From the NCBI GenBank assembly GCA_945873205.1, contig CAMCCC010000003.1, positions 1 to 64,000 on the forward strand: a stretch of 64,000 nucleotides of DNA. Direction: 5' to 3'. This stretch comes from an uncultured bacterium. Lineage in GTDB: Bacteria > Bacillota > Clostridia > Oscillospirales > Oscillospiraceae. A program made the translations under genes and the position numbers. Within the stretch, counting starts at the first letter, position 1; the number at the start of each line of letters is the position of its first letter. This document shows positions 1 through 64,000 of the stretch, piece by piece. The notes beneath the pieces are model-generated. The model was not told the DNA's origin. It made no database searches and was given only the letters and a program-made list of their open reading frames with translations.

Positions 1-2
1 GG

Positions 3-524
3 CTGGTGGTGTACATCTCCAAGCGCTTTGAAAACACCGGCATCAACATCGAGGACCTGATCTCCATCGGCACCATCGGCCTGATCAAAGCGGTGAACAC
101 CTTCAACTCCGGCAAGAACATCAAGCTGGCCACCTATGCCAGCCGCTGCATTGAAAACGAGATTCTCATGTACCTGCGCAAGATCAACGCCCAGCGCACC
201 GAGGTCAGCTTTGACGAGCCCCTGAACACCGACTGGGACGGCAATGAGCTGCTTTTGTCCGACATCCTGGGCACCGATGAGGACGAGGTCTACCGCCCCC
301 TGGAGGACGACGCCGACCGGCAGATGCTGATGGAGGCCATCGACTCCCTGGAGCAGCGGGAGCGGGAGATCATCCTGCTGCGCTTCGGCCTGCCCAAGGG
401 CCGGGAATACACCCAGAAGGAGGTGGCCGATATGCTGGGCATCTCCCAAAGCTATATCAGCCGCCTGGAAAAGCGTATCATCGACCGCCTCCGCCGGGAG
501 ATGCTGCGTTTACAACAGATTTGA
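3..524 (+). CDS. sigE: RNA polymerase sporulation sigma factor SigE (5' partial)
   Basis: Mother-cell sigma factor that starts the early mother-cell programme of sporulation. The reading frame is open from the left edge, so about 65-70 N-terminal residues, including any pro-sequence, lie outside. What remains carries region 2 ([19 protein letters not shown], then [19 protein letters not shown], the -10 recognition helix region) and region 4 with its helix-turn-helix near the C-terminus ([19 protein letters not shown]). The stretch [21 protein letters not shown] matches SigE rather than SigK, as recalled from Bacillus subtilis. It ends in a strong hairpin terminator shared with the convergent gene. 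Paralogue SigK is the main alternative and fits less well. Confidence 0.93.
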
Positions 525-530
525 CCGCAA

Positions 531-565
531 AAAACTGGCCGCAGCCTGAAGCTGCGGCCAGTTTT
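531..565. terminator. Bidirectional intrinsic terminator between sigE and the MATE gene
   Basis: Perfect 15-bp inverted repeat (531-545 and 551-565) with a 5-nt loop. It has an A-run on the left and a T-run on the right, so it can terminate both convergent genes. Confidence 0.9.
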
Positions 566-575
566 TCCAGTTTTC

Positions 576-1964
576 TTATTCGTCTTTCACCAGGTTCTTG
601 ACCCACATCCGTTTTTTCACCAGTACAAAGCCCATGGCCACCTTCACCAGGTCCATCAGCTGCACCACGATAAACATGGGCAGGATGGGCACTGCGGTAA
701 AGCGGGACAGGCAGTAGGCCAGCGGGATGCACAGCACCCAGATGTACACGCTGTCAAACACGAAGGTGATCAGGGTCTTGCCGCCGGAGCGGAGGGTAAA
801 GAAGCAGGCGTTGTTGAAGCCGTGCACCGGCATGGTCACCGCGATCACGAACAGCAGTTCTTCCGCCAGCCGCTTCACCGTATCCGTGGTGTTGTAAACC
901 TGGGGGATGGCCGGCGCCAGCAGGGCCATCACTACGCCCACCGCGGCACAGAGAGCCACCGCAAAGGCGATCAGCTTCCTGTCCTCGTCCACAGCCTGCT
1001 CCAGCTTGCCGGCCCCCAGCAGCTGGCCCACCATGATGGCAACGGTGTTGCCCATGGAGATAAAGGCGCAGAAGAACAGGTTGGACACGGCAGTGGAGAT
1101 ATTGATGGCGGAGACTACCTCCAGCCCCCGGACGGAGTAGCACTGGTTCAGCACCGTCATACCGCCCGCCCAGAGCAGTTCGTTCACCAGCAGGGGCAGT
1201 CCCATCATCATAATTCTTTTTGCCAGTTCCAAGGGAATTCGGGCTGTGGTATAGACTTGGCTGATGTAGGGGCAGCGCTGCTTGTGGCTATGGGTCCAGA
1301 TCACCACGATCAGGCACTCCACATAGCGGGAGAGTACCGTGGCGATGGCGGCGCCCACCACCCCCAACGCCGGCGCGCCCAGCTTGCCGAAGATGAGGAT
1401 GTAGTTGCCGGTCAGGTTCACCAGCACCGCCACGATCCCCGCCTTCATGGGCAGCAGAGTCTCCCCGGTTTCCCGGAGGGTGCTGGCATAGATCTGCATC
1501 ACCGCGAAGGGCACCAGCTGCAGCAGCATCACCCGCAGATAGTCCTTGCCATAGGTCAGGGTGGCAGCCATATCCAGGTTCTCCTGGCCCTCATGGATAA
1601 ACGACAGGATCAGCTCCTCACCGAAGCCGATCAAAACGGTAAAGGCCACAGCCAGTACGCCCAGTGCGATATACAGCTTGCCCCGGAACGTGTCGGCCAC
1701 ACCCCTGTTGTCGTTCTTGCCATAGAACTGGGCGGTGAAGATGCCGGCGCCGGCAAGACCGCCAAAGACACAGAGGTTAAAGACAAACAGCAGCTGGTTC
1801 ACAATGGCCACGCCGGACATGGGCTCCGTGCCCACCTGGCCCACCATCACATTGTCCAGCAGGTTCACAAAGTTGGTTATCAGGTTTTGTGTCAGGATCG
1901 GCAGCATCACGGTGAAAAGCCGCCGGTAAAAGGCCCTGTCGCCTATCAAGGATCGGATGCCCAT
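576..1964 (-). CDS. MATE family efflux transporter
   Basis: Polytopic inner-membrane exporter of about 462 residues, the usual MATE length, with around 12 hydrophobic segments. The N-terminal half has the family pattern (LPILTQNLITNFVNLLDNVM, then VGTEPMSGVAIVNQL). MATE proteins expel organic cations or drugs using a Na+ or H+ gradient; the substrate cannot be read from sequence. The start at 1964 is preferred over an upstream in-frame start at 2027 because AGGAG lies 7 bases ahead of it, and the upstream extension runs through a hairpin. It is the only gene in its transcription unit. Confidence 0.93.
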   Translation of the reverse strand: MGIRSLIGDRAFYRRLFTVMLPILTQNLITNFVNLLDNVMVGQVGTEPMSGVAIVNQLLFVFNLCVFGGLAGAGIFTAQFYGKNDNRGVADTFRGKLYIALGVLAVAFTVLIGFGEELILSFIHEGQENLDMAATLTYGKDYLRVMLLQLVPFAVMQIYASTLRETGETLLPMKAGIVAVLVNLTGNYILIFGKLGAPALGVVGAAIATVLSRYVECLIVVIWTHSHKQRCPYISQVYTTARIPLELAKRIMMMGLPLLVNELLWAGGMTVLNQCYSVRGLEVVSAINISTAVSNLFFCAFISMGNTVAIMVGQLLGAGKLEQAVDEDRKLIAFAVALCAAVGVVMALLAPAIPQVYNTTDTVKRLAEELLFVIAVTMPVHGFNNACFFTLRSGGKTLITFVFDSVYIWVLCIPLAYCLSRFTAVPILPMFIVVQLMDLVKVAMGFVLVKKRMWVKNLVKDE

Positions 1965-1983
1965 AGTTTCTCCTATAATGTCT

Positions 1984-2038
1984 GAAAATAGCCCTTGTAT
2001 TGTACCGAACTGTGCCGGTAAATGCAAGGGCTATTTTC
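1984..2038 (-). terminator. Long hairpin downstream of the DUF4173-like gene
   Basis: Arms 1984-1997 and 2025-2038 are a perfect 14-bp inverted repeat around a 27-nt loop. It sits between the end of the DUF4173-like gene and the start of the MATE gene, so it probably ends the upstream operon. It could also act in the MATE leader. Confidence 0.55.
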
Positions 2039-2053
2039 CCACTTTCAATATTC

Positions 2054-3310
2054 TTAATAAAGGTGCAGCAGGGCCAGCGTCACCGCCGCGAACATCAGCC
2101 AGGCCTTGAAGCTCTTTTTCCCGCTCCACAGACTATACAGACAGGCGCCGCTCCCGGCGAAAAGCACCAGCACCAGCCAGCAGCTCTGCAGCCGCTTGGG
2201 GGTAAAGCCGAAGCAGGAGATGTAGAGCCCCAGCTTGGAAAAGGCGATCACGGCAAACACCATCCCCGCCGCCAGCAGCAGCGTGCAGCAAATTTGCTGG
2301 GCCTTATCCTCCCGGATGGGCCTTGCGCCGCTGCGGCTCACCAGATACAGCAGGCTGAAGTTGATCCCCATCACCCGGCACAGCTCAAAGAAGCCCTCCC
2401 TGGCGTATTGGGACACGATGAAGCCCTCCGGCAGCGTGCGGGTAAAGGCGCCGAACAGATACCGGAACTGCACCGCGAAAAACAGCAGATACAGCGCCCC
2501 GAAGGCCCCCATGCACACCGTCCACACCCGGCCGGGCACCAGGCGCAGCCGGGGCAGAAAGCCGTTCACCGCCGCCGCCTGGGCACGCAGCTTATCCTGC
2601 TCCACCCGGGCACTGCCGGCGATGAGGCCGAAAAGCCAGGCGCCGATGGGCAAACTGAGCAAAAGGCGAAGCATAAAGTTCACAAAGCCTTCGCTGATGT
2701 CAAATCGGAACCATTGCAGGATCGTCTCCGCCAGTTCACCGAAAACCGCGTCGGCCCGGGCCAGGCTGGCCGCCGCCCAATTCAGCAGCACCAGCGCCGC
2801 CGCCACCGCCAGCACTGCGGCCCAGAGTCTGCCGCTGCGGCCCCGGCGCCAGTCCCGCAGTCCCTGTCCCAGGCAGCGCAGCCGCAGGAAGAAATTGCCG
2901 AAGGGGATGCGGATAAAGCCGTTGACCGCGTCCAGGGGCAGCAGATGCCCGCTCTCCCCTTCCAGCAGCGCGCCGCTGCGGCTCAGCAGCCACCACACCG
3001 CCAGCGGGTGCGCCAGCAGCATTGACAGGCCGAAGCCCCAGGCCCGGCCCCGCCCGGTGACCACGCACAGGGTGATCAGCAGCAGGCAGCCCAGCCAGAC
3101 CCAGCTTTCCGCCGGGCGTGGCTTGCCCCGGTTGATCCCCTCCCCCAGAGCCACAAAGGCCAGCACGAACAGGCCGAACCACAGCTGTCCCCTGGGGCCG
3201 CCCATGGCCAGGGTGTATATGTAGGCCGCCGGGTACAGCAGCAGGGCGCAGACCAGCTCTCTCCGGCGGAAGGAATCGGGCCGCGCCCCCTTCAACGTTT
3301 TCTCATCCAT
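2054..3310 (-). CDS. DUF4173/DUF4153-like multi-spanning membrane protein
   Basis: A 418-residue membrane protein with about ten hydrophobic segments and an Arg-rich cytoplasmic N-terminus. The segment YAREGFFELCRVMGIN is the conserved core of the DUF4153/DUF4173 families. Biochemical function is unknown. It is the last gene of a three-gene unit: the XRE regulator ends 3 bases upstream, so the two are probably translationally coupled. DUF2975, XRE and DUF4173-like neighbours suggest a regulated membrane-associated module (inference). Confidence 0.75.
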   Translation of the reverse strand: MDEKTLKGARPDSFRRRELVCALLLYPAAYIYTLAMGGPRGQLWFGLFVLAFVALGEGINRGKPRPAESWVWLGCLLLITLCVVTGRGRAWGFGLSMLLAHPLAVWWLLSRSGALLEGESGHLLPLDAVNGFIRIPFGNFFLRLRCLGQGLRDWRRGRSGRLWAAVLAVAAALVLLNWAAASLARADAVFGELAETILQWFRFDISEGFVNFMLRLLLSLPIGAWLFGLIAGSARVEQDKLRAQAAAVNGFLPRLRLVPGRVWTVCMGAFGALYLLFFAVQFRYLFGAFTRTLPEGFIVSQYAREGFFELCRVMGINFSLLYLVSRSGARPIREDKAQQICCTLLLAAGMVFAVIAFSKLGLYISCFGFTPKRLQSCWLVLVLFAGSGACLYSLWSGKKSFKAWLMFAAVTLALLHLY

Positions 3311-3313
3311 GCT

Positions 3314-3526
3314 TTACTCCTCATCGTCCACAAATTCCAGAATGTCCCCCGGCTGGCACTGCAATTCGTGGCACAGGGCCATCAGGGTGGAAAAGCGGAT
3401 GGCCTTGGCCTTGTTGTTTTTCAGTATGGACAGATTGGCCGGGGTAATGTCGATCCGCTGGGCCAGCTCCGTGGCGGAGATTTTCCGCTTGGCCATCATC
3501 ACGTCCAGATTCACAAGAATTTCCAT
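3314..3526 (-). CDS. XRE-family helix-turn-helix regulator (YozG-like)
   Basis: A 70-residue single-domain DNA-binding protein. The HTH spans roughly residues 17-37 (SATELAQRIDITPANLSILK), and the C-terminus LCHELQCQPGDILEFV is typical of the small YozG-type Cro/CI proteins. It lies 10 bases downstream of the DUF2975 gene and 3 bases upstream of the DUF4173-like gene. Such regulators are often paired with DUF2975 proteins. A TTATCG-N5-CGATAA palindrome beside the operon promoter is a natural candidate operator for it. Confidence 0.88.
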   Translation of the reverse strand: MEILVNLDVMMAKRKISATELAQRIDITPANLSILKNNKAKAIRFSTLMALCHELQCQPGDILEFVDDEE

Positions 3527-3536
3527 AACAAGGTCC

Positions 3537-3986
3537 TCACACGGTGTAATCCAGCTCGTCCTTCATCAGCATTGCCTGCTGGAAGGCGTTTTTCACAATA
3601 CGGACGATCAGGGCCATGAACCCCGCCGCCATGGCGCAGACCAGGCAGGGCAGATACAGCAGCCCGGCCCCCAGGCACACCAGCCCAGCCGCCCCGCAGC
3701 ACCAGCTGACCACCCGCATCCTGCGGATATTTTCCGCCGTGAACACCTGGCCCGCCTTGATGCTTTTCAGCAGCCCCCACAGCTTTCCCAGGGCAAGCCA
3801 GCCAAACACGCTGCCCAAAAGCAGGGCTATATAAAAGGCCAGGCCCCAGCCCGGTTCCCTTCCCTTCATCTGCGCGAACAGCTGCAGCAGCCAGTAACCG
3901 AAGCCGTCCAGTCCCGCCAGCAGCAGGGCGAAGGCGCAAACACAGCCCTGGGACAGGCTGATGCTTTTATCTTCATTCCAATTCAT
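3537..3986 (-). CDS. DUF2975 domain-containing membrane protein
   Basis: A 149-residue protein with four hydrophobic segments (about 17-34, 47-65, 93-112 and 113-130). The linker SIKAGQVFTAENIRRMRVVSW is the recognisable DUF2975 signature. Function is unknown. The start at 3986 is set by AAAGGAG 8 bases upstream; a longer frame from 4220 would run through the promoter and the neighbouring terminator. It is first in the operon with the XRE regulator and the DUF4173-like gene, and has a clear sigma-A promoter. Confidence 0.85.
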   Translation of the reverse strand: MNWNEDKSISLSQGCVCAFALLLAGLDGFGYWLLQLFAQMKGREPGWGLAFYIALLLGSVFGWLALGKLWGLLKSIKAGQVFTAENIRRMRVVSWCCGAAGLVCLGAGLLYLPCLVCAMAAGFMALIVRIVKNAFQQAMLMKDELDYTV

Positions 3987-4011
3987 ACCATCGCTCCTTT
4001 CCAGTGTCTGG

Positions 4012-4040
4012 AGGATAGCACAGCATCCATCGTTTGTCAA
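4012..4040 (-). promoter_or_regulatory. Sigma-A promoter of the DUF2975-XRE-DUF4173 operon
   Basis: On the minus strand, -35 TTGACA (4040-4035), a 17-nt spacer and -10 TATCCT (4017-4012), about 25 bases before the start codon. Confidence 0.8.
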
Positions 4041-4047
4041 GAATTTT

Positions 4048-4064
4048 TTATCGATAAACGATAA
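4048..4064. promoter_or_regulatory. Candidate operator for the YozG-like regulator
   Basis: Inverted repeat TTATCG-N5-CGATAA directly upstream of the -35 box. A further partial half-site (ATCGTTTGTC, 4029-4038) overlaps the -35 itself. The position suits autorepression by the XRE protein (inference). Confidence 0.5.
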
Positions 4065-4089
4065 TTTCTTGTTGCTTAACGAAATCGAA

Positions 4090-4126
4090 AAAAGGCCGCC
4101 TGCTGATGCAGGCGGCAAATTTTCCT
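4090..4126 (-). terminator. Terminator downstream of the spoIIQ-like gene
   Basis: GC-rich hairpin (GCCGCCTGC / GCAGGCGGC around TGAT) followed on the minus strand by a T-run, directly after the stop codon. Confidence 0.85.
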
Positions 4127-4884
4127 CAGGCTGGGAGGTATTCAAGCGGATCCACGCTTTGTCCGTCAACGAAGAGGGCGAAGTGCAGGTGGGCGCCCTG
4201 GCCGATCTCACACAGGGCACTGGTGCCCACGGTGCCGATGGCCGCGCCGCATTCCAGCCAGTCCCCCACGTTCACCAGCACGGTGTCCGCAAGGTTGGCG
4301 TAGCGGCTGCTGCTGCCGTCGCCGTGGTTCAGGACGACCACCGTGCCGTAGAGGTCATCGTTTTCGATGCTCTCCACCCTGCCGGAGTGGGAGGCGGTGA
4401 CGGTGCTGCCCAGGGCGGCGGCGATGTCCACGCCCTCATGGGTGCGCCAGTCCCGCATGGTCACGTCATAGGCCAGGGCGTCCATACTGTGCAGCCGCTC
4501 CAGCTGACCCTGGATGGGCCAGATATACATGGGGGCGGCCACTTCCATCACGTCGCCCTCATGCCAGACCTGGGTCAGGCTCTCGCTTTCGCTGTCCAGG
4601 ACGGGGGTCTCCTCGTCTACGGCAGCGACGCCCACATCCGGCCCGCTCTCCGCCATGGCGCTCTGGCTGTCCGTGCCGCTCTCCGGGCTGAGAATAATGG
4701 TCTCCACCCGCTTGTTGGTCATGCCCACGCTGTTGTTCTTGCTTGTGTCGTTCATAGTCTCGTTTCCAGCGGCCATCATCCAGGCCGACACGCCGATCAC
4801 TGCGGCGCACAGGAAAAGGACTATGTAAAAGCCCTTCCCTGTAAAGAATCCCTCCAGCTTTTTGCCGGAGCTCTTGCTGCTCAT
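4126..4884 (-). CDS. spoIIQ: SpoIIQ-like M23 family metallopeptidase
   Basis: A 252-residue protein with a short cytoplasmic N-terminus, one membrane anchor (about residues 19-39), an acidic linker and a C-terminal M23/LytM domain. The zinc and catalytic motifs are present: HEGVD near residue 149 and HLHF near residue 231. It should therefore be an active endopeptidase, like clostridial SpoIIQ and unlike the degenerate Bacillus one. SpoIIQ is a forespore membrane protein that partners SpoIIIAH across the septum during engulfment. The promoter matches the sigma-F consensus, which argues for SpoIIQ over a generic M23 hydrolase. GGAGG lies 9 bases before the start. Confidence 0.75.
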   Translation of the reverse strand: MSSKSSGKKLEGFFTGKGFYIVLFLCAAVIGVSAWMMAAGNETMNDTSKNNSVGMTNKRVETIILSPESGTDSQSAMAESGPDVGVAAVDEETPVLDSESESLTQVWHEGDVMEVAAPMYIWPIQGQLERLHSMDALAYDVTMRDWRTHEGVDIAAALGSTVTASHSGRVESIENDDLYGTVVVLNHGDGSSSRYANLADTVLVNVGDWLECGAAIGTVGTSALCEIGQGAHLHFALFVDGQSVDPLEYLPA

Positions 4885-4920
4885 GGTTCAAAACCTCCGT
4901 TGTTGTTTGGTTTACAACGG

Positions 4921-4950
4921 TATTTTGGCCTTTGGGCAGGAATAATATAC
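4921..4950 (-). promoter_or_regulatory. Forespore sigma-F-type promoter of spoIIQ
   Basis: On the minus strand, GTATA (4950-4946), a 15-nt spacer, then GGCCAAAATA (4930-4921). This fits the Bacillus sigma-F consensus, as recalled, of GYATA-N15-GGnnAnAHTR at every defined position. It lies 36 bases before the start codon. No good sigma-A promoter is seen here. Confidence 0.75.
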
Positions 4951-4990
4951 ATGGCTTTCCAAAAAAATCAGTCCATATCGCTGCCAAATG

Positions 4991-5158
4991 AAAAGGCTTC
5001 CCCTTGAGGGGAAGCTGTCAGCCGCAGGCTGACTGATGAGGTGGAAATGTTGTGTCCCTGCCGGAAGCAGCAAGGCTGCACCCGTAGGGGCGTGCATTGT
5101 GCCGTCCGCCTGCTTCGTCCAACGGTGTTTCGTGGACGTGCAATGCACGCCCCTACGG
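4991..5158. repeat. Interspersed palindromic repeats in the spoIIQ/pyridoxal kinase gap
   Basis: Two repeat types lie side by side. At 4996-5045 is a TTCCCCTTGAGGGGAA palindrome followed by a GTCAGCC/GGCTGAC stem and GATGAGGTGG, a motif seen repeatedly in this window. At 5082-5099 and 5141-5158 is a perfect 18-bp inverted repeat (CCGTAGGGGCGTGCATTG) around a 41-nt loop; fragments of it recur near 26740. No coding sense is apparent. Confidence 0.75.
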
Positions 5159-5187
5159 TTCTTTTGTAAATGTTTCCCAAAGAATCC

Positions 5188-6003
5188 TCAAATCAATAAT
5201 TTCCCCAGCTGGCCCTCAAATTCCACGCCGTAGTCCGGGCCCTGGGGGTCGGCGGCGGTGGCGGCGATGCAGCCGGCCACAAAGTCCGAGGCCAACACCC
5301 CGGCCTCCTGCAGGCTCAGGCCCCGCACCAGACCGCCCACCAGCACCGAGCTGAACACGTCCCCCGTGCCGGGGTAGCTCCGGGGCAGCAGCGGATGGCT
5401 GTAGGAAAGCTCCCGGCCGTCCCTGTCCAGGGCCAGAAAGCCGGTGTTGCCCCCTTCACCAAAGCCGGTGATCATGGCCGCCTTGCAGCCCAAAGCCAGC
5501 AGCTTTTCCAGCATGGCGCGCACCTGCTCCCGGCTCCACTTCTCCTGCCAGGGCGTGCCGGTCAGCAGGGCAGCCTCGGTGAGATTGGGCAAAATCAGGT
5601 CCGCGCAGGCACAGACCTTTGCCATGGCCTGGGGAAACTCCGGCTGAAAGCCGGGGTAGAGCCGCCCCTGATCCGCCATGGCCGGGTCCACCACCACAAT
5701 GTTATCCCCGGTACGGAAGTCTTGGATGAAGTCCACCGCCTGTTCACACTGCTGCTCATTGGCCAGATACCCGGTGTAGATGGCGTCAAAATGCAGCCCC
5801 AGCGCCTGCCAGTGGCGGCTGATGGGCTCCATCTGGCCGGAAATATCCAGGCAGGTATAGTCGGGGAACATGGTGTGGGCGGACAGCACCGCCGTGGGCA
5901 AAATGGCGCACTCCATCCCCATGGCGGAGAGAATGGGCAGGGCAACGGTGATGCTGCACCGGCCGAAGCAGGAAATGTCCTGTAAGGTGACAACGCGTTT
6001 CAC
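5188..6003 (-). CDS. Pyridoxal/pyridoxamine kinase (PdxY/PdxK type)
   Basis: Phosphorylates pyridoxal or pyridoxamine with ATP for PLP salvage. It has 271 residues, typical of the PfkB-like pyridoxal kinase group. Diagnostic features are the N-terminal QDISCFGRCS, the AILPTAVLSAHTMFPDY lid region, the DPAMADQG motif and the C-terminal PGTGDVFSSVL with the catalytic Asp. The start is GTG at 6003, with AGGAGG 5 bases upstream. PLP users nearby include SerC and the cysteine desulfurase, but no operon links them. Whether it prefers pyridoxal or pyridoxamine cannot be told. Confidence 0.9.
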   Translation of the reverse strand: MKRVVTLQDISCFGRCSITVALPILSAMGMECAILPTAVLSAHTMFPDYTCLDISGQMEPISRHWQALGLHFDAIYTGYLANEQQCEQAVDFIQDFRTGDNIVVVDPAMADQGRLYPGFQPEFPQAMAKVCACADLILPNLTEAALLTGTPWQEKWSREQVRAMLEKLLALGCKAAMITGFGEGGNTGFLALDRDGRELSYSHPLLPRSYPGTGDVFSSVLVGGLVRGLSLQEAGVLASDFVAGCIAATAADPQGPDYGVEFEGQLGKLLI

Positions 6004-6020
6004 ATGGGCCTCCTGAGAAG

Positions 6021-6048
6021 ATCATAGCATTTTTTCTATCTTACGCAA
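6021..6048 (-). promoter_or_regulatory. Promoter of the pyridoxal kinase gene
   Basis: On the minus strand, -35 TTGCGT (6048-6043), a 16-nt spacer and an extended -10 TGCTATGAT (TATGAT 6026-6021). The -35 lies in one arm of a 12-bp inverted repeat (6042-6053 / 6071-6082, TACGCAAAACTG), which could be an operator or an upstream hairpin. Confidence 0.65.
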
Positions 6049-6110
6049 AACTGACCTGATCCGCAAGGGCCAGTTTTGCGTATTTCCATCAGGCCGGACA
6101 AAAACCGCCG

Positions 6111-6145
6111 TCAAGGGCAGCAGCCCCTGACGGCGGAAGTCTGGC
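6111..6145 (-). terminator. Terminator of eno
   Basis: Hairpin CCGCCGTCA(A/G)GGGC with loop AGCA, followed by a T-run on the minus strand. It begins about 15 bases after the enolase stop codon. Confidence 0.85.
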
Positions 6146-6154
6146 AAATTGATA

Positions 6155-7741
<1,587 letters not shown>

Positions 7742-8536
7742 TTACTTCTTTGCCAGGCCCTTCTGCCGGGCGTACTCGGCAGCGCCCAGAGCGCCCATCA
7801 GCTGGGGGTCGGTCTTGAGCTCGATGACCTTCAGCTTCAGCACGTGCTCGATGGCCTCCTTCAGGCCGTCGTTCTTGGCGCAGCCGCCGGTGAGGGTGAT
7901 GGAGTCGGTGGCGCCGGCCTTCTTGGCCATGACGAAGCAGCGCTTGGCAACGGCCATCTCAATGCCCGCGGCGATCTCATCGGTGGCCTTGCCTTCGCCC
8001 ACCAGGGTGATGACCTCAGACTCGGCAAACACGGTGCACTGGGCGGTGATGGGAATCACGTTCTTGGCCGTCAGGCTCAGCTTGGAAAACTCCGGCAGGC
8101 TCAGTTCAAAGCTGCGGGCCATGGCCTCGAAGAAACGGCCGGTACCGGCAGCGCACTTGTCGTTCATGGCAAAGTTCTTCACCGTGCCGTCGGTGTCGAT
8201 GCTGATGCCCTTTACGTCCTGGCCGCCGATGTCGATGATGGCCTTGACCGTGGGATCGGTCACATGCACGCCCATGGCGTGGCAGCTGATCTCGGAGATG
8301 TTCTCATCGGCGAAGGGGACCTTGTTGCGGCCGTAGCCGGTGCCGATCAGGTAGGCCAGCTCCTTGCTGTCCTTCAGACCTGCCTGCTTGCAGACCTCTT
8401 CCATGGCCGCGATGGCGCTCTGCTCGGAATTGATCTTGCTGCGGATGGTGGTATCGGCAACCATTTTGCCGTTTTCGTCCAGTATAACTGCCTTGGTGTA
8501 GGTGGAGCCTACGTCGCAGCCGCCAAAATATTTCAT
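7742..8536 (-). CDS. 2-hydroxyacyl-CoA dehydratase activase (HgdC-like ASKHA ATPase)
   Basis: Homodimeric iron-sulfur ATPase that couples ATP hydrolysis to one-electron injection into a 2-hydroxyacyl-CoA dehydratase. It has 264 residues, the usual length. The ASKHA phosphate-binding motif is CDVGSTYTKAVI at the N-terminus, and DIGGQDVKG is the second motif. The two Cys expected to hold the bridging [4Fe-4S] cluster are in NDKCAAGTGRF and ITAQCTVFAESE. It is the last gene of dehydratase module 1. It is the only activase in the window, so it may also serve module 2 (inference). Confidence 0.93.
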   Translation of the reverse strand: MKYFGGCDVGSTYTKAVILDENGKMVADTTIRSKINSEQSAIAAMEEVCKQAGLKDSKELAYLIGTGYGRNKVPFADENISEISCHAMGVHVTDPTVKAIIDIGGQDVKGISIDTDGTVKNFAMNDKCAAGTGRFFEAMARSFELSLPEFSKLSLTAKNVIPITAQCTVFAESEVITLVGEGKATDEIAAGIEMAVAKRCFVMAKKAGATDSITLTGGCAKNDGLKEAIEHVLKLKVIELKTDPQLMGALGAAEYARQKGLAKK

Positions 8537-8562
8537 GATGCTCTGCCTCTCTTTCTCCTCAA

Positions 8563-8805
8563 TTAGCTGTTGAACTGATAGGACGGGTATTTGTCCATAT
8601 CGTAGGGGCTCTTCAGGGTGTCCTTGCGCTCCATATTGTCATAGTGCTTGCAGAGCAGCGGCTCCACCACCTTGAACAGGAACTTGCCGTCCAGGTCAAA
8701 GAAGAACACAATGAACAAAACCACATTGGCCAGCAGCACGCCGCCCAGCAGCTTTGCCAGGAGCTTTCCCAGCTTGCAGCCGCATTTGCACTTGCATTTT
8801 TTCAT
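8563..8805 (-). CDS. Small membrane protein of dehydratase module 1 (PLLxKHYD family)
   Basis: An 80-residue protein of unknown function. The N-terminus is Lys/Cys rich (KKCKCKCGCK, four Cys in seven residues, a possible metal site). One membrane helix (about 18-36) follows, then a soluble tail with VVEPLLCKHYDNMERKD. The protein at 22548-22730 shares the helix plus VVRPLLNKHYD and occupies the same place beside the paralogous dehydratase subunits. It lies 14 bases from the large subunit and 26 bases from the activase, in one operon. I do not recognise a named family. Confidence 0.8.
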   Translation of the reverse strand: MKKCKCKCGCKLGKLLAKLLGGVLLANVVLFIVFFFDLDGKFLFKVVEPLLCKHYDNMERKDTLKSPYDMDKYPSYQFNS

Positions 8806-8819
8806 GATCTTTCCTCCTC

Positions 8820-10430
8820 TTACCAGCTCATGGAATCGTCAAAGTCCAGCAGAGACGGATCCAGGGGCTCCTCATGCATGACGGTAGTCATGTAGTCGTT
8901 GATGATGCGGCGCAGCTCCATCCGGGAGACGGTGCGGCTGTCGGGCAGGGCATGGGGCATCCAGAAGGCGTTCACATTTCTCTTGCGGAACTCATCCTCA
9001 AACAGGCCGTGAACCCCCTGCATTCCCTTGCACTGCAGCTGGTCATACATAGCCACCATGTCGCAGTTGAACTTCTCCATATTCTCCCACAGCTCGAAGA
9101 TGTGGTGCATGCCGCCCACGGCCATGCGGCGCATGGGCGCCCACATATGATAGGTGGCCATGTCGCTGAGGCAGTTCTCGTAGCTGTCGGTGCGGATGGT
9201 CATGTCGAACATCAGGGAGTCCATGTTGATCACCACATTCAGGCCCCAGCAGTTGTAGGCCCAGGTGCACCAGTGGGAGTAGTACAGCGGCGCGCAGGAC
9301 CAGGCGATCACCCGGTGGCGGGTCTGGGGATAGGGATTGATCTTCTTGCTGACGCAGCGCTCCATGACCTTGCGCACCTTCTTGTCGCAGAAGTGCCAGA
9401 TCTCGTTCTCGCCGTACTGGGACTGGTAGATGCGGTACAGGGCCTGGGAGACGCCGTTGATGGGATAGAAATCGGTCTTGGCGGCCACATCCCACTTTTC
9501 CCACTCGAACTCCTGCAGCTCATTCTGCAGTTTCAGCATCTTCACCAGCTGATCCCAGTTAAAGGGCACGCCGGTCTGCTCCTCCACGAACTTCCAGCAC
9601 TCCTCGATCTCCTTCATGCAGTACTTGTGCACCAGGGGATCGTCAAACTGCATGGGCATGGGCAGGGCAAACAGGGGCTTATCCCAGAACCAGTCCTGCA
9701 GGGTGGAGGTGGCGACGGAGGCGTCGCAGGCCTCGTTGCAGGTGACCATGAAGGGAGCGTAATCGGGCATATCGTCCAGCACAAACAGACCGGACTCTGC
9801 CTGGCACATGGGGCAGGGGTCGCCGGGCAGACCGATGGACTGCACCGCGTCGATGTAGTTGTGCACCGTGTGGCAGTTGACATGGCAGGTGACGAAGTAG
9901 GGCACCATCTCAATGGGTACCGACTCAAACTTGTCAGACCAGGGGTAGAACATGCCGCCCCAGACCGTCTCGTTGTGGGCGATGGTGTGGTACCAGGCGT
10001 CGTTCTTCTTGCCGCCGCGGATCTTGGTGTCCGCCTTCATCATCCGCTGGAACTGCTTGATGGTGGAGTTGATCATGCCCCGGTGATGCCAGGGAGACGC
10101 CCGCAGGGCCTCGCCCCGCAGACCCTCGGTGCCCCGGTCGATCCAGTGGATGGCGGTCAGGTAGGTCTGCCCCAGCCAGCGGTAGCGCCAGACGCCCTTG
10201 GCAAAGTTGATGGGCCCGCCGTACTTCATCACGTCGGTGACCATGTGGGCGTAGTTGTAAAGCCAGACATTGTAGAAGTAGTACAGCGTGTCGCTGACGC
10301 CGCGCCACTCTCTGTGCTTATACAGGCCGGTCTTATCCTCGTACAGCTCGCCCAGACGGCGCTCACCGTGGGGCTTGCCGTACCAGAAATCCCTGGCCAG
10401 TTTCTTATAATCACGGTTTTTCTTCGCCAT
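8820..10430 (-). CDS. 2-hydroxyacyl-CoA dehydratase family protein, large subunit, module 1
   Basis: A 536-residue member of the HgdA/FldB/BcrB-type family, which removes water from (R)-2-hydroxyacyl-CoA by ketyl-radical chemistry on a [4Fe-4S] cluster. It is clearly longer than the usual 375-480 residues because of an N-terminal extension of about 150 residues. Candidate cluster ligands lie in GDPCPMCQAESG and CNEACDASV. The C-terminus has QCKGMQGVHG and PDSRTVSRMELR. The start at 10430 has AGGAGG upstream and lies 1 base after the preceding stop; an in-frame start at 10472 would overlap the upstream gene. Substrate unknown. Confidence 0.85.
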   Translation of the reverse strand: MAKKNRDYKKLARDFWYGKPHGERRLGELYEDKTGLYKHREWRGVSDTLYYFYNVWLYNYAHMVTDVMKYGGPINFAKGVWRYRWLGQTYLTAIHWIDRGTEGLRGEALRASPWHHRGMINSTIKQFQRMMKADTKIRGGKKNDAWYHTIAHNETVWGGMFYPWSDKFESVPIEMVPYFVTCHVNCHTVHNYIDAVQSIGLPGDPCPMCQAESGLFVLDDMPDYAPFMVTCNEACDASVATSTLQDWFWDKPLFALPMPMQFDDPLVHKYCMKEIEECWKFVEEQTGVPFNWDQLVKMLKLQNELQEFEWEKWDVAAKTDFYPINGVSQALYRIYQSQYGENEIWHFCDKKVRKVMERCVSKKINPYPQTRHRVIAWSCAPLYYSHWCTWAYNCWGLNVVINMDSLMFDMTIRTDSYENCLSDMATYHMWAPMRRMAVGGMHHIFELWENMEKFNCDMVAMYDQLQCKGMQGVHGLFEDEFRKRNVNAFWMPHALPDSRTVSRMELRRIINDYMTTVMHEEPLDPSLLDFDDSMSW

Positions 10431-10431
10431 T

Positions 10432-11643
10432 TTACTTGCCCTCCTGAATCTTCTTGATCTCCACACTTTCAACGAAGGCCTGGAACCGGGTGCGCAGCTG
10501 GCCGGAAGCCGCGTTTATGTATTCCTTCTCGATGGAGCAGACGGGGATGCCGAAGTCCCGGTTCATGATGACCGTGTCGATCACCCGCTCATAGCTCCAG
10601 TACTCACAGAACTTGTTGGAGGCGATGATCAGGCCGTCCGCATTGTACTCCTTGACCAGATCCGCCAGCTTTTTCTTTCTGGCGCGCATCTCATCCTGGG
10701 GCATGAAGCGGGGGCAGTTGCTGGTGTCCAGATAGTGCCGTGCGATGGCCTCCAGCGGGTCCTGACCGGGCTGCACCACGATGGGCTGCCGGCTTTCCAC
10801 CGCGCCGTAGCAGTAGCGGTCGCAGACCACTTCCGCCCCGCAGCTTTCGATCAGCTTGGTGAAGTCCGGGTCGTCGTTTTCGGAACCGGCCAGCACCACC
10901 TTGCAGCGGAAGGGCCACTTGTCGTCCGGCTCCCGGGTTTTCAGTTCCTCCGCGGTCTCCCGCAGGTAGGGCAGGATCAGGTACTTGGGGCAGACCAGGC
11001 TCACCAGCTGGATCACATGGAACTCATACCCGGTGATGGTGGGGTTAGAAAGCTTCCGGTAATCGCCGATCTCGTTAATGAGACGGCAGACCTCATTGTG
11101 CTGCTCGATGGCCTGCATCAGCGCCTCATCGGACACGTCGATGCCCAGGTTGTCATGGAGCTTGCCCAGCACGTGGAAGCGCAGCTGATCCCGGTAGTGG
11201 TCGTAGGCGATGTTGGTCTTTTTGAAGGGGACATCGATGAACTCGCAGAAGAAATTGTCATTGTCGATAATCCGCATATCCTCCACGGAGTCCAGGTGCT
11301 TCTGCTGCAAATGCTCCTGGAACCGGCAGGTAGCGGTGCAGGTCTCGGTGGCCATCTGGGCGTCCAGGAAGTTGTAGCCGCCCTCCAGGGCGCGCTCCAG
11401 CAGGCTGCGGGCGTAGTGGCAGACGCGGGAAGACATGTAGTAGGTCGCGATATCCGGGGATGTGCAGCGGGGTGCTCTCAGTCGCACCGAGAAGCAGCCC
11501 GGCAGATCGAGAAGCACTTCAGGCATGAAATAGCAGGTATAGCCGATGGCGTATTTTCCCTCCGCCTTGGCCTTTTGTACCAGCTCATTGTTGGCTTCCT
11601 GAAGCAGATTCTCGAAGTAGATCAGGTGCTTGAGATCTTTCAC
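10432..11643 (-). CDS. 2-hydroxyacyl-CoA dehydratase family protein, small subunit, module 1
   Basis: A 403-residue second subunit of the family. Cys residues suited to [4Fe-4S] binding lie in SRVCHYARSLLERAL and TETCTATCR, with a further Cys-rich stretch SCGAEVVCDRYCYG in the C-terminal domain. First gene of the module, transcribed from a near-consensus promoter. No CoA-transferase, acyl-CoA dehydrogenase or Etf gene is nearby, so assignment to a lactate, phenyllactate or hydroxyisocaproate pathway is not supported. A double-cubane-type reductase is another possibility. It is paralogous to the gene at 24356-25543. Confidence 0.85.
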   Translation of the reverse strand: MKDLKHLIYFENLLQEANNELVQKAKAEGKYAIGYTCYFMPEVLLDLPGCFSVRLRAPRCTSPDIATYYMSSRVCHYARSLLERALEGGYNFLDAQMATETCTATCRFQEHLQQKHLDSVEDMRIIDNDNFFCEFIDVPFKKTNIAYDHYRDQLRFHVLGKLHDNLGIDVSDEALMQAIEQHNEVCRLINEIGDYRKLSNPTITGYEFHVIQLVSLVCPKYLILPYLRETAEELKTREPDDKWPFRCKVVLAGSENDDPDFTKLIESCGAEVVCDRYCYGAVESRQPIVVQPGQDPLEAIARHYLDTSNCPRFMPQDEMRARKKKLADLVKEYNADGLIIASNKFCEYWSYERVIDTVIMNRDFGIPVCSIEKEYINAASGQLRTRFQAFVESVEIKKIQEGK

Positions 11644-11673
11644 AGATAACCCTCCATATTTATTTTCCGTTTC

Positions 11674-11689
11674 GGGGTGCAGTCACCCC
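11674..11689. promoter_or_regulatory. Inverted repeat in the leader of dehydratase module 1
   Basis: GGGGTG-CAGT-CACCCC, perfect 6-bp arms, located about 10-25 bases downstream of the expected transcription start. It may be an operator or a 5' stabilising hairpin. Confidence 0.35.
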
Positions 11690-11703
11690 ACTCTCACGTT
11701 CAT

Positions 11704-11732
11704 ATTTTATCAAATTGTGAACTTGCTGTCAA
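11704..11732 (-). promoter_or_regulatory. Promoter of dehydratase module 1
   Basis: On the minus strand, -35 TTGACA (11732-11727), a 17-nt spacer and -10 TAAAAT (11709-11704). Very close to consensus, followed by a roughly 55-nt leader. Confidence 0.85.
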
Positions 11733-11816
11733 TTTATTTTTGTGCACTTTCTACGATTTTTATGGTGGTATTTTGGGCGATTGTTATACATTTTGCTGCC
11801 TTTTGTCTAAACAAAA

Positions 11817-11849
11817 GAACAGCCCCGGTTTGAAGGGCTGTTCAAATTC
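11817..11849 (-). terminator. Terminator of the alanyl-tRNA editing gene
   Basis: Hairpin GAACAGCCC / GGGCTGTTC followed by TTTTGTTT on the minus strand. Confidence 0.8.
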
Positions 11850-13016
11850 TTATATTTGGCTGAAATCCGTTTCCATGGCCTGCCGGATGTGTTCAGCGCC
11901 GGCGGCAGCGCTGCCCTGGATCATCTGGGGCTTGCCGCCGCCCCGGCCGTCGATCAGGCGGTTGATCTCCTTTGCGCAGCGGCGCAGATCCACCCGGCGG
12001 CTGCCCATGATATAGCGGTAGCCTGTCTCGTCGCTGCCGGAAAAGGCCGCCGCAATGCCCCCGCACTTCTCCATCAGCAGGTTCACCAGCTCCCGCAGGG
12101 CCACCTCGTCCAGCACATCGTCAAAGACAAGCAGGTTTCCCTCGGTGGCGGGGCAGCGCTCCGCCTTCAGCCGGGCCAGCTCCATGCTCAGCGCGGCGAT
12201 CCGCTCCTTGCCCTTCTGCTGTTCTGCCAGCAGCCGGGAAACGGCTCCTGCCGTCTCATGGCGCTTTGCGCTGAGGGCCTGGGAAATGGCGGCGATGTTC
12301 TCCTGCTTCACCCGGTAATCTCTGAGGGCCAGCATCCCGCAGCACAGGCTCAGGCGCACCCCGCCCCGGTGCCGCTCCGCATCCAGGATTTTTATAAGGC
12401 CGATCTCCCCGGTGCGCTCCACATGGGGCGCGCAGCAGGCGCAGCGGTCGATCCCCGGGATTTCCACAATCCGCACGTTCTCCGTCAGCTCCAGCTTGCT
12501 GCGGTATTCCAGCTTCTCCAGCGCCTCCCCCTCCGGGAAGGAGCACAGCACCGGCAGATTGTCCCGCACCGCCTCATTGGCCAGGGTTTCGATCTCCATC
12601 AGCTGCTGCCAGGAAAGTTCCCGGTCAAAATCGATGGTCATGCAGTCCTCGCCCATGTGAAAGCCCACGTTTTCGCAGCCGTAGAGCTTGTGGGCCAGGC
12701 CGGAGACGATGTGCTCGCCGGAGTGGTTCTGCATGCGGACCAGCCGCTGCTCCCGCTCAACCCGGCAGGGAAGATGGGCCCCCACCGGCAGGGCCTCGCC
12801 GCAGAAGTGGAGGATCTCCCCTCCCTGCTCCTGCACATCCCTCACCGGCACCGTGCCGATGAAGCCGGTGTCCGCCTGCTGGCCGCCGCCCTCGGGGAAG
12901 AAGGCGGTCCTGTCCAGAATCAGGGCCCAGCCCTTTTCCGTCTCCCGGCAGTCCAGCACCGTGGCCTCAAAGTCAAACAGATGGCTGTCAATATAGTAAA
13001 GCCTTTCCGTGTTCAT
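11850..13016 (-). CDS. Alanyl-tRNA editing protein (AlaX-L type, DHHA1-containing)
   Basis: Hydrolyses Ser- or Gly-mischarged tRNA-Ala. It has 388 residues: an N-terminal AlaRS-like beta-barrel (TAFFPEGGGQQADTG), an editing domain with the zinc motif HSGEHIV near residue 97 and a CACCAPHVERTGEIG segment with the second ligand set, and a C-terminal DHHA1 domain after a coiled coil. The aminoacylation domain of AlaRS is absent, so this is free-standing. The start at 13016 has AAAGGAG 9 bases upstream; a longer frame to 13121 would run into repeat DNA. Confidence 0.92.
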   Translation of the reverse strand: MNTERLYYIDSHLFDFEATVLDCRETEKGWALILDRTAFFPEGGGQQADTGFIGTVPVRDVQEQGGEILHFCGEALPVGAHLPCRVEREQRLVRMQNHSGEHIVSGLAHKLYGCENVGFHMGEDCMTIDFDRELSWQQLMEIETLANEAVRDNLPVLCSFPEGEALEKLEYRSKLELTENVRIVEIPGIDRCACCAPHVERTGEIGLIKILDAERHRGGVRLSLCCGMLALRDYRVKQENIAAISQALSAKRHETAGAVSRLLAEQQKGKERIAALSMELARLKAERCPATEGNLLVFDDVLDEVALRELVNLLMEKCGGIAAAFSGSDETGYRYIMGSRRVDLRRCAKEINRLIDGRGGGKPQMIQGSAAAGAEHIRQAMETDFSQI

Positions 13017-13309
13017 TGGGAATCTCCTTTGTTTATCTTCGCCTTGCCGCACCGGGCCTTGATGTACGACCATACAGATATGAAGTTTCCCCGGCTCTTT
13101 CCAAAGCCGGGGAAAGGTCATGCAGCTGGCTTCTTACGCTAACCGCGGAAGCGAAATGCAGTTGGCTTCTTTTTTTCGTTCCCCCACCAAATCGAAGCCC
13201 AACGAAGTGGCTTCGATTTGGAAAGGAAGAAGGAGCCAACGGATATGCAGCTTTCGCGGCTCTTACGCTAACCGCGGAAGCGAAATGCAGTTGGCTTCTT
13301 CTGAGGCCG
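13017..13309. repeat. Hairpin-rich repeat region between pgi and the alanyl-tRNA editing gene
   Basis: A TTTCCCCGGC/GCCGGGGAAA hairpin (about 13086-13115) is followed by two identical 40-bp direct repeats (13132-13171 and 13261-13300) containing CCGCGGAAGCGAAATGCAG. Between them is a perfect 13-bp hairpin (13187-13199 / 13209-13221). The CCGGGGAAA...ATGCAGC...GGCTTC order mirrors the 127-bp tandem units at 48087-48402, so the two regions look related. Nothing coding is supported. Confidence 0.75.
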
Positions 13310-14584
13310 TCAAGTGCCGGGCTTGCCCAGCATACGGAACATGTTCTTCTTATAGGCCTCCACGCCGGGCTGGTCAAAGGGATTGACGCCGGACATGTAG
13401 CCGGAGATGGCGCAGGCCACCTCGAAGAAGCACACCAGGGCGGCAAAGCCTTCCTCATTGCGCATGGGCACCTCAATGATGATGTTGGGCACACCGCCGG
13501 AGACATGGGCGTCCCGCACCGCGTCGGCAGCCACATGGCCGATCTCAGCGATATCCCGGCCGGCAATATAGTTCAGCCCGTCGGTATTGGCTTCCTCATA
13601 GGGGAACTTATAGGTGCGGCGGCTGTAGGTGAAGCGCACCACGGACTCCATCAGCTTCCGGGGGCCGGACTGAATGTACTGGCCCATGGAGTGCAGGTCG
13701 GCGGTAAACTCCACGGAGGCGGGGAAGATGCCCTTGCCGTCCTTGCCTTCGCTCTCGCCGTAGAGCTGCTTCCACCACTCGGCCATGAAACGGAAGCTGG
13801 GCTCATAGCAGGCCAGGATCTCGATCTCATAGTCCTTGGCGTACAGATGCTGGCGGGCGGCGGCGTACTTCCAGGCGGGGTTTTCCGGGGACTGGAGGCT
13901 CAGGGCCTTCAGCTCCTCGATGGCCGCGTCGATAACCCGGCGCACGTCGATGCCAGCCACGGCCATGGGCAGCAGGCCCACCGCGGACAGCACGCTGAAG
14001 CGGCCGCCCACATCATCGGGCACCACGAAGGTCTCCCAGCCGTGGGAATCGGCCAGGGACTTCAGCACGCCCTTGTGGGCGTCGGTGGTGGCAAAGATGT
14101 GCTCATCGGCCTTGTCGCCGTACTTCTTCTCCAGCAGCTCCCGGAAGATGCGGAAGGAGACCGCCGGCTCCAGGGTGGTGCCGGACTTGGAGATCACGTT
14201 CACATCGAAGTCCACGTCCCCCAGCCGGTCCAGGGTGTCGCACAGGGTGTCGGCGGAGAGCATATTGCCCACGAAGAAGATCTGGGGATCGTCCTTGCCG
14301 GGCAGGGGTTTCAGCAGTTCGATGGCACCTCTGGCGCCCAGATAGGAGCCGCCGATACCCACCACCACCAGGGCCTTGGAGCGGCTGCGGATTTTCTCCG
14401 CGGCGGCGATGATGCTATCCAGCTCCGTGTCCTTGATGCGCTGGGGCAGCTCCATCCAGCCGGTGAACTCGCTGCCGAGCCCGGTCTTGTTGAGCAGCTT
14501 CTCATGGGCCAGGCCTGCCAGGGCGTAGTCAGGGCCGGCACTGGTGAAGAATTGGGCAGCGCCGGACAAATCAACCTTAACCAT
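13310..14584 (-). CDS. pgi: Glucose-6-phosphate isomerase
   Basis: Interconverts glucose 6-phosphate and fructose 6-phosphate. It has 424 residues, in the range of the shorter Firmicutes/archaeal-clade enzymes. Motifs: VVGIGGSYLGARGAIE and ISKSGTTLEPA (phosphate binding), DDVGGRFSVLSAVGLLP, the Glu region YIQSGPRKLMESVV, and the C-terminal NPFDQPGVEAYKKNMF with the catalytic Lys. AGGAGG lies 12 bases before the start. It has its own promoter. It connects sugar entry from the malto-oligosaccharide locus to glycolysis, though not genetically linked to it. Confidence 0.96.
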   Translation of the reverse strand: MVKVDLSGAAQFFTSAGPDYALAGLAHEKLLNKTGLGSEFTGWMELPQRIKDTELDSIIAAAEKIRSRSKALVVVGIGGSYLGARGAIELLKPLPGKDDPQIFFVGNMLSADTLCDTLDRLGDVDFDVNVISKSGTTLEPAVSFRIFRELLEKKYGDKADEHIFATTDAHKGVLKSLADSHGWETFVVPDDVGGRFSVLSAVGLLPMAVAGIDVRRVIDAAIEELKALSLQSPENPAWKYAAARQHLYAKDYEIEILACYEPSFRFMAEWWKQLYGESEGKDGKGIFPASVEFTADLHSMGQYIQSGPRKLMESVVRFTYSRRTYKFPYEEANTDGLNYIAGRDIAEIGHVAADAVRDAHVSGGVPNIIIEVPMRNEEGFAALVCFFEVACAISGYMSGVNPFDQPGVEAYKKNMFRMLGKPGT

Positions 14585-14635
14585 ATTTCCTCATTTCCTC
14601 CTAAGTATCGTAAAGTTTTCTCTTTTGCTGTTTTT

Positions 14636-14663
14636 ATTATATACCATTTTCTCTGGATTTCAA
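14636..14663 (-). promoter_or_regulatory. Promoter of pgi
   Basis: On the minus strand, -35 TTGAAA (14663-14658), a 16-nt spacer and -10 TATAAT (14641-14636). Confidence 0.8.
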
Positions 14664-14679
14664 CAGCAAAATGCCGCTC

Positions 14680-15831
14680 TCACAGGGCGAACAGGCTGCC
14701 CCCCAGCCGCCGGAACAGGCCGAAGAAGCCCAGGCGTTCCACGTCCTCCGCCGCCAGGATGGGTACCGTCTCCACCGTTCTGCCGTTGATGCTGACGGTC
14801 AGCTCTCCCAGGGTGTCCCCGGCCTTTACCGGCGCCTGCACGCTTTTTCGCAGCGCCAGCGCATACTCCGGCGTCCGGCCCTTGCCCTCCACCAGGGCAT
14901 AGGCCTCCCCGCCGTATTCCAGGGCCACGCTGTCCGCCCGGCCCAGCTCCACCTTCACCTCCGGCAGGGGCTGCTCCATCTGCAGGGAGCAGAGGCTGTA
15001 GTTGGCAAAGCCCACATCCAGCAGGGTCTGGGCGTCCCGGTTCCGGCTTTCACTGCTCTCCCCGTGCATTACAACGGCGATGTACTCCACCCCATCCCGC
15101 TCCGCCGTGGCCGAGAGGCAATACATGGAGGCAGAGGTATAGCCGGTTTTCAGGCCCGTACAGCCGGGATAGCGGTGCACCAGCTTGTTGGTGTTGCTCA
15201 GTTCGAACTCCCCGTCCCGGATGCTGTCCATCCAGATGGTGGTGAAGTCCTTGATCATGTCATGCTTGATCAGCTCCCGGGACATGAGGGCCACATCGTA
15301 GGCGCTGGTATAGTGGTCGCCATCGTCAAACAGACCGCTGCAGTTGGTGAAGTGGCTGTCCTTCATGCCCAGCTCCTCCGCCCGCTTGTTCATCCGGTCC
15401 ACAAACAGGCTCTCGCTGCCGCTGAGATGCTCCGCCATGGCCACGGCACAGTCGTTGGCGGAGACCACGGCGATGCACTTGAGCATATCGCTGACGCTCA
15501 TCTGCTCCCCCGCCTCCAGATACACGCAGCTGCCGCCGAAGGAGGCGGCCCGCTCGCTGGCGGTCACCGTGTCGCTCAGCCGGGCCTTGCCGCTTTCAAT
15601 GTCCTCCACGATCAGCAGCATGGTCATCACCTTGGTGACACTGGCGGGGAAAAGCCGCTCATGGCTGTTTTTCTCATAGACCAGCCGCCCCGTCTCCTTC
15701 TCCATCAGCACCGCCGAGGGTGCGGCGATGGCCACGTCATCGTCCTTCAGCCAGGCCTCGGCGCTGGCGGGAACGGAAAGCACCGGCAGGCACAGCGCGA
15801 ACAGTATTCCAATGGCAAGCAGCTTTTTCAT
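14680..15831 (-). CDS. D-alanyl-D-alanine carboxypeptidase (DacF-like, class A PBP5 type)
   Basis: Removes the terminal D-Ala from peptidoglycan stem peptides; exported. It has 383 residues with a signal peptide ending near ASAEA (residues 1-25). The three active-site motifs are present: S-x-x-K as SVTK, S-x-N as SAND, and KTG as GLKTGYTS. A C-terminal PBP5_C beta domain follows. GGAGG lies 7 bases upstream. No spoIIA genes follow, so it is not the classic dacF-spoIIA arrangement. No convincing sigma-A, F or G promoter was found upstream. Confidence 0.93.
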   Translation of the reverse strand: MKKLLAIGILFALCLPVLSVPASAEAWLKDDDVAIAAPSAVLMEKETGRLVYEKNSHERLFPASVTKVMTMLLIVEDIESGKARLSDTVTASERAASFGGSCVYLEAGEQMSVSDMLKCIAVVSANDCAVAMAEHLSGSESLFVDRMNKRAEELGMKDSHFTNCSGLFDDGDHYTSAYDVALMSRELIKHDMIKDFTTIWMDSIRDGEFELSNTNKLVHRYPGCTGLKTGYTSASMYCLSATAERDGVEYIAVVMHGESSESRNRDAQTLLDVGFANYSLCSLQMEQPLPEVKVELGRADSVALEYGGEAYALVEGKGRTPEYALALRKSVQAPVKAGDTLGELTVSINGRTVETVPILAAEDVERLGFFGLFRRLGGSLFAL

Positions 15832-16208
15832 AGGCCCCTCCCTGTTTGGTTTCTTATCTGAGCCTATGAGTTACAAAACGGTTCTATGAACTGGTTTACC
15901 GGATTATGTATAAACTGACCTTTTTCGTCCTTTTATGCACCGGCCCCCTTCCGGCACTTTTCCCACAAACAAAGGAGTTTTGAACATTCTCCACACAGTT
16001 TTCAACATCCTGTTGTGAATTTTTTCCGAAGTTTCCCCTTGCTTTGGTTGACATAAAAACATTGCAGTCGTTGTTACCGTTTTGCCCTTAAAAGTTCATA
16101 AAATTAACAACTTGATTCTTGACGGCAGAAAGGGCTGATAGTAATATAGAAATGTTGGAAACAAGAAGCTTGCCCTGCAAGCATACACATATACGGGAGG
16201 GATACTGG
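15832..16208. other. Divergent intergenic region dacF-like / AI-2E exporter
   Basis: AT-rich by the standard of this window. Apart from the AI-2E exporter promoter (16119-16147) and RBS, no stable hairpin, riboswitch-like element or small gene could be recognised. Confidence 0.5.
16119..16147 (+). promoter_or_regulatory. Promoter of the AI-2E-family gene
   Basis: -35 TTGACG (16119-16124), a 17-nt spacer and -10 TAATAT (16142-16147). This excludes the longer in-frame start at 16119, which would lie in the -35 box. Confidence 0.75.
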
Positions 16209-17489
16209 ATGAGGCGTCATTTCCGCTGGGATAAAAAATATCTTTATTGGGGCGTTACCGCCTTTTGCGTGATCGCCGCGGCCATTTTGTTCTACATGGC
16301 CCTGAACTATCTGCCTCTGCTGAAAAGGGGCCTTGCCTCGCTGCTGCATATCCTCAGCCCCTTTGTCTGGGGCCTGGTGATCTGCTACCTGCTGACCCCC
16401 TTCATGCGTCTGGCAGAGAAGAAGCTTTTCGGCCCCCTGTCGAAGAAGCTGTATAAAAACAGCAAACGGCGGGACGGTTCCCGTTTTGCCCGCAGCATGT
16501 CGGTGCTGCTCAGCGAGCTGTTTCTGCTGGCCATTCTCACCGCCCTGGTCTGCCTCATCATCCCCCAGCTGTACAGCAGCCTGCAGAACATGGTAGCCAA
16601 CAGCCCCATGTATATTGAGACTGCCTCCCGCTGGATCACCCAGCTGCTGGAGGATTTCCCTGAGATTGAGCACTATGTATCCCAGACCCTGGGCCAGGTC
16701 AATACCAGTCTGATGGATTGGATTCAGAACACCGTCCTGCCGAAGCTGGGCAACCTGATCTCCAACGTGACCTCCGGCGTGTATTATGCCATCATGGGGG
16801 TTTATAATCTGGTCATCGGCATCATTGTCTCCGTCTATGTGCTGAGCAATCTGGAGCAGTTCGGCGCCAGCGCCAAGCGTATTCTCTATTCCGTGTTCTC
16901 CGTGGAGATGGCCAAAAAGATTCTGGAAGGCCTGGAATTTACGGATCGGACCTTTATGGGCTTCATCAACGGCAAGCTGCTGGACTCTGCCATCATTGGC
17001 CTGATCTGCTACATTGTCTGTTCCATCCTGCGTATGCCTTATGCCCTGCTGGTCAGCGTCATCGTGGGCGTTACCAATATCATTCCCTTCTTCGGCCCCT
17101 TCATCGGCGCGGTGCCCTCGTCCATCATCATCCTGCTGGTGAACCCGGTGAAGTGCCTGATCTTCATTGCCTTCATCATCCTGCTCCAGCAGCTGGACGG
17201 CAACATCATCGGCCCCAAGATTCTGGGCAGTTCCGTGGGCATCAACGGCTTCTGGGTCATGTTCTCCATCATTCTGGGCGCCGGTCTTTTCGGCTTCTGG
17301 GGCATGCTTCTGGGCGTGCCGGTGTTCGTGATCATCTACGCCGCCATCACCGGCAGTGTCACCCGCAAGCTGAAAAGAAGCGACCTCCCGTGGGAGGCCG
17401 CCGATTATATGGATATGGCTTATATTGACCCCGTCACCTACCAGCCGGTGAAGAAGCACCGGGAGGAGGAGACGGAGGATCAGGCGTGA
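16209..17489 (+). CDS. AI-2E family transporter (PF01594-like permease)
   Basis: A 426-residue polytopic membrane protein. Its layout is typical of the TqsA/YdiK/YtvI superfamily: two N-terminal membrane pairs, a long amphipathic central region (about 120-210), then a cluster of C-terminal helices with NIIPFFGPFIGAVPSS and QQLDGNIIGPKILG. Members export small molecules such as AI-2 or move Na+; the YtvI type is common in sporulating Firmicutes. Substrate undetermined. Start chosen by GGGAGG 8 bases upstream. Its last 10 bases overlap the convergent cysteine desulfurase gene. Confidence 0.88.
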   Translation: MRRHFRWDKKYLYWGVTAFCVIAAAILFYMALNYLPLLKRGLASLLHILSPFVWGLVICYLLTPFMRLAEKKLFGPLSKKLYKNSKRRDGSRFARSMSVLLSELFLLAILTALVCLIIPQLYSSLQNMVANSPMYIETASRWITQLLEDFPEIEHYVSQTLGQVNTSLMDWIQNTVLPKLGNLISNVTSGVYYAIMGVYNLVIGIIVSVYVLSNLEQFGASAKRILYSVFSVEMAKKILEGLEFTDRTFMGFINGKLLDSAIIGLICYIVCSILRMPYALLVSVIVGVTNIIPFFGPFIGAVPSSIIILLVNPVKCLIFIAFIILLQQLDGNIIGPKILGSSVGINGFWVMFSIILGAGLFGFWGMLLGVPVFVIIYAAITGSVTRKLKRSDLPWEAADYMDMAYIDPVTYQPVKKHREEETEDQA

Positions 17490-18610
17490 GCCAGCTTTGA
17501 CCGGGCCTCCTTCAGTGCCGCGCAGAGGGCCAGAATGTCCTCCTGGGTGGTGAAGCGGGAAAGGCCGATGCGAATGGCTCCGTCGATGACCTTCGGCGCA
17601 AGGCCGATGGCCTCCAAAACATGGCTCCGCCCGCCCTTTTTGCAGGCGGAGCTTTTTGATACATAGATTTCCTGGGCCTCCATGTAGTTCATGAGCACCT
17701 CGCTGCGCCAGCCGGGCAGGGAGATGCTGAGAATGTGGGGCGCGCCGCCGCCGATGACCACCAGCTCCGGGATGTCCCGGCGCAGCTCGTCGATGGCCAG
17801 CTGCCGCAGGGCGGCCATCCGTTCGTAGTTCTCCTGCAGGTGTTCCCTGGCTGCCTGGCAGGCTGCGCCGAAGGCGGCGATCTGGGGCATGGCCTCGGTG
17901 CCGGCCCGGCGGCCGTTTTCCTGGCCGCCGCCCAGCAGATAGGGCTTGAGTTTTACCCCGTTTTTGATGTACAATGCGCCTATGCCCTTGGGCGCGTGGA
18001 TCTTGTGGCCGCTGACGCTGACCAGGTCCGCCCCCAGGGACTTCACCGTGAAGGGCAGCTTCATGAAGGCCTGCACCGCGTCGGTGTGCAGCAGGGCCTG
18101 GGAGCCGGCCTTTTTCATGGCCCTGGCGATGGCGCCGATGTCCGTCACCGCCCCCGTCTCGTTGTTCACCAGCATCAGCGTCACCAGCACCGTATCCGGC
18201 CGCAGGGCCTCCATCACCGCCTGCACCGGGATGGCCCCGGCCTCGTCCGGCTTCAGGCGGGTCACTTCGAAGCCCCGGCGCTCCAGCTCGTCCAGACTCT
18301 TGCGCACCGCGTCGTGCTCCACCTGGGAGCTGATGATGTGCATCCCCTTCCGGCGCATCAGCTCCGCTCCGTTTAAAATGGCCCAGTTGTCGCTTTCGGA
18401 GCCGCAGGAGGTAAACACCAGCTCCTGCGCCGTGCAGCCCAGGGCGTCCGCCACCTGTTTGCGGCTTTTGTCCAGCAGCTGCCTGGCCTCCCTGCCCTTG
18501 GTGTGGGTAGAGCTGGGGTTGCCGTAAATTTCCGTCATGGCCAGCATCGCCGCCGCTGCCGCTTCGGGGCAGACCCTGGTGGTGGCCGAATTATCCAGAT
18601 AATGTTCCAT
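17480..18610 (-). CDS. Cysteine desulfurase family protein (NifS/IscS-like)
   Basis: PLP-dependent enzyme taking sulfur from cysteine for Fe-S clusters or tRNA thiolation. It has 376 residues. The N-terminus YLDNSATTRVCPEA, the PLP Lys in SGHKIHAPKGIGALY, GGGQENGRRAGTE and the persulfide loop SKSSACKKGGRSHVL with its Cys are all present. It is divergent from mtaB with 38 bases between, an apt pairing since MtaB puts sulfur on tRNA. No iscU or thiI is adjacent. The specific role (IscS-like, or a NifS partner of ThiI) cannot be fixed. Confidence 0.92.
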   Translation of the reverse strand: MEHYLDNSATTRVCPEAAAAAMLAMTEIYGNPSSTHTKGREARQLLDKSRKQVADALGCTAQELVFTSCGSESDNWAILNGAELMRRKGMHIISSQVEHDAVRKSLDELERRGFEVTRLKPDEAGAIPVQAVMEALRPDTVLVTLMLVNNETGAVTDIGAIARAMKKAGSQALLHTDAVQAFMKLPFTVKSLGADLVSVSGHKIHAPKGIGALYIKNGVKLKPYLLGGGQENGRRAGTEAMPQIAAFGAACQAAREHLQENYERMAALRQLAIDELRRDIPELVVIGGGAPHILSISLPGWRSEVLMNYMEAQEIYVSKSSACKKGGRSHVLEAIGLAPKVIDGAIRIGLSRFTTQEDILALCAALKEARSKLAHA

Positions 18611-18648
18611 ATGATCATAACTCCCTTGTGGATTGATAGGAGAAAAGC

Positions 18649-19938
18649 ATGAAATATATTATATCCACTCTTGGCTGCAAGGTCAACCAGTATGAGACCC
18701 AGGCCATGGAGACTTTGCTGCAGCAGCAGGGCCACAGCCGGGCCGTCCCCGGCGAGCTGGCCGACGCCGTCATCATCAACACCTGCGCCGTCACCGCCGA
18801 AAGCGGCCGCAAATCCCGCCAGACCATCCGCCGTCTGAAGGAGGAGAACCCCGGCGCCGTGGTGGCCGTCTGCGGCTGCTATTCCCAGATCAGCGCCGAA
18901 GACGTGGCCGCCCTGGGGGCGGATGTGATCTTCGGCGCCGCCCAGCGGGCCCAGCTGGTAGAGGCCGTGGAGCAGGCCGTGGCCTCCGGCCGGGGCTGCA
19001 CCAGCATTGACGAGCCCTTCAAGCGGCGGGACTTTGAGCAGCTGCCCGCCGGCGCCGTCCCCGGCCGCACCCGGGCCATGCTGAAAATTCAGGACGGCTG
19101 CGTGAATTTCTGCTCCTATTGCATCATCCCCTACACCCGGGGCCGGCTCCGCAGCCTGCCCATGGAAGCCGCCGTGGCGGAGACCAAAAAGCTCCACGAC
19201 CAGGGCTATAAGGAGATCGTCCTCACCGGCATCGAGGTAGCCTCCTACGGCTTCGATCTGCCGGGGAAGCCGGGCCTTGCGGATGTGATCTGCGCCGTGG
19301 CGGGGGCTGCCCCGGGGATGCGCATCCGTCTCGGCTCCCTGGAGCCCACGGTGATCACCGAGGACTTCTGCCGCCGCCTGGCGGAGACGGGCCGCCTCTG
19401 CCGCCATTTCCACCTGTCCCTCCAGTCCGGCTGTGACAAGACCCTGAAAGCCATGAACCGCAAGTATGACACCGCCGGCTTCTACCACGCGGTGGAGCTG
19501 CTGCGGCAGTACTTCCCCGGCTGCGCCCTGACCTGCGACCTGATCACCGGCTTCCCCGGGGAGACGGAGGCCGACCAGCAGCAGACCCTGGCCTTCATCC
19601 GTAAATGTGCCTTTGCCGATATGCACATCTTCCCCTACTCCCGCCGCCCCGGCACCCCGGCGGATGCCATGCCGGGCCAGTGTGAAAACGCGGTGAAATC
19701 CCGCCGTGCCCATGAGGCCCAACAGGTGGCGGAGGAGATGCACCAGCACTTTTTGGAGGAAAATCTGGGTCAGACTCTGCCCGTGCTTTTTGAGACCGAA
19801 GCCGACGGTCTCTGGACCGGCCACAGCGACAGCTATGTGCTGGTGTCCGCCCCCGGTGAAAATCTTCGTGGTTCTGTACGACAAGTGCTGATAACCGAGC
19901 GCCGCGGCGACCAGCTTTTTGGCTACCTGGCCGATTGA
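18649..19938 (+). CDS. mtaB: tRNA t6A37 methylthiotransferase MtaB
   Basis: Radical-SAM enzyme that turns t6A37 into ms2t6A37 in ANN-decoding tRNAs. It has 429 residues. The N-terminal MTTase domain has cluster Cys in STLGCKVNQYE, INTCAVT and VCGCYSQ. The radical-SAM motif CxxxCxxC is present as GCVNFCSYCIIPYTRGR, and a C-terminal TRAM-like segment follows. GCKVNQYET together with PYTRGRLRS points to MtaB rather than MiaB or RimO. It lies divergent from the cysteine desulfurase, which could supply sulfur. Confidence 0.95.
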   Translation: MKYIISTLGCKVNQYETQAMETLLQQQGHSRAVPGELADAVIINTCAVTAESGRKSRQTIRRLKEENPGAVVAVCGCYSQISAEDVAALGADVIFGAAQRAQLVEAVEQAVASGRGCTSIDEPFKRRDFEQLPAGAVPGRTRAMLKIQDGCVNFCSYCIIPYTRGRLRSLPMEAAVAETKKLHDQGYKEIVLTGIEVASYGFDLPGKPGLADVICAVAGAAPGMRIRLGSLEPTVITEDFCRRLAETGRLCRHFHLSLQSGCDKTLKAMNRKYDTAGFYHAVELLRQYFPGCALTCDLITGFPGETEADQQQTLAFIRKCAFADMHIFPYSRRPGTPADAMPGQCENAVKSRRAHEAQQVAEEMHQHFLEENLGQTLPVLFETEADGLWTGHSDSYVLVSAPGENLRGSVRQVLITERRGDQLFGYLAD

Positions 19939-19945
19939 CGAAACC

Positions 19946-19974
19946 TTGACAAAATAGTATGATATTCAGGATAA
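19946..19974 (+). promoter_or_regulatory. Possible promoter of serC-serA
   Basis: -35 TTGACA (19946-19951), a 17-nt spacer and a weak -10 GGATAA (19969-19974). It fits by position only, because the -10 is poor. Confidence 0.4.
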
Positions 19975-19993
19975 ACCAAGAGGTGATCTGAAC

Positions 19994-21076
19994 ATGGCCA
20001 GAGAGAATGTATATAACTTTGCCGCCGGCCCTTCCGTGATGCCCCTGCCGGCGCTGGAGCAGGCCCGGGCGGAGCTGCTGGATTATGCCGGCAGCGGCAT
20101 GTCCGTCATGGAGATGAGCCACCGCAGCAAGCTGTTCCAGGAGATATTTGACAGCACCAAGCAGAAGCTGAAAGCCCTGATGCAGGTGCCGGACAGTCAT
20201 GAAATTCTGTTTCTCCAGGGCGGCGCCACGCTGCAATTTGCCGCCATTCCCATGAACCTGCTTCAGAGCGGCAGCGCCGACTATGCCATCACCGGCAACT
20301 TCTCCGGCAAGGCCGCCCGGGAGGCAGAAAAATATGGCCGCATCCATATCGCCTGCGACACCTCCGCCACCGGCCATGACCGCATCCCCGCCCAGGAGGA
20401 GCTGTCCCTCAGTGCCGATGCCAGATACTTCTATTATTGCGCCAATAACACCATCTACGGCACCGAGTGGCAGTATGTCCCGCAGGCCGCCGCCCCCCTG
20501 GTGTGCGATATGTCCTCCGATATTCTCTCCCGGCCGGTGGATGTGAGCCGCTATGGCCTGATCTACGCCGGGGCCCAGAAGAATATGGCCCCCGCCGGCC
20601 TCACCGTGGTGATTGTGGACAAGGCCCTGCTGGGCCGGGAGCTGCCCATCACCCCGGAGGTCATGAGCTACCAGGTGCTGGCAAAGCACGATTCCATGCT
20701 GAACACGCCCCCCTGCTGGTGCATCTATATGCTGGGCCTGACCCTGGATTGGATTCAGTCCCAGGGCGGTGTTCCCGCCATGGAGCAGCGGCGGCTGCAG
20801 CGGGCCGGCGCCCTCTATGACTTTCTGGATAACAGCCGGCTGTTTCGCCCCCATGCTCTTCCCGGCAGCCGCAGCTTCATGAACGTGACCTTCTCCACCG
20901 GCGACGAGGGGCTGGACGCGGAGTTTGTCCAGGGTGCCGCTGCCAAAGGCCTGCTGAACCTGAAGGGCCACCGCATCACCGGGGGCATGCGTGCCTCCAT
21001 CTACAACGCCATGCCCATGGAGGGCGTCCTGGCGCTGCTGGACTATATGAAGGAGTTTGAAAAAGACCATGTTTGA
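19994..21076 (+). CDS. serC: Phosphoserine aminotransferase
   Basis: PLP enzyme making 3-phosphoserine from 3-phosphohydroxypyruvate and glutamate. It has 360 residues, the standard length. Motifs: N-terminal YNFAAGPSVMPLPAL, GMSVMEMSHRS, FLQGGATLQF, the PLP Lys in YAGAQKNMAPAGLT, and the C-terminal GGMRASIYNAMPMEGV. RBS GAGGTG precedes the start. Its 3' end overlaps the next gene by 8 bases, so SerC and the dehydrogenase are translationally coupled, a two-step serine pathway unit without serB nearby. Confidence 0.97.
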   Translation: MARENVYNFAAGPSVMPLPALEQARAELLDYAGSGMSVMEMSHRSKLFQEIFDSTKQKLKALMQVPDSHEILFLQGGATLQFAAIPMNLLQSGSADYAITGNFSGKAAREAEKYGRIHIACDTSATGHDRIPAQEELSLSADARYFYYCANNTIYGTEWQYVPQAAAPLVCDMSSDILSRPVDVSRYGLIYAGAQKNMAPAGLTVVIVDKALLGRELPITPEVMSYQVLAKHDSMLNTPPCWCIYMLGLTLDWIQSQGGVPAMEQRRLQRAGALYDFLDNSRLFRPHALPGSRSFMNVTFSTGDEGLDAEFVQGAAAKGLLNLKGHRITGGMRASIYNAMPMEGVLALLDYMKEFEKDHV

Positions 21077-22229
21077 GATACAGACCATGAACGCCATCTC
21101 CGCCTCCGGCATTGAGGTGCTGGAAGCAAAGGGCTGCCATGTAGGCCCTGATGTGGAGATGCCCCAGGCCTTGCTGATCCGCAGCGCCGACCTGCACGAT
21201 TACGCCTTTCCGCCCCAGCTGCTGGCCATCGGCCGGGCCGGAGCCGGCACCAACAACATCCCCGTGGAGGCCTGCACCGAGCAGGGCATCGCGGTTTTCA
21301 ACAGCCCCGGCGCCAATGCCGAAGCCGTGAAGGAGCAGGAAATCTGCGCCATGGTGCTGGCCTCCCGGGACGTGCTGGGCAGCATCGAATGGGTCAAGTC
21401 CATCGCCGACCGGGGGGAGGAGATCCCCACCCTGGTGGAGAAAGGCAAATCCAACTTCGCCGGGCCGGAGCTGCTGGGCAAGACCCTGGGCGTCATCGGC
21501 CTGGGCGCCACCGGCGCTCTGGTGGCCAACGCCGCTTTGGACCTGGGCATGACCGTCTATGGCTATGACCCCTTCATGTCCGTCAACGCCGCCTGGCAGC
21601 TGTCCCGGGATGTCCTCCATGCCGACGGCATCGATGAAATCTTTGAGCACAGCGATTATATCAGCCTCAACGTCCCCTATACCGACAGCACCCATCACCT
21701 GCTGGACGCTGCCGCCTTCCAGAAGATGCGCCCCGGTGTCCGCATCCTCAACGAGAGCCGGGCCGAAGTGGTGGACGATGAAGCCATGACCGAAGCCCTG
21801 AAAAGCGGAAAGGTTGCCAAATACGTCACCGACTTTCCCAACCAGACCATCCTGCAAGCCCCCAACGTGATTGCCATGCCCCACCTGGGTGCCTGTACCC
21901 CGGAGAGCGAGGACCGCTGCGCCGTCATGGCCGCCCGGGAGCTGTATGACTACCTGCTCAACGGCAACATCAAAAACAGCGTGAACCTGCCGGATGTGTC
22001 CCTGTCCCGCATGGGTGTGTGCCGCCTGTGCGTCATCCACCACAACGTGCCCAAGATGATCAACCGCATCCTGGACCGGCTGGGCGTGGACGTGAACGTG
22101 GAACACATGATCAACAAGCCCCGGGGCCAATACGCCTACACCATGGTGGACCTGGGCAGCCCCATAGACGAGATCACCGCCGAGAGCATCCGCCGTATGG
22201 ACCACGTCCTGCGTGTGCGTGTGATATAA
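21069..22229 (+). CDS. serA: Phosphoglycerate dehydrogenase
   Basis: NAD-dependent oxidation of 3-phosphoglycerate, the first step of serine synthesis. It has 386 residues: a 2-hydroxyacid dehydrogenase core with GRAGAGTNNI, the Rossmann motif LGVIGLGATGALVA (about 140-153), the catalytic Arg region NESRAEVVDDEAM and the His in MPHLGACTPESED. A C-terminal ACT-like domain begins near residue 315. The active-site loop reads NESRA rather than the more common NxxRG. The start at ATG 21069 has AAGGAG 13 bases upstream; an in-frame TTG at 21057 is too close to that site. Confidence 0.92.
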   Translation: MFEIQTMNAISASGIEVLEAKGCHVGPDVEMPQALLIRSADLHDYAFPPQLLAIGRAGAGTNNIPVEACTEQGIAVFNSPGANAEAVKEQEICAMVLASRDVLGSIEWVKSIADRGEEIPTLVEKGKSNFAGPELLGKTLGVIGLGATGALVANAALDLGMTVYGYDPFMSVNAAWQLSRDVLHADGIDEIFEHSDYISLNVPYTDSTHHLLDAAAFQKMRPGVRILNESRAEVVDDEAMTEALKSGKVAKYVTDFPNQTILQAPNVIAMPHLGACTPESEDRCAVMAARELYDYLLNGNIKNSVNLPDVSLSRMGVCRLCVIHHNVPKMINRILDRLGVDVNVEHMINKPRGQYAYTMVDLGSPIDEITAESIRRMDHVLRVRVI

Positions 22230-22252
22230 CATTCAGTACATAAAAACGAGAC

Positions 22253-22496
22253 TGTCAAAAAAAACATAGTGCGAGGAAAGAGAACACTTTCTCAAGCCTT
22301 CCCCTGGAGGGGAAGGTGCCCAGTGCGCACACTGGGCAGATGAGGTGGAAATCCTGCGTTCTTGACGGAAGTTTCTGCTTTTTCCTCGTTTTTACTTGCC
22401 ACCTCATCAGTCGGCTGCGCCGCCAGCTTCCCCTCAAGGGGAAGCCTTTGACCGGCAGGATCCACTGGTGCAGCGCGGAAATCAGACTTTTTGACA
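22253..22496. repeat. MITE-like palindromic element, copy 1
   Basis: A 244-bp non-coding element with terminal inverted repeats TGTCAAAAA (22253) and TTTTTGACA (22496). Inside are two opposed palindromes (TTCCCCTGGAGGGGAA near 22299 and TTCCCCTCAAGGGGAA near 22428), each next to a GATGAGGTGG box. A second copy, inverted, spans 58867-59091 with similarity along its whole length. No open frame within encodes a transposase. Confidence 0.75.
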
Positions 22497-22499
22497 AGC

Positions 22500-22537
22500 T
22501 GAAAGCAGCCGCTTCCTTTCGGAAGCGGCTGCTTTTT
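22500..22537. terminator. Terminator downstream of dehydratase module 2
   Basis: Perfect hairpin AAGCAGCCGCTTCC / GGAAGCGGCTGCTT with loop TTTC and T-run, 10 bases beyond the stop codon of the small membrane protein. It may act in both directions. Confidence 0.88.
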
Positions 22538-22547
22538 CGTTTGATGT

Positions 22548-22730
22548 TCAGATTCTTCTGTCTCTTACCTGCGCGTCGTAGTGCTTGTTCAGCAGCGGGC
22601 GGACAACGTAGTAGATCAGCTTGTTCTCGGCGTTGGTCATGTAGATGGTGAAGGTGACCACGAAGGCGATCAGCCCCACCAGCGCCAGCTTGCCCACCAG
22701 CTTCAGGATGAAATGGACAACTTTCTTCAT
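22548..22730 (-). CDS. Small membrane protein of dehydratase module 2 (PLLxKHYD family)
   Basis: A 60-residue protein of unknown function. A short basic N-terminus, one membrane helix (about 8-31), then ENKLIYYVVRPLLNKHYD and a basic tail. It aligns with the module 1 protein at 8563-8805 over the helix and the VVxPLLxKHYD motif but lacks that protein's Cys-rich N-terminus. It follows the large subunit by 16 bases and is the last gene of the unit. The start at 22730 was chosen because the longer frame (to 22802) would overlap the large-subunit gene. Confidence 0.78.
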   Translation of the reverse strand: MKKVVHFILKLVGKLALVGLIAFVVTFTIYMTNAENKLIYYVVRPLLNKHYDAQVRDRRI

Positions 22731-22746
22731 GTTTGTTTCCCCCTTC

Positions 22747-24354
22747 TCAGTACGCGGCGGAGTCGTCAAACTCCACGATGGTGGGGTCCAGCGGCTGTTC
22801 ACCCAGCACGACGGACATGTAGTTGTTGACGCACTTTCTCATCTCCTGGCGGGAGACGGTGCGGCTGTCCTCCAGGTCGTGCTCGATAAAGATGAAGTGG
22901 AAGCCCAACTCTCGGGCCTGCTCCTCCATCAGGGCGTGGACGCCGTTCATGCCCTTGCAGGCTACGTTGTCGTTAAAGAGCACCATGTCGCAGTTGAAGT
23001 TCTTGGCCCACTCCCAGATGGCGTTCACATTGTCCCAGCCGCCCACGGCGTGGTGGCGCATAACGGCCTTCTCGGAGAACAGGGCCAGGTCCTGGATGGC
23101 CTGTTCCGGGTCGTCGGTGCTGATCATGTTGTGCCCCATGGTGGAGTCCATATTCAGCACGATGTTGATGCCCCAGCAGTTCTGCACCCAGGTGGGGAAG
23201 TCGGTGTAATACACGGCGGAGGGTCCCCACAGGAAGGCCCGGTGCCGGGTCTTGCCCTGGAAGGGCTGATACTTCTCCTCATAGGCCTTGCGCATCAGCT
23301 TGATGACCTTCCGGTCGGTTTCGGTGAAGTAGTCCTCCTGGCCGTTGACAGAGGCCCAGGAGTACAGGCGGTACAGCGTCTCGGCAATCCCCGCCAGGGC
23401 GGAGTAGGGAGTCTTGAGGATGTCCCACTTCTCCAGCTCGATCAGGTTCTGCTCGTTCATATGCCTGGCCCGCTCGAACAGGGCGTCCCAGTCGTACTTC
23501 ACGCCGTACTCCTTCTCAATGAAGGCGATGGCGTTTTTCAGTTCGCCGGTGGAATAGGGGTGGGCGCCGGGCTCGTTGTGGATCATGGCCATGGTCACCG
23601 GCTGGTCGGGCAGCTTGATGCGGCGGCGCTGGAACATGGAGGTGGCCTCCGAGGCGTTGCAGGGCATATTGGTGGTCAGGAAGGCCTTGCCGAAGATGGG
23701 GAAAGCGTCGTCGATGGCAACGCCAGTCTCCGCCGCGCAGCGGGAGCACACGTCCGCCGGCAGGCCGTAGGACTCGGCCACGTCGATATAATACGGCTCG
23801 ATGTGCTGGTCGATGTCGCAGATGATGAATTCCGGCAGGGTCTGCAGCGGGACGGGAATCAAATCCTTGAAGCCCGCCATGAACAGCGGGGGCAGCACCT
23901 CATCCATGGGCACCATCCGGTCGGTGAGGGGGCCGCCGCCGAAGCGCCGGTCGTTGGCCAGCACCAGAGCGATCTTCTTGGTCAGGCTCTGCACGATGGC
24001 GTGCATATTCATGTGGGCGATGCGCAGCTCATAGCCCCGGTAGCCCTCGAACAGCCGGTCAATGAACATGAAGGTGCCAAGGTAGGAGCCCATCCAGCGG
24101 TACTCCCAGAAGCCCTTCAGGCAGGGGATGGGGGCGGAGCCCACCATCATCGCCATGCTGCCCAGATTCTTCAGCCACTGGCTGTAGTCATAGAAGGTGT
24201 CCTTCACGCCGCGCCATTCCCGGTATTTGGCAACGCCGGTCTTGTCGTAATAGCGGGAGCGGAAGCCGCCCACACCGTGTTCCGCCTGCCACAGGGGGTC
24301 AAAGCGCTCCAGCTTCTTGTCGATGGCTTTGATCAGCTTGTCAGTTGCTTTCAT
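22747..24354 (-). CDS. 2-hydroxyacyl-CoA dehydratase family protein, large subunit, module 2
   Basis: A 535-residue paralogue of the protein at 8820-10430. It has the same extended N-terminus (KTGVAKYREWRGVKDTFYDY against KTGLYKHREWRGVSDTLYYF), candidate cluster Cys in ADVCSRCAAETG and MPCNASEATS, and the same C-terminus (ACKGMNGVHAL, LEDSRTVSRQEMR). The overall order is the same as in module 1 but with many substitutions, which suggests different substrates. It begins 1 base after the stop of the small subunit, with GGAGG 8 bases upstream. Confidence 0.85.
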   Translation of the reverse strand: MKATDKLIKAIDKKLERFDPLWQAEHGVGGFRSRYYDKTGVAKYREWRGVKDTFYDYSQWLKNLGSMAMMVGSAPIPCLKGFWEYRWMGSYLGTFMFIDRLFEGYRGYELRIAHMNMHAIVQSLTKKIALVLANDRRFGGGPLTDRMVPMDEVLPPLFMAGFKDLIPVPLQTLPEFIICDIDQHIEPYYIDVAESYGLPADVCSRCAAETGVAIDDAFPIFGKAFLTTNMPCNASEATSMFQRRRIKLPDQPVTMAMIHNEPGAHPYSTGELKNAIAFIEKEYGVKYDWDALFERARHMNEQNLIELEKWDILKTPYSALAGIAETLYRLYSWASVNGQEDYFTETDRKVIKLMRKAYEEKYQPFQGKTRHRAFLWGPSAVYYTDFPTWVQNCWGINIVLNMDSTMGHNMISTDDPEQAIQDLALFSEKAVMRHHAVGGWDNVNAIWEWAKNFNCDMVLFNDNVACKGMNGVHALMEEQARELGFHFIFIEHDLEDSRTVSRQEMRKCVNNYMSVVLGEQPLDPTIVEFDDSAAY

Positions 24355-24355
24355 A

Positions 24356-25543
24356 TCACTTGCCTCCCTGAATGCTCTTGATTTCCAGCGATTCTATAAA
24401 GGCCTGGAAGCGGGTGCGCAGCTGGCCCACCGCCCCCAGGGCGTACTCCTTCTCGATGGTACAGCAGGGGATGTGCAGTTCGTTGGTGAAGATGTGGTTG
24501 GCCAGTACCTTTTCGTAGCTCCAGAACTCGCAGAACTTCATGTTCTCGTAGATCACGCCGTCTGCCTTGAACTCGTCCACCAGGCGCTTGACCTCGCTGT
24601 GCCGCTGGTCGATCTTCATGCCGTCCATAAACCGGGCGCACTGGTTCCAGTGGAGATAGTGGCGGCAGATGGCGTCGAAGGCGGTCTCCCCCTCCTGAAT
24701 GACGATCTGCTCCCGGCTGGGGAAGCTGCCGAAGCAGTAGCGGTCGGCCACCACCATGGCGCCGCAGCTCTCGATCAGCTTGGTAAACTCCGGGTCGTCC
24801 ACCTCGGAGCCCACCAGGGCCACTCTGGCCCGGAAGGGGAATTTCGGCTCCGGCTCCCGGGTTTTCAGCTCCTCCAGGGTCTCCTGCAAGTAGGGCAAAA
24901 TCAGGTAGTGGGGGCAGACCTGGCTTACCAGCTGGATCACATGGAACTCATAGCCGGTGATGGGCGGGTTAGAAAGCTTGCGGAAATCGCCGATCTCGGT
25001 GATGACCCGGGAGATTTCATTGTGGTCCTCAATGGCCTTTTTCATGGCCTCCTCGGACACGTCGATCCCCAGCTCGTCCCGCAGCTTGTCCACCACCTTC
25101 AGCTGCAGCTGGGCCTTGTAGTAGGCCAGGTTGTTGTCATCGCCCTTCATAGGCGGGTCAATGATGGTGGAGAAGAACTTCTCGTTTTTCACCGGGTGGA
25201 TCAGAACGAAGTGCTCCTCCATCCGCTCCATGGCCGCGCAGCTCTCCGCGCCGAACAGGGCCTCCAGATAGTTGTAGCCACCCTCGATGGCGCGCTCCAG
25301 AATGGAACGGACGTAGGGACAGTTTCTGGTGGTCATGTAGTAGCTGGCGATGTCGGTAGAGACACAGCGGGGCGCCCGCAGCCGGCTGGAAAAGCAGCCG
25401 GGCAGATTCAGCAGGGTCTCCGGTATGTAATAGCAGTTATAGCCCAGGGGATGCATGCCTTCGCTTATCGCCTGTGTGACCAACTCGTTGTGCGCTTCCT
25501 GCAGCAGATTCTCAAAGTAGATCAGATGCTTTAAATCTTTCAA
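24356..25543 (-). CDS. 2-hydroxyacyl-CoA dehydratase family protein, small subunit, module 2
   Basis: A 395-residue paralogue of the protein at 10432-11643, opening with nearly the same residues (MKDLKHLIYFENLLQEA). Candidate cluster ligands lie in TRNCPYVRSILERA and GAESCAAMERM. First gene of module 2, preceded by a good sigma-A promoter whose -10 box lies inside a perfect 9-bp inverted repeat. Module 2 has no activase, so it presumably depends on the activase at 7742-8536 or another elsewhere in the genome. Confidence 0.85.
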   Translation of the reverse strand: MKDLKHLIYFENLLQEAHNELVTQAISEGMHPLGYNCYYIPETLLNLPGCFSSRLRAPRCVSTDIASYYMTTRNCPYVRSILERAIEGGYNYLEALFGAESCAAMERMEEHFVLIHPVKNEKFFSTIIDPPMKGDDNNLAYYKAQLQLKVVDKLRDELGIDVSEEAMKKAIEDHNEISRVITEIGDFRKLSNPPITGYEFHVIQLVSQVCPHYLILPYLQETLEELKTREPEPKFPFRARVALVGSEVDDPEFTKLIESCGAMVVADRYCFGSFPSREQIVIQEGETAFDAICRHYLHWNQCARFMDGMKIDQRHSEVKRLVDEFKADGVIYENMKFCEFWSYEKVLANHIFTNELHIPCCTIEKEYALGAVGQLRTRFQAFIESLEIKSIQGGK

Positions 25544-25593
25544 GCTTTACACCTCTCTTATGATCAATTTTTTCCGTATGCAAGCGTTGCTGC

Positions 25594-25615
25594 GTATGAT
25601 AAAATGTTATCATAC
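25594..25615. promoter_or_regulatory. Perfect inverted repeat over the -10 of dehydratase module 2 (candidate operator)
   Basis: Arms GTATGATAA (25594-25602) and TTATCATAC (25607-25615) with a 4-nt spacer. The -10 box (25604-25609) lies inside, so a bound protein would block RNA polymerase. No regulator gene is adjacent, and the palindrome is not seen in front of module 1. Confidence 0.65.
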
Positions 25616-25632
25616 ATGGATTTTCCAGTCAA
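25604..25632 (-). promoter_or_regulatory. Promoter of dehydratase module 2
   Basis: On the minus strand, -35 TTGACT (25632-25627), a 17-nt spacer and -10 TAACAT (25609-25604). Confidence 0.78.
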
Positions 25633-25703
25633 TTGACACACCGGGGCAAGTGTCTAAACAGCTTGGCCCATCCGCAAAGAAATCTCCTCTGCAAAATTTG
25701 CTC

Positions 25704-25732
25704 TTGCACCTTTGGCCGAAACATGGTAAGCT
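25704..25732 (+). promoter_or_regulatory. Possible promoter of the P-loop protein gene
   Basis: TTGCAC (25704-25709), a 17-nt spacer and TAAGCT (25727-25732). Both boxes are weak. A 7-bp inverted repeat AGCATAC-AGGG-GTATGCT follows at 25751-25768 in the leader. Confidence 0.4.
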
Positions 25733-25794
25733 ATTGTCACATACCATATCAGCATACAGGGGTATGCTGTAAAAACAAAAGGAGCGTGATCATC

Positions 25795-26208
25795 ATGGTC
25801 AGTTTAATTATGGGTCTGAAGGGTTCCGGCAAGACCAAGAAGCTGGTAGACATGGTTCGTCAGGCTGTCAACGAGGGCACCGGCGACGTGGTCTGCATCG
25901 AGAAGGAGCGGAAGCTCACCTATGATATCCCTTATCAGGCCCGTCTTATTGACGCCGGCACCTATGATATCGGCAGCTATGAATTTCTGAAAGGTCTTAT
26001 CTGCGGCGTCCATGCCGGAAACTACGATATTACCCATTTCTTCGTTGACAATTTCTATAAGCTGGTGGGGGACAAGTCCAGTGAGGCTCTCTGCACCTTC
26101 ATCGCCTGGCTGGATAAGTTCGCAGCCGCGGAAAAGATTGATTTTGTCATCAGCATCTCTGTGGACCCGGAAACGGTCCCCGCAGAGCTGAAGAAGTACA
26201 TGATATAA
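25795..26208 (+). CDS. Small P-loop ATP-binding protein of unknown function
   Basis: A 137-residue protein opening with a Walker A motif (MGLKGSGKTKKL, residues 6-17). A hydrophobic strand with an acidic end (THFFVDN, near residue 86) could serve as Walker B. It is short for an ATPase and shows no further domain. Homologues exist as ATP-binding proteins in Clostridia by my recollection, without a defined role. The start at 25795 has AAAGGAG 11 bases upstream; the longer frame to 25633 is rejected. Monocistronic, with its own terminator. Confidence 0.75.
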   Translation: MVSLIMGLKGSGKTKKLVDMVRQAVNEGTGDVVCIEKERKLTYDIPYQARLIDAGTYDIGSYEFLKGLICGVHAGNYDITHFFVDNFYKLVGDKSSEALCTFIAWLDKFAAAEKIDFVISISVDPETVPAELKKYMI

Positions 26209-26235
26209 TTATATTCCTTCCCTGCAGGAAATATG

Positions 26236-26266
26236 TCAAAAGCCCGCACGTTCATGTGCGGGCTTT
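26236..26266 (+). terminator. Terminator of the small P-loop gene
   Basis: AAAGCCCGCAC / GTGCGGGCTTTT hairpin with a T-run. Confidence 0.88.
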
Positions 26267-26827
26267 TGTTTTCCCTCTCAAGCCTTCCCCTGGAGGGGAA
26301 GGTGCTGAGCGAAGCGAGGCGGATGAGGTGGAAACCCCGCGTCTCTGCCGGAAGCAGCAAGGCTGCACCCGTAGGGGCGCTATTGTTTCCCCTCGCCCCC
26401 TTGGCTCCCCTTTCCAAGGGGAGCTGGACAGGGAAACTGCTGCACCCTTGGCTCCCTCTGACGAGGGAGCTGTCAGCCGCAGGCTGACTGAGGGAGAGAT
26501 TATTCATCGTCAGATCTATCCGTCTTTTTTCTCTCCCTCAGTCAAAAATCAAAGATTTTTGCCACCTCCCTCGTCAGAGGGAGGCATGAGATAGGCTCGC
26601 CTTCTCAAGCCTTCCCCTGGAGGGGAAGGTGCTGAGCGAAGCGAGGCGGATGAGGTGGCATAGGCTCCCCTTCCCAAGGGGAGCTGGCTTTTGCGCAGCA
26701 AAAGACTGAGAGGTTCATTCCACCGCCGCACTTCATAAGAACCGTAGGGGCGTGCATCGCACGTCCGCGAAATGCAGCGAGTTTCATCTGACGCGGCAGC
26801 CATCGCACGTCCGCCTGTTTCATGCGG
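26267..26827. repeat. Mosaic of palindromic repeats in a 668-bp gap
   Basis: At least four repeat units are packed here: TTCCCCTGGAGGGGAA plus GCTGAGCGAAGCGAGGCGGATGAGGTGG (26284 onward, again at 26610 onward), CTCCCTC..GAGGGAG with the GTCAGCC stem (26451 onward), an inverted GCCACCTCCCTCGTCAGAGGGAG (about 26560), and CCCCTTCCCAAGGGG with CAGTCTTTTGC-type arms (26665-26710). A fragment of the GTAGGGGCGTGCAT repeat lies near 26745. Short frames inside are accidental products of the repeats. Confidence 0.75.
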
Positions 26828-26868
26828 AAGGCCCCTGACCGAAGAATTTCGGTCAGGGGCCTCTTTGT
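26828..26868 (-). terminator. Terminator of the lipoprotein gene
   Basis: AGGCCCCTGACCGAA / TTCGGTCAGGGGCCT hairpin right after the stop codon. Only a short, imperfect T-tract follows it on the minus strand. Confidence 0.85.
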
Positions 26869-26876
26869 TATGTTAT

Positions 26877-28175
26877 TCAGTAGATATAGTCGTTATAGTC
26901 GGCCTGCAAATACTTCCAGGTATAGTTTACCAGATCGATGTATTCCGGGTTCGCGTATTTGACAACGGTTCCGTCCGTCAATTCCAGGGTCCGGCAGCCG
27001 TTTTCGTCCACATAGTTTTTGGCCACATAGTCGCTTTTGACAAAGCAGAGATAGCCAAAACCGGTCAGCTGCCTGTCATCGGAGGCCAGGTCCGTCACGT
27101 TGAGAACATTTTCCACCCTGCCCCGGCCGGGGATGCTTCCCGCAGAAAAGCTATACTTTATCGTGCCGGAGCAAAGCAGGGTAAGGCCCTCATCGTAAAC
27201 CTTGCTGGGGAACAGGAAGGCGTCCTCAATGTCAAAGAGCTTCTGCCCGTCCTCGTAATAGGCGTCGATCCGCTGGCCGTTCTCATCATAGAGATAGCCC
27301 AGGCTGATCGGGTCGCCCAGGTACTGGTGTACATCCTCTTTGCCGTCCACATAAACATATTTTGCCTCAAAAGCGGTGCCAAGCTGATCTTCACGCACGA
27401 AAGCAAACGCGTCCTTATAGGGATAGCCGGAGGAACGGAGTTTGGTAAAGCCATCCTCCTCATAGATGTTAAAGACCAGCTGCTCCTGGCTGAGTCCTTC
27501 CACAATGGGGTCAATGATCAGCTGCGTCATATCCTCGCTCAGATCCCACGTGCCGATCTCATCAGAACTTGTCTCATCCTTGCTGCAATAGAAATTTTCC
27601 TCATCCAGGAAGAAGTAGTGACCCGCAAGCTTACGCTCACCGAATTCAGGATGGATCACAATGGTGGTTTCATAGATATTGAAATCATGATTGGTGTTAC
27701 CCATGTACAGATACTTGATCTGGCCGGATTCATCGTGCCAGGATATCTCCATGTACCACAGGCCCATCAGGCTCTGCTTCATGGCCGCCCGCCGTGCCTG
27801 AGAGAGCTGGTCTGCATTGCTTACAAGGGCCTTTTCCCCCTCGGTGAGGGCGTCATAGGCTTCACCCGCCGCTTTCACGGCCTCCACGTCCACCGCGGCG
27901 TCGGTCCCCAGAGCGGCGATGGCGTTCTCCACGCAAAGCGCGTTGTAGGCCTCTCTTGCGCTCTGCAGCGTCTCAAGACCTGCAAGGGCCGTTTTATCCT
28001 CCCCGCTCAGGGCGTTGTAGGCGCTTTCCGCCGCCTCTATGGCAGCGCCGCTGTCGGCAGTGACCGTGCCGATCGCGCCGATCAGCTTCTCCGCCTCCTT
28101 GACCTCTTTGCTCTTGCAGCCGCAAAGCGTGACGCACATTGCCGCGGTCAACAAGAAGATGATTGTTTTTTTCAT
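26877..28175 (-). CDS. Secreted lipoprotein with N-terminal helical repeats
   Basis: A 432-residue protein with a lipoprotein signal (residues 1-20, lipobox TLCGC, so Cys20 is lipidated). Residues 25-130 hold about three related helical repeats of the A..AY.AL...dK..v type, resembling FIVAR-like surface repeats. The remainder is an unrecognised, Tyr/Asp-rich, probably beta-rich domain without visible catalytic motif. GGAGGG sits upstream of the start at 28175. It is flanked on both sides by repeat-rich gaps and has no operon partner. Function unknown. Confidence 0.8.
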   Translation of the reverse strand: MKKTIIFLLTAAMCVTLCGCKSKEVKEAEKLIGAIGTVTADSGAAIEAAESAYNALSGEDKTALAGLETLQSAREAYNALCVENAIAALGTDAAVDVEAVKAAGEAYDALTEGEKALVSNADQLSQARRAAMKQSLMGLWYMEISWHDESGQIKYLYMGNTNHDFNIYETTIVIHPEFGERKLAGHYFFLDEENFYCSKDETSSDEIGTWDLSEDMTQLIIDPIVEGLSQEQLVFNIYEEDGFTKLRSSGYPYKDAFAFVREDQLGTAFEAKYVYVDGKEDVHQYLGDPISLGYLYDENGQRIDAYYEDGQKLFDIEDAFLFPSKVYDEGLTLLCSGTIKYSFSAGSIPGRGRVENVLNVTDLASDDRQLTGFGYLCFVKSDYVAKNYVDENGCRTLELTDGTVVKYANPEYIDLVNYTWKYLQADYNDYIY

Positions 28176-28245
28176 CTCTTTTCCCTCCGTATCTCTCGCG
28201 TATCGCAAAATAAAACAATTATCTTATAGCAAATGCTGCATCGAA

Positions 28246-28534
28246 TGTCAATACAAACACCGCCCCTTGGCTCCCCTTCTCACGCCTTCCCCTGGAGGGG
28301 AAGGTGCTGAGCGAAGCGAGGCGGATGAGGTGGAAATCCTGCGTCTCTGCCAGCAGCAGCAACAACGCACCCAAAAGCTCCCTCTGACGAGGGAGCTGTC
28401 AGCGAAGCTGACTGAGGGAGAGATTTTTAATCGTCAGATCAACCCGTCTTTTTTCTCTCCCTCCGTCAAAAATCACAGATTTTTTCCACCTCCCTGTGTC
28501 CGCGAAACACAGCATCTGAAACAGTTTTTTGACA
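28246..28534. repeat. Composite palindromic repeat, possible third MITE-like copy
   Basis: It contains TTCCCCTGGAGGGGAA with GCTGAGCGAAGCGAGGCGGATGAGGTGG (28287 onward), a CTCCCTC..GAGGGAG unit (28379 onward) and inverted partner boxes to about 28495. It is bounded by TGTCAAT (28246) and TTTTTTGACA (28534), which resemble the ends of the elements at 22253-22496 and 58867-59091. The bounds are tentative. The 411-bp gap holds no gene. Confidence 0.6.
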
Positions 28535-28586
28535 AACGGAAACCACCCCGGCCGAAGCCAGGGTGGTTTTTGCTTTATGGAATTGT

Positions 28587-29126
28587 TCAGCCTCTCGCGG
28601 CCTCCATGCCTGCGATCAGGGCCTTCTTGTTGCCTTCCAGGAACTTCAGCTTGCGCTCGCCCAGCTCCAGACGGATGGCCTCGGTCATGGTGTCCACATC
28701 CACAATGGGCTCCTTCTCCAGCATGGCGCCCAGGATTGCCACGTTGGCGCCCTTGGGGTTGCCCACAGCCTCGGCAATGCCCATAGCATCGCAGTAGACC
28801 ACCTGGATATCATCACGGACGCTCTTGCGGTCAATGATGGAGCTGTTGATCACCAGCAGTCCGCCGGGCTTCACGCTCTGCTCGAACTTATCCAGGGAGG
28901 GCGCGTTCATGGCCACGATTACGTCGGCCTTATCCACCAGCGGGGAAGCCACTTCCTCGTCGCTGACGATGACGGAGCAGTTTGCAGTGCCGCCGCGCAT
29001 CTCAGGGCCGTAGGAGGGAAGCCAGGAGACATGCTTACCGTCGAGCATGCTGGCCATGGCAACGAACTTGCCGATCAGCAGCATACCCTGACCGCCGAAA
29101 CCGGCGAAAATAAACTGTTTCGTCAT
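28587..29126 (-). CDS. 2-oxoacid:ferredoxin oxidoreductase, gamma subunit
   Basis: A 179-residue gamma subunit of a four-subunit 2-oxoacid oxidoreductase (CoA-acylating, reducing ferredoxin). The N-terminus IFAGFGGQGMLLIGK is the family hallmark, with the characteristic SYGPEMRGGTANCSVIVSD. It overlaps the beta subunit stop by one base (TAATG), so it is translationally coupled. Last gene of the operon. Confidence 0.93.
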   Translation of the reverse strand: MTKQFIFAGFGGQGMLLIGKFVAMASMLDGKHVSWLPSYGPEMRGGTANCSVIVSDEEVASPLVDKADVIVAMNAPSLDKFEQSVKPGGLLVINSSIIDRKSVRDDIQVVYCDAMGIAEAVGNPKGANVAILGAMLEKEPIVDVDTMTEAIRLELGERKLKFLEGNKKALIAGMEAARG

Positions 29127-29872
29127 TATTTAGTTGCCCCCTTATCTTTATACACGCCCAGAGGATAGTAGGGGATCATGTTCTCTTCCAGCCACTTCAT
29201 CGCTTCAACCGGGCTGAGACCCCAGTTGGTGGGGCAGGTGGAAAGAACCTCGATCATGCAGAAGCCCTTGCCTTCCATCTGGTACTGGAATGCCTTCTTG
29301 ATCGCCTTTTTGGTCTTGAGGATGTTGGCGTTGTTGTTGACGGCGCAGCGCTCGATGTAGTAAGCGCCGGGCACCTCGGACAGCATCTCGGACATCTTGA
29401 TGGGCGCGCCGCACCAGGCCTCGTCACGGCCGTTGGGGGAGGTGGTGGTCCGCTGACCCACCAGGGTGGTGGGGGCCATCTGGCCGCCGGTCATGCCGTA
29501 GATGGCGTTGTTGACGAAGATGGTGACGATCTTCTCGCCGCGGTGGGCGGCGTGGACGATCTCTGCCGTGCCGATGGAAGCCAGGTCGCCGTCGCCCTGA
29601 TAGGTGAACACCAGGGAATCGGGCTTTGCCCGCTTTACGCCGGTAGCCACAGCGGGAGCGCGGCCATGGGCAGCTTCCAGCATATCAACATTGAAGTAAT
29701 CATAAGCGAAAACAGAGCAGCCGACGGGAGCCACGCCCACGATGTTGCCGCCCATGCCGGACTCCTCCAGGGCCTCTGCCACCAGACGGTGGATGATGCC
29801 GTGGTTGCAGCCGGGGCAGTAGTGGAAGGGCTTATCGGTCAGGTAACTTGTTTTTTCAAATACGACGGACAT
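29126..29872 (-). CDS. 2-oxoacid:ferredoxin oxidoreductase, beta (TPP-binding) subunit
   Basis: A 248-residue TPP-binding subunit. It opens with YCPGCNHGIIHRL, carries the TPP motif GDGDLASIGTAEIVHAAHRG and the NNAIYGMTGGQMAPTT loop. Typical length for KorB/VorB-type beta subunits. It directly abuts the alpha gene with no spacer. Substrate may be branched-chain 2-oxoacids or 2-oxoglutarate; sequence alone does not decide. Confidence 0.93.
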   Translation of the reverse strand: MSVVFEKTSYLTDKPFHYCPGCNHGIIHRLVAEALEESGMGGNIVGVAPVGCSVFAYDYFNVDMLEAAHGRAPAVATGVKRAKPDSLVFTYQGDGDLASIGTAEIVHAAHRGEKIVTIFVNNAIYGMTGGQMAPTTLVGQRTTTSPNGRDEAWCGAPIKMSEMLSEVPGAYYIERCAVNNNANILKTKKAIKKAFQYQMEGKGFCMIEVLSTCPTNWGLSPVEAMKWLEENMIPYYPLGVYKDKGATK

Positions 29873-30946
29873 TTACTTACCCTCCTTCATTTCGAGGATC
29901 TTTGCCACGATCTCATCGGTAGTGGGCATCAGGCTGCCGCAGTGGCCGAAGTACTCCACGGGCTTTGCGCCGTTGATGGCCAGCTTCACATCCTGCAGCA
30001 TCTGGCCCTCGTTGGCCTCCACGTCCAGCAGCGCCTTGGCGTTCCTGGAAGCCTCCGCCAGCTCCTTGTAGGGGAAGGGCCACACAGTGATGGGCCGGAA
30101 CAGACCCACCTTGATGCCCTGCTCCCGCAGCTCATTGATGGCGGACTTGGCGATACGTGCCACGGTGCCGAAGGCGGTGATGACGAAATCGGCGTCCTCG
30201 CACAGATAGGCCTCATACAGCACCTCGTTCTTCTCGATCTCGCGGTAGGTGGCCTGCAGCTCGTTGTTATGTACGGTCAGCTCCTCGGTATTGATGTACA
30301 GGGAGTTGATGACGGCCCGCTTGGCGGGATCGTCGCCGGGCTTCCAGCCGGTGGCAGCCCAGGGCTTCTTCTCCGGGTCAACCTTGAAGTCCACCATCTC
30401 GGGCATCTCAACGGGCTCCATCATCTGGGCCATGATGCCGTCGGCCAGGAACAGCACGGGGACGCGGTACTTCTCCGCCTTGTCGAAGGCGAAGCTGAAG
30501 ATGTTGATGGCCTCCTGGATGGAGGAGGGAGCGTAGGTGATCAGATGGTAGTCGCCGTTGCCGCCGCCCTTGACGGCCTGGTTATAGTCGCCCTGGGAAG
30601 CCTGGATGCTGCCCAGACCGGGGCCGCCGCGCATGACGTTGAGGATGACGCAGGGCAGCTGGGCGCCTGCGCAGTAGGAGATACCCTCCTGCTTCAGGCT
30701 GACGCCGGGGCTGGAGGAAGAGGTGATGACGCGCGCGCCGGTAGAGGCAGCGCCGTACACCATATTGATGGCTGCGACTTCGCTTTCGGCCTGGAGGAAG
30801 CAGCCGCCCACCTCCGGCATACGCGCGGACATGTATTCAGGGATCTCAGTCTGGGGTGTGATAGGATAGCCGAAGAAGAAGCGTGCGCCGGCACGAATGG
30901 CGGCCTCAGCAATTGCTTCGCTACCCTTCATAAGGGTCAATGCCAT
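29873..30946 (-). CDS. 2-oxoacid:ferredoxin oxidoreductase, alpha subunit (VorB-like)
   Basis: A 357-residue alpha subunit holding the pyrimidine-binding and transketolase C-terminal domains. It shows GNEAIAE-like MKGSEAIAEAAIRAGA, GYPITPQTEIPEY, the loop TSSSSPGVSLKQEGISY and RGGPGLGSIQASQGDY. This resembles the VorB (3-methyl-2-oxobutanoate) group, as I recall it, but 2-oxoglutarate enzymes are close relatives. The reaction reduces ferredoxin, which could fuel the dehydratase activase in this window. Confidence 0.9.
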   Translation of the reverse strand: MALTLMKGSEAIAEAAIRAGARFFFGYPITPQTEIPEYMSARMPEVGGCFLQAESEVAAINMVYGAASTGARVITSSSSPGVSLKQEGISYCAGAQLPCVILNVMRGGPGLGSIQASQGDYNQAVKGGGNGDYHLITYAPSSIQEAINIFSFAFDKAEKYRVPVLFLADGIMAQMMEPVEMPEMVDFKVDPEKKPWAATGWKPGDDPAKRAVINSLYINTEELTVHNNELQATYREIEKNEVLYEAYLCEDADFVITAFGTVARIAKSAINELREQGIKVGLFRPITVWPFPYKELAEASRNAKALLDVEANEGQMLQDVKLAINGAKPVEYFGHCGSLMPTTDEIVAKILEMKEGK

Positions 30947-30959
30947 TTTAATTTCCTCC

Positions 30960-31169
30960 TTAATCCTTTTCTATACGGATTGCCACATCGGGGCAGGTGC
31001 GTGCGCAGGAAGCGCAGCCGATGCACGCTGCCTGATCCACCACCTCTGCGGGGTGGTAGCCTTTTGCGTTGAGCTTGGTCTTGGACAGGGCGAGGACACT
31101 CTTGGGGCAGGCTCTGACGCACAGACCGCAGCCCTTACAGACAAGCTCGTTGATTGTCACCTTTACCAT
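30960..31169 (-). CDS. 2-oxoacid:ferredoxin oxidoreductase, delta (2x[4Fe-4S] ferredoxin) subunit
   Basis: A 69-residue bacterial-type ferredoxin with two CxxCxxCxxxCP motifs ([12 protein letters not shown] and [12 protein letters not shown]). First gene of the four-gene operon (delta, alpha, beta, gamma), 13 bases before alpha. It carries electrons out of the TPP enzyme. Confidence 0.93.
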
Positions 31170-31251
31170 GGTTCTACCTCTTTTCTATTCATATTTTCCA
31201 GTTATTACTGACGATATTTCAAGGCCGCCCCCGGCGGCCGGGAAAACGGAC

Positions 31252-31962
31252 TCACTCGGACAGGCTCCTGACCCAGCTGTTCCAGTCGCGGGCCATATAG
31301 GTGTCGATATACAGGGGCGTGCCGATATACTTGGGGTCATGTCCCTCGGAGAGGAACTGATCCATCATGGCCTTCTTGCCGGAGGTGTAGAGCACGGGGA
31401 CACCGGTGCGCTCCGACACTTCCCTGATCATCTCATAGCCGTCCCGCAGCTCTGCGGGGCCGGTAGCTTCGGCCAGGTTGGTGTTGTTGATCATGCCGGT
31501 GATCTTCAGCCGGGAGTGGACCTCCATCTCCTCCTGAAGCCGGATGATCTTTTCCACCGTGCCGGCCAGGGGACGGCGGATGTTGACCACGTTCAGCACC
31601 TCCAGGGCGCCGGGCTCCAGCTCCATGAAATCCTGGTGGTAGCGGCCCAGAGCGGTGGAACCCACCGCGTCGCCGCCCACGTCAAAGACCACGGTGTCCC
31701 AGTCCATGGCAAAGGCGGAAGCCACCTCCGCCGGCAGGGACAGGGTCTCAATGCCGGAGCAGGAGAAGTTGGGGGAAACCAGGCGGATTTCCTTCATCTC
31801 GGTCATCTTGCCCCGTTCCGCCAGGCGGAAATAGGTGTTCACCATGTCCAGATCCAGCAGCTCCGTGCGTTTGCCTTCTTCCGCCGCCTTGAAGGCGAAG
31901 TTCAGCGCCAGCTCCGTTTTGCCGCTGCCGTAATTGCCGATCAGAACATAAACCTTCTTCAT
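31252..31962 (-). CDS. P-loop ATPase (ParA/MinD-like fold) upstream of the oxidoreductase operon
   Basis: A 236-residue cytosolic protein with Walker A GNYGSGKTELALNFA (8-22), an LLDLDMVNTYFR segment after it and a Walker B-like DTVVFDVGGDAVGS (about 93-106). The deviant layout resembles SIMIBI-class ATPases such as ParA or CobQ-like proteins. It lies 82 bases upstream of the ferredoxin gene in the same direction, so a link with assembly or regulation of the iron-sulfur oxidoreductase is conceivable but only inferred. Start at 31962; the longer frame crosses the promoter. Confidence 0.75.
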   Translation of the reverse strand: MKKVYVLIGNYGSGKTELALNFAFKAAEEGKRTELLDLDMVNTYFRLAERGKMTEMKEIRLVSPNFSCSGIETLSLPAEVASAFAMDWDTVVFDVGGDAVGSTALGRYHQDFMELEPGALEVLNVVNIRRPLAGTVEKIIRLQEEMEVHSRLKITGMINNTNLAEATGPAELRDGYEMIREVSERTGVPVLYTSGKKAMMDQFLSEGHDPKYIGTPLYIDTYMARDWNSWVRSLSE

Positions 31963-32000
31963 TGGATGCACCCTTTCTTTCCGACTTCTCCGCTGTTTAC

Positions 32001-32030
32001 ATTCTATCACCAGTCCAAGCCTTGCGTCAA
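32001..32030 (-). promoter_or_regulatory. Promoter of the P-loop ATPase (and possibly the oxidoreductase operon)
   Basis: On the minus strand, -35 TTGACG (32030-32025), an 18-nt spacer and -10 TAGAAT (32006-32001). No strong terminator separates this gene from the oxidoreductase genes; only a short GGCCGC/GCGGCC hairpin at 31224-31240 lies between. Confidence 0.65.
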
Positions 32031-32144
32031 TGAACAATACTGCCGATATTTACCCATGGATAAATTGCAAAATGACGAAATAAATATATGATTGCATCGA
32101 TTTAGATGCAAATTTTTTTATTTTCTTTTTATATTCACAAAATC

Positions 32145-32188
32145 AAAAGCACTCCCAGGGATTCTCCATCTGCCTGGAAGTGCTTTTT
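32145..32188 (-). terminator. Terminator of the ATP synthase operon
   Basis: AAAAGCACT-CC-CAGG / CCTGG-AAGTGCTTTTT hairpin right after atpC. A TTGCATC/GATGCAA inverted repeat (32092-32111) lies further on in an AT-rich spacer. Confidence 0.85.
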
Positions 32189-32197
32189 GCACATATT

Positions 32198-32461
32198 CTA
32201 TTCCATGTCCCTGATTTCAGACACCAGCACGATCACCTGGTTTTGGGCCACGGTGGCCACGCCTTCACCCACGGCGATCCGGCCCTGTTCCTCCCCGGCG
32301 GTGAAACGGATCACCCCGGCGGACACGGCACAGAGCATATCGCTGTGGCCCCGCAGGATTCCCAGGGAACCGAAGGCGGTGGGCAAATTCACATAGTCCA
32401 CATTCTTGCTGAAGCCCTCTCCATAGGCGGTGCTGACGCTGAGCTGGATATCACAGGCCAT
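32198..32461 (-). CDS. atpC: ATP synthase epsilon subunit, N-terminal domain only
   Basis: An 87-residue protein covering just the epsilon beta-sandwich (LPTAFGSLGILRGHSDMLCAV, GVATVAQNQVIVLV). The usual 130-140-residue subunit has a C-terminal pair of helices that inhibits ATP hydrolysis; here it is missing, and the terminator follows at once, so it is not a frameshift at the window edge. The start at ATG 32461 uses GAGGTGA 6 bases upstream; the in-frame GTG at 32470 overlaps that site. Last gene of the operon. Confidence 0.85.
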   Translation of the reverse strand: MACDIQLSVSTAYGEGFSKNVDYVNLPTAFGSLGILRGHSDMLCAVSAGVIRFTAGEEQGRIAVGEGVATVAQNQVIVLVSEIRDME

Positions 32462-32471
32462 TGCGCTCACC

Positions 32472-34716
<2,245 letters not shown>

Positions 34717-34750
34717 CCGCTGCACCTCCTTCTGGCGTTTTCAGCCCGTT

Positions 34751-36991
34751 TCATGAAAAGTTCTTCTTGAATTCCTCTATCAGCCGGCGCAGCTGCTGGA
34801 TCTGGTCCTTATCCAGCTTTGCCCCGCCCTCGATCACCTGGCACAGGTCCGATGCCTGCTCATAGGCGTAAGCGGTCAGGCCCCGCTCGAATTCCGGCAC
34901 CCTCTCGGTGTCCAGGTCATCCATATAGCCCTCGTTGGCGGCAAAGATAGCCACCACCTGCTCCGCCACGGTTTTGGGGTCGTAGCGTTTCTGCTTCAGA
35001 AGCTCGGTCAGCTTGCGGCCCCGGTTCAGGGCGTCTCTGGTGGCCTTATCCAGGTCAGAGCCGAACTGGGCAAAGCTCTCCAGCTCCCGGTGCTGGGCCA
35101 GGTCCATACGCAGCCGGGAAGCAAACTGCTTCATGGCCTTGGGCTGGGCCGCGCCGCCTACGCGGCTGACGGAAAGGCCCGCGTTGATGGCCGGGCGCAC
35201 ACCGGCGTTGAACAGGCCCTCCTCCAGGAAGATCTGTCCGTCGGTGATGGAAATCACGTTGGTAGGTATGTAGGCGGAAATGTCCCCCGCCTGGGTCTCC
35301 ACGATGGGCAGGGCAGTCATGCTGCCGCCGCCGTTTTCATCGTTGAGGCAAGCCGCCCGCTCCAGCAATCTGGAGTGCAGGTAGAACACGTCGCCGGGAT
35401 AGGCCTCCCGCCCGGGCGGGCGGTGCAGCAGCAAACTCAGCTCACGATAGGCCACTGCGTGGCGGGACAGGTCGTCATAAACGATCAGAACGTGCTTGCC
35501 CTGATACATCAGGTACTCGCCCATGGCGGCGCCGGTGTAGGGCGCGATGTACAGCATGGGCGCCGGGTCGGAGGCCTTGGCGCTGACCACGATGCTGTAG
35601 TCCATGGCGCCCAGTTCCCGCAGCTTGGCGACGATGCCCGCCACGGTGGACTCCTTCTGCCCTATGGCCACATAGATGCAGATCACGTCCTTGCCCTTCT
35701 GGTTGATAATGGTGTCAACGGCGATGGAGGTCTTGCCTGTCTTTCGGTCGCCGATGATCAGCTCACGCTGGCCCCGGCCGATAGGCACCAGGGCGTCGAT
35801 GGCCTTGATGCCGGTCTGCAGCGGCACCGTCACCGGCTTTCTGGCGATGATGCCGGGGGCCGGGCTCTCCACAGGTCTGGTGTGGGTGGTCAGCAGCGCG
35901 CCGCGGCCGTCCACCGGGCGGCCCAGGCCGTCTACCACGCGGCCGATCAGCTCCTCGCCCACCGGCACCTCCATCACCTTCCCGGTGCGGCGTACCTGGG
36001 CGCCCTCGTGCAGTTCCTCATAGCTGCCCAGCAGCACGGCGCTGACGGTATTCTTCTCAATGTCCATCACCATGCCCCGCAGGCCGCCGTCGAACTGCAG
36101 CATCTCGCCTGCCATTACATCGGACAGGCCGGCAATGCGGCAGATGCCATCCGCCAGACTGAGTACCACGCCGGTCTGGAAGCAGCCCGGCTCTTTGTCC
36201 GCCGCGGCCAGCTTCTCCTGGAAGTAGACCGCCAGGTCCTCGCCGGTGTCCTCCTGGCTCTCCAGCTCCTGACCCAGCCGGTCCAGCATATAGGAAAGGC
36301 TCCCGTCATACACCGTGTCGCCCAGCTGCAGGCGCAGTCCTCCGATCAGGCTTTCCTCTGTTCTTGTTTCAAAGTCCACGGAAGTGCCGGCCTTGCGCTC
36401 CACCAGGGCGCGCACCTGCCCGGCGATCTCCGGGTCAATCTCCTCCGCCCCGGTCAGGGTGGCCTTCAGGCCCTCGCCCCAGCGCAGGCGGGCCCTGTCG
36501 CTGTCGGTCAGCGTCAGCTTCTGCTCCAGGACTTCCAGGAAGCGTTCCGGCATGGCCCTGCGGGCCTGGGCGTAGTCCGCCCCCTTCAGCAGCTCCCCGG
36601 CCTCGGAGAGAATGTCCGCCGCCTCCTCGTCCCTGAGCTGCCCCAGTACCTGGCGCTTCATGCTCAGTGCGTCCTGCCGGGTCTGCTTCCGGCGGCTCTC
36701 CGCCAGCTCCTGCCGGGCCTGGGCGCTCTGGCTGAGACTCTGCGCCGAGCGTTCTCTGGCCTGGCTCACAATCTCCTGGCTTTGGGCCTGGCCCTCCGCC
36801 CGAATATCCTCAAGGGTCTCTGTAATATGCTGTGCGTTCTCCCCCGCCGCCTTTGCCGCGTCCAGGGCGTCACTGATCTGCTGGCGGTTGCCGTTGATCA
36901 TGTTGACAACCATCTTTTTACCGAACTTCACCAGCACAAAGGCCAGTATAGCAAAGTTGATCAGTGCGTAAAAAATATTCCATCCGCCCAA
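34751..36991 (-). CDS. ATP synthase b-delta-alpha fusion protein
   Basis: One unbroken 746-residue frame holds three subunits. Residues 5-25 are a membrane helix and 26-130 an Ala/Gln/Glu-rich helix, as in F0 b. Residues about 140-245 match the delta/OSCP C-terminal domain ([20 protein letters not shown]); its N-terminal six-helix domain is not seen. From about 250 it is a full alpha subunit with Walker A GDRKTGKT (414-421) and the Arg-finger region [12 protein letters not shown] (R610). Start is TTG at 36991 with GGAGGG 9 bases upstream; a stop codon precedes it directly. A separate b gene also exists. Mycobacterial b-delta fusions are known; fusion to alpha is unusual. Confidence 0.92.
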
Positions 36992-37031
36992 CTACAGTCA
37001 CCCTCCTTCCTGTATTTTTTGATTTTTCCGC

Positions 37032-37451
37032 TCATTGGCTGAGCCGGTCTGCCAGGGTTCTGGCCAGTTCGTGGCGCCGCTGCTCCAGGCTTCGGCTGCT
37101 GGCGGCACGCAGGCTCTCCGTGTCCTCTGCCGCCTGGGCCATGGCCGCCTGGGCTTCCTGCTCGATCTGCTTTTCGGCCGTCTGCCATTCCTCCCCGGCC
37201 TGGGCCTGGGTCCGGGCCGCAATATCCTGGGCCTGCTTCAGACCGGCAAGGCGCTGCTGCCGGGCTTCTTCCTGGGCCTGGGCCTGCTGCTCTTGGGCAA
37301 GGCTCTCCTGCCGGAAGCTCTCGTCCATGCGGCTCTGCCGCTCCTCGCGGAAGCGGATCACCGGCTTGAACAGCAGCTTGTTCAGCAAAAACATCAGCAC
37401 GAAAAAGCTCAGGACAGTCAGCAGCAATTCAGATATGTTGATGCTGAGCAT
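37032..37451 (-). CDS. atpF: ATP synthase b subunit (separate, b'-like)
   Basis: A 139-residue peripheral stalk subunit. N-terminal membrane helix (about 8-27, LLLTVLSFFVLMFLLNKLLF), then KPVIRFREER and a long Gln/Ala/Glu-rich coiled coil. Since the next gene brings a second b domain, this one probably pairs with it as a heterodimer, as b and b' do in cyanobacteria and chloroplasts (inference). It lies 40 bases before the fusion gene and 28 bases after atpE. Confidence 0.9.
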   Translation of the reverse strand: MLSINISELLLTVLSFFVLMFLLNKLLFKPVIRFREERQSRMDESFRQESLAQEQQAQAQEEARQQRLAGLKQAQDIAARTQAQAGEEWQTAEKQIEQEAQAAMAQAAEDTESLRAASSRSLEQRRHELARTLADRLSQ

Positions 37452-37479
37452 CTCTGCTCCCTCCTTAAACCCTCTCTGT

Positions 37480-37707
37480 TCAGATCTTTGCCACCAGCAT
37501 AAAGGCGATCAGCAAGCCGTAAATGGTCAGTGCCTCCATCAGGCCCAGGGACAGGATCAGGGAAGAACGGATGTCCTTCGCCATCTCAGGCTGCCGGGCC
37601 ATAGCCTCCATTGCCTTGGAAGCGGCCAAGCCCTGGCCGATGCCGGGGCCCAGTGTGCTCAGCGCGATGGCCAGTGCGGCCGCGATTGCAATAATTCCAG
37701 AACTCAT
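37480..37707 (-). CDS. atpE: ATP synthase c subunit
   Basis: A 75-residue hairpin of two membrane helices joined by the RQPE loop. The ion-binding Glu is in [10 protein letters not shown]. Helix 1 has GPGIGQG, whose Gln is part of the Na+ signature known from Ilyobacter, but the Ser/Thr expected right after the Glu is Ala here. H+ use is thus likelier, without certainty. The start at ATG 37707 has GGAGG 8 bases upstream; an ATG at 37722 overlaps that RBS. Confidence 0.94.
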
Positions 37708-37862
37708 TTTATTTTCCTCCATTAACTATATGTTTTAATTATGTATGTAAATGCTGTTTTAAGACGCTGTAAAGCCGCTGCAAATGCAACTGATGTATGC
37801 ATATTTATTTGCATTTTTTCGTGCAAACCGAATGTTTATTCGTGGTTGTCCCCCACCCGGCT

Positions 37863-38528
37863 TCACTCTTCCTCCGCTGCTTCCGCTATGTAAATGCTCA
37901 GCAGCATGGTGAACACCAGGGCCTGGATCAGGCAGAACAGCAGGCTCAGCACGTTCATCACCAGTGGCACCAGGATGGGGAAGATGCCGTAGAGCTGCTC
38001 CGTGACCATTTCCTCGCCGAACAGGTTGCCGAACAGACGCAGCGCCAGAGAGAAGGGCCGCACGAAGGTTTCCACCAGGGTCAGCGGCAGCAGCACGCTG
38101 AGGAAGGACTTGAGATAGCCCTTGACGCCCCGCTCCTTGATGCCCACCGTATGGGTGGTGAAAAAGCCGATGATCGCCAGGCCCGCTGTGACGGACAGGC
38201 TGGCCGTGGGTACGGAAAAGCCCTTGATATGCCCCGCGCCCGGCAGCAGTCCCGAGTAGTTGCAAACGATGATAAAAATGAATAAGGTGGCCATGATCGG
38301 GAAATACTTTTTCCCCAGCTTCGGCCCCAGAATTCCTTCATAATAGCCCTGCAATTTACTCACGGCCATCTCCGCCAGGTTCTGCAGCGGCCCGGGCACA
38401 TCCTTCATGTTCCGCGTGGCCAGCCAGCTCAGCAGCGCCAGCAGCGCGATGATCACCCACATGGTCACCAGCACACCCGTGATCTCAACCGGGCCAATGG
38501 ATATCAATACATCTGATGAATGTTCCAT
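37863..38528 (-). CDS. atpB: ATP synthase a subunit
   Basis: A 221-residue membrane subunit that forms the ion half-channels against the c-ring. The essential Arg lies in RPFSLALRLFGNLFGEEM; the C-terminal helix LFCLIQALVFTMLLSIYIAEA is typical. First gene of the operon (a, c, b, b-delta-alpha, gamma, beta, epsilon). The start at 38528 is set by GGAGGTGA 5 bases upstream; an in-frame start at 38600 lacks an RBS. No atpI is seen upstream. Confidence 0.95.
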   Translation of the reverse strand: MEHSSDVLISIGPVEITGVLVTMWVIIALLALLSWLATRNMKDVPGPLQNLAEMAVSKLQGYYEGILGPKLGKKYFPIMATLFIFIIVCNYSGLLPGAGHIKGFSVPTASLSVTAGLAIIGFFTTHTVGIKERGVKGYLKSFLSVLLPLTLVETFVRPFSLALRLFGNLFGEEMVTEQLYGIFPILVPLVMNVLSLLFCLIQALVFTMLLSIYIAEAAEEE

Positions 38529-38664
38529 TTTTTCACCTCCGTCGGCTTCCCGCCTCACGTTTTTCTTGTTTTGCGGCATGTTTTCTGCATTTTCGGGCAC
38601 TTTTCGCTTGTTTTTCCCTCAAGCCCCGACTGGCGTACCGGCCGGGCCACACTGCCGCGCCATT

Positions 38665-38694
38665 ACTATAGCATTATCGGTATTGGATTGTAAA
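38665..38694 (-). promoter_or_regulatory. Candidate promoter of the ATP synthase operon
   Basis: On the minus strand, -35 TTTACA (38694-38689), an 18-nt spacer and -10 TATAGT (38670-38665), giving a leader of about 130 nt. The A-rich tract lies just upstream and may act as an UP element. Confidence 0.65.
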
Positions 38695-38892
38695 GTACTT
38701 GTTTAATTTCTTGTGAACCTTGTGAACTTTTTGTCCATTTTTTCTGAACTTTTCTTTGCAATTTTGTTTGTTTTTGTTATGGTTTTTTAGGAAATTTTGT
38801 GCATTTTTTACTGTTCTACTCTCGGTAGAGTCAGATTCTACCGGGAGATGCAGCTCTTTCATGGGCAATAGAGCGCTTTCCCGCTTAGTAGT

Positions 38893-38921
38893 TTGCGATT
38901 TTTCTACAGCGGGTTTATGAT
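38893..38921 (+). promoter_or_regulatory. Candidate promoter of degV
   Basis: -35 TTGCGA (38893-38898), a 17-nt spacer and -10 TATGAT (38916-38921). Confidence 0.6.
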
Positions 38922-38976
38922 AAAGACGCGCGGGATACTGCACAGCACATCTGCCCCGGGCAAAGGAGAAATCAAT

Positions 38977-39837
38977 ATGATAAAACTTTTCACCGACACC
39001 TCTGCCAATCTGCCCCTCCGCCTGATTCGCAAGCACAACATCCAGGTAATTCCCTACGAGTACACGGTGGATGGTGTCACAGCCGAGTATTCCGCGGAGA
39101 CGGATTTTGACGGTCCGGCCTTTTACAACGCCATGCGTGCCGGCGCCGATATAAAGACCTGCCTGATCAACATGGGCAAATTCCACGAGGCCTTTGAGCC
39201 GGAGCTGGAAGCCGGGAATGATATAATATACGTGGGAATGTCCGGCGGTATCAGCAGTACCGCCAGTGTGGCCGCCATTGCTGCCGGGGAAATGCAGGAG
39301 CGCTATCCCCAGCGGAAGATTCTGTCTTTCGATACTTATGCAGCCTCTCTGGGCGAGGGACTCATGGTCCTCCGTGCGGCAGAGATGATCGAACAGGGAG
39401 AGACTTTTGAAGCTGTCAGCCAGATGCTATATAATATGCGGCCCAACATGTGCCAATACTTCACAGTGGACGATCTGAAATACCTCCGCAAGGGCGGTCG
39501 CATCACCGGCGCGGCGGCAGTGATCGGCAGCGTGCTGCACATCAAGCCTATCCTGCAGGGGGATGACAGCGGCCATATTGTCCTTTGCGGCAAGGTGAGA
39601 GGCCGGAAGAATGCGCTGAAGCAGCTGGCAGAAAAGTATGACGAGCTTTGCGCCGACAAGAACGGCCAGATCGGCATCGCCCATGCGGACGACGAGGAGG
39701 GCACCGCCTATCTGATCGAGAAGCTGCGGGAAAAGGGCTTCGCCGGGGAGTGCCTGACGGTATGCTATGAGCCGGTGACCGGCTCCCATGTGGGGCCCGG
39801 CACCATCGCCCTGTTCTACCCCGGTATTCACAAGTGA
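38977..39837 (+). CDS. DegV family fatty-acid-binding protein
   Basis: A 286-residue two-domain DegV protein, the FakB-type fold that presents a bound fatty acid to the kinase FakA. Seen: N-terminal LFTDTSANLP, VGMSGGISSTASVA, the DTYAASLGEGLMVLRAAE stretch, DLKYLRKGGRI and the C-terminal GSHVGPGTIALFY. No fakA/DAK-type kinase is adjacent. AAAGGAG precedes the start at 38977; an upstream frame to 38893 starts in the promoter. Confidence 0.92.
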   Translation: MIKLFTDTSANLPLRLIRKHNIQVIPYEYTVDGVTAEYSAETDFDGPAFYNAMRAGADIKTCLINMGKFHEAFEPELEAGNDIIYVGMSGGISSTASVAAIAAGEMQERYPQRKILSFDTYAASLGEGLMVLRAAEMIEQGETFEAVSQMLYNMRPNMCQYFTVDDLKYLRKGGRITGAAAVIGSVLHIKPILQGDDSGHIVLCGKVRGRKNALKQLAEKYDELCADKNGQIGIAHADDEEGTAYLIEKLREKGFAGECLTVCYEPVTGSHVGPGTIALFYPGIHK

Positions 39838-39861
39838 ACACCTGAAAAACGGAATCAAAGT

Positions 39862-39898
39862 CAATTATCCCGGCACCGTTATGGTGCCGGGATTTTAC
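39862..39898. terminator. Bidirectional terminator degV / hpf
   Basis: AATCCCGGCACC / GGTGCCGGGATT type hairpin (from TATCCCGGCACC to GGTGCCGGGATTTT) between convergent genes, with T/A runs on the outer sides. Confidence 0.87.
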
Positions 39899-39956
39899 AT
39901 GGTCTTCTATTTACATTTGGGGATCGTTGCGCCCATTCACGGCGCATGATAAGCGA

Positions 39957-40505
39957 TCAGTCATCCAGACCGTCATCACAGATGAGGCCGTAGCCACCAT
40001 GGCGGCGCTTATAGACCACGGAGATTGCGTCGTCCGAGTCGGTATTCTTAAAGACGAAGAACTCATGCCCCAGCAGGTTCATCTGGAGGATGGCCTCCTC
40101 GGGAGACATGGGCTTGATGGAAAAGCGCTTGTTGCGGACGATCTTGAATTCTTCCTCCGCCTCGTCCTCAGCGGGGGCATAGGCAGGCACGGCCGCACGC
40201 TCCAGCGCCCCTTCCCTGAGCCGTTTCTCAAGGCGGGTCTTGTTCCGGCGGATCTGGCGCTCAATGGCCGCCACGCCGGAGTCCACAGAAGCATACATGT
40301 CGTTCGTAAGTTCGCTTGCCCGGTAGAACATACCGTTGTCACGAATGGTGATCTCCGCCAGGAAACGGCCCCGCTCCAGACTGAAGGTGACATAGGCATC
40401 GGCCTCGCCCTTAAAGAGCTTGTCCAGCTTGCCAATCTTCTTCATGGCATAGGCCCGCAGGTCCTCAGAAGAATCCATCCTTTTCTCGGTGAAAGTGAAC
40501 TTCAT
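39957..40505 (-). CDS. hpf: Long-form ribosome hibernation promoting factor (HPF/RaiA)
   Basis: Binds the 30S decoding region and dimerises ribosomes into 100S particles in stationary phase. It has 182 residues: N-terminal HPF domain (KFTFTEKRMD to about residue 95), a Pro/Ala/Glu linker and the C-terminal dimerisation domain (RNKRFSIKPMSPEEAILQMNLLGHEFFVF). Start at ATG 40505 with AAAGGAG 9 bases upstream; a TTG at 40514 overlaps it. An extended -10 (TGCTATGAT, TATGAT at 40573-40568) lies about 65 bases upstream. Confidence 0.95.
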   Translation of the reverse strand: MKFTFTEKRMDSSEDLRAYAMKKIGKLDKLFKGEADAYVTFSLERGRFLAEITIRDNGMFYRASELTNDMYASVDSGVAAIERQIRRNKTRLEKRLREGALERAAVPAYAPAEDEAEEEFKIVRNKRFSIKPMSPEEAILQMNLLGHEFFVFKNTDSDDAISVVYKRRHGGYGLICDDGLDD

Positions 40506-40664
40506 TTGTGCCAACTCCTTTCAAATGTGCCTTTCAAAAGCCATGGGCTTGGCTTTTATCTGGTTCTATCATAGCACATTTTGCCAGAAATTAGAAGTGC
40601 CTTCCCGCACATTTATCATAATTGTAACAATTCACGGACTTGGATGGTTACTATTCACAAAGTT

Positions 40665-42473
40665 TCAGTCCAGAATGATCTCGCAATCCAGCAACGCGTT
40701 CTGGAGGGTGTCAATCTGCTGCTCGGTAAGGGGGTTGCCGCCCAGATAAAGGGTTTTCAGGGTCTTGAGGTTCATAAGCGCCAGCTCGGAGCTGATGCTG
40801 TTGTTGCTCAGATCCAGCACCTCGATCCCGGTGAGGGAGGCCAGCGGGGTGATATCCTCAATCAGATTGCCGGAGAGGTTCAGCTCCCGGAGGGTATGGC
40901 GGCTGTCGGTCAGCTGGAGAATATAGAGGTTGCTGATGCTGTTGCGGGAAAGATTCAGCTTTTCCAGGGAAGGGAGCTTCGCCAGGCCGGCAATATCCGA
41001 AATGCCGCGGCCGGAGAGGTCCAGCTCTGTGGCAGTGCTGAGCACCTGTTGGCCGTCAATATCGATACTGTAGGCCAGTTGGGAGCGGCTGATGTTGCAG
41101 GTAGCCAGCTTTTGCTGGAGGGCGTCCACCGCCTCGCCGGTAAGGGCCTCGTTATCCTCCAGGTTCAGACTGGTCAGCAGGGTAAGATTTTTCAGGTAGT
41201 CCATGTCCTCATCGGTAAGGCCGGTGCCGCTGAGGCCCAGCACCTCCAAGCTTTTCACCTTCCGCAGGCCGGAAAAGTCCCGGATGGGATTGTTGTCCAG
41301 ATACAGCTCCTTCAGGCCGTTCATCATGCTGAGAGGGGCGGTGCTGTTGATGGCGTTGCCGGAAGCGTCCACATAGGTGAGGCGTGCAATGCCCATGAGG
41401 GGGCGCAGGTCCGTGACCTGGTTGCCGGAAATGTCCAGCCATTCCAGCAGGGGCAGGTTCATCAGCGTGCTGAGGTCGCTGATTTGGTTATCGGACAGGT
41501 TCAGCTTCACCAGCTGCTGGCAGGCGGAGAGGGCGGAAATATCCCGCAGGCCCATGCCGCTGAGGTCCAGCTCGGTCACGTCGGCCTTGAAGGTAACGCC
41601 GCCAAAGCTGATATCCTGATCCTTATCCTCGGAAGCGTCGGTATGGATGGCGCAGTTGGGCAGGGACTTGGAAAGGGCCTCCAGCTGGGCGGGGCTGATG
41701 TCGACGCCTTTCAGGCTGAGGCTGGTCAGGTTGGGCAGGCAGCACAGGGCGCTGAGATCCGTAACCGGGTTGTTGTCCAGATACAGGGTGCGCAGGCCGG
41801 TCAGGGAAGCCAGGGGCATCAGGTCCTGAATGTTGTTGTCGCTGAGATTCAAGGTCACCAGGCCGCCCATATTGGACAGGGCGGTGATATTGCTGATGCT
41901 GTTGCCGGCCAGGGAAAGACTGTCCAGCGAATAGAGCTGGCTGATCTCGGTAAAGACGGTATCGGTCAGGCCCATTTTATCCAGCACCAGGCTGGTAGTG
42001 GTAGCGGGATATTTTTTGCCGGCAATGGTGACGGTCTCGGCCTCGGCCAGAAGCCGGCGGCGGCTGTCAATGGCGGAGATACGGGTGGAGATCTCCGGGT
42101 CGGAGGTGTTCATGCTGCGGAGAATTTCCAGGGCCTTGGTGTAGTTGCCCTGGTTCTCATAGCAATCCACCATCAGCAGCAGGCAGTCCTCCGAGCGGTC
42201 GATGGACGCCGCCTTCCGCAAAGCGGCAAGGGCGCTGTCATAATCGCAGGTCTCATAGCTGCGGCGGGCCTGGGTCAGGTAATCGTTATAGCTTTTCATT
42301 TCCGACACGCTGCGCAGCACCACAGCCACCGCAATAATGAGCAATGCCGTGGCCGCCGTGGCCAGCATATAGAGTACCCTCCTGCGGCGGCGGCGCTGTT
42401 CCGCCTCGCTCAGCGGCTCCGCCTTCTGCTGCTGTGCCGCCCGGGGACGGCGCAGGTCTGATCTGGTTTTCAT
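40665..42473 (-). CDS. Single-pass membrane protein with TPR-like and leucine-rich repeats
   Basis: A 602-residue protein. An Arg-rich cytoplasmic N-terminus is followed by one membrane helix (33-53), a TPR-like helical part (58-130, YETCDYDSALAALRKAASI) and then about 18 LRRs of the internalin/SDS22 type (repeats such as LDLSGMGLRDISALSACQQL). The LRR array should lie outside the cell and mediate protein contacts. No sortase motif or catalytic domain. It overlaps the preceding gene by 4 bases (ATGA), so the two are coupled. Function unknown. Confidence 0.85.
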   Translation of the reverse strand: MKTRSDLRRPRAAQQQKAEPLSEAEQRRRRRRVLYMLATAATALLIIAVAVVLRSVSEMKSYNDYLTQARRSYETCDYDSALAALRKAASIDRSEDCLLLMVDCYENQGNYTKALEILRSMNTSDPEISTRISAIDSRRRLLAEAETVTIAGKKYPATTTSLVLDKMGLTDTVFTEISQLYSLDSLSLAGNSISNITALSNMGGLVTLNLSDNNIQDLMPLASLTGLRTLYLDNNPVTDLSALCCLPNLTSLSLKGVDISPAQLEALSKSLPNCAIHTDASEDKDQDISFGGVTFKADVTELDLSGMGLRDISALSACQQLVKLNLSDNQISDLSTLMNLPLLEWLDISGNQVTDLRPLMGIARLTYVDASGNAINSTAPLSMMNGLKELYLDNNPIRDFSGLRKVKSLEVLGLSGTGLTDEDMDYLKNLTLLTSLNLEDNEALTGEAVDALQQKLATCNISRSQLAYSIDIDGQQVLSTATELDLSGRGISDIAGLAKLPSLEKLNLSRNSISNLYILQLTDSRHTLRELNLSGNLIEDITPLASLTGIEVLDLSNNSISSELALMNLKTLKTLYLGGNPLTEQQIDTLQNALLDCEIILD

Positions 42474-43180
42474 GGATTCTCTCCCGCGGGTGTTTCTTCT
42501 TCCGCTGCCGGAGCGGGGGCGGGGGCGGGGGCGGCAGCAGGTTCATCCGCCTTGGGCGGGACCACCACCGGGTCCTTGATCTTGGGCAGGTCTGCCGGCT
42601 GGGCAGGCGTTTTCTTTTTCAGTCCCATGCCCACGCAGAACAGGGAGATCATCACACAGAGGACGGAAAGCTCCTGCATGCCATAGGCAAAGGTCATGGG
42701 ATTGGCCGTATCGTTCAGCTTTGCCACGTCCTCAATGCAGACATGGTAAAGGAAGGGCAGACCGAACAGAGGCGGCAGCAGCCACTTGGTCCGAATCAGG
42801 CCAAAAACGGTGCCGGTATAGATGACGGCCACGGCCAGATACAGCAGGATGCAAAGGGCAGTGTGCACCCAGTTGCCAAAGCCAAAGGACTTGATCACAA
42901 AAAAGGCCACGCCCAGCAGCACCGGGACAGAGGAGAGGAAAAAGCCCCGCCTGCCCAGGAAAAACACGCAGAGGGCAAAGAGGACATTGCAGCAGAGGGG
43001 CAGCAGGATCTGGGTATTGCGGAAAAACACATCCCCCCACATCCCCCACACGCCGATGAGCCGGCAGATGGCCGAAACCAGCATGAAGATAATGGCAAGC
43101 TGCGCCCAGATGCTGTCCCGCTCAAGACAGAAGCGGGCTCTGGGTTTTTTTGTTTTTTCTTTTCCAGTGTTTTCTGCCAT
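42470..43180 (-). CDS. Polytopic membrane protein with Pro/Ala-rich tail, partner of the LRR protein
   Basis: A 236-residue protein with a Lys/Arg-rich N-terminus, about six hydrophobic segments between residues 26 and 190, and a low-complexity cytoplasmic or exposed tail (PPKADEPAAAPAPAPAPA). No known family recognised. First gene of a two-gene operon. Start at 43180 preferred (AGGACGGTGA just upstream); an ATG at 43201 has no RBS. Confidence 0.75.
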   Translation of the reverse strand: MAENTGKEKTKKPRARFCLERDSIWAQLAIIFMLVSAICRLIGVWGMWGDVFFRNTQILLPLCCNVLFALCVFFLGRRGFFLSSVPVLLGVAFFVIKSFGFGNWVHTALCILLYLAVAVIYTGTVFGLIRTKWLLPPLFGLPFLYHVCIEDVAKLNDTANPMTFAYGMQELSVLCVMISLFCVGMGLKKKTPAQPADLPKIKDPVVVPPKADEPAAAPAPAPAPAAEEETPAGENP

Positions 43181-43216
43181 GGGGTTCACCGTCCTGATCA
43201 TTCAAAAATTAGATAT

Positions 43217-43245
43217 AGTATACCACAGTTCGCCCTTATAATCAA
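43217..43245 (-). promoter_or_regulatory. Promoter of the membrane protein/LRR operon
   Basis: On the minus strand, -35 TTGATT (43245-43240), a 17-nt spacer and -10 TATACT (43222-43217). Confidence 0.7.
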
Positions 43246-43417
43246 GCAGGGGCACAATGGCCGCCCCTACGGTTCTGAGGAAAGACAGTGGAGGACGAAC
43301 CTCTCAGTCTTTTGCTTTGCAAAAGACAGCTCCCCTTGAGAAGGGGAGCCAGGAGTCAGCATTCCCGGGCTCGCCGCTTTGGAAAGGGGAACCTTGGGGG
43401 GCAAAAAGGCAATAAAA

Positions 43418-43446
43418 AAGCCAGGAGGGCTTTCGCCCTCCCAGCC
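43418..43446 (-). terminator. Terminator of the LysM protein gene
   Basis: GAGGGC-TTTC-GCCCTC core hairpin extended by partly paired bases, then a T-run on the minus strand. Confidence 0.75.
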
Positions 43447-43482
43447 GGGGGACTAGGGAATGGATTTGTTCGGCTCTATGCC

Positions 43483-45909
43483 TTAAGGCTCAAGTGCCAG
43501 TGCCTCAGGCTCTTCCAGAGACAGGGAAGATGCCGCGGCTACCGGCTCGATCAGAGCCATGAGCTTGGTATTGGCACCAGGCATGGTAAAGGAACTGCCG
43601 GACTGGGGCTTGCCGTCCAGGTTGAAGCCCAGCAGCGTATACGCGCCGCTGTCCTTCAGGACGATTTCCACAGAACTGTCGTAATTGACTGTAATCTGCT
43701 GGTCGGCGGCGGTGACTTCTTTCTTCACGCCATCGATCTTAAGATCGAAGAAGCCGATCCAGTTGTTTTCAACCGTCAGGGTATAGCTCTTGACCTTATA
43801 GCTGATCTCCACAGAGAAGGATGCATTCGGCACAGTGAAGGAGGTCCCAGAAATCTTAGTGCCATTCACGCTGATGGATTCCACTTCGTACCCAGTGGGT
43901 GCCTTCACATCCACACTTACCGTGGTACCGTAGGCCAGCGTATCGTCCTTCTTCAGTGTCGTACCGTTGGCCTTCAGGGTCACAGTGCCGGTACCGCCGG
44001 TCTCCTTGCAGCCGCTGTAGGTGATCGTTACGGCCTCAAATACAGGCGTGACTGTCACAGCGCTGGCGGGCATGGTAAAGGTCTTGTCGGGAGCTTTTAT
44101 GGTCTCCTTGCCGTAGCTTCCCTCAACAATGTACTCCTTGATCGCAAAACCGGCCTTGGCCCAGGGAGTGAGGGTGACAGTGGTGCCGGCCGTGGCTTCC
44201 TTCACGCTGGCAGTAACAGTACCGTAGCCGTTGACGTCATCCTTGGTCTCAATGGCATACTTATCCGCAGCGCCCTTGGTAAACTCTACAGTAACCTTAA
44301 CATCGGCAGCCGGCATGATAAACTTGCCGTTGGTGGGATGGGTATCCGTGCCATAAGCATTGTTATGGATGGTGATCTTGTCATCGGGAGCGCTGTAGCC
44401 GCTGGCAGGGCTGCAGACCACTTCCACGGTGGCGCCTGCAGCAGCCCTGGTGACTTCAGAGCCGTTGACCTTCAGCACAAAGTTGCCGTTCAAAGCGCTG
44501 CCGGAGATTGCCTTTTCCAGCTTATAGGTCGCAGTTTCCTTGCACTGCACGTAAACAAACACGCGGCAATCGGGCATGGTGAAGCTGTCGCCGCTCTTCA
44601 TGTTGTCCTGAATGATGGTCTTGGAGCCGTCATTCTTCATGATGTAGATCTTCTCAATGGTGTAACCAGTGTTAGCTGTTGCCTTCACGGTGATCTTTGC
44701 GCCCTTGGCAGCAGTGGTGGTGGCTACGCCGTTCTCATTATAGAGCGCTGCACTGCCCTTACCGCCGCTGAAGATAACGCCCATGTAGTAGCCCTTTTCA
44801 AAGGTGGCATTTACAACCACATCGCAGGCAGGCATGGTGAAAGTGCTGTCCGTCACTTTGGGGACGGCGCTGCCATCGGCATACTTCAGGCTGACGCTCT
44901 TCAGACCGCACATGGAGTCCGGGGAAGCCACAATGGTGACGGTGCTACCGGCGGCGGCACTGGTGACGGTCTTGCCGTTCACGGTGAAGCTGATCTTACC
45001 GTTGGTGACGGTGCCGGTGCTGAGCTTATAGGTCTTGGTGGTGCTGCTGCCGGAGCTGCTGCCGGAGCCGGAAGTGCTGCCGGAGCTGGAACTGCCGCCG
45101 CTGATGACCGTACCGGAGCCGGAAGTGCTGCCGGAGCTGCTGGAGCCGGCCACAGTGGCCACAGGCACATACAGCGTTCTGCCGTACTTGATGTTGGTCA
45201 GGCTGGTGCCCTTGTTCAGGGTCTGCATCAGGCTCATATTGGCATTGTAGCTGACGCCGTACTCATTGCAGATGCTGTAAGTGGTCTCGCCCTTCTGGAT
45301 CTGATGGGCCACCACCGCATAGCAGCTGGTGCCTGCGGCAGGGGCGCTGGCGCTAGGCAGAAGCAGGGTCTTGCCGGCAGCAACCTTGCTCCACTTGGAG
45401 ATGTTATTAATGGTCTTGATCTGCTCACTGTAGGTAGCGAAGCTAATGCCCAGGACGTTGCACACACCGGCAACGGTCTCGCCCTTCTGCATGGTGTAAG
45501 GAATCAGCCAGTAAGCGGCGTTGACGCTGGAGGCGGTGCCGGAGGTGCTGCTGCCCGTGCTACCGGTGCCGCCGGTGATAACGGTGCCGCCGGTGGTGCT
45601 GCCGCTGCTGATGTTGGTCTTGGCGATCTTGACAGCATCCTCATTGGTGGCAGGCAGTGTGATAACCTGGCCCACGCTCAGTTTTCTGTACTGTGCCTCG
45701 CTGATGTTGTTCAGCTTATTGATGGCAGTCTGGCAGCTGTACCAGTTCAGGCCCAGCTTGTTGCAGACCTTCAGAAGCGTGTCGCCCGATTTGAGCGTAT
45801 ACTCCTGGGTTGCGTACTCCTCGTCTGCATAGGCACTGACAGACATGCCCCCAAACAGAGAGGCGACCATGAGCACCGTCAAAAGCATGCTGATGAGTCG
45901 TTTCTTCAT
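43483..45909 (-). CDS. Secreted LysM protein with divergent InlB B-type repeats
   Basis: An 808-residue exported protein. Signal peptide 1-28 (ends SVSAYAD); three LysM domains (about 37-87, 138-186, 202-249) that bind peptidoglycan; a Ser/Gly linker (252-291). About five or six beta repeats follow, each ending in a TFTMPACDVVVNATF-like strand, the pattern of the divergent InlB B-repeat family. There is no enzymatic domain and no sortase signal. LysM anchoring puts the repeats on the cell surface, so adhesion or matrix contact is likely (inference). Single gene with a good promoter. Confidence 0.88.
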   Translation of the reverse strand: MKKRLISMLLTVLMVASLFGGMSVSAYADEEYATQEYTLKSGDTLLKVCNKLGLNWYSCQTAINKLNNISEAQYRKLSVGQVITLPATNEDAVKIAKTNISSGSTTGGTVITGGTGSTGSSTSGTASSVNAAYWLIPYTMQKGETVAGVCNVLGISFATYSEQIKTINNISKWSKVAAGKTLLLPSASAPAAGTSCYAVVAHQIQKGETTYSICNEYGVSYNANMSLMQTLNKGTSLTNIKYGRTLYVPVATVAGSSSSGSTSGSGTVISGGSSSSGSTSGSGSSSGSSTTKTYKLSTGTVTNGKISFTVNGKTVTSAAAGSTVTIVASPDSMCGLKSVSLKYADGSAVPKVTDSTFTMPACDVVVNATFEKGYYMGVIFSGGKGSAALYNENGVATTTAAKGAKITVKATANTGYTIEKIYIMKNDGSKTIIQDNMKSGDSFTMPDCRVFVYVQCKETATYKLEKAISGSALNGNFVLKVNGSEVTRAAAGATVEVVCSPASGYSAPDDKITIHNNAYGTDTHPTNGKFIMPAADVKVTVEFTKGAADKYAIETKDDVNGYGTVTASVKEATAGTTVTLTPWAKAGFAIKEYIVEGSYGKETIKAPDKTFTMPASAVTVTPVFEAVTITYSGCKETGGTGTVTLKANGTTLKKDDTLAYGTTVSVDVKAPTGYEVESISVNGTKISGTSFTVPNASFSVEISYKVKSYTLTVENNWIGFFDLKIDGVKKEVTAADQQITVNYDSSVEIVLKDSGAYTLLGFNLDGKPQSGSSFTMPGANTKLMALIEPVAAASSLSLEEPEALALEP

Positions 45910-46009
45910 GATTGTGTTCCCCCTAACTTACCCTTTCCGGGTAAAAATAATTGCTTCTTGGCGGAAAATAATTTCCAGAGATTTTCGATATCATTACGAT
46001 TCGGCTATA

Positions 46010-46038
46010 ATATTACAACAAGTGTAAACAAATTGCAA
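46010..46038 (-). promoter_or_regulatory. Promoter of the LysM protein gene
   Basis: On the minus strand, -35 TTGCAA (46038-46033), a 17-nt spacer and -10 TAATAT (46015-46010), giving a leader of about 95 nt. Confidence 0.65.
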
Positions 46039-46266
46039 TACCTAATTGAGGAAAAATTTCAAATAATTTCAAACTGTTACAAACGATTGTGTAACCTGTT
46101 GTCTGAAACCATTGCGCACCAAGGCTTTCAGGATTTGCGGCAAATTCTTAATATTTTTTAACTCCGCCATAATGATGGGTCTGCGCTTATGTTACCCTGC
46201 GTTTTCCCCGGCTTGTCCGGTCCTGGATATCACCGATCATGGATATCTTATCACAGACTAAGACGA

Positions 46267-46327
46267 GGCCGGGTCGAAAAAGTTCCTGCGCCGTCACTTT
46301 TTTTGCCGGCGCAGCACCTTCCCGGCC
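46267..46327. other. Nested hairpin of unknown nature upstream of the CBS-PPase gene
   Basis: Outer stem GGCCGGG/CCCGGCC (46267-46273 / 46321-46327) encloses an inner stem CTGCGCCG/CGGCGCAG (46286-46293 / 46307-46314) with unpaired, A-rich internal loop bases. It lies 75 bases upstream of the PPase -35, so it is not in that gene's leader. The rest of the 553-bp gap (45910-46462) is AT-rich and shows only the two promoters. Confidence 0.45.
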
Positions 46328-46401
46328 TTTGCGCCCCATGGCTTTCAGCGACTTTGTGGATTTTGTATCATAAACTTGGCGGTAAACAGGAAATGTTTGG
46401 C

Positions 46402-46430
46402 TTGAAATTGTAGAACTTATACAATATAAT
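46402..46430 (+). promoter_or_regulatory. Promoter of the CBS-PPase gene
   Basis: -35 TTGAAA (46402-46407), a 17-nt spacer and consensus -10 TATAAT (46425-46430), about 33 bases before the start codon. Confidence 0.85.
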
Positions 46431-46462
46431 GGGATTATCCAATGAATATCGGAGGATCGTTG

Positions 46463-48076
46463 ATGAGCGAAATTTATGTTACCGGCCACCGCAACCCGGA
46501 TACGGATTCCATCGTGGCCGCCATGGCCTATGCCAACCTGCGCAAGGCCCTGGGCGACCGGGAGTACACCGCCGTGCGGATCGGCTCGGTCAATGATGAA
46601 ACGCTGAACATGCTCAAGCGCTTTGGCTTTGAGGCGCCGCCATACATTAAGAATATGCGCAACCAGGTCTGCGACCTGGACTTCGACCACCCGCCGGAGC
46701 TGCACCGCTCCGTGCCGCTGGAGCTGGCCTGGCAATCCATGCGGGAGGGGCAGATCGCCACCATCCCCATCCTCAATGACGACGGCACCCTGTACGGCGT
46801 GCTGTCCGCCGGCGATGTGGCTTCCTACGACCTGCGCACCGTATATGAAAACATGGTCAGCGATATCCCGCTGTTTAATCTGATCAGCGTGCTGGAGGGC
46901 TATCTGGTCAATGAGTTTGCCGAGACCTCCAACTCCGTGTCCGGCAAGGTGCAGATCGCCATTCCTAAAAGCTATTCCGACGGGACGGTACTGAGCCCGG
47001 ATAGCATCCTGATCTGCGGGGATCAGCCGGAGGTGATCAAGACCGCGCTGGAGGCCCAGGTGGGCTGCCTGATCATCTGTCAGGCGGATATCGCGCCGGA
47101 GCTGACGGAGATCGCCGGGCACACCTGCATCATCTCCACGCCGCTGGACGCCCGGCAGGCCGCCCGCCTGATCTATCAGGCGGTGCCGGTGATGCGCCTG
47201 TGCCAGACCCGGGACATTGTCTGCTTCCATCTCAGCGATTACATAGACGACGTGAAGGAGACCCTGCTCAGCAGCCGCTACCGCTGCTACCCGGTGCTGG
47301 ACGAGAACGAGAAGGTCGTGGGTACCCTGTCCCGCTTCCACCTGCTGCGGCCACGGAGAAAGCAGGTGGTGCTGGTGGATCACAACGAGGCCTCCCAGTC
47401 CGTCTCCGGTCTGGAACAGGTGGAGATTCTGGAGATCATTGACCATCACCGCCTGGCAGATATCCAGACCAAGCAGCCCATTGCCGTGCGCAACGAGCCG
47501 GTGGGCAGTACCAACACCATTATCACCGCTATGTATCAGGAGCACGGGGTGATGCCCTCCCCTGCCATGGCCGGCCTGATGGCGGCGGCCATCCTGTCCG
47601 ATACGGTAATGTTCAAGTCCCCTACCTGCACCAAGCGGGATAAGGCCATGGCGGAGCGGCTGGCCCGCATCGCCAACATCTCCCTGAAGGAGCTGGGCAA
47701 GGAGCTGTTCTCCGTCACCGGCGCGGATGACAAGAGCGCCGAGGAGCTGTTCATGACCGACTACAAGCAGTTCCACATCGCGGAGAAGGACATCGGCGTC
47801 AGCCAGATCACCTGCATCGATTCCGCCCGCCTGATGGACCGGCGGGAGGAGTTCATGGCCACCATGGGCGCTCTGCGGGACAAGTACGGCTTCGATATTA
47901 TTATCCTTATGATTACCGATGTGCTGCTGGAAGGCTCCCACATCCTGTATGTGGGCAGCGACGATATTATTCAGCAGGCCTTCAATGTGCAGCCCAAGGA
48001 TAACCAGTTCTTCCTGCCCAAGGTGATGAGCCGCAAGAAGCAGGTCATCCCCATGCTGACGGCACTGTGGGGATAA
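46463..48076 (+). CDS. Manganese-dependent family II inorganic pyrophosphatase with CBS-DRTGG-CBS insert
   Basis: Hydrolyses pyrophosphate to two phosphates. It has 537 residues, against about 310 for a plain family II PPase. The DHH catalytic domain is split: GHRNPDTDSIVAAMAY at the N-terminus and EIIDHHRLADIQ after the insert; the C-terminal DHHA2 domain follows (RKKQVIPML near the end). The insert (about residues 68-295) holds CBS1, a DRTGG domain and CBS2 (RYRCYPVLDENEKVVGTL), known in this class to sense adenine nucleotides. GGAGG 7 bases before ATG 46463 fixes the start. Confidence 0.92.
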   Translation: MSEIYVTGHRNPDTDSIVAAMAYANLRKALGDREYTAVRIGSVNDETLNMLKRFGFEAPPYIKNMRNQVCDLDFDHPPELHRSVPLELAWQSMREGQIATIPILNDDGTLYGVLSAGDVASYDLRTVYENMVSDIPLFNLISVLEGYLVNEFAETSNSVSGKVQIAIPKSYSDGTVLSPDSILICGDQPEVIKTALEAQVGCLIICQADIAPELTEIAGHTCIISTPLDARQAARLIYQAVPVMRLCQTRDIVCFHLSDYIDDVKETLLSSRYRCYPVLDENEKVVGTLSRFHLLRPRRKQVVLVDHNEASQSVSGLEQVEILEIIDHHRLADIQTKQPIAVRNEPVGSTNTIITAMYQEHGVMPSPAMAGLMAAAILSDTVMFKSPTCTKRDKAMAERLARIANISLKELGKELFSVTGADDKSAEELFMTDYKQFHIAEKDIGVSQITCIDSARLMDRREEFMATMGALRDKYGFDIIILMITDVLLEGSHILYVGSDDIIQQAFNVQPKDNQFFLPKVMSRKKQVIPMLTALWG

Positions 48077-48086
48077 AACGTCAGAA

Positions 48087-48402
48087 GAAACTCGCTGCAT
48101 TCCATTTCCCCGGTTTCCGTAGGTGCCGGGGAAATTTCATATCCGCTCCTTCCTTCTTCCTTTCCGACTCAAACCCGCTCCGCTGGGCTTTGAGTCGGGT
48201 TTTGGGGATGCGTGAAACTCGCTGCATTCCATTTCCCCGGTTTCCGTAGGTGCCGGGGAAATTTCATATCCGCTCCTTCCTTCTTCCTTTCCGACTCAAA
48301 CCCGCTCCGCTGGGCTTTGAGTCGGGTTTTGGGGATGCGTGAAACTCGCTGCATTCCATTTCCCCGGTTTCCGTAGGTGCTGGGGAAATTCCATGAATTT
48401 CT
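48087..48402. repeat. 127-bp tandem repeat, two and a half copies
   Basis: Copies begin at 48087, 48214 and 48341 (period 127 bp) and the first two are nearly identical. The third is cut off after about 62 bp. Each unit holds two hairpins, TTTCCCCGG...CCGGGGAAA and CGACTCAAA...TTTGAGTCG. The first hairpin plus adjacent GAATGCAGCGAG resembles part of 13081-13130. No coding frame is credible. Confidence 0.85.
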
Positions 48403-48413
48403 CTCCCGGATAC

Positions 48414-48453
48414 GAAAAAAAGGAAGCACCCCAAGCGGGGTTCTTCCTTTTTG
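48414..48453 (-). terminator. Terminator of malQ
   Basis: AAAAAGGAAG-CACCCC / GGGGTTCTTCCTTTTT type hairpin with A and T runs, 3 bases from the stop codon. Confidence 0.82.
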
Positions 48454-48455
48454 TA

Positions 48456-49946
48456 TCAGCATCTGCGGAAGGTTTTGGTATAGGTCAGCAGCTTCCCGGC
48501 CAGCTCTTCCGTGAGGGAGCCGGCGCGCATGCGCCACTGCCAGTTGCCGGAGGAGGTGCCGGGGGTGTTCATGCGGCAGCCGGCAGGCAGCTCCAGCACA
48601 TCCTGCATCTGCACCACGAACAGGTTGGAGGCGGTGGCCATGCCGGTGCGGATCAGGCCCCAGTTCCAGCCCTCGTCCTCCGTGATATGCATATAGCGGG
48701 AGGCAAAGTCCAGATCGTCCTTGCTCATGGTCTCCAGCCAGCCCTGGACGGTGTCATTATCATGGGTGCCCATGTAGCAGACGCTGTTGCTGGTGCAGCG
48801 GTGGGGCAGATAGTCCGACTCCCCATGGGCGTCAAAGGCAAACTCCAGGATCTTCATGCCGGGGAAGCCGGAATCGGCCAGCAGGGCCTTGACCTCCGGC
48901 GTTACATAGCCCAGGTCCTCGGCGATGAAGCTGAGATTATGGAACCAGGAGGCCAGCACCCCTACCAGCTTCATGCCGGGGCCGGGCCGCCACTGGCCCT
49001 CCTTGGCAGTCTCGGCGCCGTAGGGCACGGCCCAATAGCTCTCCAGACCACGGAAATGGTCAATGCGGATGACGTCATAGAGTTTCTTGGCCCCATCGAT
49101 GCGGCGAATCCACCAGCCGTAGCCGTCGGCAGCCATGGCGTCCCAGTCATACAGCGGGTTGCCCCAGAGCTGGCCGTCCTCGGTGAAGGCATCGGGCGGA
49201 ACGCCGGAGACCTCGGTGGGCACATTTTCCCCGTCCAGCTGGAAATACTGGGGGGCGCTCCACACGTCGGCAGAGTCCATAGCCACATAGATGGGAATAT
49301 CCCCGATAAACTGCACCCCCGCCTCCCTGGCGTAGGCCCGGAGGGCCTCCCACTGGCGGAAGAACAGGAACTGCATGAAGACGTAGAAATCCACTTCCTC
49401 CTTCAGCTCCCGGCCGTATTTCTCCACCGCCTCCGGCTTGTGAAGGCGGATGTCCTCATCGGGCCACTGGGTCCAGCCGGCCAGGTTGAATTTCCCCTTG
49501 ACGGCCATAAAGAGGGCGTAATCCTCCAGCCAGCCCGCGTTCTCCAGGCGGAAGGTCCCGATCTCCGCTGCCAGCGTCTCCCGGCCATTCTGCCAGGCTT
49601 TCCGCAGTACTTTGAAGCGGCTCTGGAAGATCAGGCCGTAATCCACCCGGTCCTTTTTCACGCTCCAGCGGATGCCTTTCAGGTCCGTCTTTTTCAGCAG
49701 CCCCTCCTCCACCAGCATATCCAGGTCGATAAAATAGGGGTTGCCGGCGAAGGTGGAGAAGGAGGCATAGGGGCTGTCCCCATAGCTGGTGGGGCCCATG
49801 GGCAGAAGCTGCCAGTATTTTTGCCCGGCGGCCTTCAGAAAGTCAACAAATTCATAGGCGGCCTTGCCCATGGTGCCGATCCCATAGGGGGAAGGCAGGG
49901 AACTCATGGGCATCAGAATACCGCTGCTGCGAGTCATCATTTTCAT
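48456..49946 (-). CDS. malQ: 4-alpha-glucanotransferase
   Basis: GH77 amylomaltase that transfers alpha-1,4-glucan segments between maltodextrins and releases glucose. It has 496 residues. Visible: SSLPSPYGIGTMG at the N-terminus, WQLLPMGPTSYGDSPY, the nucleophile region VIRIDHFRGLESYW, the acid/base region IAEDLGYVTPEV, and YMGTHDNDTVQGW. It follows the two permease genes by 41 bases on the same strand, so imported malto-oligosaccharides would be processed directly. The C-terminal residues fit the usual end of the family. Confidence 0.95.
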   Translation of the reverse strand: MKMMTRSSGILMPMSSLPSPYGIGTMGKAAYEFVDFLKAAGQKYWQLLPMGPTSYGDSPYASFSTFAGNPYFIDLDMLVEEGLLKKTDLKGIRWSVKKDRVDYGLIFQSRFKVLRKAWQNGRETLAAEIGTFRLENAGWLEDYALFMAVKGKFNLAGWTQWPDEDIRLHKPEAVEKYGRELKEEVDFYVFMQFLFFRQWEALRAYAREAGVQFIGDIPIYVAMDSADVWSAPQYFQLDGENVPTEVSGVPPDAFTEDGQLWGNPLYDWDAMAADGYGWWIRRIDGAKKLYDVIRIDHFRGLESYWAVPYGAETAKEGQWRPGPGMKLVGVLASWFHNLSFIAEDLGYVTPEVKALLADSGFPGMKILEFAFDAHGESDYLPHRCTSNSVCYMGTHDNDTVQGWLETMSKDDLDFASRYMHITEDEGWNWGLIRTGMATASNLFVVQMQDVLELPAGCRMNTPGTSSGNWQWRMRAGSLTEELAGKLLTYTKTFRRC

Positions 49947-49987
49947 ACTCTCTTTTCTCTCTTATACAAAATATTGCTGCGGCCCGG

Positions 49988-50845
49988 TCAGCCCTTGACG
50001 GCGCCGGCGGCCACGCCCTTGATGATGTGCTTCTGGCAGGTGAGGTAGAACACCACCACGGGGATAATGCTGGTGAGGATCAGGGCCATGGTGGCGCCCA
50101 GGTCCACGGTGCCGTAACTGCCTTTCAGATACTGGATGTGGATGGGGATGGTCATGTACTTGGTACGGTCCAGCACCAGGTAGGGCAGCAGGTAGTCGTT
50201 CCAGACCCACATGATTTCCAGAATACCCACGGAGATCATGGTGGGCTTGAGCATGGGCAGCACCACGCTGAAGTAGGTGCGCAGGGGGCCGCAGCCGTCA
50301 ATGGCCGCCGCTTCCTCAATTTCCAGGGGAATACTCTTGACGAAGCCGGTGAACATGAACACCGCCAGGCCCGCGCCGAAGCCCAGGTAGATGATGGGAA
50401 TGGTCCATGGCGTGTTCAGGCGCAGGGTATCCGCCGTTTTGGACAGGGTGAACATCACCATCTGGAAGGGCACCACCATGGAGAACACGCAGGCAAAATA
50501 CACGATGCGGCAGAACAGGGAGTCCACCCGGGAGATATACCAGGCGGCCATGGAGGTGAACAGCAGGATCAGGCCGGTGGAGAGCAGAGTGATCACCAGG
50601 CTGTAGAAGGCGGACTTCAGGAAGGGATAGTTGCCGAAGGTCATGCCCTTGATGAAGTTATCGAAGCCGGCAAAACTCTCTCCGTGGGGCCAGCCGAAGG
50701 TATCGGTCTTGACAAAGGTGTTGACCTTGAAGGAGTTGAGCAGGACGAAGAAAACAGGCAGCACATAAATCAGGCAGATCACGGTGAAGAGCAGGGTAAG
50801 CATGGTCTTGGCCCGTTTTTCGTTGGATAAGGTCTTGCTTTTCAT
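49988..50845 (-). CDS. Carbohydrate ABC transporter permease (MalG-like)
   Basis: A 285-residue inner-membrane permease with six membrane helices and the EAA loop EEAAAIDGCGPLRTYFSVVLPMLKP, which docks with the ATPase. Start overlaps the stop of the MalF-like gene by one base. It pairs with the upstream permease. Sugar specificity is inferred as maltodextrin from malQ next door. Confidence 0.92.
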   Translation of the reverse strand: MKSKTLSNEKRAKTMLTLLFTVICLIYVLPVFFVLLNSFKVNTFVKTDTFGWPHGESFAGFDNFIKGMTFGNYPFLKSAFYSLVITLLSTGLILLFTSMAAWYISRVDSLFCRIVYFACVFSMVVPFQMVMFTLSKTADTLRLNTPWTIPIIYLGFGAGLAVFMFTGFVKSIPLEIEEAAAIDGCGPLRTYFSVVLPMLKPTMISVGILEIMWVWNDYLLPYLVLDRTKYMTIPIHIQYLKGSYGTVDLGATMALILTSIIPVVVFYLTCQKHIIKGVAAGAVKG

Positions 50846-51759
50846 TACTGTTGAACCTCCTTTTTCCGGGTAGCGCGCAGCTGGATCAGGCCGATGCAGG
50901 CCACCATGATGAAGAACAGGACGGCCTTGGCCTGGGCCGTGCCGCGGGAGCTGGCGTTCTGACTGTAGAAGGTGTTATAGATGTTCAGAGCCAGCATCTC
51001 CGTGGTATGGATGGAGCTGCCGTCAGGCTGGATGATGAAGGGCAGGCCGCCGGTGAGGGCCAGGTTCTGGTCAAAGAGCTTGAAGGAGTTGGTCAGGGTC
51101 AGGAAGGTGCAGATGGTGATGGAGGGCATCACGTTGGGGATGGTGACCTTCCACAGGGTCTGCCACTTGTTGGCCCCGTCGATCTTGGCAGCCTCCAGCA
51201 TATCCTCCGGCACGGCCTGAAGCCCCGCGATGTAAATAATCATCATATACCCGATCTGCTGCCAGCACATCAGGATCACCAGGCCCCAGAAGCCCCATTT
51301 GGTGCTCATAATGATGGAGCTGCCGTAGCGGCCCAGGAAGCCGTCAAAGATCATGCTCCAGGTATAGCCCAGGACGATGCCGCCGATCAGGTTGGGCATG
51401 AAGAACACGGTACGGAACAGGTTGGAGCCCTTAATGCCCTGGGTCAGCACATAGGCCACGGCGAAGGCCAGGATGTTGATCAGAAACAGGGTCACCAGAG
51501 CGAAGAGCACCGTGTACCAGAAGGAATAGACAAAGCTGCTGTCGTGGATGGCCTTCACATAGTTGTCCAGGCCGATCCAGGTCCACTTGCTGGTGGTTTT
51601 GAACTTACAGAAGGACAGGAACAGGCCCTTCAGGAAGGGGTAAACGAAGCCGATGCAGAACGCCGCCGTCATGGGCAGCAGAAAGATGGGAAAACAGCGC
51701 TGGATCGGCCGGCGCAGCAGCTTGCTGTTCACTGCCGAGCCGTCATGTTTCCGTTTCAA
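50845..51759 (-). CDS. Carbohydrate ABC transporter permease (MalF-like)
   Basis: A 304-residue permease with six helices and the EAA loop LEAAKIDGANKWQTLWKVTIP. It is of the short type without the large periplasmic P2 loop of E. coli MalF, as usual in Firmicutes. Followed without gap by the second permease. No ATPase gene lies in the cluster, so a shared MsmX/UgpC-type ATPase from elsewhere must energise it (known for this family in Firmicutes; inferred here). Confidence 0.92.
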   Translation of the reverse strand: MKRKHDGSAVNSKLLRRPIQRCFPIFLLPMTAAFCIGFVYPFLKGLFLSFCKFKTTSKWTWIGLDNYVKAIHDSSFVYSFWYTVLFALVTLFLINILAFAVAYVLTQGIKGSNLFRTVFFMPNLIGGIVLGYTWSMIFDGFLGRYGSSIIMSTKWGFWGLVILMCWQQIGYMMIIYIAGLQAVPEDMLEAAKIDGANKWQTLWKVTIPNVMPSITICTFLTLTNSFKLFDQNLALTGGLPFIIQPDGSSIHTTEMLALNIYNTFYSQNASSRGTAQAKAVLFFIMVACIGLIQLRATRKKEVQQ

Positions 51760-51797
51760 TCATATCATCTCCCGCTTTATTTATAGATCGTACACAT

Positions 51798-51862
51798 CCC
51801 GCGCCTCATGCGGCGCGGGCCGTGATATGGAGGAAGGAGCGAGCGGTTAAGCTCGCTCCTTC
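51798..51862 (-). promoter_or_regulatory. Two stem-loops between the binding-protein and permease genes
   Basis: A perfect 12-bp stem (51833-51844 / 51851-51862, GAAGGAGCGAGC) and an 8-bp stem (51798-51805 / 51812-51819, CCCGCGCC). Neither is followed by a long T-run. Their place suggests partial termination or mRNA 3' protection, so that the binding protein is made in excess over the permeases. Confidence 0.65.
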
Positions 51863-51898
51863 TGAAAGTGCTTATTGTGTCAAGTATTCTGTTGCGGA

Positions 51899-53233
51899 TC
51901 AGCCGTTGGCGGCAGCGTACTGGGTGGCCCAGCCCTGAACGAAAGCAGTCTCAACCGTGGCCCAGGTGGCGTCGGAGGGATTGGCGTTGTAATCGTTGAT
52001 GGCGGAGACCAGAGCAGCGCGGTAAGCATCCACGTTGGGCTGGTAGTTGGTGGCCCACCACAGGTTGTAGTTGCCGGCGGCCAGGTAGTTGTTGGCGTCA
52101 ACAAAGAAGGGGTTGGCGGAGGCGGCAGCCTGCTTGTAAGGCATGACGCCGAAGGTGGCAACGGCCTTCTCGGAGGCGGCGGGGTTGGTTACCAGCCAGT
52201 ACATAAAGTCCAGGGTGGCCTGGATGTCGGCCTCATCGGCCTCGCAGTTGACGGCCCAGTAGTTCTCGGTGCCGCAGTTGAGAGCGGCCTTCTCCTCACC
52301 CTCAACACCGCAGTAGTAGGGGATCATGGCCAGATCCTCGGCCTTCATGCTGGCCTGCAGGTCGTTCCATGCCCAGCTGCCGTTGACATAGAAGGCGGCC
52401 TCGCCGTTGGCGAACTCGGCATTGGCGTCAAAGCCGCCGGCAGCCAGTGCGCTGCGGTCAACCGTGCTGTTTTCAAACATCAGGTCCAGAAGGTTGCGGT
52501 AGTTCTGCATGTAGGCGCCGGTGAGCTCGGCGGGGCAGGACTTCCAGGCGTCGGGGTTATCGACGGACTCGTAGTAGTACTCCAGGTTGGCAACGTGGCC
52601 GGTGAAGCGCCAGCTGGAGCTGCCGTCCATGCCGGCGGAGGTGAAGGCGGAGAAGCCCAGCTCGTCCTTGCGGGCGGTGATGTCTTCCACAACAGCCTTC
52701 AGGTTCTCGAAGTTGGTGATCTCGGAGATGTCATGGCCTGCCTTGGCCAGCAGAGCCTTGTTGACGATGATGCCGTAGCACTCGTAGCAGTAGCCGATGG
52801 AGCAGAGCTTGCCGTCAGCATCGTAGAGCATGTACTCGTTGGTGTTCAGCTCATCGGTAACGGGGGTGCCGGTGAGATCCAGGCAGTAGTCGCCCCAGGT
52901 GTCAACAGCGGCCTGGTTGCCAACCACGAACAGGGTGGGGGGATTGCTCTTGTCCATCTCGGCGGTCAGGGTCTCGTTGTAGGTGCCGGAAGCGGCGGTG
53001 ACAACCTTAACGGGGACGCCGGTCTCCTCGGTGTACATGGCGGCCAGCTCCTGCAGAGCCTGGTCGGATTCGGGCTTGAAGTTCAGCCAGTAGACGGAAC
53101 CTTCAGCGGCGGGAGCTTCGGCAGGGGCCTCGGCGGCGGGTGCCTGGGTGGCGGCGGGGGCGGAGGAACCGCCGCAGGCGCACAGGGCAAACACCATTAC
53201 CAGTGCCAGAAGCATTGCGATGGTCTTTTTCAT
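51899..53233 (-). CDS. Extracellular sugar-binding lipoprotein of the ABC importer
   Basis: A 444-residue solute-binding protein (MalE-type family 1). Lipoprotein signal 1-20 with lipobox LCAC, then an Ala/Pro/Glu-rich linker (23-45). The mature part begins YWLNFKPESDQALQEL; NGSWAWNDLQ and the C-terminal aromatic WWATNYQPN region fit sugar-binding proteins. First structural gene after lacI (77 bases), so the ligand-responsive regulator and the receptor share the locus. Confidence 0.9.
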   Translation of the reverse strand: MKKTIAMLLALVMVFALCACGGSSAPAATQAPAAEAPAEAPAAEGSVYWLNFKPESDQALQELAAMYTEETGVPVKVVTAASGTYNETLTAEMDKSNPPTLFVVGNQAAVDTWGDYCLDLTGTPVTDELNTNEYMLYDADGKLCSIGYCYECYGIIVNKALLAKAGHDISEITNFENLKAVVEDITARKDELGFSAFTSAGMDGSSSWRFTGHVANLEYYYESVDNPDAWKSCPAELTGAYMQNYRNLLDLMFENSTVDRSALAAGGFDANAEFANGEAAFYVNGSWAWNDLQASMKAEDLAMIPYYCGVEGEEKAALNCGTENYWAVNCEADEADIQATLDFMYWLVTNPAASEKAVATFGVMPYKQAAASANPFFVDANNYLAAGNYNLWWATNYQPNVDAYRAALVSAINDYNANPSDATWATVETAFVQGWATQYAAANG

Positions 53234-53284
53234 TTCAGTTTTTCTCCTTTTGTTTTAGTAATTTCCTCGTTTGAGGTGGTATCT

Positions 53285-53305
53285 TCAAACCGGCAAACCC
53301 GGTTG
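53285..53305 (-). promoter_or_regulatory. Inverted repeat between lacI and the binding-protein gene
   Basis: AACCGG-CAAAC-CCGGTT near 53288-53304, between the lacI-type stop and the binding-protein start. It could be a weak terminator or an operator for the sugar genes; a CCTC/GAGG stem lies next to it. No clear promoter was found in this 77-base spacer. Confidence 0.35.
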
Positions 53306-53310
53306 GAAAA

Positions 53311-54324
53311 TCATATCTGACGCACAGAACCGCCCGCACGCAGCCGGGCCTCCAGCCGCAGGTGCCGGCTGGAACAGCGCTGCTCAATCATATCTGCCAG
53401 GATGTGCACGCTCTCCCGGCCCATCTCCTCCACCGGCTGGACCATGGTGGTGAGGGTGGGGTTTACATACTCGGAAACGCTGATCCCGTCAATGGCAATG
53501 ACGGAGCAATCCTCCGGCACACGCCGGCCGTGATCCTCCAGAGCCTTCATGGCCGCCATGGCTGTGGTATCCGACAGGGTGAACACCGCGGTGAAATCCG
53601 CCCCGCTCTCGATCAGGCGGCTGGCGCCCGCATAGGTCTCCGGCATCTCAAAGCAGCCCTCCGTTTCCACCAGCAGATCCGCGTCAAAGGGGATGCCGCT
53701 GTCCCGCAGGGCGGCCCGGTAGCCCTTATAGCGCAGCTCGCTGATGGAGCGGTCCGCGCAGTCGGGCAGCACCACGGCAATGCGCCGGTGGCCCAGGTCG
53801 ATCAGGGTCTTCACCGCACGGTAGGCGGTCTGATAATCGTCCACGGAGACGGAGGAATAGTCGCTGTCGGACAGGGTGCCGAAGCAGTTGGTGTAGGTGC
53901 AGCAGACAAAGGGCACCCCGATGGGAGCCAGAGTCTCGGCGCTGTAATCAAAGCGGCCGCCCAGAAACAGCAGGCCCCGCAGCTTCTTCTCCCGCTCCAG
54001 AATGGCGCCGGCCATCACCTCATCGTCATCCGACTCGATAAAATGCAGCACCATGGTATAGCCCAGGCTGTCAATCTCCCGGGAAATGGTCTTTACCATG
54101 GCCGAGAAAAACAGATTGCCCCGGCCGCGCACCACCACGCCAATGGCGTCCGACTGGGTGCGCACCAGGTCTCTGGCGCTGTTATTGGGGATATAGCCGC
54201 TGCTCTCCACCATGGCCTGCACCCGCTCCCGCACGCTCTGGCTCACATCCGGGTGGTTGTTCAAAACCCTTGACACCGTGCTGACACTGACGCCGCAGGC
54301 CTTGGCAATATCCTTGATGGTCAT
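53311..54324 (-). CDS. LacI family transcriptional regulator
   Basis: A 337-residue repressor. The HTH is at the extreme N-terminus (TIKDIAKACGVSVSTVSRVLNNHPDVS, residues 2-26, with the hinge helix region to about 60), followed by a periplasmic-binding-like sensor domain (FTLSDTTAMAAMKALEDHGRRVPEDCSV; FVNPTLTTMVQP-like C-terminal part). It heads the importer cluster and has two LacI-type operators next to its own promoter, so it is likely autoregulated and maltodextrin-responsive (inference). Confidence 0.94.
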   Translation of the reverse strand: MTIKDIAKACGVSVSTVSRVLNNHPDVSQSVRERVQAMVESSGYIPNNSARDLVRTQSDAIGVVVRGRGNLFFSAMVKTISREIDSLGYTMVLHFIESDDDEVMAGAILEREKKLRGLLFLGGRFDYSAETLAPIGVPFVCCTYTNCFGTLSDSDYSSVSVDDYQTAYRAVKTLIDLGHRRIAVVLPDCADRSISELRYKGYRAALRDSGIPFDADLLVETEGCFEMPETYAGASRLIESGADFTAVFTLSDTTAMAAMKALEDHGRRVPEDCSVIAIDGISVSEYVNPTLTTMVQPVEEMGRESVHILADMIEQRCSSRHLRLEARLRAGGSVRQI

Positions 54325-54382
54325 TTCCCCACCCTCATCTCTCCAGCGGGGAATTGACCCCTGTATGTATCTCCGCGCTGCT

Positions 54383-54406
54383 GAAATCGTTTCCGGGAAC
54401 GTTTCC
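54383..54406. promoter_or_regulatory. Two adjacent LacI-type operators
   Basis: Twelve-base sites GAAATCGTTTCC (54383-54394) and GGGAACGTTTCC (54395-54406), near-palindromes around CG as expected for LacI/CcpA-type proteins. They lie just downstream of the promoter of the lacI gene. One could also serve as a catabolite (cre) site. Confidence 0.65.
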
Positions 54407-54423
54407 AGTTCTTTTCTGTGTTC

Positions 54424-54452
54424 ATAGTATCAGGCCCTTTTCCCCTTGTCAA
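54424..54452 (-). promoter_or_regulatory. Promoter of the lacI-importer locus
   Basis: On the minus strand, -35 TTGACA (54452-54447), a 17-nt spacer and -10 TACTAT (54429-54424). Confidence 0.85.
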
Positions 54453-54530
54453 CCGTGTCTTCCCACCGGGGAAAATTTTTGGTTGCTTGCCCAAAGCGCG
54501 CCCCGGGTTTTTGGCGATAATCACAACAGA

Positions 54531-54575
54531 CCCCAGGCGGCACAAGTCTGTGCTGCCTGGGGCCTGGCTTTGTAT
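54531..54575 (-). terminator. Terminator of the PfkB kinase gene
   Basis: CCCCAGGCGGCACA / TGTGCTGCCTGGGG stem (54531-54544 / 54549-54562) with one mismatch, 24 bases beyond the stop codon. The T-run is weak on the minus strand. Confidence 0.65.
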
Positions 54576-54598
54576 TGTTTTCTTCGTCTGCCGCGGCC

Positions 54599-55531
54599 TC
54601 AGTCCGCGACCTCCACATCCAGGCCCAGCTCCCGGGGCAGGAAGCGGGGGCATACGTTCTCCGACACGGTGATGACGGAAGCGGCCAGCCGGGTGCCGAT
54701 CTCCAGGGCCTCGGCCATGGTCTTGCCGTAGGTCAGGCCCACGGCCACACCGGCGCAGAAGGCGTCCCCGGCGCCGGTGGTATCCCGCACCTGGACGGTC
54801 TCCGCCGGGCAGACGCCTTTGTTGCCCTGCATATCCGCGTACACGGAGCCCTTGCTCCCCAGGGTCACCACCACGGCGGGAATACGGGCGCTGACCACCC
54901 GATGGCTCAGCTCCTCACAAAGCTCCTCCGGGCTGAGCCGGGAGAAATCGGTGACAAAAAGGATGCCCGCCTCCAGCACGTTGCAGACGAAGCAGTCCGT
55001 AAACTGGAGGAAATCCCGCCGCTGGGAGGCGATGCTCATGTTGGCCACCACGGCATAGACCTTCTTGTTATACTTCTCCGCGTACTTGAAAACCCGCTTG
55101 ATGATTTCCTTATCCATATCGATCTCCACCACGATGCTGTCGGCATCGGCAAAGATCTCGTCCCCCTTCTCGTCCAGCAGCGCGATCAGGGCACTGGAAT
55201 CCGGCCGCTTGGAGATGGAACCGGCCAGGTCGCCGGTATTGTCAAACACCGCCAGCCACATCCCCATACCGTCCGGCACGGAGAGTACATAATCGGTGTT
55301 CACCTTGTGGTTGCGCAGCTTTTTCAGCACCGCTTCCCCCTCGGCGTTGTCATCCACCAGGCTGACAAATTTGGGCCGCAGCTCCACATTGGCAATGTCC
55401 TCCGCCACATTCCGGCCCACGCCGCCGTGGACAAACTCCACCCGGCCGGCATTGCGCCCGGTGGGGACATAACGATCCTCCGGGAAGCCCTTTACATCCA
55501 CAAACACCGTCCCGATGACCACCATCGCCAT
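54599..55531 (-). CDS. PfkB family carbohydrate (or nucleoside) kinase
   Basis: A 310-residue ribokinase-fold kinase. GGVGRNVAEDIANVE near the N-terminus is PfkB signature 1; DTTGAGDAFCAGVAVGL near residue 255 is signature 2 with the catalytic Asp. The GGxGRN form also occurs in pseudouridine and nucleoside kinases, so the substrate (fructose, ribose, pseudouridine) is open. Start at 55531 with AAGGGGA 7 bases upstream. Divergent from galM, separated from the lacI locus by a hairpin. Confidence 0.88.
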   Translation of the reverse strand: MAMVVIGTVFVDVKGFPEDRYVPTGRNAGRVEFVHGGVGRNVAEDIANVELRPKFVSLVDDNAEGEAVLKKLRNHKVNTDYVLSVPDGMGMWLAVFDNTGDLAGSISKRPDSSALIALLDEKGDEIFADADSIVVEIDMDKEIIKRVFKYAEKYNKKVYAVVANMSIASQRRDFLQFTDCFVCNVLEAGILFVTDFSRLSPEELCEELSHRVVSARIPAVVVTLGSKGSVYADMQGNKGVCPAETVQVRDTTGAGDAFCAGVAVGLTYGKTMAEALEIGTRLAASVITVSENVCPRFLPRELGLDVEVAD

Positions 55532-55618
55532 ACCACATTCCCCTTTTTCTCGTGAAATTATACATAAAATGATAGTTGCTTCCACCGCTTTTGTCAATAT
55601 CCGTGGGGGCGAAAACGG

Positions 55619-55646
55619 TTGACTGTGAGGCAAAATGTGATAGAAT
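55619..55646 (+). promoter_or_regulatory. Promoter of galM-glnN
   Basis: -35 TTGACT (55619-55624), a 16-nt spacer and -10 TAGAAT (55641-55646), about 30 bases before the start codon. Confidence 0.75.
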
Positions 55647-55676
55647 TCAGAGTGAAAAATTACGGAGGTGCGGGAT

Positions 55677-56704
55677 ATGGCAGCGGAGAGCAGAAGCTTC
55701 GGATATACCTCCCGGGGGGAGGCCGTCAGGGCCTACACGCTGGAAAACAGCAACGGTATGCGGGCCGTCATGATCGACTACGGCGCCGCGCTCCAGGCCC
55801 TGTGGGTGCCGAACCGGCAGGGCGGTCTGACCGATGTGGTGCTGGGCTTTGACGATATGGCCGGTTATGAGGGGCAGGACGCCTATCTGGGCGCCACCAT
55901 CGGCCGCATGGCCAACCGGGTGGGGGGCGCTGCCTTCTCCCTGGGCGGCCACCGATACAGCCTCTGTGCCAACGATGGGGAAAACCATCTCCACGGCGGC
56001 AAACGGGGCTTTGACAAATATGTCTGGCAGGCGGAGACGGGGGAGGATTTTGTCCGATTTTCCCGCCTTTCCCCCGATGGGGAGGAGGGCTACCCCGGCA
56101 ATTTGCGCCTCTCCGTCACCTACCGGCTGACCGGGGATAATGCCCTGTGCATCCGCTATGAGGCAGTCTGTGACCGGGACACCATTGTGAGCCTCACCAA
56201 CCACAGCTACTTTAACCTCAACGGCGGCGGCAGCGTGCTGGAGCAGGAGCTGCAGATCAACGCCCAGCGCTACAGTGAGCTGGGGGCGGGCGTGCTGCCC
56301 ACCGGCAAGGCCCTGCCTGTGGAGGGCAGTCCCTTCGACTTCCGCAGCTTCAAGCCCATCGGCCAGGATATTGAGGCAGAGCACCCCCAGCTGGCCCTGG
56401 GCGGCGGCTATGACCACAACTTCATTCTCTCCGGCCCGGTGGCCGCCCTGGCCCGCAGCCGGGAGACCGGCATAGAGCTGCAATGCGAAACCGATCTACC
56501 GGGGATGCAGCTTTATACCGCCAATTTCCTGGGCAATTTCACCGGCAAGGGCGGCAAAGCCATGGGCCGGCGGCAGGCTTTCTGCCTGGAGACCCAGCTT
56601 TTCCCCAACGCCATGAACTGTTACGGCTTCCCTTCCCCGGTGCTCCACGCCGGAGAGGGGATGTGCCACGAGACCCGCTACAAATTTTCTCTCTTTGAGG
56701 TAGA

Positions 56705-56708
<4 letters not shown>
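55677..56708 (+). CDS. galM: Aldose 1-epimerase (galactose mutarotase)
   Basis: Interconverts alpha and beta anomers of hexoses. It has 343 residues. [31 protein letters not shown] and [10 protein letters not shown] (catalytic His) are present; the catalytic Glu is in [18 protein letters not shown] 6 bases before ATG 55677 sets the start. Its stop overlaps the start of glnN by 4 bases (ATGA), so the two are co-translated, an odd pairing of sugar and nitrogen genes. Confidence 0.94.
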
Positions 56709-58807
<2,099 letters not shown>

Positions 58808-58825
58808 AAGGCTTACATAGCTATA

Positions 58826-58862
58826 AAAAGAGACCGTCAGCTTCAAAAACTGACGGTCTTTC
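58826..58862 (+). terminator. Terminator of galM-glnN
   Basis: AAAGACCGTCAG / CTGACGGTCTTT hairpin with T-run. Confidence 0.88.
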
Positions 58863-58866
58863 AACT

Positions 58867-59091
58867 TGTCAAAAGAGTCTGTTTTCCGTGCTGCACCAAG
58901 GGATTCTGCGGGTCAAAGGCTTCCCCTTGAGGGGAAGCTGGCAGCCGCAGGCTGACTGATGAGGTGGCAAGTAAAAACTGGGAAAAAGCAGGATTTCCAC
59001 CTCATCCGCCCAGTGTGCGCACTGGGCACCTTCCCCTCCAGGGGAAGGCTAGAGAAAACGTTCTTCTTTCTCGCAGTGTGGTTTTTTGACA
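58867..59091. repeat. MITE-like palindromic element, copy 2 (inverted)
   Basis: A 225-bp element whose reverse complement matches 22253-22496 along its length, including terminal TGTCAAAA and TTTTTGACA, the two opposed TTCCCC/GGGGAA palindromes, GATGAGGTGG boxes and the CCCAGTGCGCAC..CTGGG stem. It ends 15 bases from the stop of the DUF6020-like gene. Confidence 0.78.
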
Positions 59092-59105
59092 GGCTTCTTT
59101 GTATT

Positions 59106-60983
59106 TTATTCTTCCTTTTTCACCAGCGAGCAATAGTAGGCCATCACCACCGGCAGGGAGTAGACGATGGGATAGGCGTAGCGGGGTGTGCCGGCAATGC
59201 CGGGGGCCAACAGGACAATGCCCACGCTCAGCAGCAGGGGCAGCGCCGGAATGAGAAAACGCCAGCGCTGGCGGCTGAGAGCATAGCAGCACAGGAACAT
59301 CAGCACCAGCACATGCACCGGGATGCTGCACACCAATCCGGTGAAGGGCAGGTAGAACAGGTCCTGGTTGAACTCATCCCGGATGTTGTTCAGCCGGGGA
59401 GCCACCTCCACATCCCGGATGCCGATGGTCTCGGCGGCAAAAAGATGGTAGCGGCTCAGGGTGCTGCCGGCCAGACGGTTGCACTCAGCGAAGGGATACA
59501 CCAGAGGATAACTCTGGTTTACGGTGGCCTTCACATACACCATGGGGTGCTTCAGCCCCATGCGCAGCCAGGTTTTCAGATAGTTCAGCACATCGGCGGT
59601 GGTGGCCTCGGGGTTGAAGGCGTCCTTCACCGGGTCGGACTCCATGGGGAAATAGTCCTGGGCCATGTTGTCATAGTCCAGCACGGCGGCGATGGCGGAC
59701 TTTTCTTCCGCCGTCACTTCATCGCCCCGCTCCAGCACATAGCGGGCGGTCTGCTGGATGGGCAGGGACAGGGCCTCCCGGATGCTGCCTTTTTCAATGT
59801 CATAGTGGCGCATCAGGCCGCTTTGAATCAGGTTGGCAGCCAGCACCGGCAGCAGCAGGGCGAGAACCACCCGCCAAAGAACGCCGGTCTTTTTGTATTG
59901 AATGAAGAACACGATCAGCAGCAACAGCACCATGGGATAGATCACATACTGGCCGTTGTTGCGCATGAGCATGGAGCCCAGAATTCCCAGGGCCAGCAGA
60001 GCCATGTGCCGCCCGCTGCGCCAGTAATCCCGGCCCAGGTGCAGCATGTAAATCACTTCGATTACGAACAGCAGAATGGCCCAGGAATAGACATTGTCCT
60101 TGATTACCATGGGGTAGGCCGTCACATAAAAAGGACTGAATATCGCCGCCAGAAGACTCAGCACCCGGAGATACCGGGGCGCCCCCAACTGCCGCATGGT
60201 GTGGAGGGCATAGGCGAACACCGCCGAATGCATCGCCGCCTGCAGCAGCACCACCGCAAACAGGCCCAGGTTGGCGCTGCCCAGCTTTTTGCCCAGGGCG
60301 ATGATGGCGGAAAAATACACCGTGTGGGCCGGGGGATGGTGGGAGGTGAATTCATACAGGCCCCAGTCCGGCCGCACCACCTGGAAATACATCCCCGCCT
60401 GACACCAGGAGTCGGCGCACATACCGCCGGGGTACGCCAGGGCCAAGGGCAGAATACAGCTGAGCAGCAGAATCAGGAAGGGGCAAAGGAAGCTGTGCCG
60501 CCGGTAAAAAGCCAGCAGCCGGCCCGACCCAGTCCCGACATCGTTCCCCTGCTCCAGGAATACGTCCAGCGCGATCCCCAGCTGGGTCAAAAACCAGGCG
60601 CTGCCTAAAAGGTAGATGCCGCTTTTGACCATCTGGCCCCAGCCGGAGGTCAGAGACTGGAGCGTGTTGTCGATTGCAAAGCCCCGGGCCATCAGCCAGA
60701 TCACCGCCATCAGGAAGCAGCAGATGGGCAGCAGCACATAGGGTCTTTGGCTCTCCCGCCGGTTATGCCGCCAGAGGAAGTACAGCGCCGCCGCCACGAA
60801 ACTGCTCAGCACCGCGGTGCCGTCCAGGCTCAGGCGCAGGTTTTCCATAATATTCAATATACTGCTGCCCTGGGCAGCGGCGCTTAGTTCCGACTCCGGG
60901 AACTGCATGCACAGGGCCAGAGCCGATAAAATACACAAGCATAGGGCCAGGGGTGCCCGGCCCTTTTCAAGGATAGCTTTCAC
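59106..60983 (-). CDS. Large membrane protein, GT-C-like (DUF6020 type)
   Basis: A 625-residue protein with about 12-13 membrane segments and an exported loop near its C-terminal third (residues about 385-540). HHPPAHTVYFSAIIALGKKL after the first large loop, and the overall layout, fit the DUF6020 family of GT-C-like glycosyltransferases, as I recall it. A lipid-linked sugar donor is expected. It overlaps the GT2 gene by 4 bases (ATGA) and is translated with it. No explicit catalytic DxD can be pinned down with certainty. Confidence 0.75.
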   Translation of the reverse strand: MKAILEKGRAPLALCLCILSALALCMQFPESELSAAAQGSSILNIMENLRLSLDGTAVLSSFVAAALYFLWRHNRRESQRPYVLLPICCFLMAVIWLMARGFAIDNTLQSLTSGWGQMVKSGIYLLGSAWFLTQLGIALDVFLEQGNDVGTGSGRLLAFYRRHSFLCPFLILLLSCILPLALAYPGGMCADSWCQAGMYFQVVRPDWGLYEFTSHHPPAHTVYFSAIIALGKKLGSANLGLFAVVLLQAAMHSAVFAYALHTMRQLGAPRYLRVLSLLAAIFSPFYVTAYPMVIKDNVYSWAILLFVIEVIYMLHLGRDYWRSGRHMALLALGILGSMLMRNNGQYVIYPMVLLLLIVFFIQYKKTGVLWRVVLALLLPVLAANLIQSGLMRHYDIEKGSIREALSLPIQQTARYVLERGDEVTAEEKSAIAAVLDYDNMAQDYFPMESDPVKDAFNPEATTADVLNYLKTWLRMGLKHPMVYVKATVNQSYPLVYPFAECNRLAGSTLSRYHLFAAETIGIRDVEVAPRLNNIRDEFNQDLFYLPFTGLVCSIPVHVLVLMFLCCYALSRQRWRFLIPALPLLLSVGIVLLAPGIAGTPRYAYPIVYSLPVVMAYYCSLVKKEE

Positions 60984-61930
60984 TTGTTTTCCTCCTGCTT
61001 CTGGCAGTATCTGTCCCGGATGGCCAGCAGTTCCATCTCAAAATCATGCCGGTCCTTCTCATGGAGGGTCTCCAGAATCAGGCCGGAGAAGAAGCTCTGG
61101 ATAGCGCCGATGGCGACAAAGCCGCTGACGATCAGCGTTGGGAAACGGCGCACCAGCCCCGTGTGCAGATATTCCGACAGCACCGGGAAGAACAGCAGCC
61201 CCGCGATCACCGCCAGTACCAGGGCGATGATGCCAAAGAAGCCGAAGGGCTTGTTGTTCTTATACAGCTTGCCGATGGTGCCCAGCACCTTGATCCCGTC
61301 AGACACGGTGTTGAGCTTGGAGACGCTGCCCTCCGGCCGGTCCCGGTAGGTGACGATGACGCTCTCCACCAGCATATTCTTCTCAATGGCGTGGATGCTC
61401 ATCTCCGTCTCGATCTCGAAGCCCTTGCTCAGCACCGGGAAGCTCTTGACAAACTGGTAGCTGAAGGCCCGGTAGCCGGTCATGATGTCCTGAATATCGC
61501 TCTTAAACAGGGCATTGATGCTATGGCGTACCAGCTTATTGCCGAAATTATGGAAGGGCCGCTTGTTCTCCGTAAAGTAAGTGGCGGAGAGCCGGTCGCC
61601 CACCACCATGTCCACACCCCGGTCCAGCACCTTGGCGATCATTTCCGGGGCAAACTCCGCAGGATAGGTGTCGTCCCCGTCCACCATCAGGTAGCACTGG
61701 GCGTCGATCTCCCGGAACATACGGCGGATCACGTTGCCCTTGCCCTGCTGGTACTCATGGCGCACCACGGCCCCGGCAGCCGCGGCGATCGCCGCCGTAC
61801 CATCGGTGGAATTGTTATCGTATACATAGATAACGCTGCCCTCCGGCAGCACCGCCTGGAAGTCCGCCACCACCTTGGCAATGGTCTTGCTCTCGTTATA
61901 GCAGGGAATCAATACTGCTACCTTATCCAT
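60980..61930 (-). CDS. Glycosyltransferase family 2 (polyprenyl-phosphate sugar synthase-like)
   Basis: A 316-residue GT2 enzyme. GT-A domain 1-215 with VLIPCYNESKTIAKVV, nucleotide-binding DNNSTDGT and metal-binding MVDGDDTYPAE; FEIETEMSIHA follows. Two C-terminal membrane helices (about 228-248 and 262-286) place it with DPM1/GtrB-like enzymes that load a sugar onto a polyprenyl phosphate. Coupled to the GT-C-like gene that could use the lipid-linked sugar. Confidence 0.9.
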   Translation of the reverse strand: MDKVAVLIPCYNESKTIAKVVADFQAVLPEGSVIYVYDNNSTDGTAAIAAAAGAVVRHEYQQGKGNVIRRMFREIDAQCYLMVDGDDTYPAEFAPEMIAKVLDRGVDMVVGDRLSATYFTENKRPFHNFGNKLVRHSINALFKSDIQDIMTGYRAFSYQFVKSFPVLSKGFEIETEMSIHAIEKNMLVESVIVTYRDRPEGSVSKLNTVSDGIKVLGTIGKLYKNNKPFGFFGIIALVLAVIAGLLFFPVLSEYLHTGLVRRFPTLIVSGFVAIGAIQSFFSGLILETLHEKDRHDFEMELLAIRDRYCQKQEENK

Positions 61931-61984
61931 TGTTTCATCCTCCCGCAGTCATTCTTCCCGATACCGTTTTGGAAAGATTTATCT

Positions 61985-62020
61985 CTTTGTACTTGTACAA
62001 AGGGAAGGGCCATGGCCCTT
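61985..62020. promoter_or_regulatory. Two palindromes in the leader of the GT2 gene
   Basis: CTTTGTAC-TT-GTACAAAG (61985-62002) and the perfect 16-bp palindrome AAGGGCCATGGCCCTT (62005-62020). Both lie between the promoter and the GT2 start, so they would be in the transcript leader. Confidence 0.45.
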
Positions 62021-62029
62021 CAAAAAATG

Positions 62030-62058
62030 ATTTTACCATACCAGTCGTCTCAATTCAA
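62030..62058 (-). promoter_or_regulatory. Promoter of the glycosyltransferase operon
   Basis: On the minus strand, -35 TTGAAT (62058-62053), a 17-nt spacer and -10 TAAAAT (62035-62030). Confidence 0.7.
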
Positions 62059-62059
62059 C

Positions 62060-62122
62060 AGTTTCCGGGCGGATCGGCCCGGAAACAAAAAACGCGGCCG
62101 CCTGGCCGCGTTTTTTGTTGTT
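62060..62122 (-). terminator. Double-hairpin terminator of the YugP-like gene
   Basis: AACGCGGCC / GGCCGCGTT with T-runs next to the stop codon, then a GTTTCCGGGC/GCCCGGAAAC stem. Confidence 0.85.
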
Positions 62123-62128
62123 TCTTTT

Positions 62129-62833
62129 TCAATCTCTGCGGTTACCCACGATCAGGATAAAGCGCAGCAGCTGCATCAGCGTCACCGCCAGAGCGGCCAC
62201 ATAGGTAAGGGCGGCGGCCCGGAGGACCTTCTTCGTTCCCTCCAGCTCATCGTCCCGCAGCAGCTCCATCCCCTGGATGGAAGCCACAGCCCGGCGGCTG
62301 GCGTTGAACTCCGTAGGCAGGGTCACCAGCTGGAACACCGCACAGAGACCATAGAGAGCCACCCCGATATAGGCAAGGTAGGTAAACATGGGAGAGAAGG
62401 AGGACAACAGCAGGCCCAGAATGATCAGGGGCATGGACAGCTTGGCGCCCAGGTTGGTCACCGGCACGATGGCCTCCCGGATTTTCACCGGGGCATAATC
62501 CTCGCTGTGCTGGATGGCATGGCCCACCTCGTGGCAGGCGACGCCTACCGCGGCGATGGAACGGCCGCCGTAGACTCCGGCGGACAGGCGGATCACATTG
62601 GCCTTGGGGTCATAGTGGTCGGTCAGCTCCCCGTCGATCATCTCAATGGGCAGGCTTCTGAGGCCGTTGGCGTCCAGCACCCGGCGGGCAGCCTCTGCCC
62701 CGGTGATGCCCCGGGTATTAATGACTCTGCTGTACTTTGCATAGGTATTTTTCACGTTACTGCTGGCCCACATGGAAAGCAGTACTGCCGGCAGCACCAG
62801 CACGATATATGTCCAATCGATATACATAGACAT
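62129..62833 (-). CDS. YugP-like zinc metallopeptidase (membrane)
   Basis: A 234-residue membrane protein with an N-terminal helix (about 7-25), a zinc motif HEVGH in VACHEVGHAIQHSEDY (near residue 100) and three C-terminal membrane segments (about 131-155, 160-175, 209-228). It is the length and layout of the YugP/DUF-type neutral zinc peptidase family; the substrate is unknown. Single gene; GGAG lies 8 bases upstream of the start. Confidence 0.88.
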   Translation of the reverse strand: MSMYIDWTYIVLVLPAVLLSMWASSNVKNTYAKYSRVINTRGITGAEAARRVLDANGLRSLPIEMIDGELTDHYDPKANVIRLSAGVYGGRSIAAVGVACHEVGHAIQHSEDYAPVKIREAIVPVTNLGAKLSMPLIILGLLLSSFSPMFTYLAYIGVALYGLCAVFQLVTLPTEFNASRRAVASIQGMELLRDDELEGTKKVLRAAALTYVAALAVTLMQLLRFILIVGNRRD

Positions 62834-62965
62834 TCTCCTTTTTGCTTTCTTTCTATATTATAGCATTATAGCAGGGCAGGGGGCAAATATACAACAGGAT
62901 TGTGTGAATAAATCCCGCGCCTTATTGTGATCGCCTTCATTTAACAAAGTGAAGAGTGAATAAGT

Positions 62966-63002
62966 AAAAACCGGCAAGCTCCCTCAGAAGCTTGCCGGTT
63001 TT
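62966..63002. terminator. Terminator after tRNA-Glu
   Basis: AAACCGGCAAGCT / AGCTTGCCGGTTT hairpin with A and T runs, ending the tRNA-Met/tRNA-Glu unit on the minus strand. Confidence 0.87.
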
Positions 63003-63077
63003 TGGTGACCCGTACGGGACTCGAACCCATGTTACCGCCGTGAAAGGGCGGTGTCTTAACCACTTGACCAACGGGCC
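63003..63077 (-). tRNA. tRNA-Glu (anticodon TTC)
   Basis: Full cloverleaf on the minus strand. Acceptor GGCCCGT/ACGGGTC, anticodon stem-loop CCGCC-CTTTCAC-GGCGG, T-arm with GGTTCGAGTCC. The 3' CCA is encoded. Discriminator A. Confidence 0.96.
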
Positions 63078-63078
63078 A

Positions 63079-63109
63079 TAAAAAGGCGCAGTCAAAAGGC
63101 TGCGCCTTG
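63079..63109 (-). terminator. Hairpin between tRNA-Met and tRNA-Glu
   Basis: AAGGCGCAG / CTGCGCCTT with 8-nt loop and TTTTT on the minus strand. It looks like an intrinsic terminator inside a two-tRNA unit, or a processing signal. Confidence 0.6.
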
Positions 63110-63112
63110 AAT

Positions 63113-63189
63113 TGGTAGCGGCACCTGGATTCGAACCGGGGACACTGCGGGTATGAACCGCATGCTCTAGCCAACTGAGCTATGCCGCC
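63113..63189 (-). tRNA. tRNA-Met (anticodon CAT, elongator type)
   Basis: Cloverleaf on the minus strand: acceptor GGCGGCA/TGCCGCT, anticodon arm TGCGG-TTCATAC-CCGCA, encoded CCA. It lacks the C1 mismatch and GGG/CCC anticodon stem of initiators, so it is elongator Met; the tRNA-Ile2 (lysidine) type is a lesser possibility. Confidence 0.92.
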
Positions 63190-63216
63190 ATGTCTGTTCC
63201 CTGAACAGCAATAGGA

Positions 63217-63245
63217 ATTTTATCAGAAGCCGCCCCACTTGTCAA
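63217..63245 (-). promoter_or_regulatory. Promoter of the tRNA-Met/tRNA-Glu unit
   Basis: On the minus strand, -35 TTGACA (63245-63240), a 17-nt spacer and -10 TAAAAT (63222-63217). Confidence 0.85.
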
Positions 63246-63300
63246 CTGTTTTTTCAAAAAGTCGAGAAAAAAATATTTTCGAAAAAATTGCAAGTTCCTC

Positions 63301-63329
63301 TTGCAAAGTTCGGCATCCTGTGTTATCCT
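63301..63329 (+). promoter_or_regulatory. Promoter of tRNA-Val
   Basis: -35 TTGCAA (63301-63306), a 17-nt spacer and -10 TATCCT (63324-63329), 12 bases before the tRNA. Confidence 0.7.
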
Positions 63330-63340
63330 ATAAAGGCTTT

Positions 63341-63417
63341 GGAGGGTTAGCTCAGCTGGTTAGAGCGTCCGCCTCACACGCGGAAGGTCGACGGTTCGAG
63401 TCCGCCACTCTCCACCA
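63341..63417 (+). tRNA. tRNA-Val (anticodon CAC)
   Basis: Full cloverleaf: acceptor GGAGGGT/ACTCTCC, anticodon arm TCCGC-CTCACAC-GCGGA, T-loop GGTTCGAGTCC, encoded CCA. Confidence 0.96.
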
Positions 63418-63456
63418 AAAATCGGTAAGCTTCGTCAGAAGCTTACCGATTTTTAC
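63418..63456 (+). terminator. Terminator of tRNA-Val
   Basis: AATCGGTAAGCTT / AAGCTTACCGATT hairpin with T-run. Confidence 0.88.
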
Positions 63457-63553
63457 TTCTTCACTATTCATTATTCACTCTTACTTCTTGAATCCCTCCC
63501 GCCGCAGGCTTACTATGGCCTGGGGCTTTTTTCTTTCTCTCCCCTTCTCCCGC

Positions 63554-63582
63554 TTGCAATCGGGGGGCGCTGACGCTATAAT
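63554..63582 (+). promoter_or_regulatory. Promoter of the SDR gene
   Basis: -35 TTGCAA (63554-63559), a 17-nt spacer and consensus -10 TATAAT (63577-63582). Confidence 0.78.
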
Positions 63583-63627
63583 GGTTTCATCACAAATCCC
63601 TATAAAAAGAAAGACAGGAGTGTTAGT

Positions 63628-64000
63628 ATGAACAGATTAAAAGATAAGGTTGCCATCATCACCGGCTCTACCAGCGGCATCGGCGCGGCCATGGCCCGGC
63701 TTTTCGGCAAAGAAGGGGCCACGGTGGTTATCTGCGGCCGCCGGGAAAAGCGGGGCAACGCCCTGGCCCAGGAGATCAGGAAAAACGGCGGCAAGGCCAT
63801 GTATCATTTTCTTGACCTGACCCAGCCGGAGACCATCACCGCCCTCTTTGCCGACACCAAGGAAAAGCTGGGCAAGATCGACATTCTGGTGAACAACGCC
63901 GCCGCCATCGGCCTGCCTGACGGCACGGTAGAGGAAGTGACCCCGGAGATGTGGGACGCCATCTTCCAGAGCGACCTGCGGGGCGCCTTCATCGCCACCC
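63628..64000 (+). CDS. SDR family NAD(P)-dependent oxidoreductase (3' partial)
   Basis: The first 124 residues of a classical short-chain dehydrogenase; the gene runs off the right edge. The dinucleotide motif is TGSTSGIG (residues 13-20), followed by GRREKRG and NNAAA (an NNAG-like motif) near residue 91. The active-site Ser-Tyr-Lys lies beyond the window. Substrate unknown. AGGAG sits 7 bases upstream of ATG 63628. Confidence 0.92.
   Translation, partial: MNRLKDKVAIITGSTSGIGAAMARLFGKEGATVVICGRREKRGNALAQEIRKNGGKAMYHFLDLTQPETITALFADTKEKLGKIDILVNNAAAIGLPDGTVEEVTPEMWDAIFQSDLRGAFIAT

Follow-up and report, generated by a model that had tools for sequence, protein, structure and literature searches.

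How is the peripheral stalk of an ATP synthase arranged when a stalk helix, the delta C-terminal domain and the alpha subunit are made as a single polypeptide? The question is raised by a gene of an uncultured Oscillospiraceae bacterium (assembly GCA_945873205.1, contig CAMCCC010000003.1), located in the 64,000-nucleotide stretch analysed here, hereafter the window. F-type ATP synthases have been described with a single outer stalk (PMC5376962). The original prediction pointed to the stoichiometry problem that such a fusion creates, and this problem proved to be real: one chain does hold a b helix, the C-terminal domain of delta and an alpha subunit.

The 746-residue open frame at 34751-36991 was confirmed and could be assigned to the minus strand, which had not been specified before: its TTG start lies at 36991, and its stop codon ends at 34751. 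The plus strand in the same frame contained no ATP synthase sequence. At the place of the TTG codon, the relatives shown mostly had ATG, and one of them had GTG. The order of the parts also held as predicted, and all Pfam domains of the fusion (ATP-synt_B, OSCP and the three alpha domains, at residues 273-741) exceeded their gathering scores. The chain scored 765.5 bits against the NCBIfam equivalog model of F0F1 AtpA, TIGR00962 (cut-off 484.45). In the AlphaFold2 model (mean pLDDT 80.4, pTM 0.73), the b-type part, designated b', formed a single helix from residue 4 to 136, followed by the delta domain (176-245) and then alpha. Thus, the fusion of b', the delta C-terminal domain and alpha was confirmed as a real observation. 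The features of the locus are as follows.

34751..36991, minus strand: b'-deltaCTD-alpha fusion gene, 746 aa, TTG start (Pfam, NCBIfam)
37002..37007, minus strand: ribosome-binding site AGGAGG of the fusion gene, 10 nt before the TTG
36542..36991, minus strand: b' part, residues 1-150, membrane helix and stalk (Pfam ATP-synt_B at 6-131; own profile at 1-150; structural model)
36257..36475, minus strand: delta C-terminal domain, residues 173-245 (Pfam OSCP; own profile at 173-245; spacing)
36176..36256, minus strand: delta-alpha junction, residues 246-272, with a helix at 253-262 where the alpha N-terminal helix sits and without a conserved internal start
34757..36175, minus strand: alpha part, residues 273-745 (PF02874, PF00006, PF00306; TIGR00962)
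37863..38600, minus strand: a subunit (PF00119)
37480..37722, minus strand: c subunit, 80 aa (PF00137)
37032..37451, minus strand: separate b subunit, 139 aa, upstream of the fusion (PF00430)
33859..34725, minus strand: gamma subunit (PF00231, TIGR01146)
32472..33869, minus strand: beta subunit (TIGR01039)
32198..32470, minus strand: epsilon subunit, 90 aa, beta-sandwich domain only, without the C-terminal helical domain (PF02823 only)

The open reading frames and Pfam matches bore out the predicted gene order a, c, b, fusion, gamma, beta, epsilon. The a, b, c, gamma, beta and epsilon subunits, all above gathering scores in one operon, identify the enzyme as F-type (F1Fo). This assignment rests on subunits other than delta, since a complete delta with both its domains is missing: the OSCP match (residues 175-243) covered only positions 103-172 of the 172-position profile, which correspond to the C-terminal domain. 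The operon contains a single a gene. In the genome, which is 91% complete in 48 contigs, the only OSCP match lay inside the fusion, and the two b matches above cut-off were the fusion and the separate b. One F-type alpha was present, and the other nucleotide-binding matches above cut-off were beta and pieces of V-type A and B; a V-type ATPase is thus also encoded. Among the matches above cut-off in this assembly there was no second F-type alpha or delta; two weak matches lay below the cut-off. Two further observations concern the surroundings of the operon. A 602-aa frame at 40665-42473 of the window, on the minus strand, appears by eye to carry a membrane helix in its N-terminal region and leucine-rich-repeat-like sequence. 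Three tRNA genes lie at 63006-63414, two on the minus strand and one on the plus strand; nothing else in the window reached an Rfam gathering score.

The original prediction described a delta-like C-terminal part, which was confirmed; the present analysis refines it in that the delta N-terminal domain is absent, with only 22 residues separating b' from the delta C-terminal domain. In all 93 triple fusions examined this distance was 7-23 residues (median 22), which leaves no place for the N-terminal domain in any of them. In agreement with this, the full-delta profile matched 30 of the 93, and the lowest profile position reached was 102. The absence is relevant to stalk number: according to Ueno et al. 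(2025; PMC12229609), the delta N-terminal domain occupies the pseudo-threefold axis of F1, restricting the enzyme to a single stalk. With this domain lost, three stalk copies would become possible.

An enzyme built on this principle has been engineered. In the FoF1 of Bacillus PS3, the delta N-terminal domain was deleted and the remainder was fused to alpha; the product carried as many as three stalks and a subunits, and H+/ATP rose from 3.0 to 5.8 (PMC12229609). The natural fusion has the same two marks, namely loss of the delta N-terminal domain and attachment of the C-terminal domain to the alpha N-terminus through a short link, and the epsilon C-terminal domain is absent in both enzymes. 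A Foldseek search of the AlphaFold2 model against 350,542 PDB chains returned the engineered chain 9jc1_I as the first match (E 1.3e-60, 570 columns). Residues 198-745 of the fusion aligned collinearly, in one stretch, with residues 27-576 of 9jc1_I, whose linker had three extra residues in the profile alignment; by sequence alone, plain alpha chains scored slightly higher than 9jc1_I. The 50 matches listed by VIA-align were alpha chains, and 9jc1 was not among them. The engineered enzyme differs from the present one in having separate b homodimers, whereas the natural chain carries one b-type helix covalently, with a separate b beside it.

Other relatives share only parts of this plan. The strongest PDB match of the b'-delta profile was chain d of 7jg5, the mycobacterial b-delta, which also unites a b helix and a delta C-terminal domain. 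However, the two parts are separated by about 209 residues in 7jg5_d and by 22 here; the mycobacterial protein keeps a long delta N-terminal stretch that the fusion does not have, and its alpha is separate. In N-ATPases, b and delta are fused or delta is absent, and the genes are arranged as beta-epsilon-X-X-a-c-(b delta)-alpha-gamma (PMC11738941). The N-ATPase b (TIGR03321) resembles the fusion in that its b helix leads into a short delta-like end, the delta N-terminal domain being absent, and the TIGR03321 model matched residues 9-242 nearly end to end, although at 47.5 bits, far under the cut-off of 224.7. Membership in this group was ruled out by the alpha subfamily and the gene order: the fusion scored 637.5 bits against the alternate F1F0 alpha model TIGR03324 (cut-off 750.5), which is lower than its TIGR00962 score, and in contrast to N-ATPases alpha and beta are canonical F-type, the genes follow another order, and alpha is fused. 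V- and A-type ATPases have two or three peripheral stalks (PMC5376962). They are alike only in the predicted number of stalks, the stalk subunits being different and here all F-type.

The fusion is conserved among relatives (below, G, L and C numbers are our handles for genomes, loci and contigs). Delta was read through into alpha in 27 of 27 genes from 26 genomes of the same genus; these genes cover the junction and come from a set of 36 genomes, of which nine without an F-type alpha entry and one with a cut gene (G021) were not counted. From 390 matches selected through the b'-delta part, the best 80 named loci were retained, and in all 80 of them a single frame spanned delta and alpha. Seventy of them ran in one frame from b' to the end of a complete alpha, six were cut in alpha by the contig end, and L094 was cut in b' by the contig start. 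Thus, neither a stop codon nor separate genes, which according to the original prediction would speak against a genuine fusion, occurred between delta and alpha in any of these 27 genes or 80 loci. Interrupted copies do exist, inside alpha in G002 (L123, in which the contig start additionally truncates b') and G026 (L124) and inside b' in L098, but never at the junction. A protein search with residues 1-265 gave 417 matches, and the 120 listed were all 745-746 aa long with the same five Pfam domains. The named relatives (Oscillospiraceae, Ruminococcaceae, Clostridiales, Clostridia, Eubacteriales and Candidatus Limivicinus faecipullorum) are all metagenome-assembled or uncultured, many with gut or rumen sample names. 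This origin would fit an assembly artefact, and the three interrupted copies would fit a decaying gene; against junctions open in every case counted and the uniform length and domain content of the listed proteins, either explanation is extremely improbable.

Sampling of the order showed the triple fusion in 18 of 394 genomes, including that of the window, in 10 genera and 5 families. In the samples of the phylum (398 genomes) and class (391 genomes), which include some genomes of the order, the only triple fusion listed was the window's own. The operon around 98 triple-fusion loci was constant wherever the flank was long enough: upstream, a was found in 78 of 78, c in 77 of 78 and b in 78 of 78 (72 by script and six by hand), and downstream, gamma and beta in 66 of 66 each and epsilon in 53 of 56. 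The epsilon of these loci is mostly short as well, since 68 of 71 matches, duplicates included, ended at most 13 residues from the end of the window's epsilon, and three were about 50 residues longer. Two genomes contained an additional gene: G006 has two triple-fusion genes, on contigs C94 and C81, and in G127 the triple fusion is accompanied by a gene for a separate alpha (contigs C6 and C10).

Three explanations would keep the number of working stalks below three. Internal initiation near the delta-alpha junction could supply free alpha, so that one fused chain and two free alpha subunits would retain a single stalk, a way out considered in the original prediction. In that case the junction should carry a start. 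Residue 234 of the window's fusion is indeed encoded by an in-frame ATG, which follows a GGAG at a distance of 10 nt. This feature is common to L010, L058, L062 and L082 among the sequences listed, and the 513-aa product would fit alpha. However, Met 234 is replaced by Leu, Ala or Ile in many relatives. We counted in-frame ATG, GTG or TTG codons with Shine-Dalgarno bases in 88 related sequences, with windows in the same genes as controls and with gene starts and unfused alpha starts as positive controls. Starts with at least five Shine-Dalgarno bases were found at 64 of 88 gene starts and 31 of 41 unfused alpha starts, but at only 8 of 88 junctions, compared with 18.9% of 1140 control windows. 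With at least six bases the values were 1 of 88 and 7.3%, and no start codon whatever was present at 20 of 88 junctions versus 11.5% of controls. At the lax threshold of four bases, the junction (44 of 88) was not below the background of 43%, so this level does not discriminate. The rarity of strong signals at the junction argues against internal initiation, which we regard as very unlikely.

Alternatively, as the original prediction also allowed, a protease might cleave the completed fusion, either within b' or between its delta and alpha parts, leaving one or two stalks. Proteolysis would solve the stoichiometry without altering F1. Yet the parts are kept in one frame across five families, and a product destined for cutting would have no evident advantage over separate genes; such processing is rather unlikely. 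It is also conceivable that, with all three alpha subunits fused, a single b'-b pair cooperates with an a subunit; the remaining two stalks would be passive tethers, and H+/ATP would stay ordinary. The operon offers one a gene, and sequence does not fix the number of a subunits, which leaves room for such tethers, whereas the stalks seen in the engineered enzyme always retained an a subunit (PMC12229609). On balance, we consider passive tethers unlikely.

Our analysis favors the option of three stalk copies, which the original prediction listed among several, since none of the 93 triple fusions examined has a delta N-terminal domain. Judging from the sequences, the ATP synthase probably has three covalent stalks, one per alpha, instead of one. 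Several observations support this reading. The chain combines b', delta C-terminal and alpha domains but has no delta N-terminal domain, the genome shows no other F-type alpha or delta match, the fusions group in one clade, and no signal for an internal start is conserved. Three identical chains would each begin in the membrane, run up the stalk as b', cap it with the delta C-terminal domain and pass into alpha at the F1 top. Each b' would probably pair with one copy of the separate b. By analogy with the engineered enzyme, each stalk may hold its own a subunit, giving up to three a. We put forward only tentatively the full arrangement of three covalent stalks, each composed of b' and a separate b and each with its own a subunit, in a natural F-type clade. 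The new peripheral-stalk architecture that the original prediction saw in the fusion is supported as an implication.

Additional a subunits would raise the number of protons per ATP and would allow ATP synthesis at low proton-motive force. A high H+/ATP ratio would fit an anaerobe whose proton-motive force is weak. Sodium coupling was considered and rejected: the c subunit of the window reads MEALTIY, a pattern that would favor protons. Among 113 c matches, duplicates included, S or T followed the carboxylate in at least four within the 40 commonest patterns. The same genome also encodes four membrane proteins of the Rnf/Nqr family, whose genes form two groups separated by about 12 kb (G000, contig C9, 50842-52091 and 64328-65508); these proteins are a possible source of the ion gradient.

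The triple fusions appear to have a common origin. On a tree of 93 alpha domains, built quickly and with SH-aLRT support only, 44 triple fusions and L011 formed one clade with a support of 99; as its contig begins within b', L011 is labelled on the tree as a delta-alpha fusion (dA). Delta-alpha fusions lacking b were placed elsewhere on the tree, which indicates that delta was joined to alpha more than once. Delta-alpha joining is frequent: among 147 genomes of the order with a completeness of 90% or more, an alpha match was obtained in 76. In seven of these the match took in b' from its first residues and read through, and in 16 it began at residues 161-207 and continued into alpha without a stop. 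In G441, a genome of another family of the class, a separate b frame of 170 residues ends in a stop and is followed by a delta C-terminal domain fused to alpha. In many genomes across the order and class, delta and alpha lie in one frame with a single stop codon between them, and in others this stop has been lost. From these sequences, fusion through loss of a stop codon looks easy and repeated.

Two further fusions of delta and alpha were noted. L244:2523-4565 (G134) encodes 681 aa with two tandem delta C-terminal domains before alpha, each matched by Pfam OSCP; if this chain were used for all three alpha subunits, F1 would hold six delta domains. In L245:4128-6173 (G367), a complete delta, including the N-terminal domain, is fused to alpha in a 682-aa frame (OSCP 3-171 of 172). 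The stoichiometry of L245 is a puzzle, as the retained N-terminal domain should permit one copy. Thus, fusion of delta to alpha alone is no proof of several stalks.

The original prediction called the joining of alpha unusual. This holds for the triple polypeptide but not for the delta-alpha joining itself, which has both engineered and natural cases (PMC12229609), with many more found here. Known to date are b-delta fusions in mycobacteria and N-ATPases and delta-alpha fusions, engineered or natural, the latter noted in Acidaminococcus fermentans and in UniProt entries G4Q3K6 and A0A1I2C5T3 (PMC12229609). The delta-deltaN-alpha fusions that we examined, such as L241, L242 and L243, resemble the window's fusion in having the delta C-terminal domain joined to alpha and the N-terminal domain missing, but differ in lacking the b helix. 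A b'-delta-alpha fusion or its clade was not found described in the literature searched, which comprised few subscription papers and no preprints. The consulted parts of PMC12229609 do not mention a b helix attached covalently to the chain, and the consulted passages on ProAD and COGcollator mention only b-delta or a longer b.

If the arrangement with three a subunits is true, the clade would be a natural counterpart of the 2025 engineered enzyme. The engineered enzyme averaged about two stalks, part of its stalks having come off, and its authors call for a multi-stalk enzyme with stably bound stalks (PMC12229609). Because b' is covalent, the b' helices of the clade could not detach from F1 in this way. 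The clade is a ready candidate for such an enzyme, one stalk helix being part of alpha. Under the proposed rule that protons per turn equal c subunits multiplied by a subunits, protons per ATP could rise up to the number of c subunits in the ring; the highest structural H+/ATP estimate cited for a natural FoF1 is 5.0, and 5.7 has been predicted for an N-type ring (PMC12229609). These organisms would then make ATP at proton-motive forces at which ordinary ATP synthases run backwards. The existence of natural multi-stalk FoF1 has thereby become a testable question. If the fusions work as their anatomy predicts, the numbers of stalks and a subunits would be evolvable, and H+/ATP could be changed without a change of the ring.
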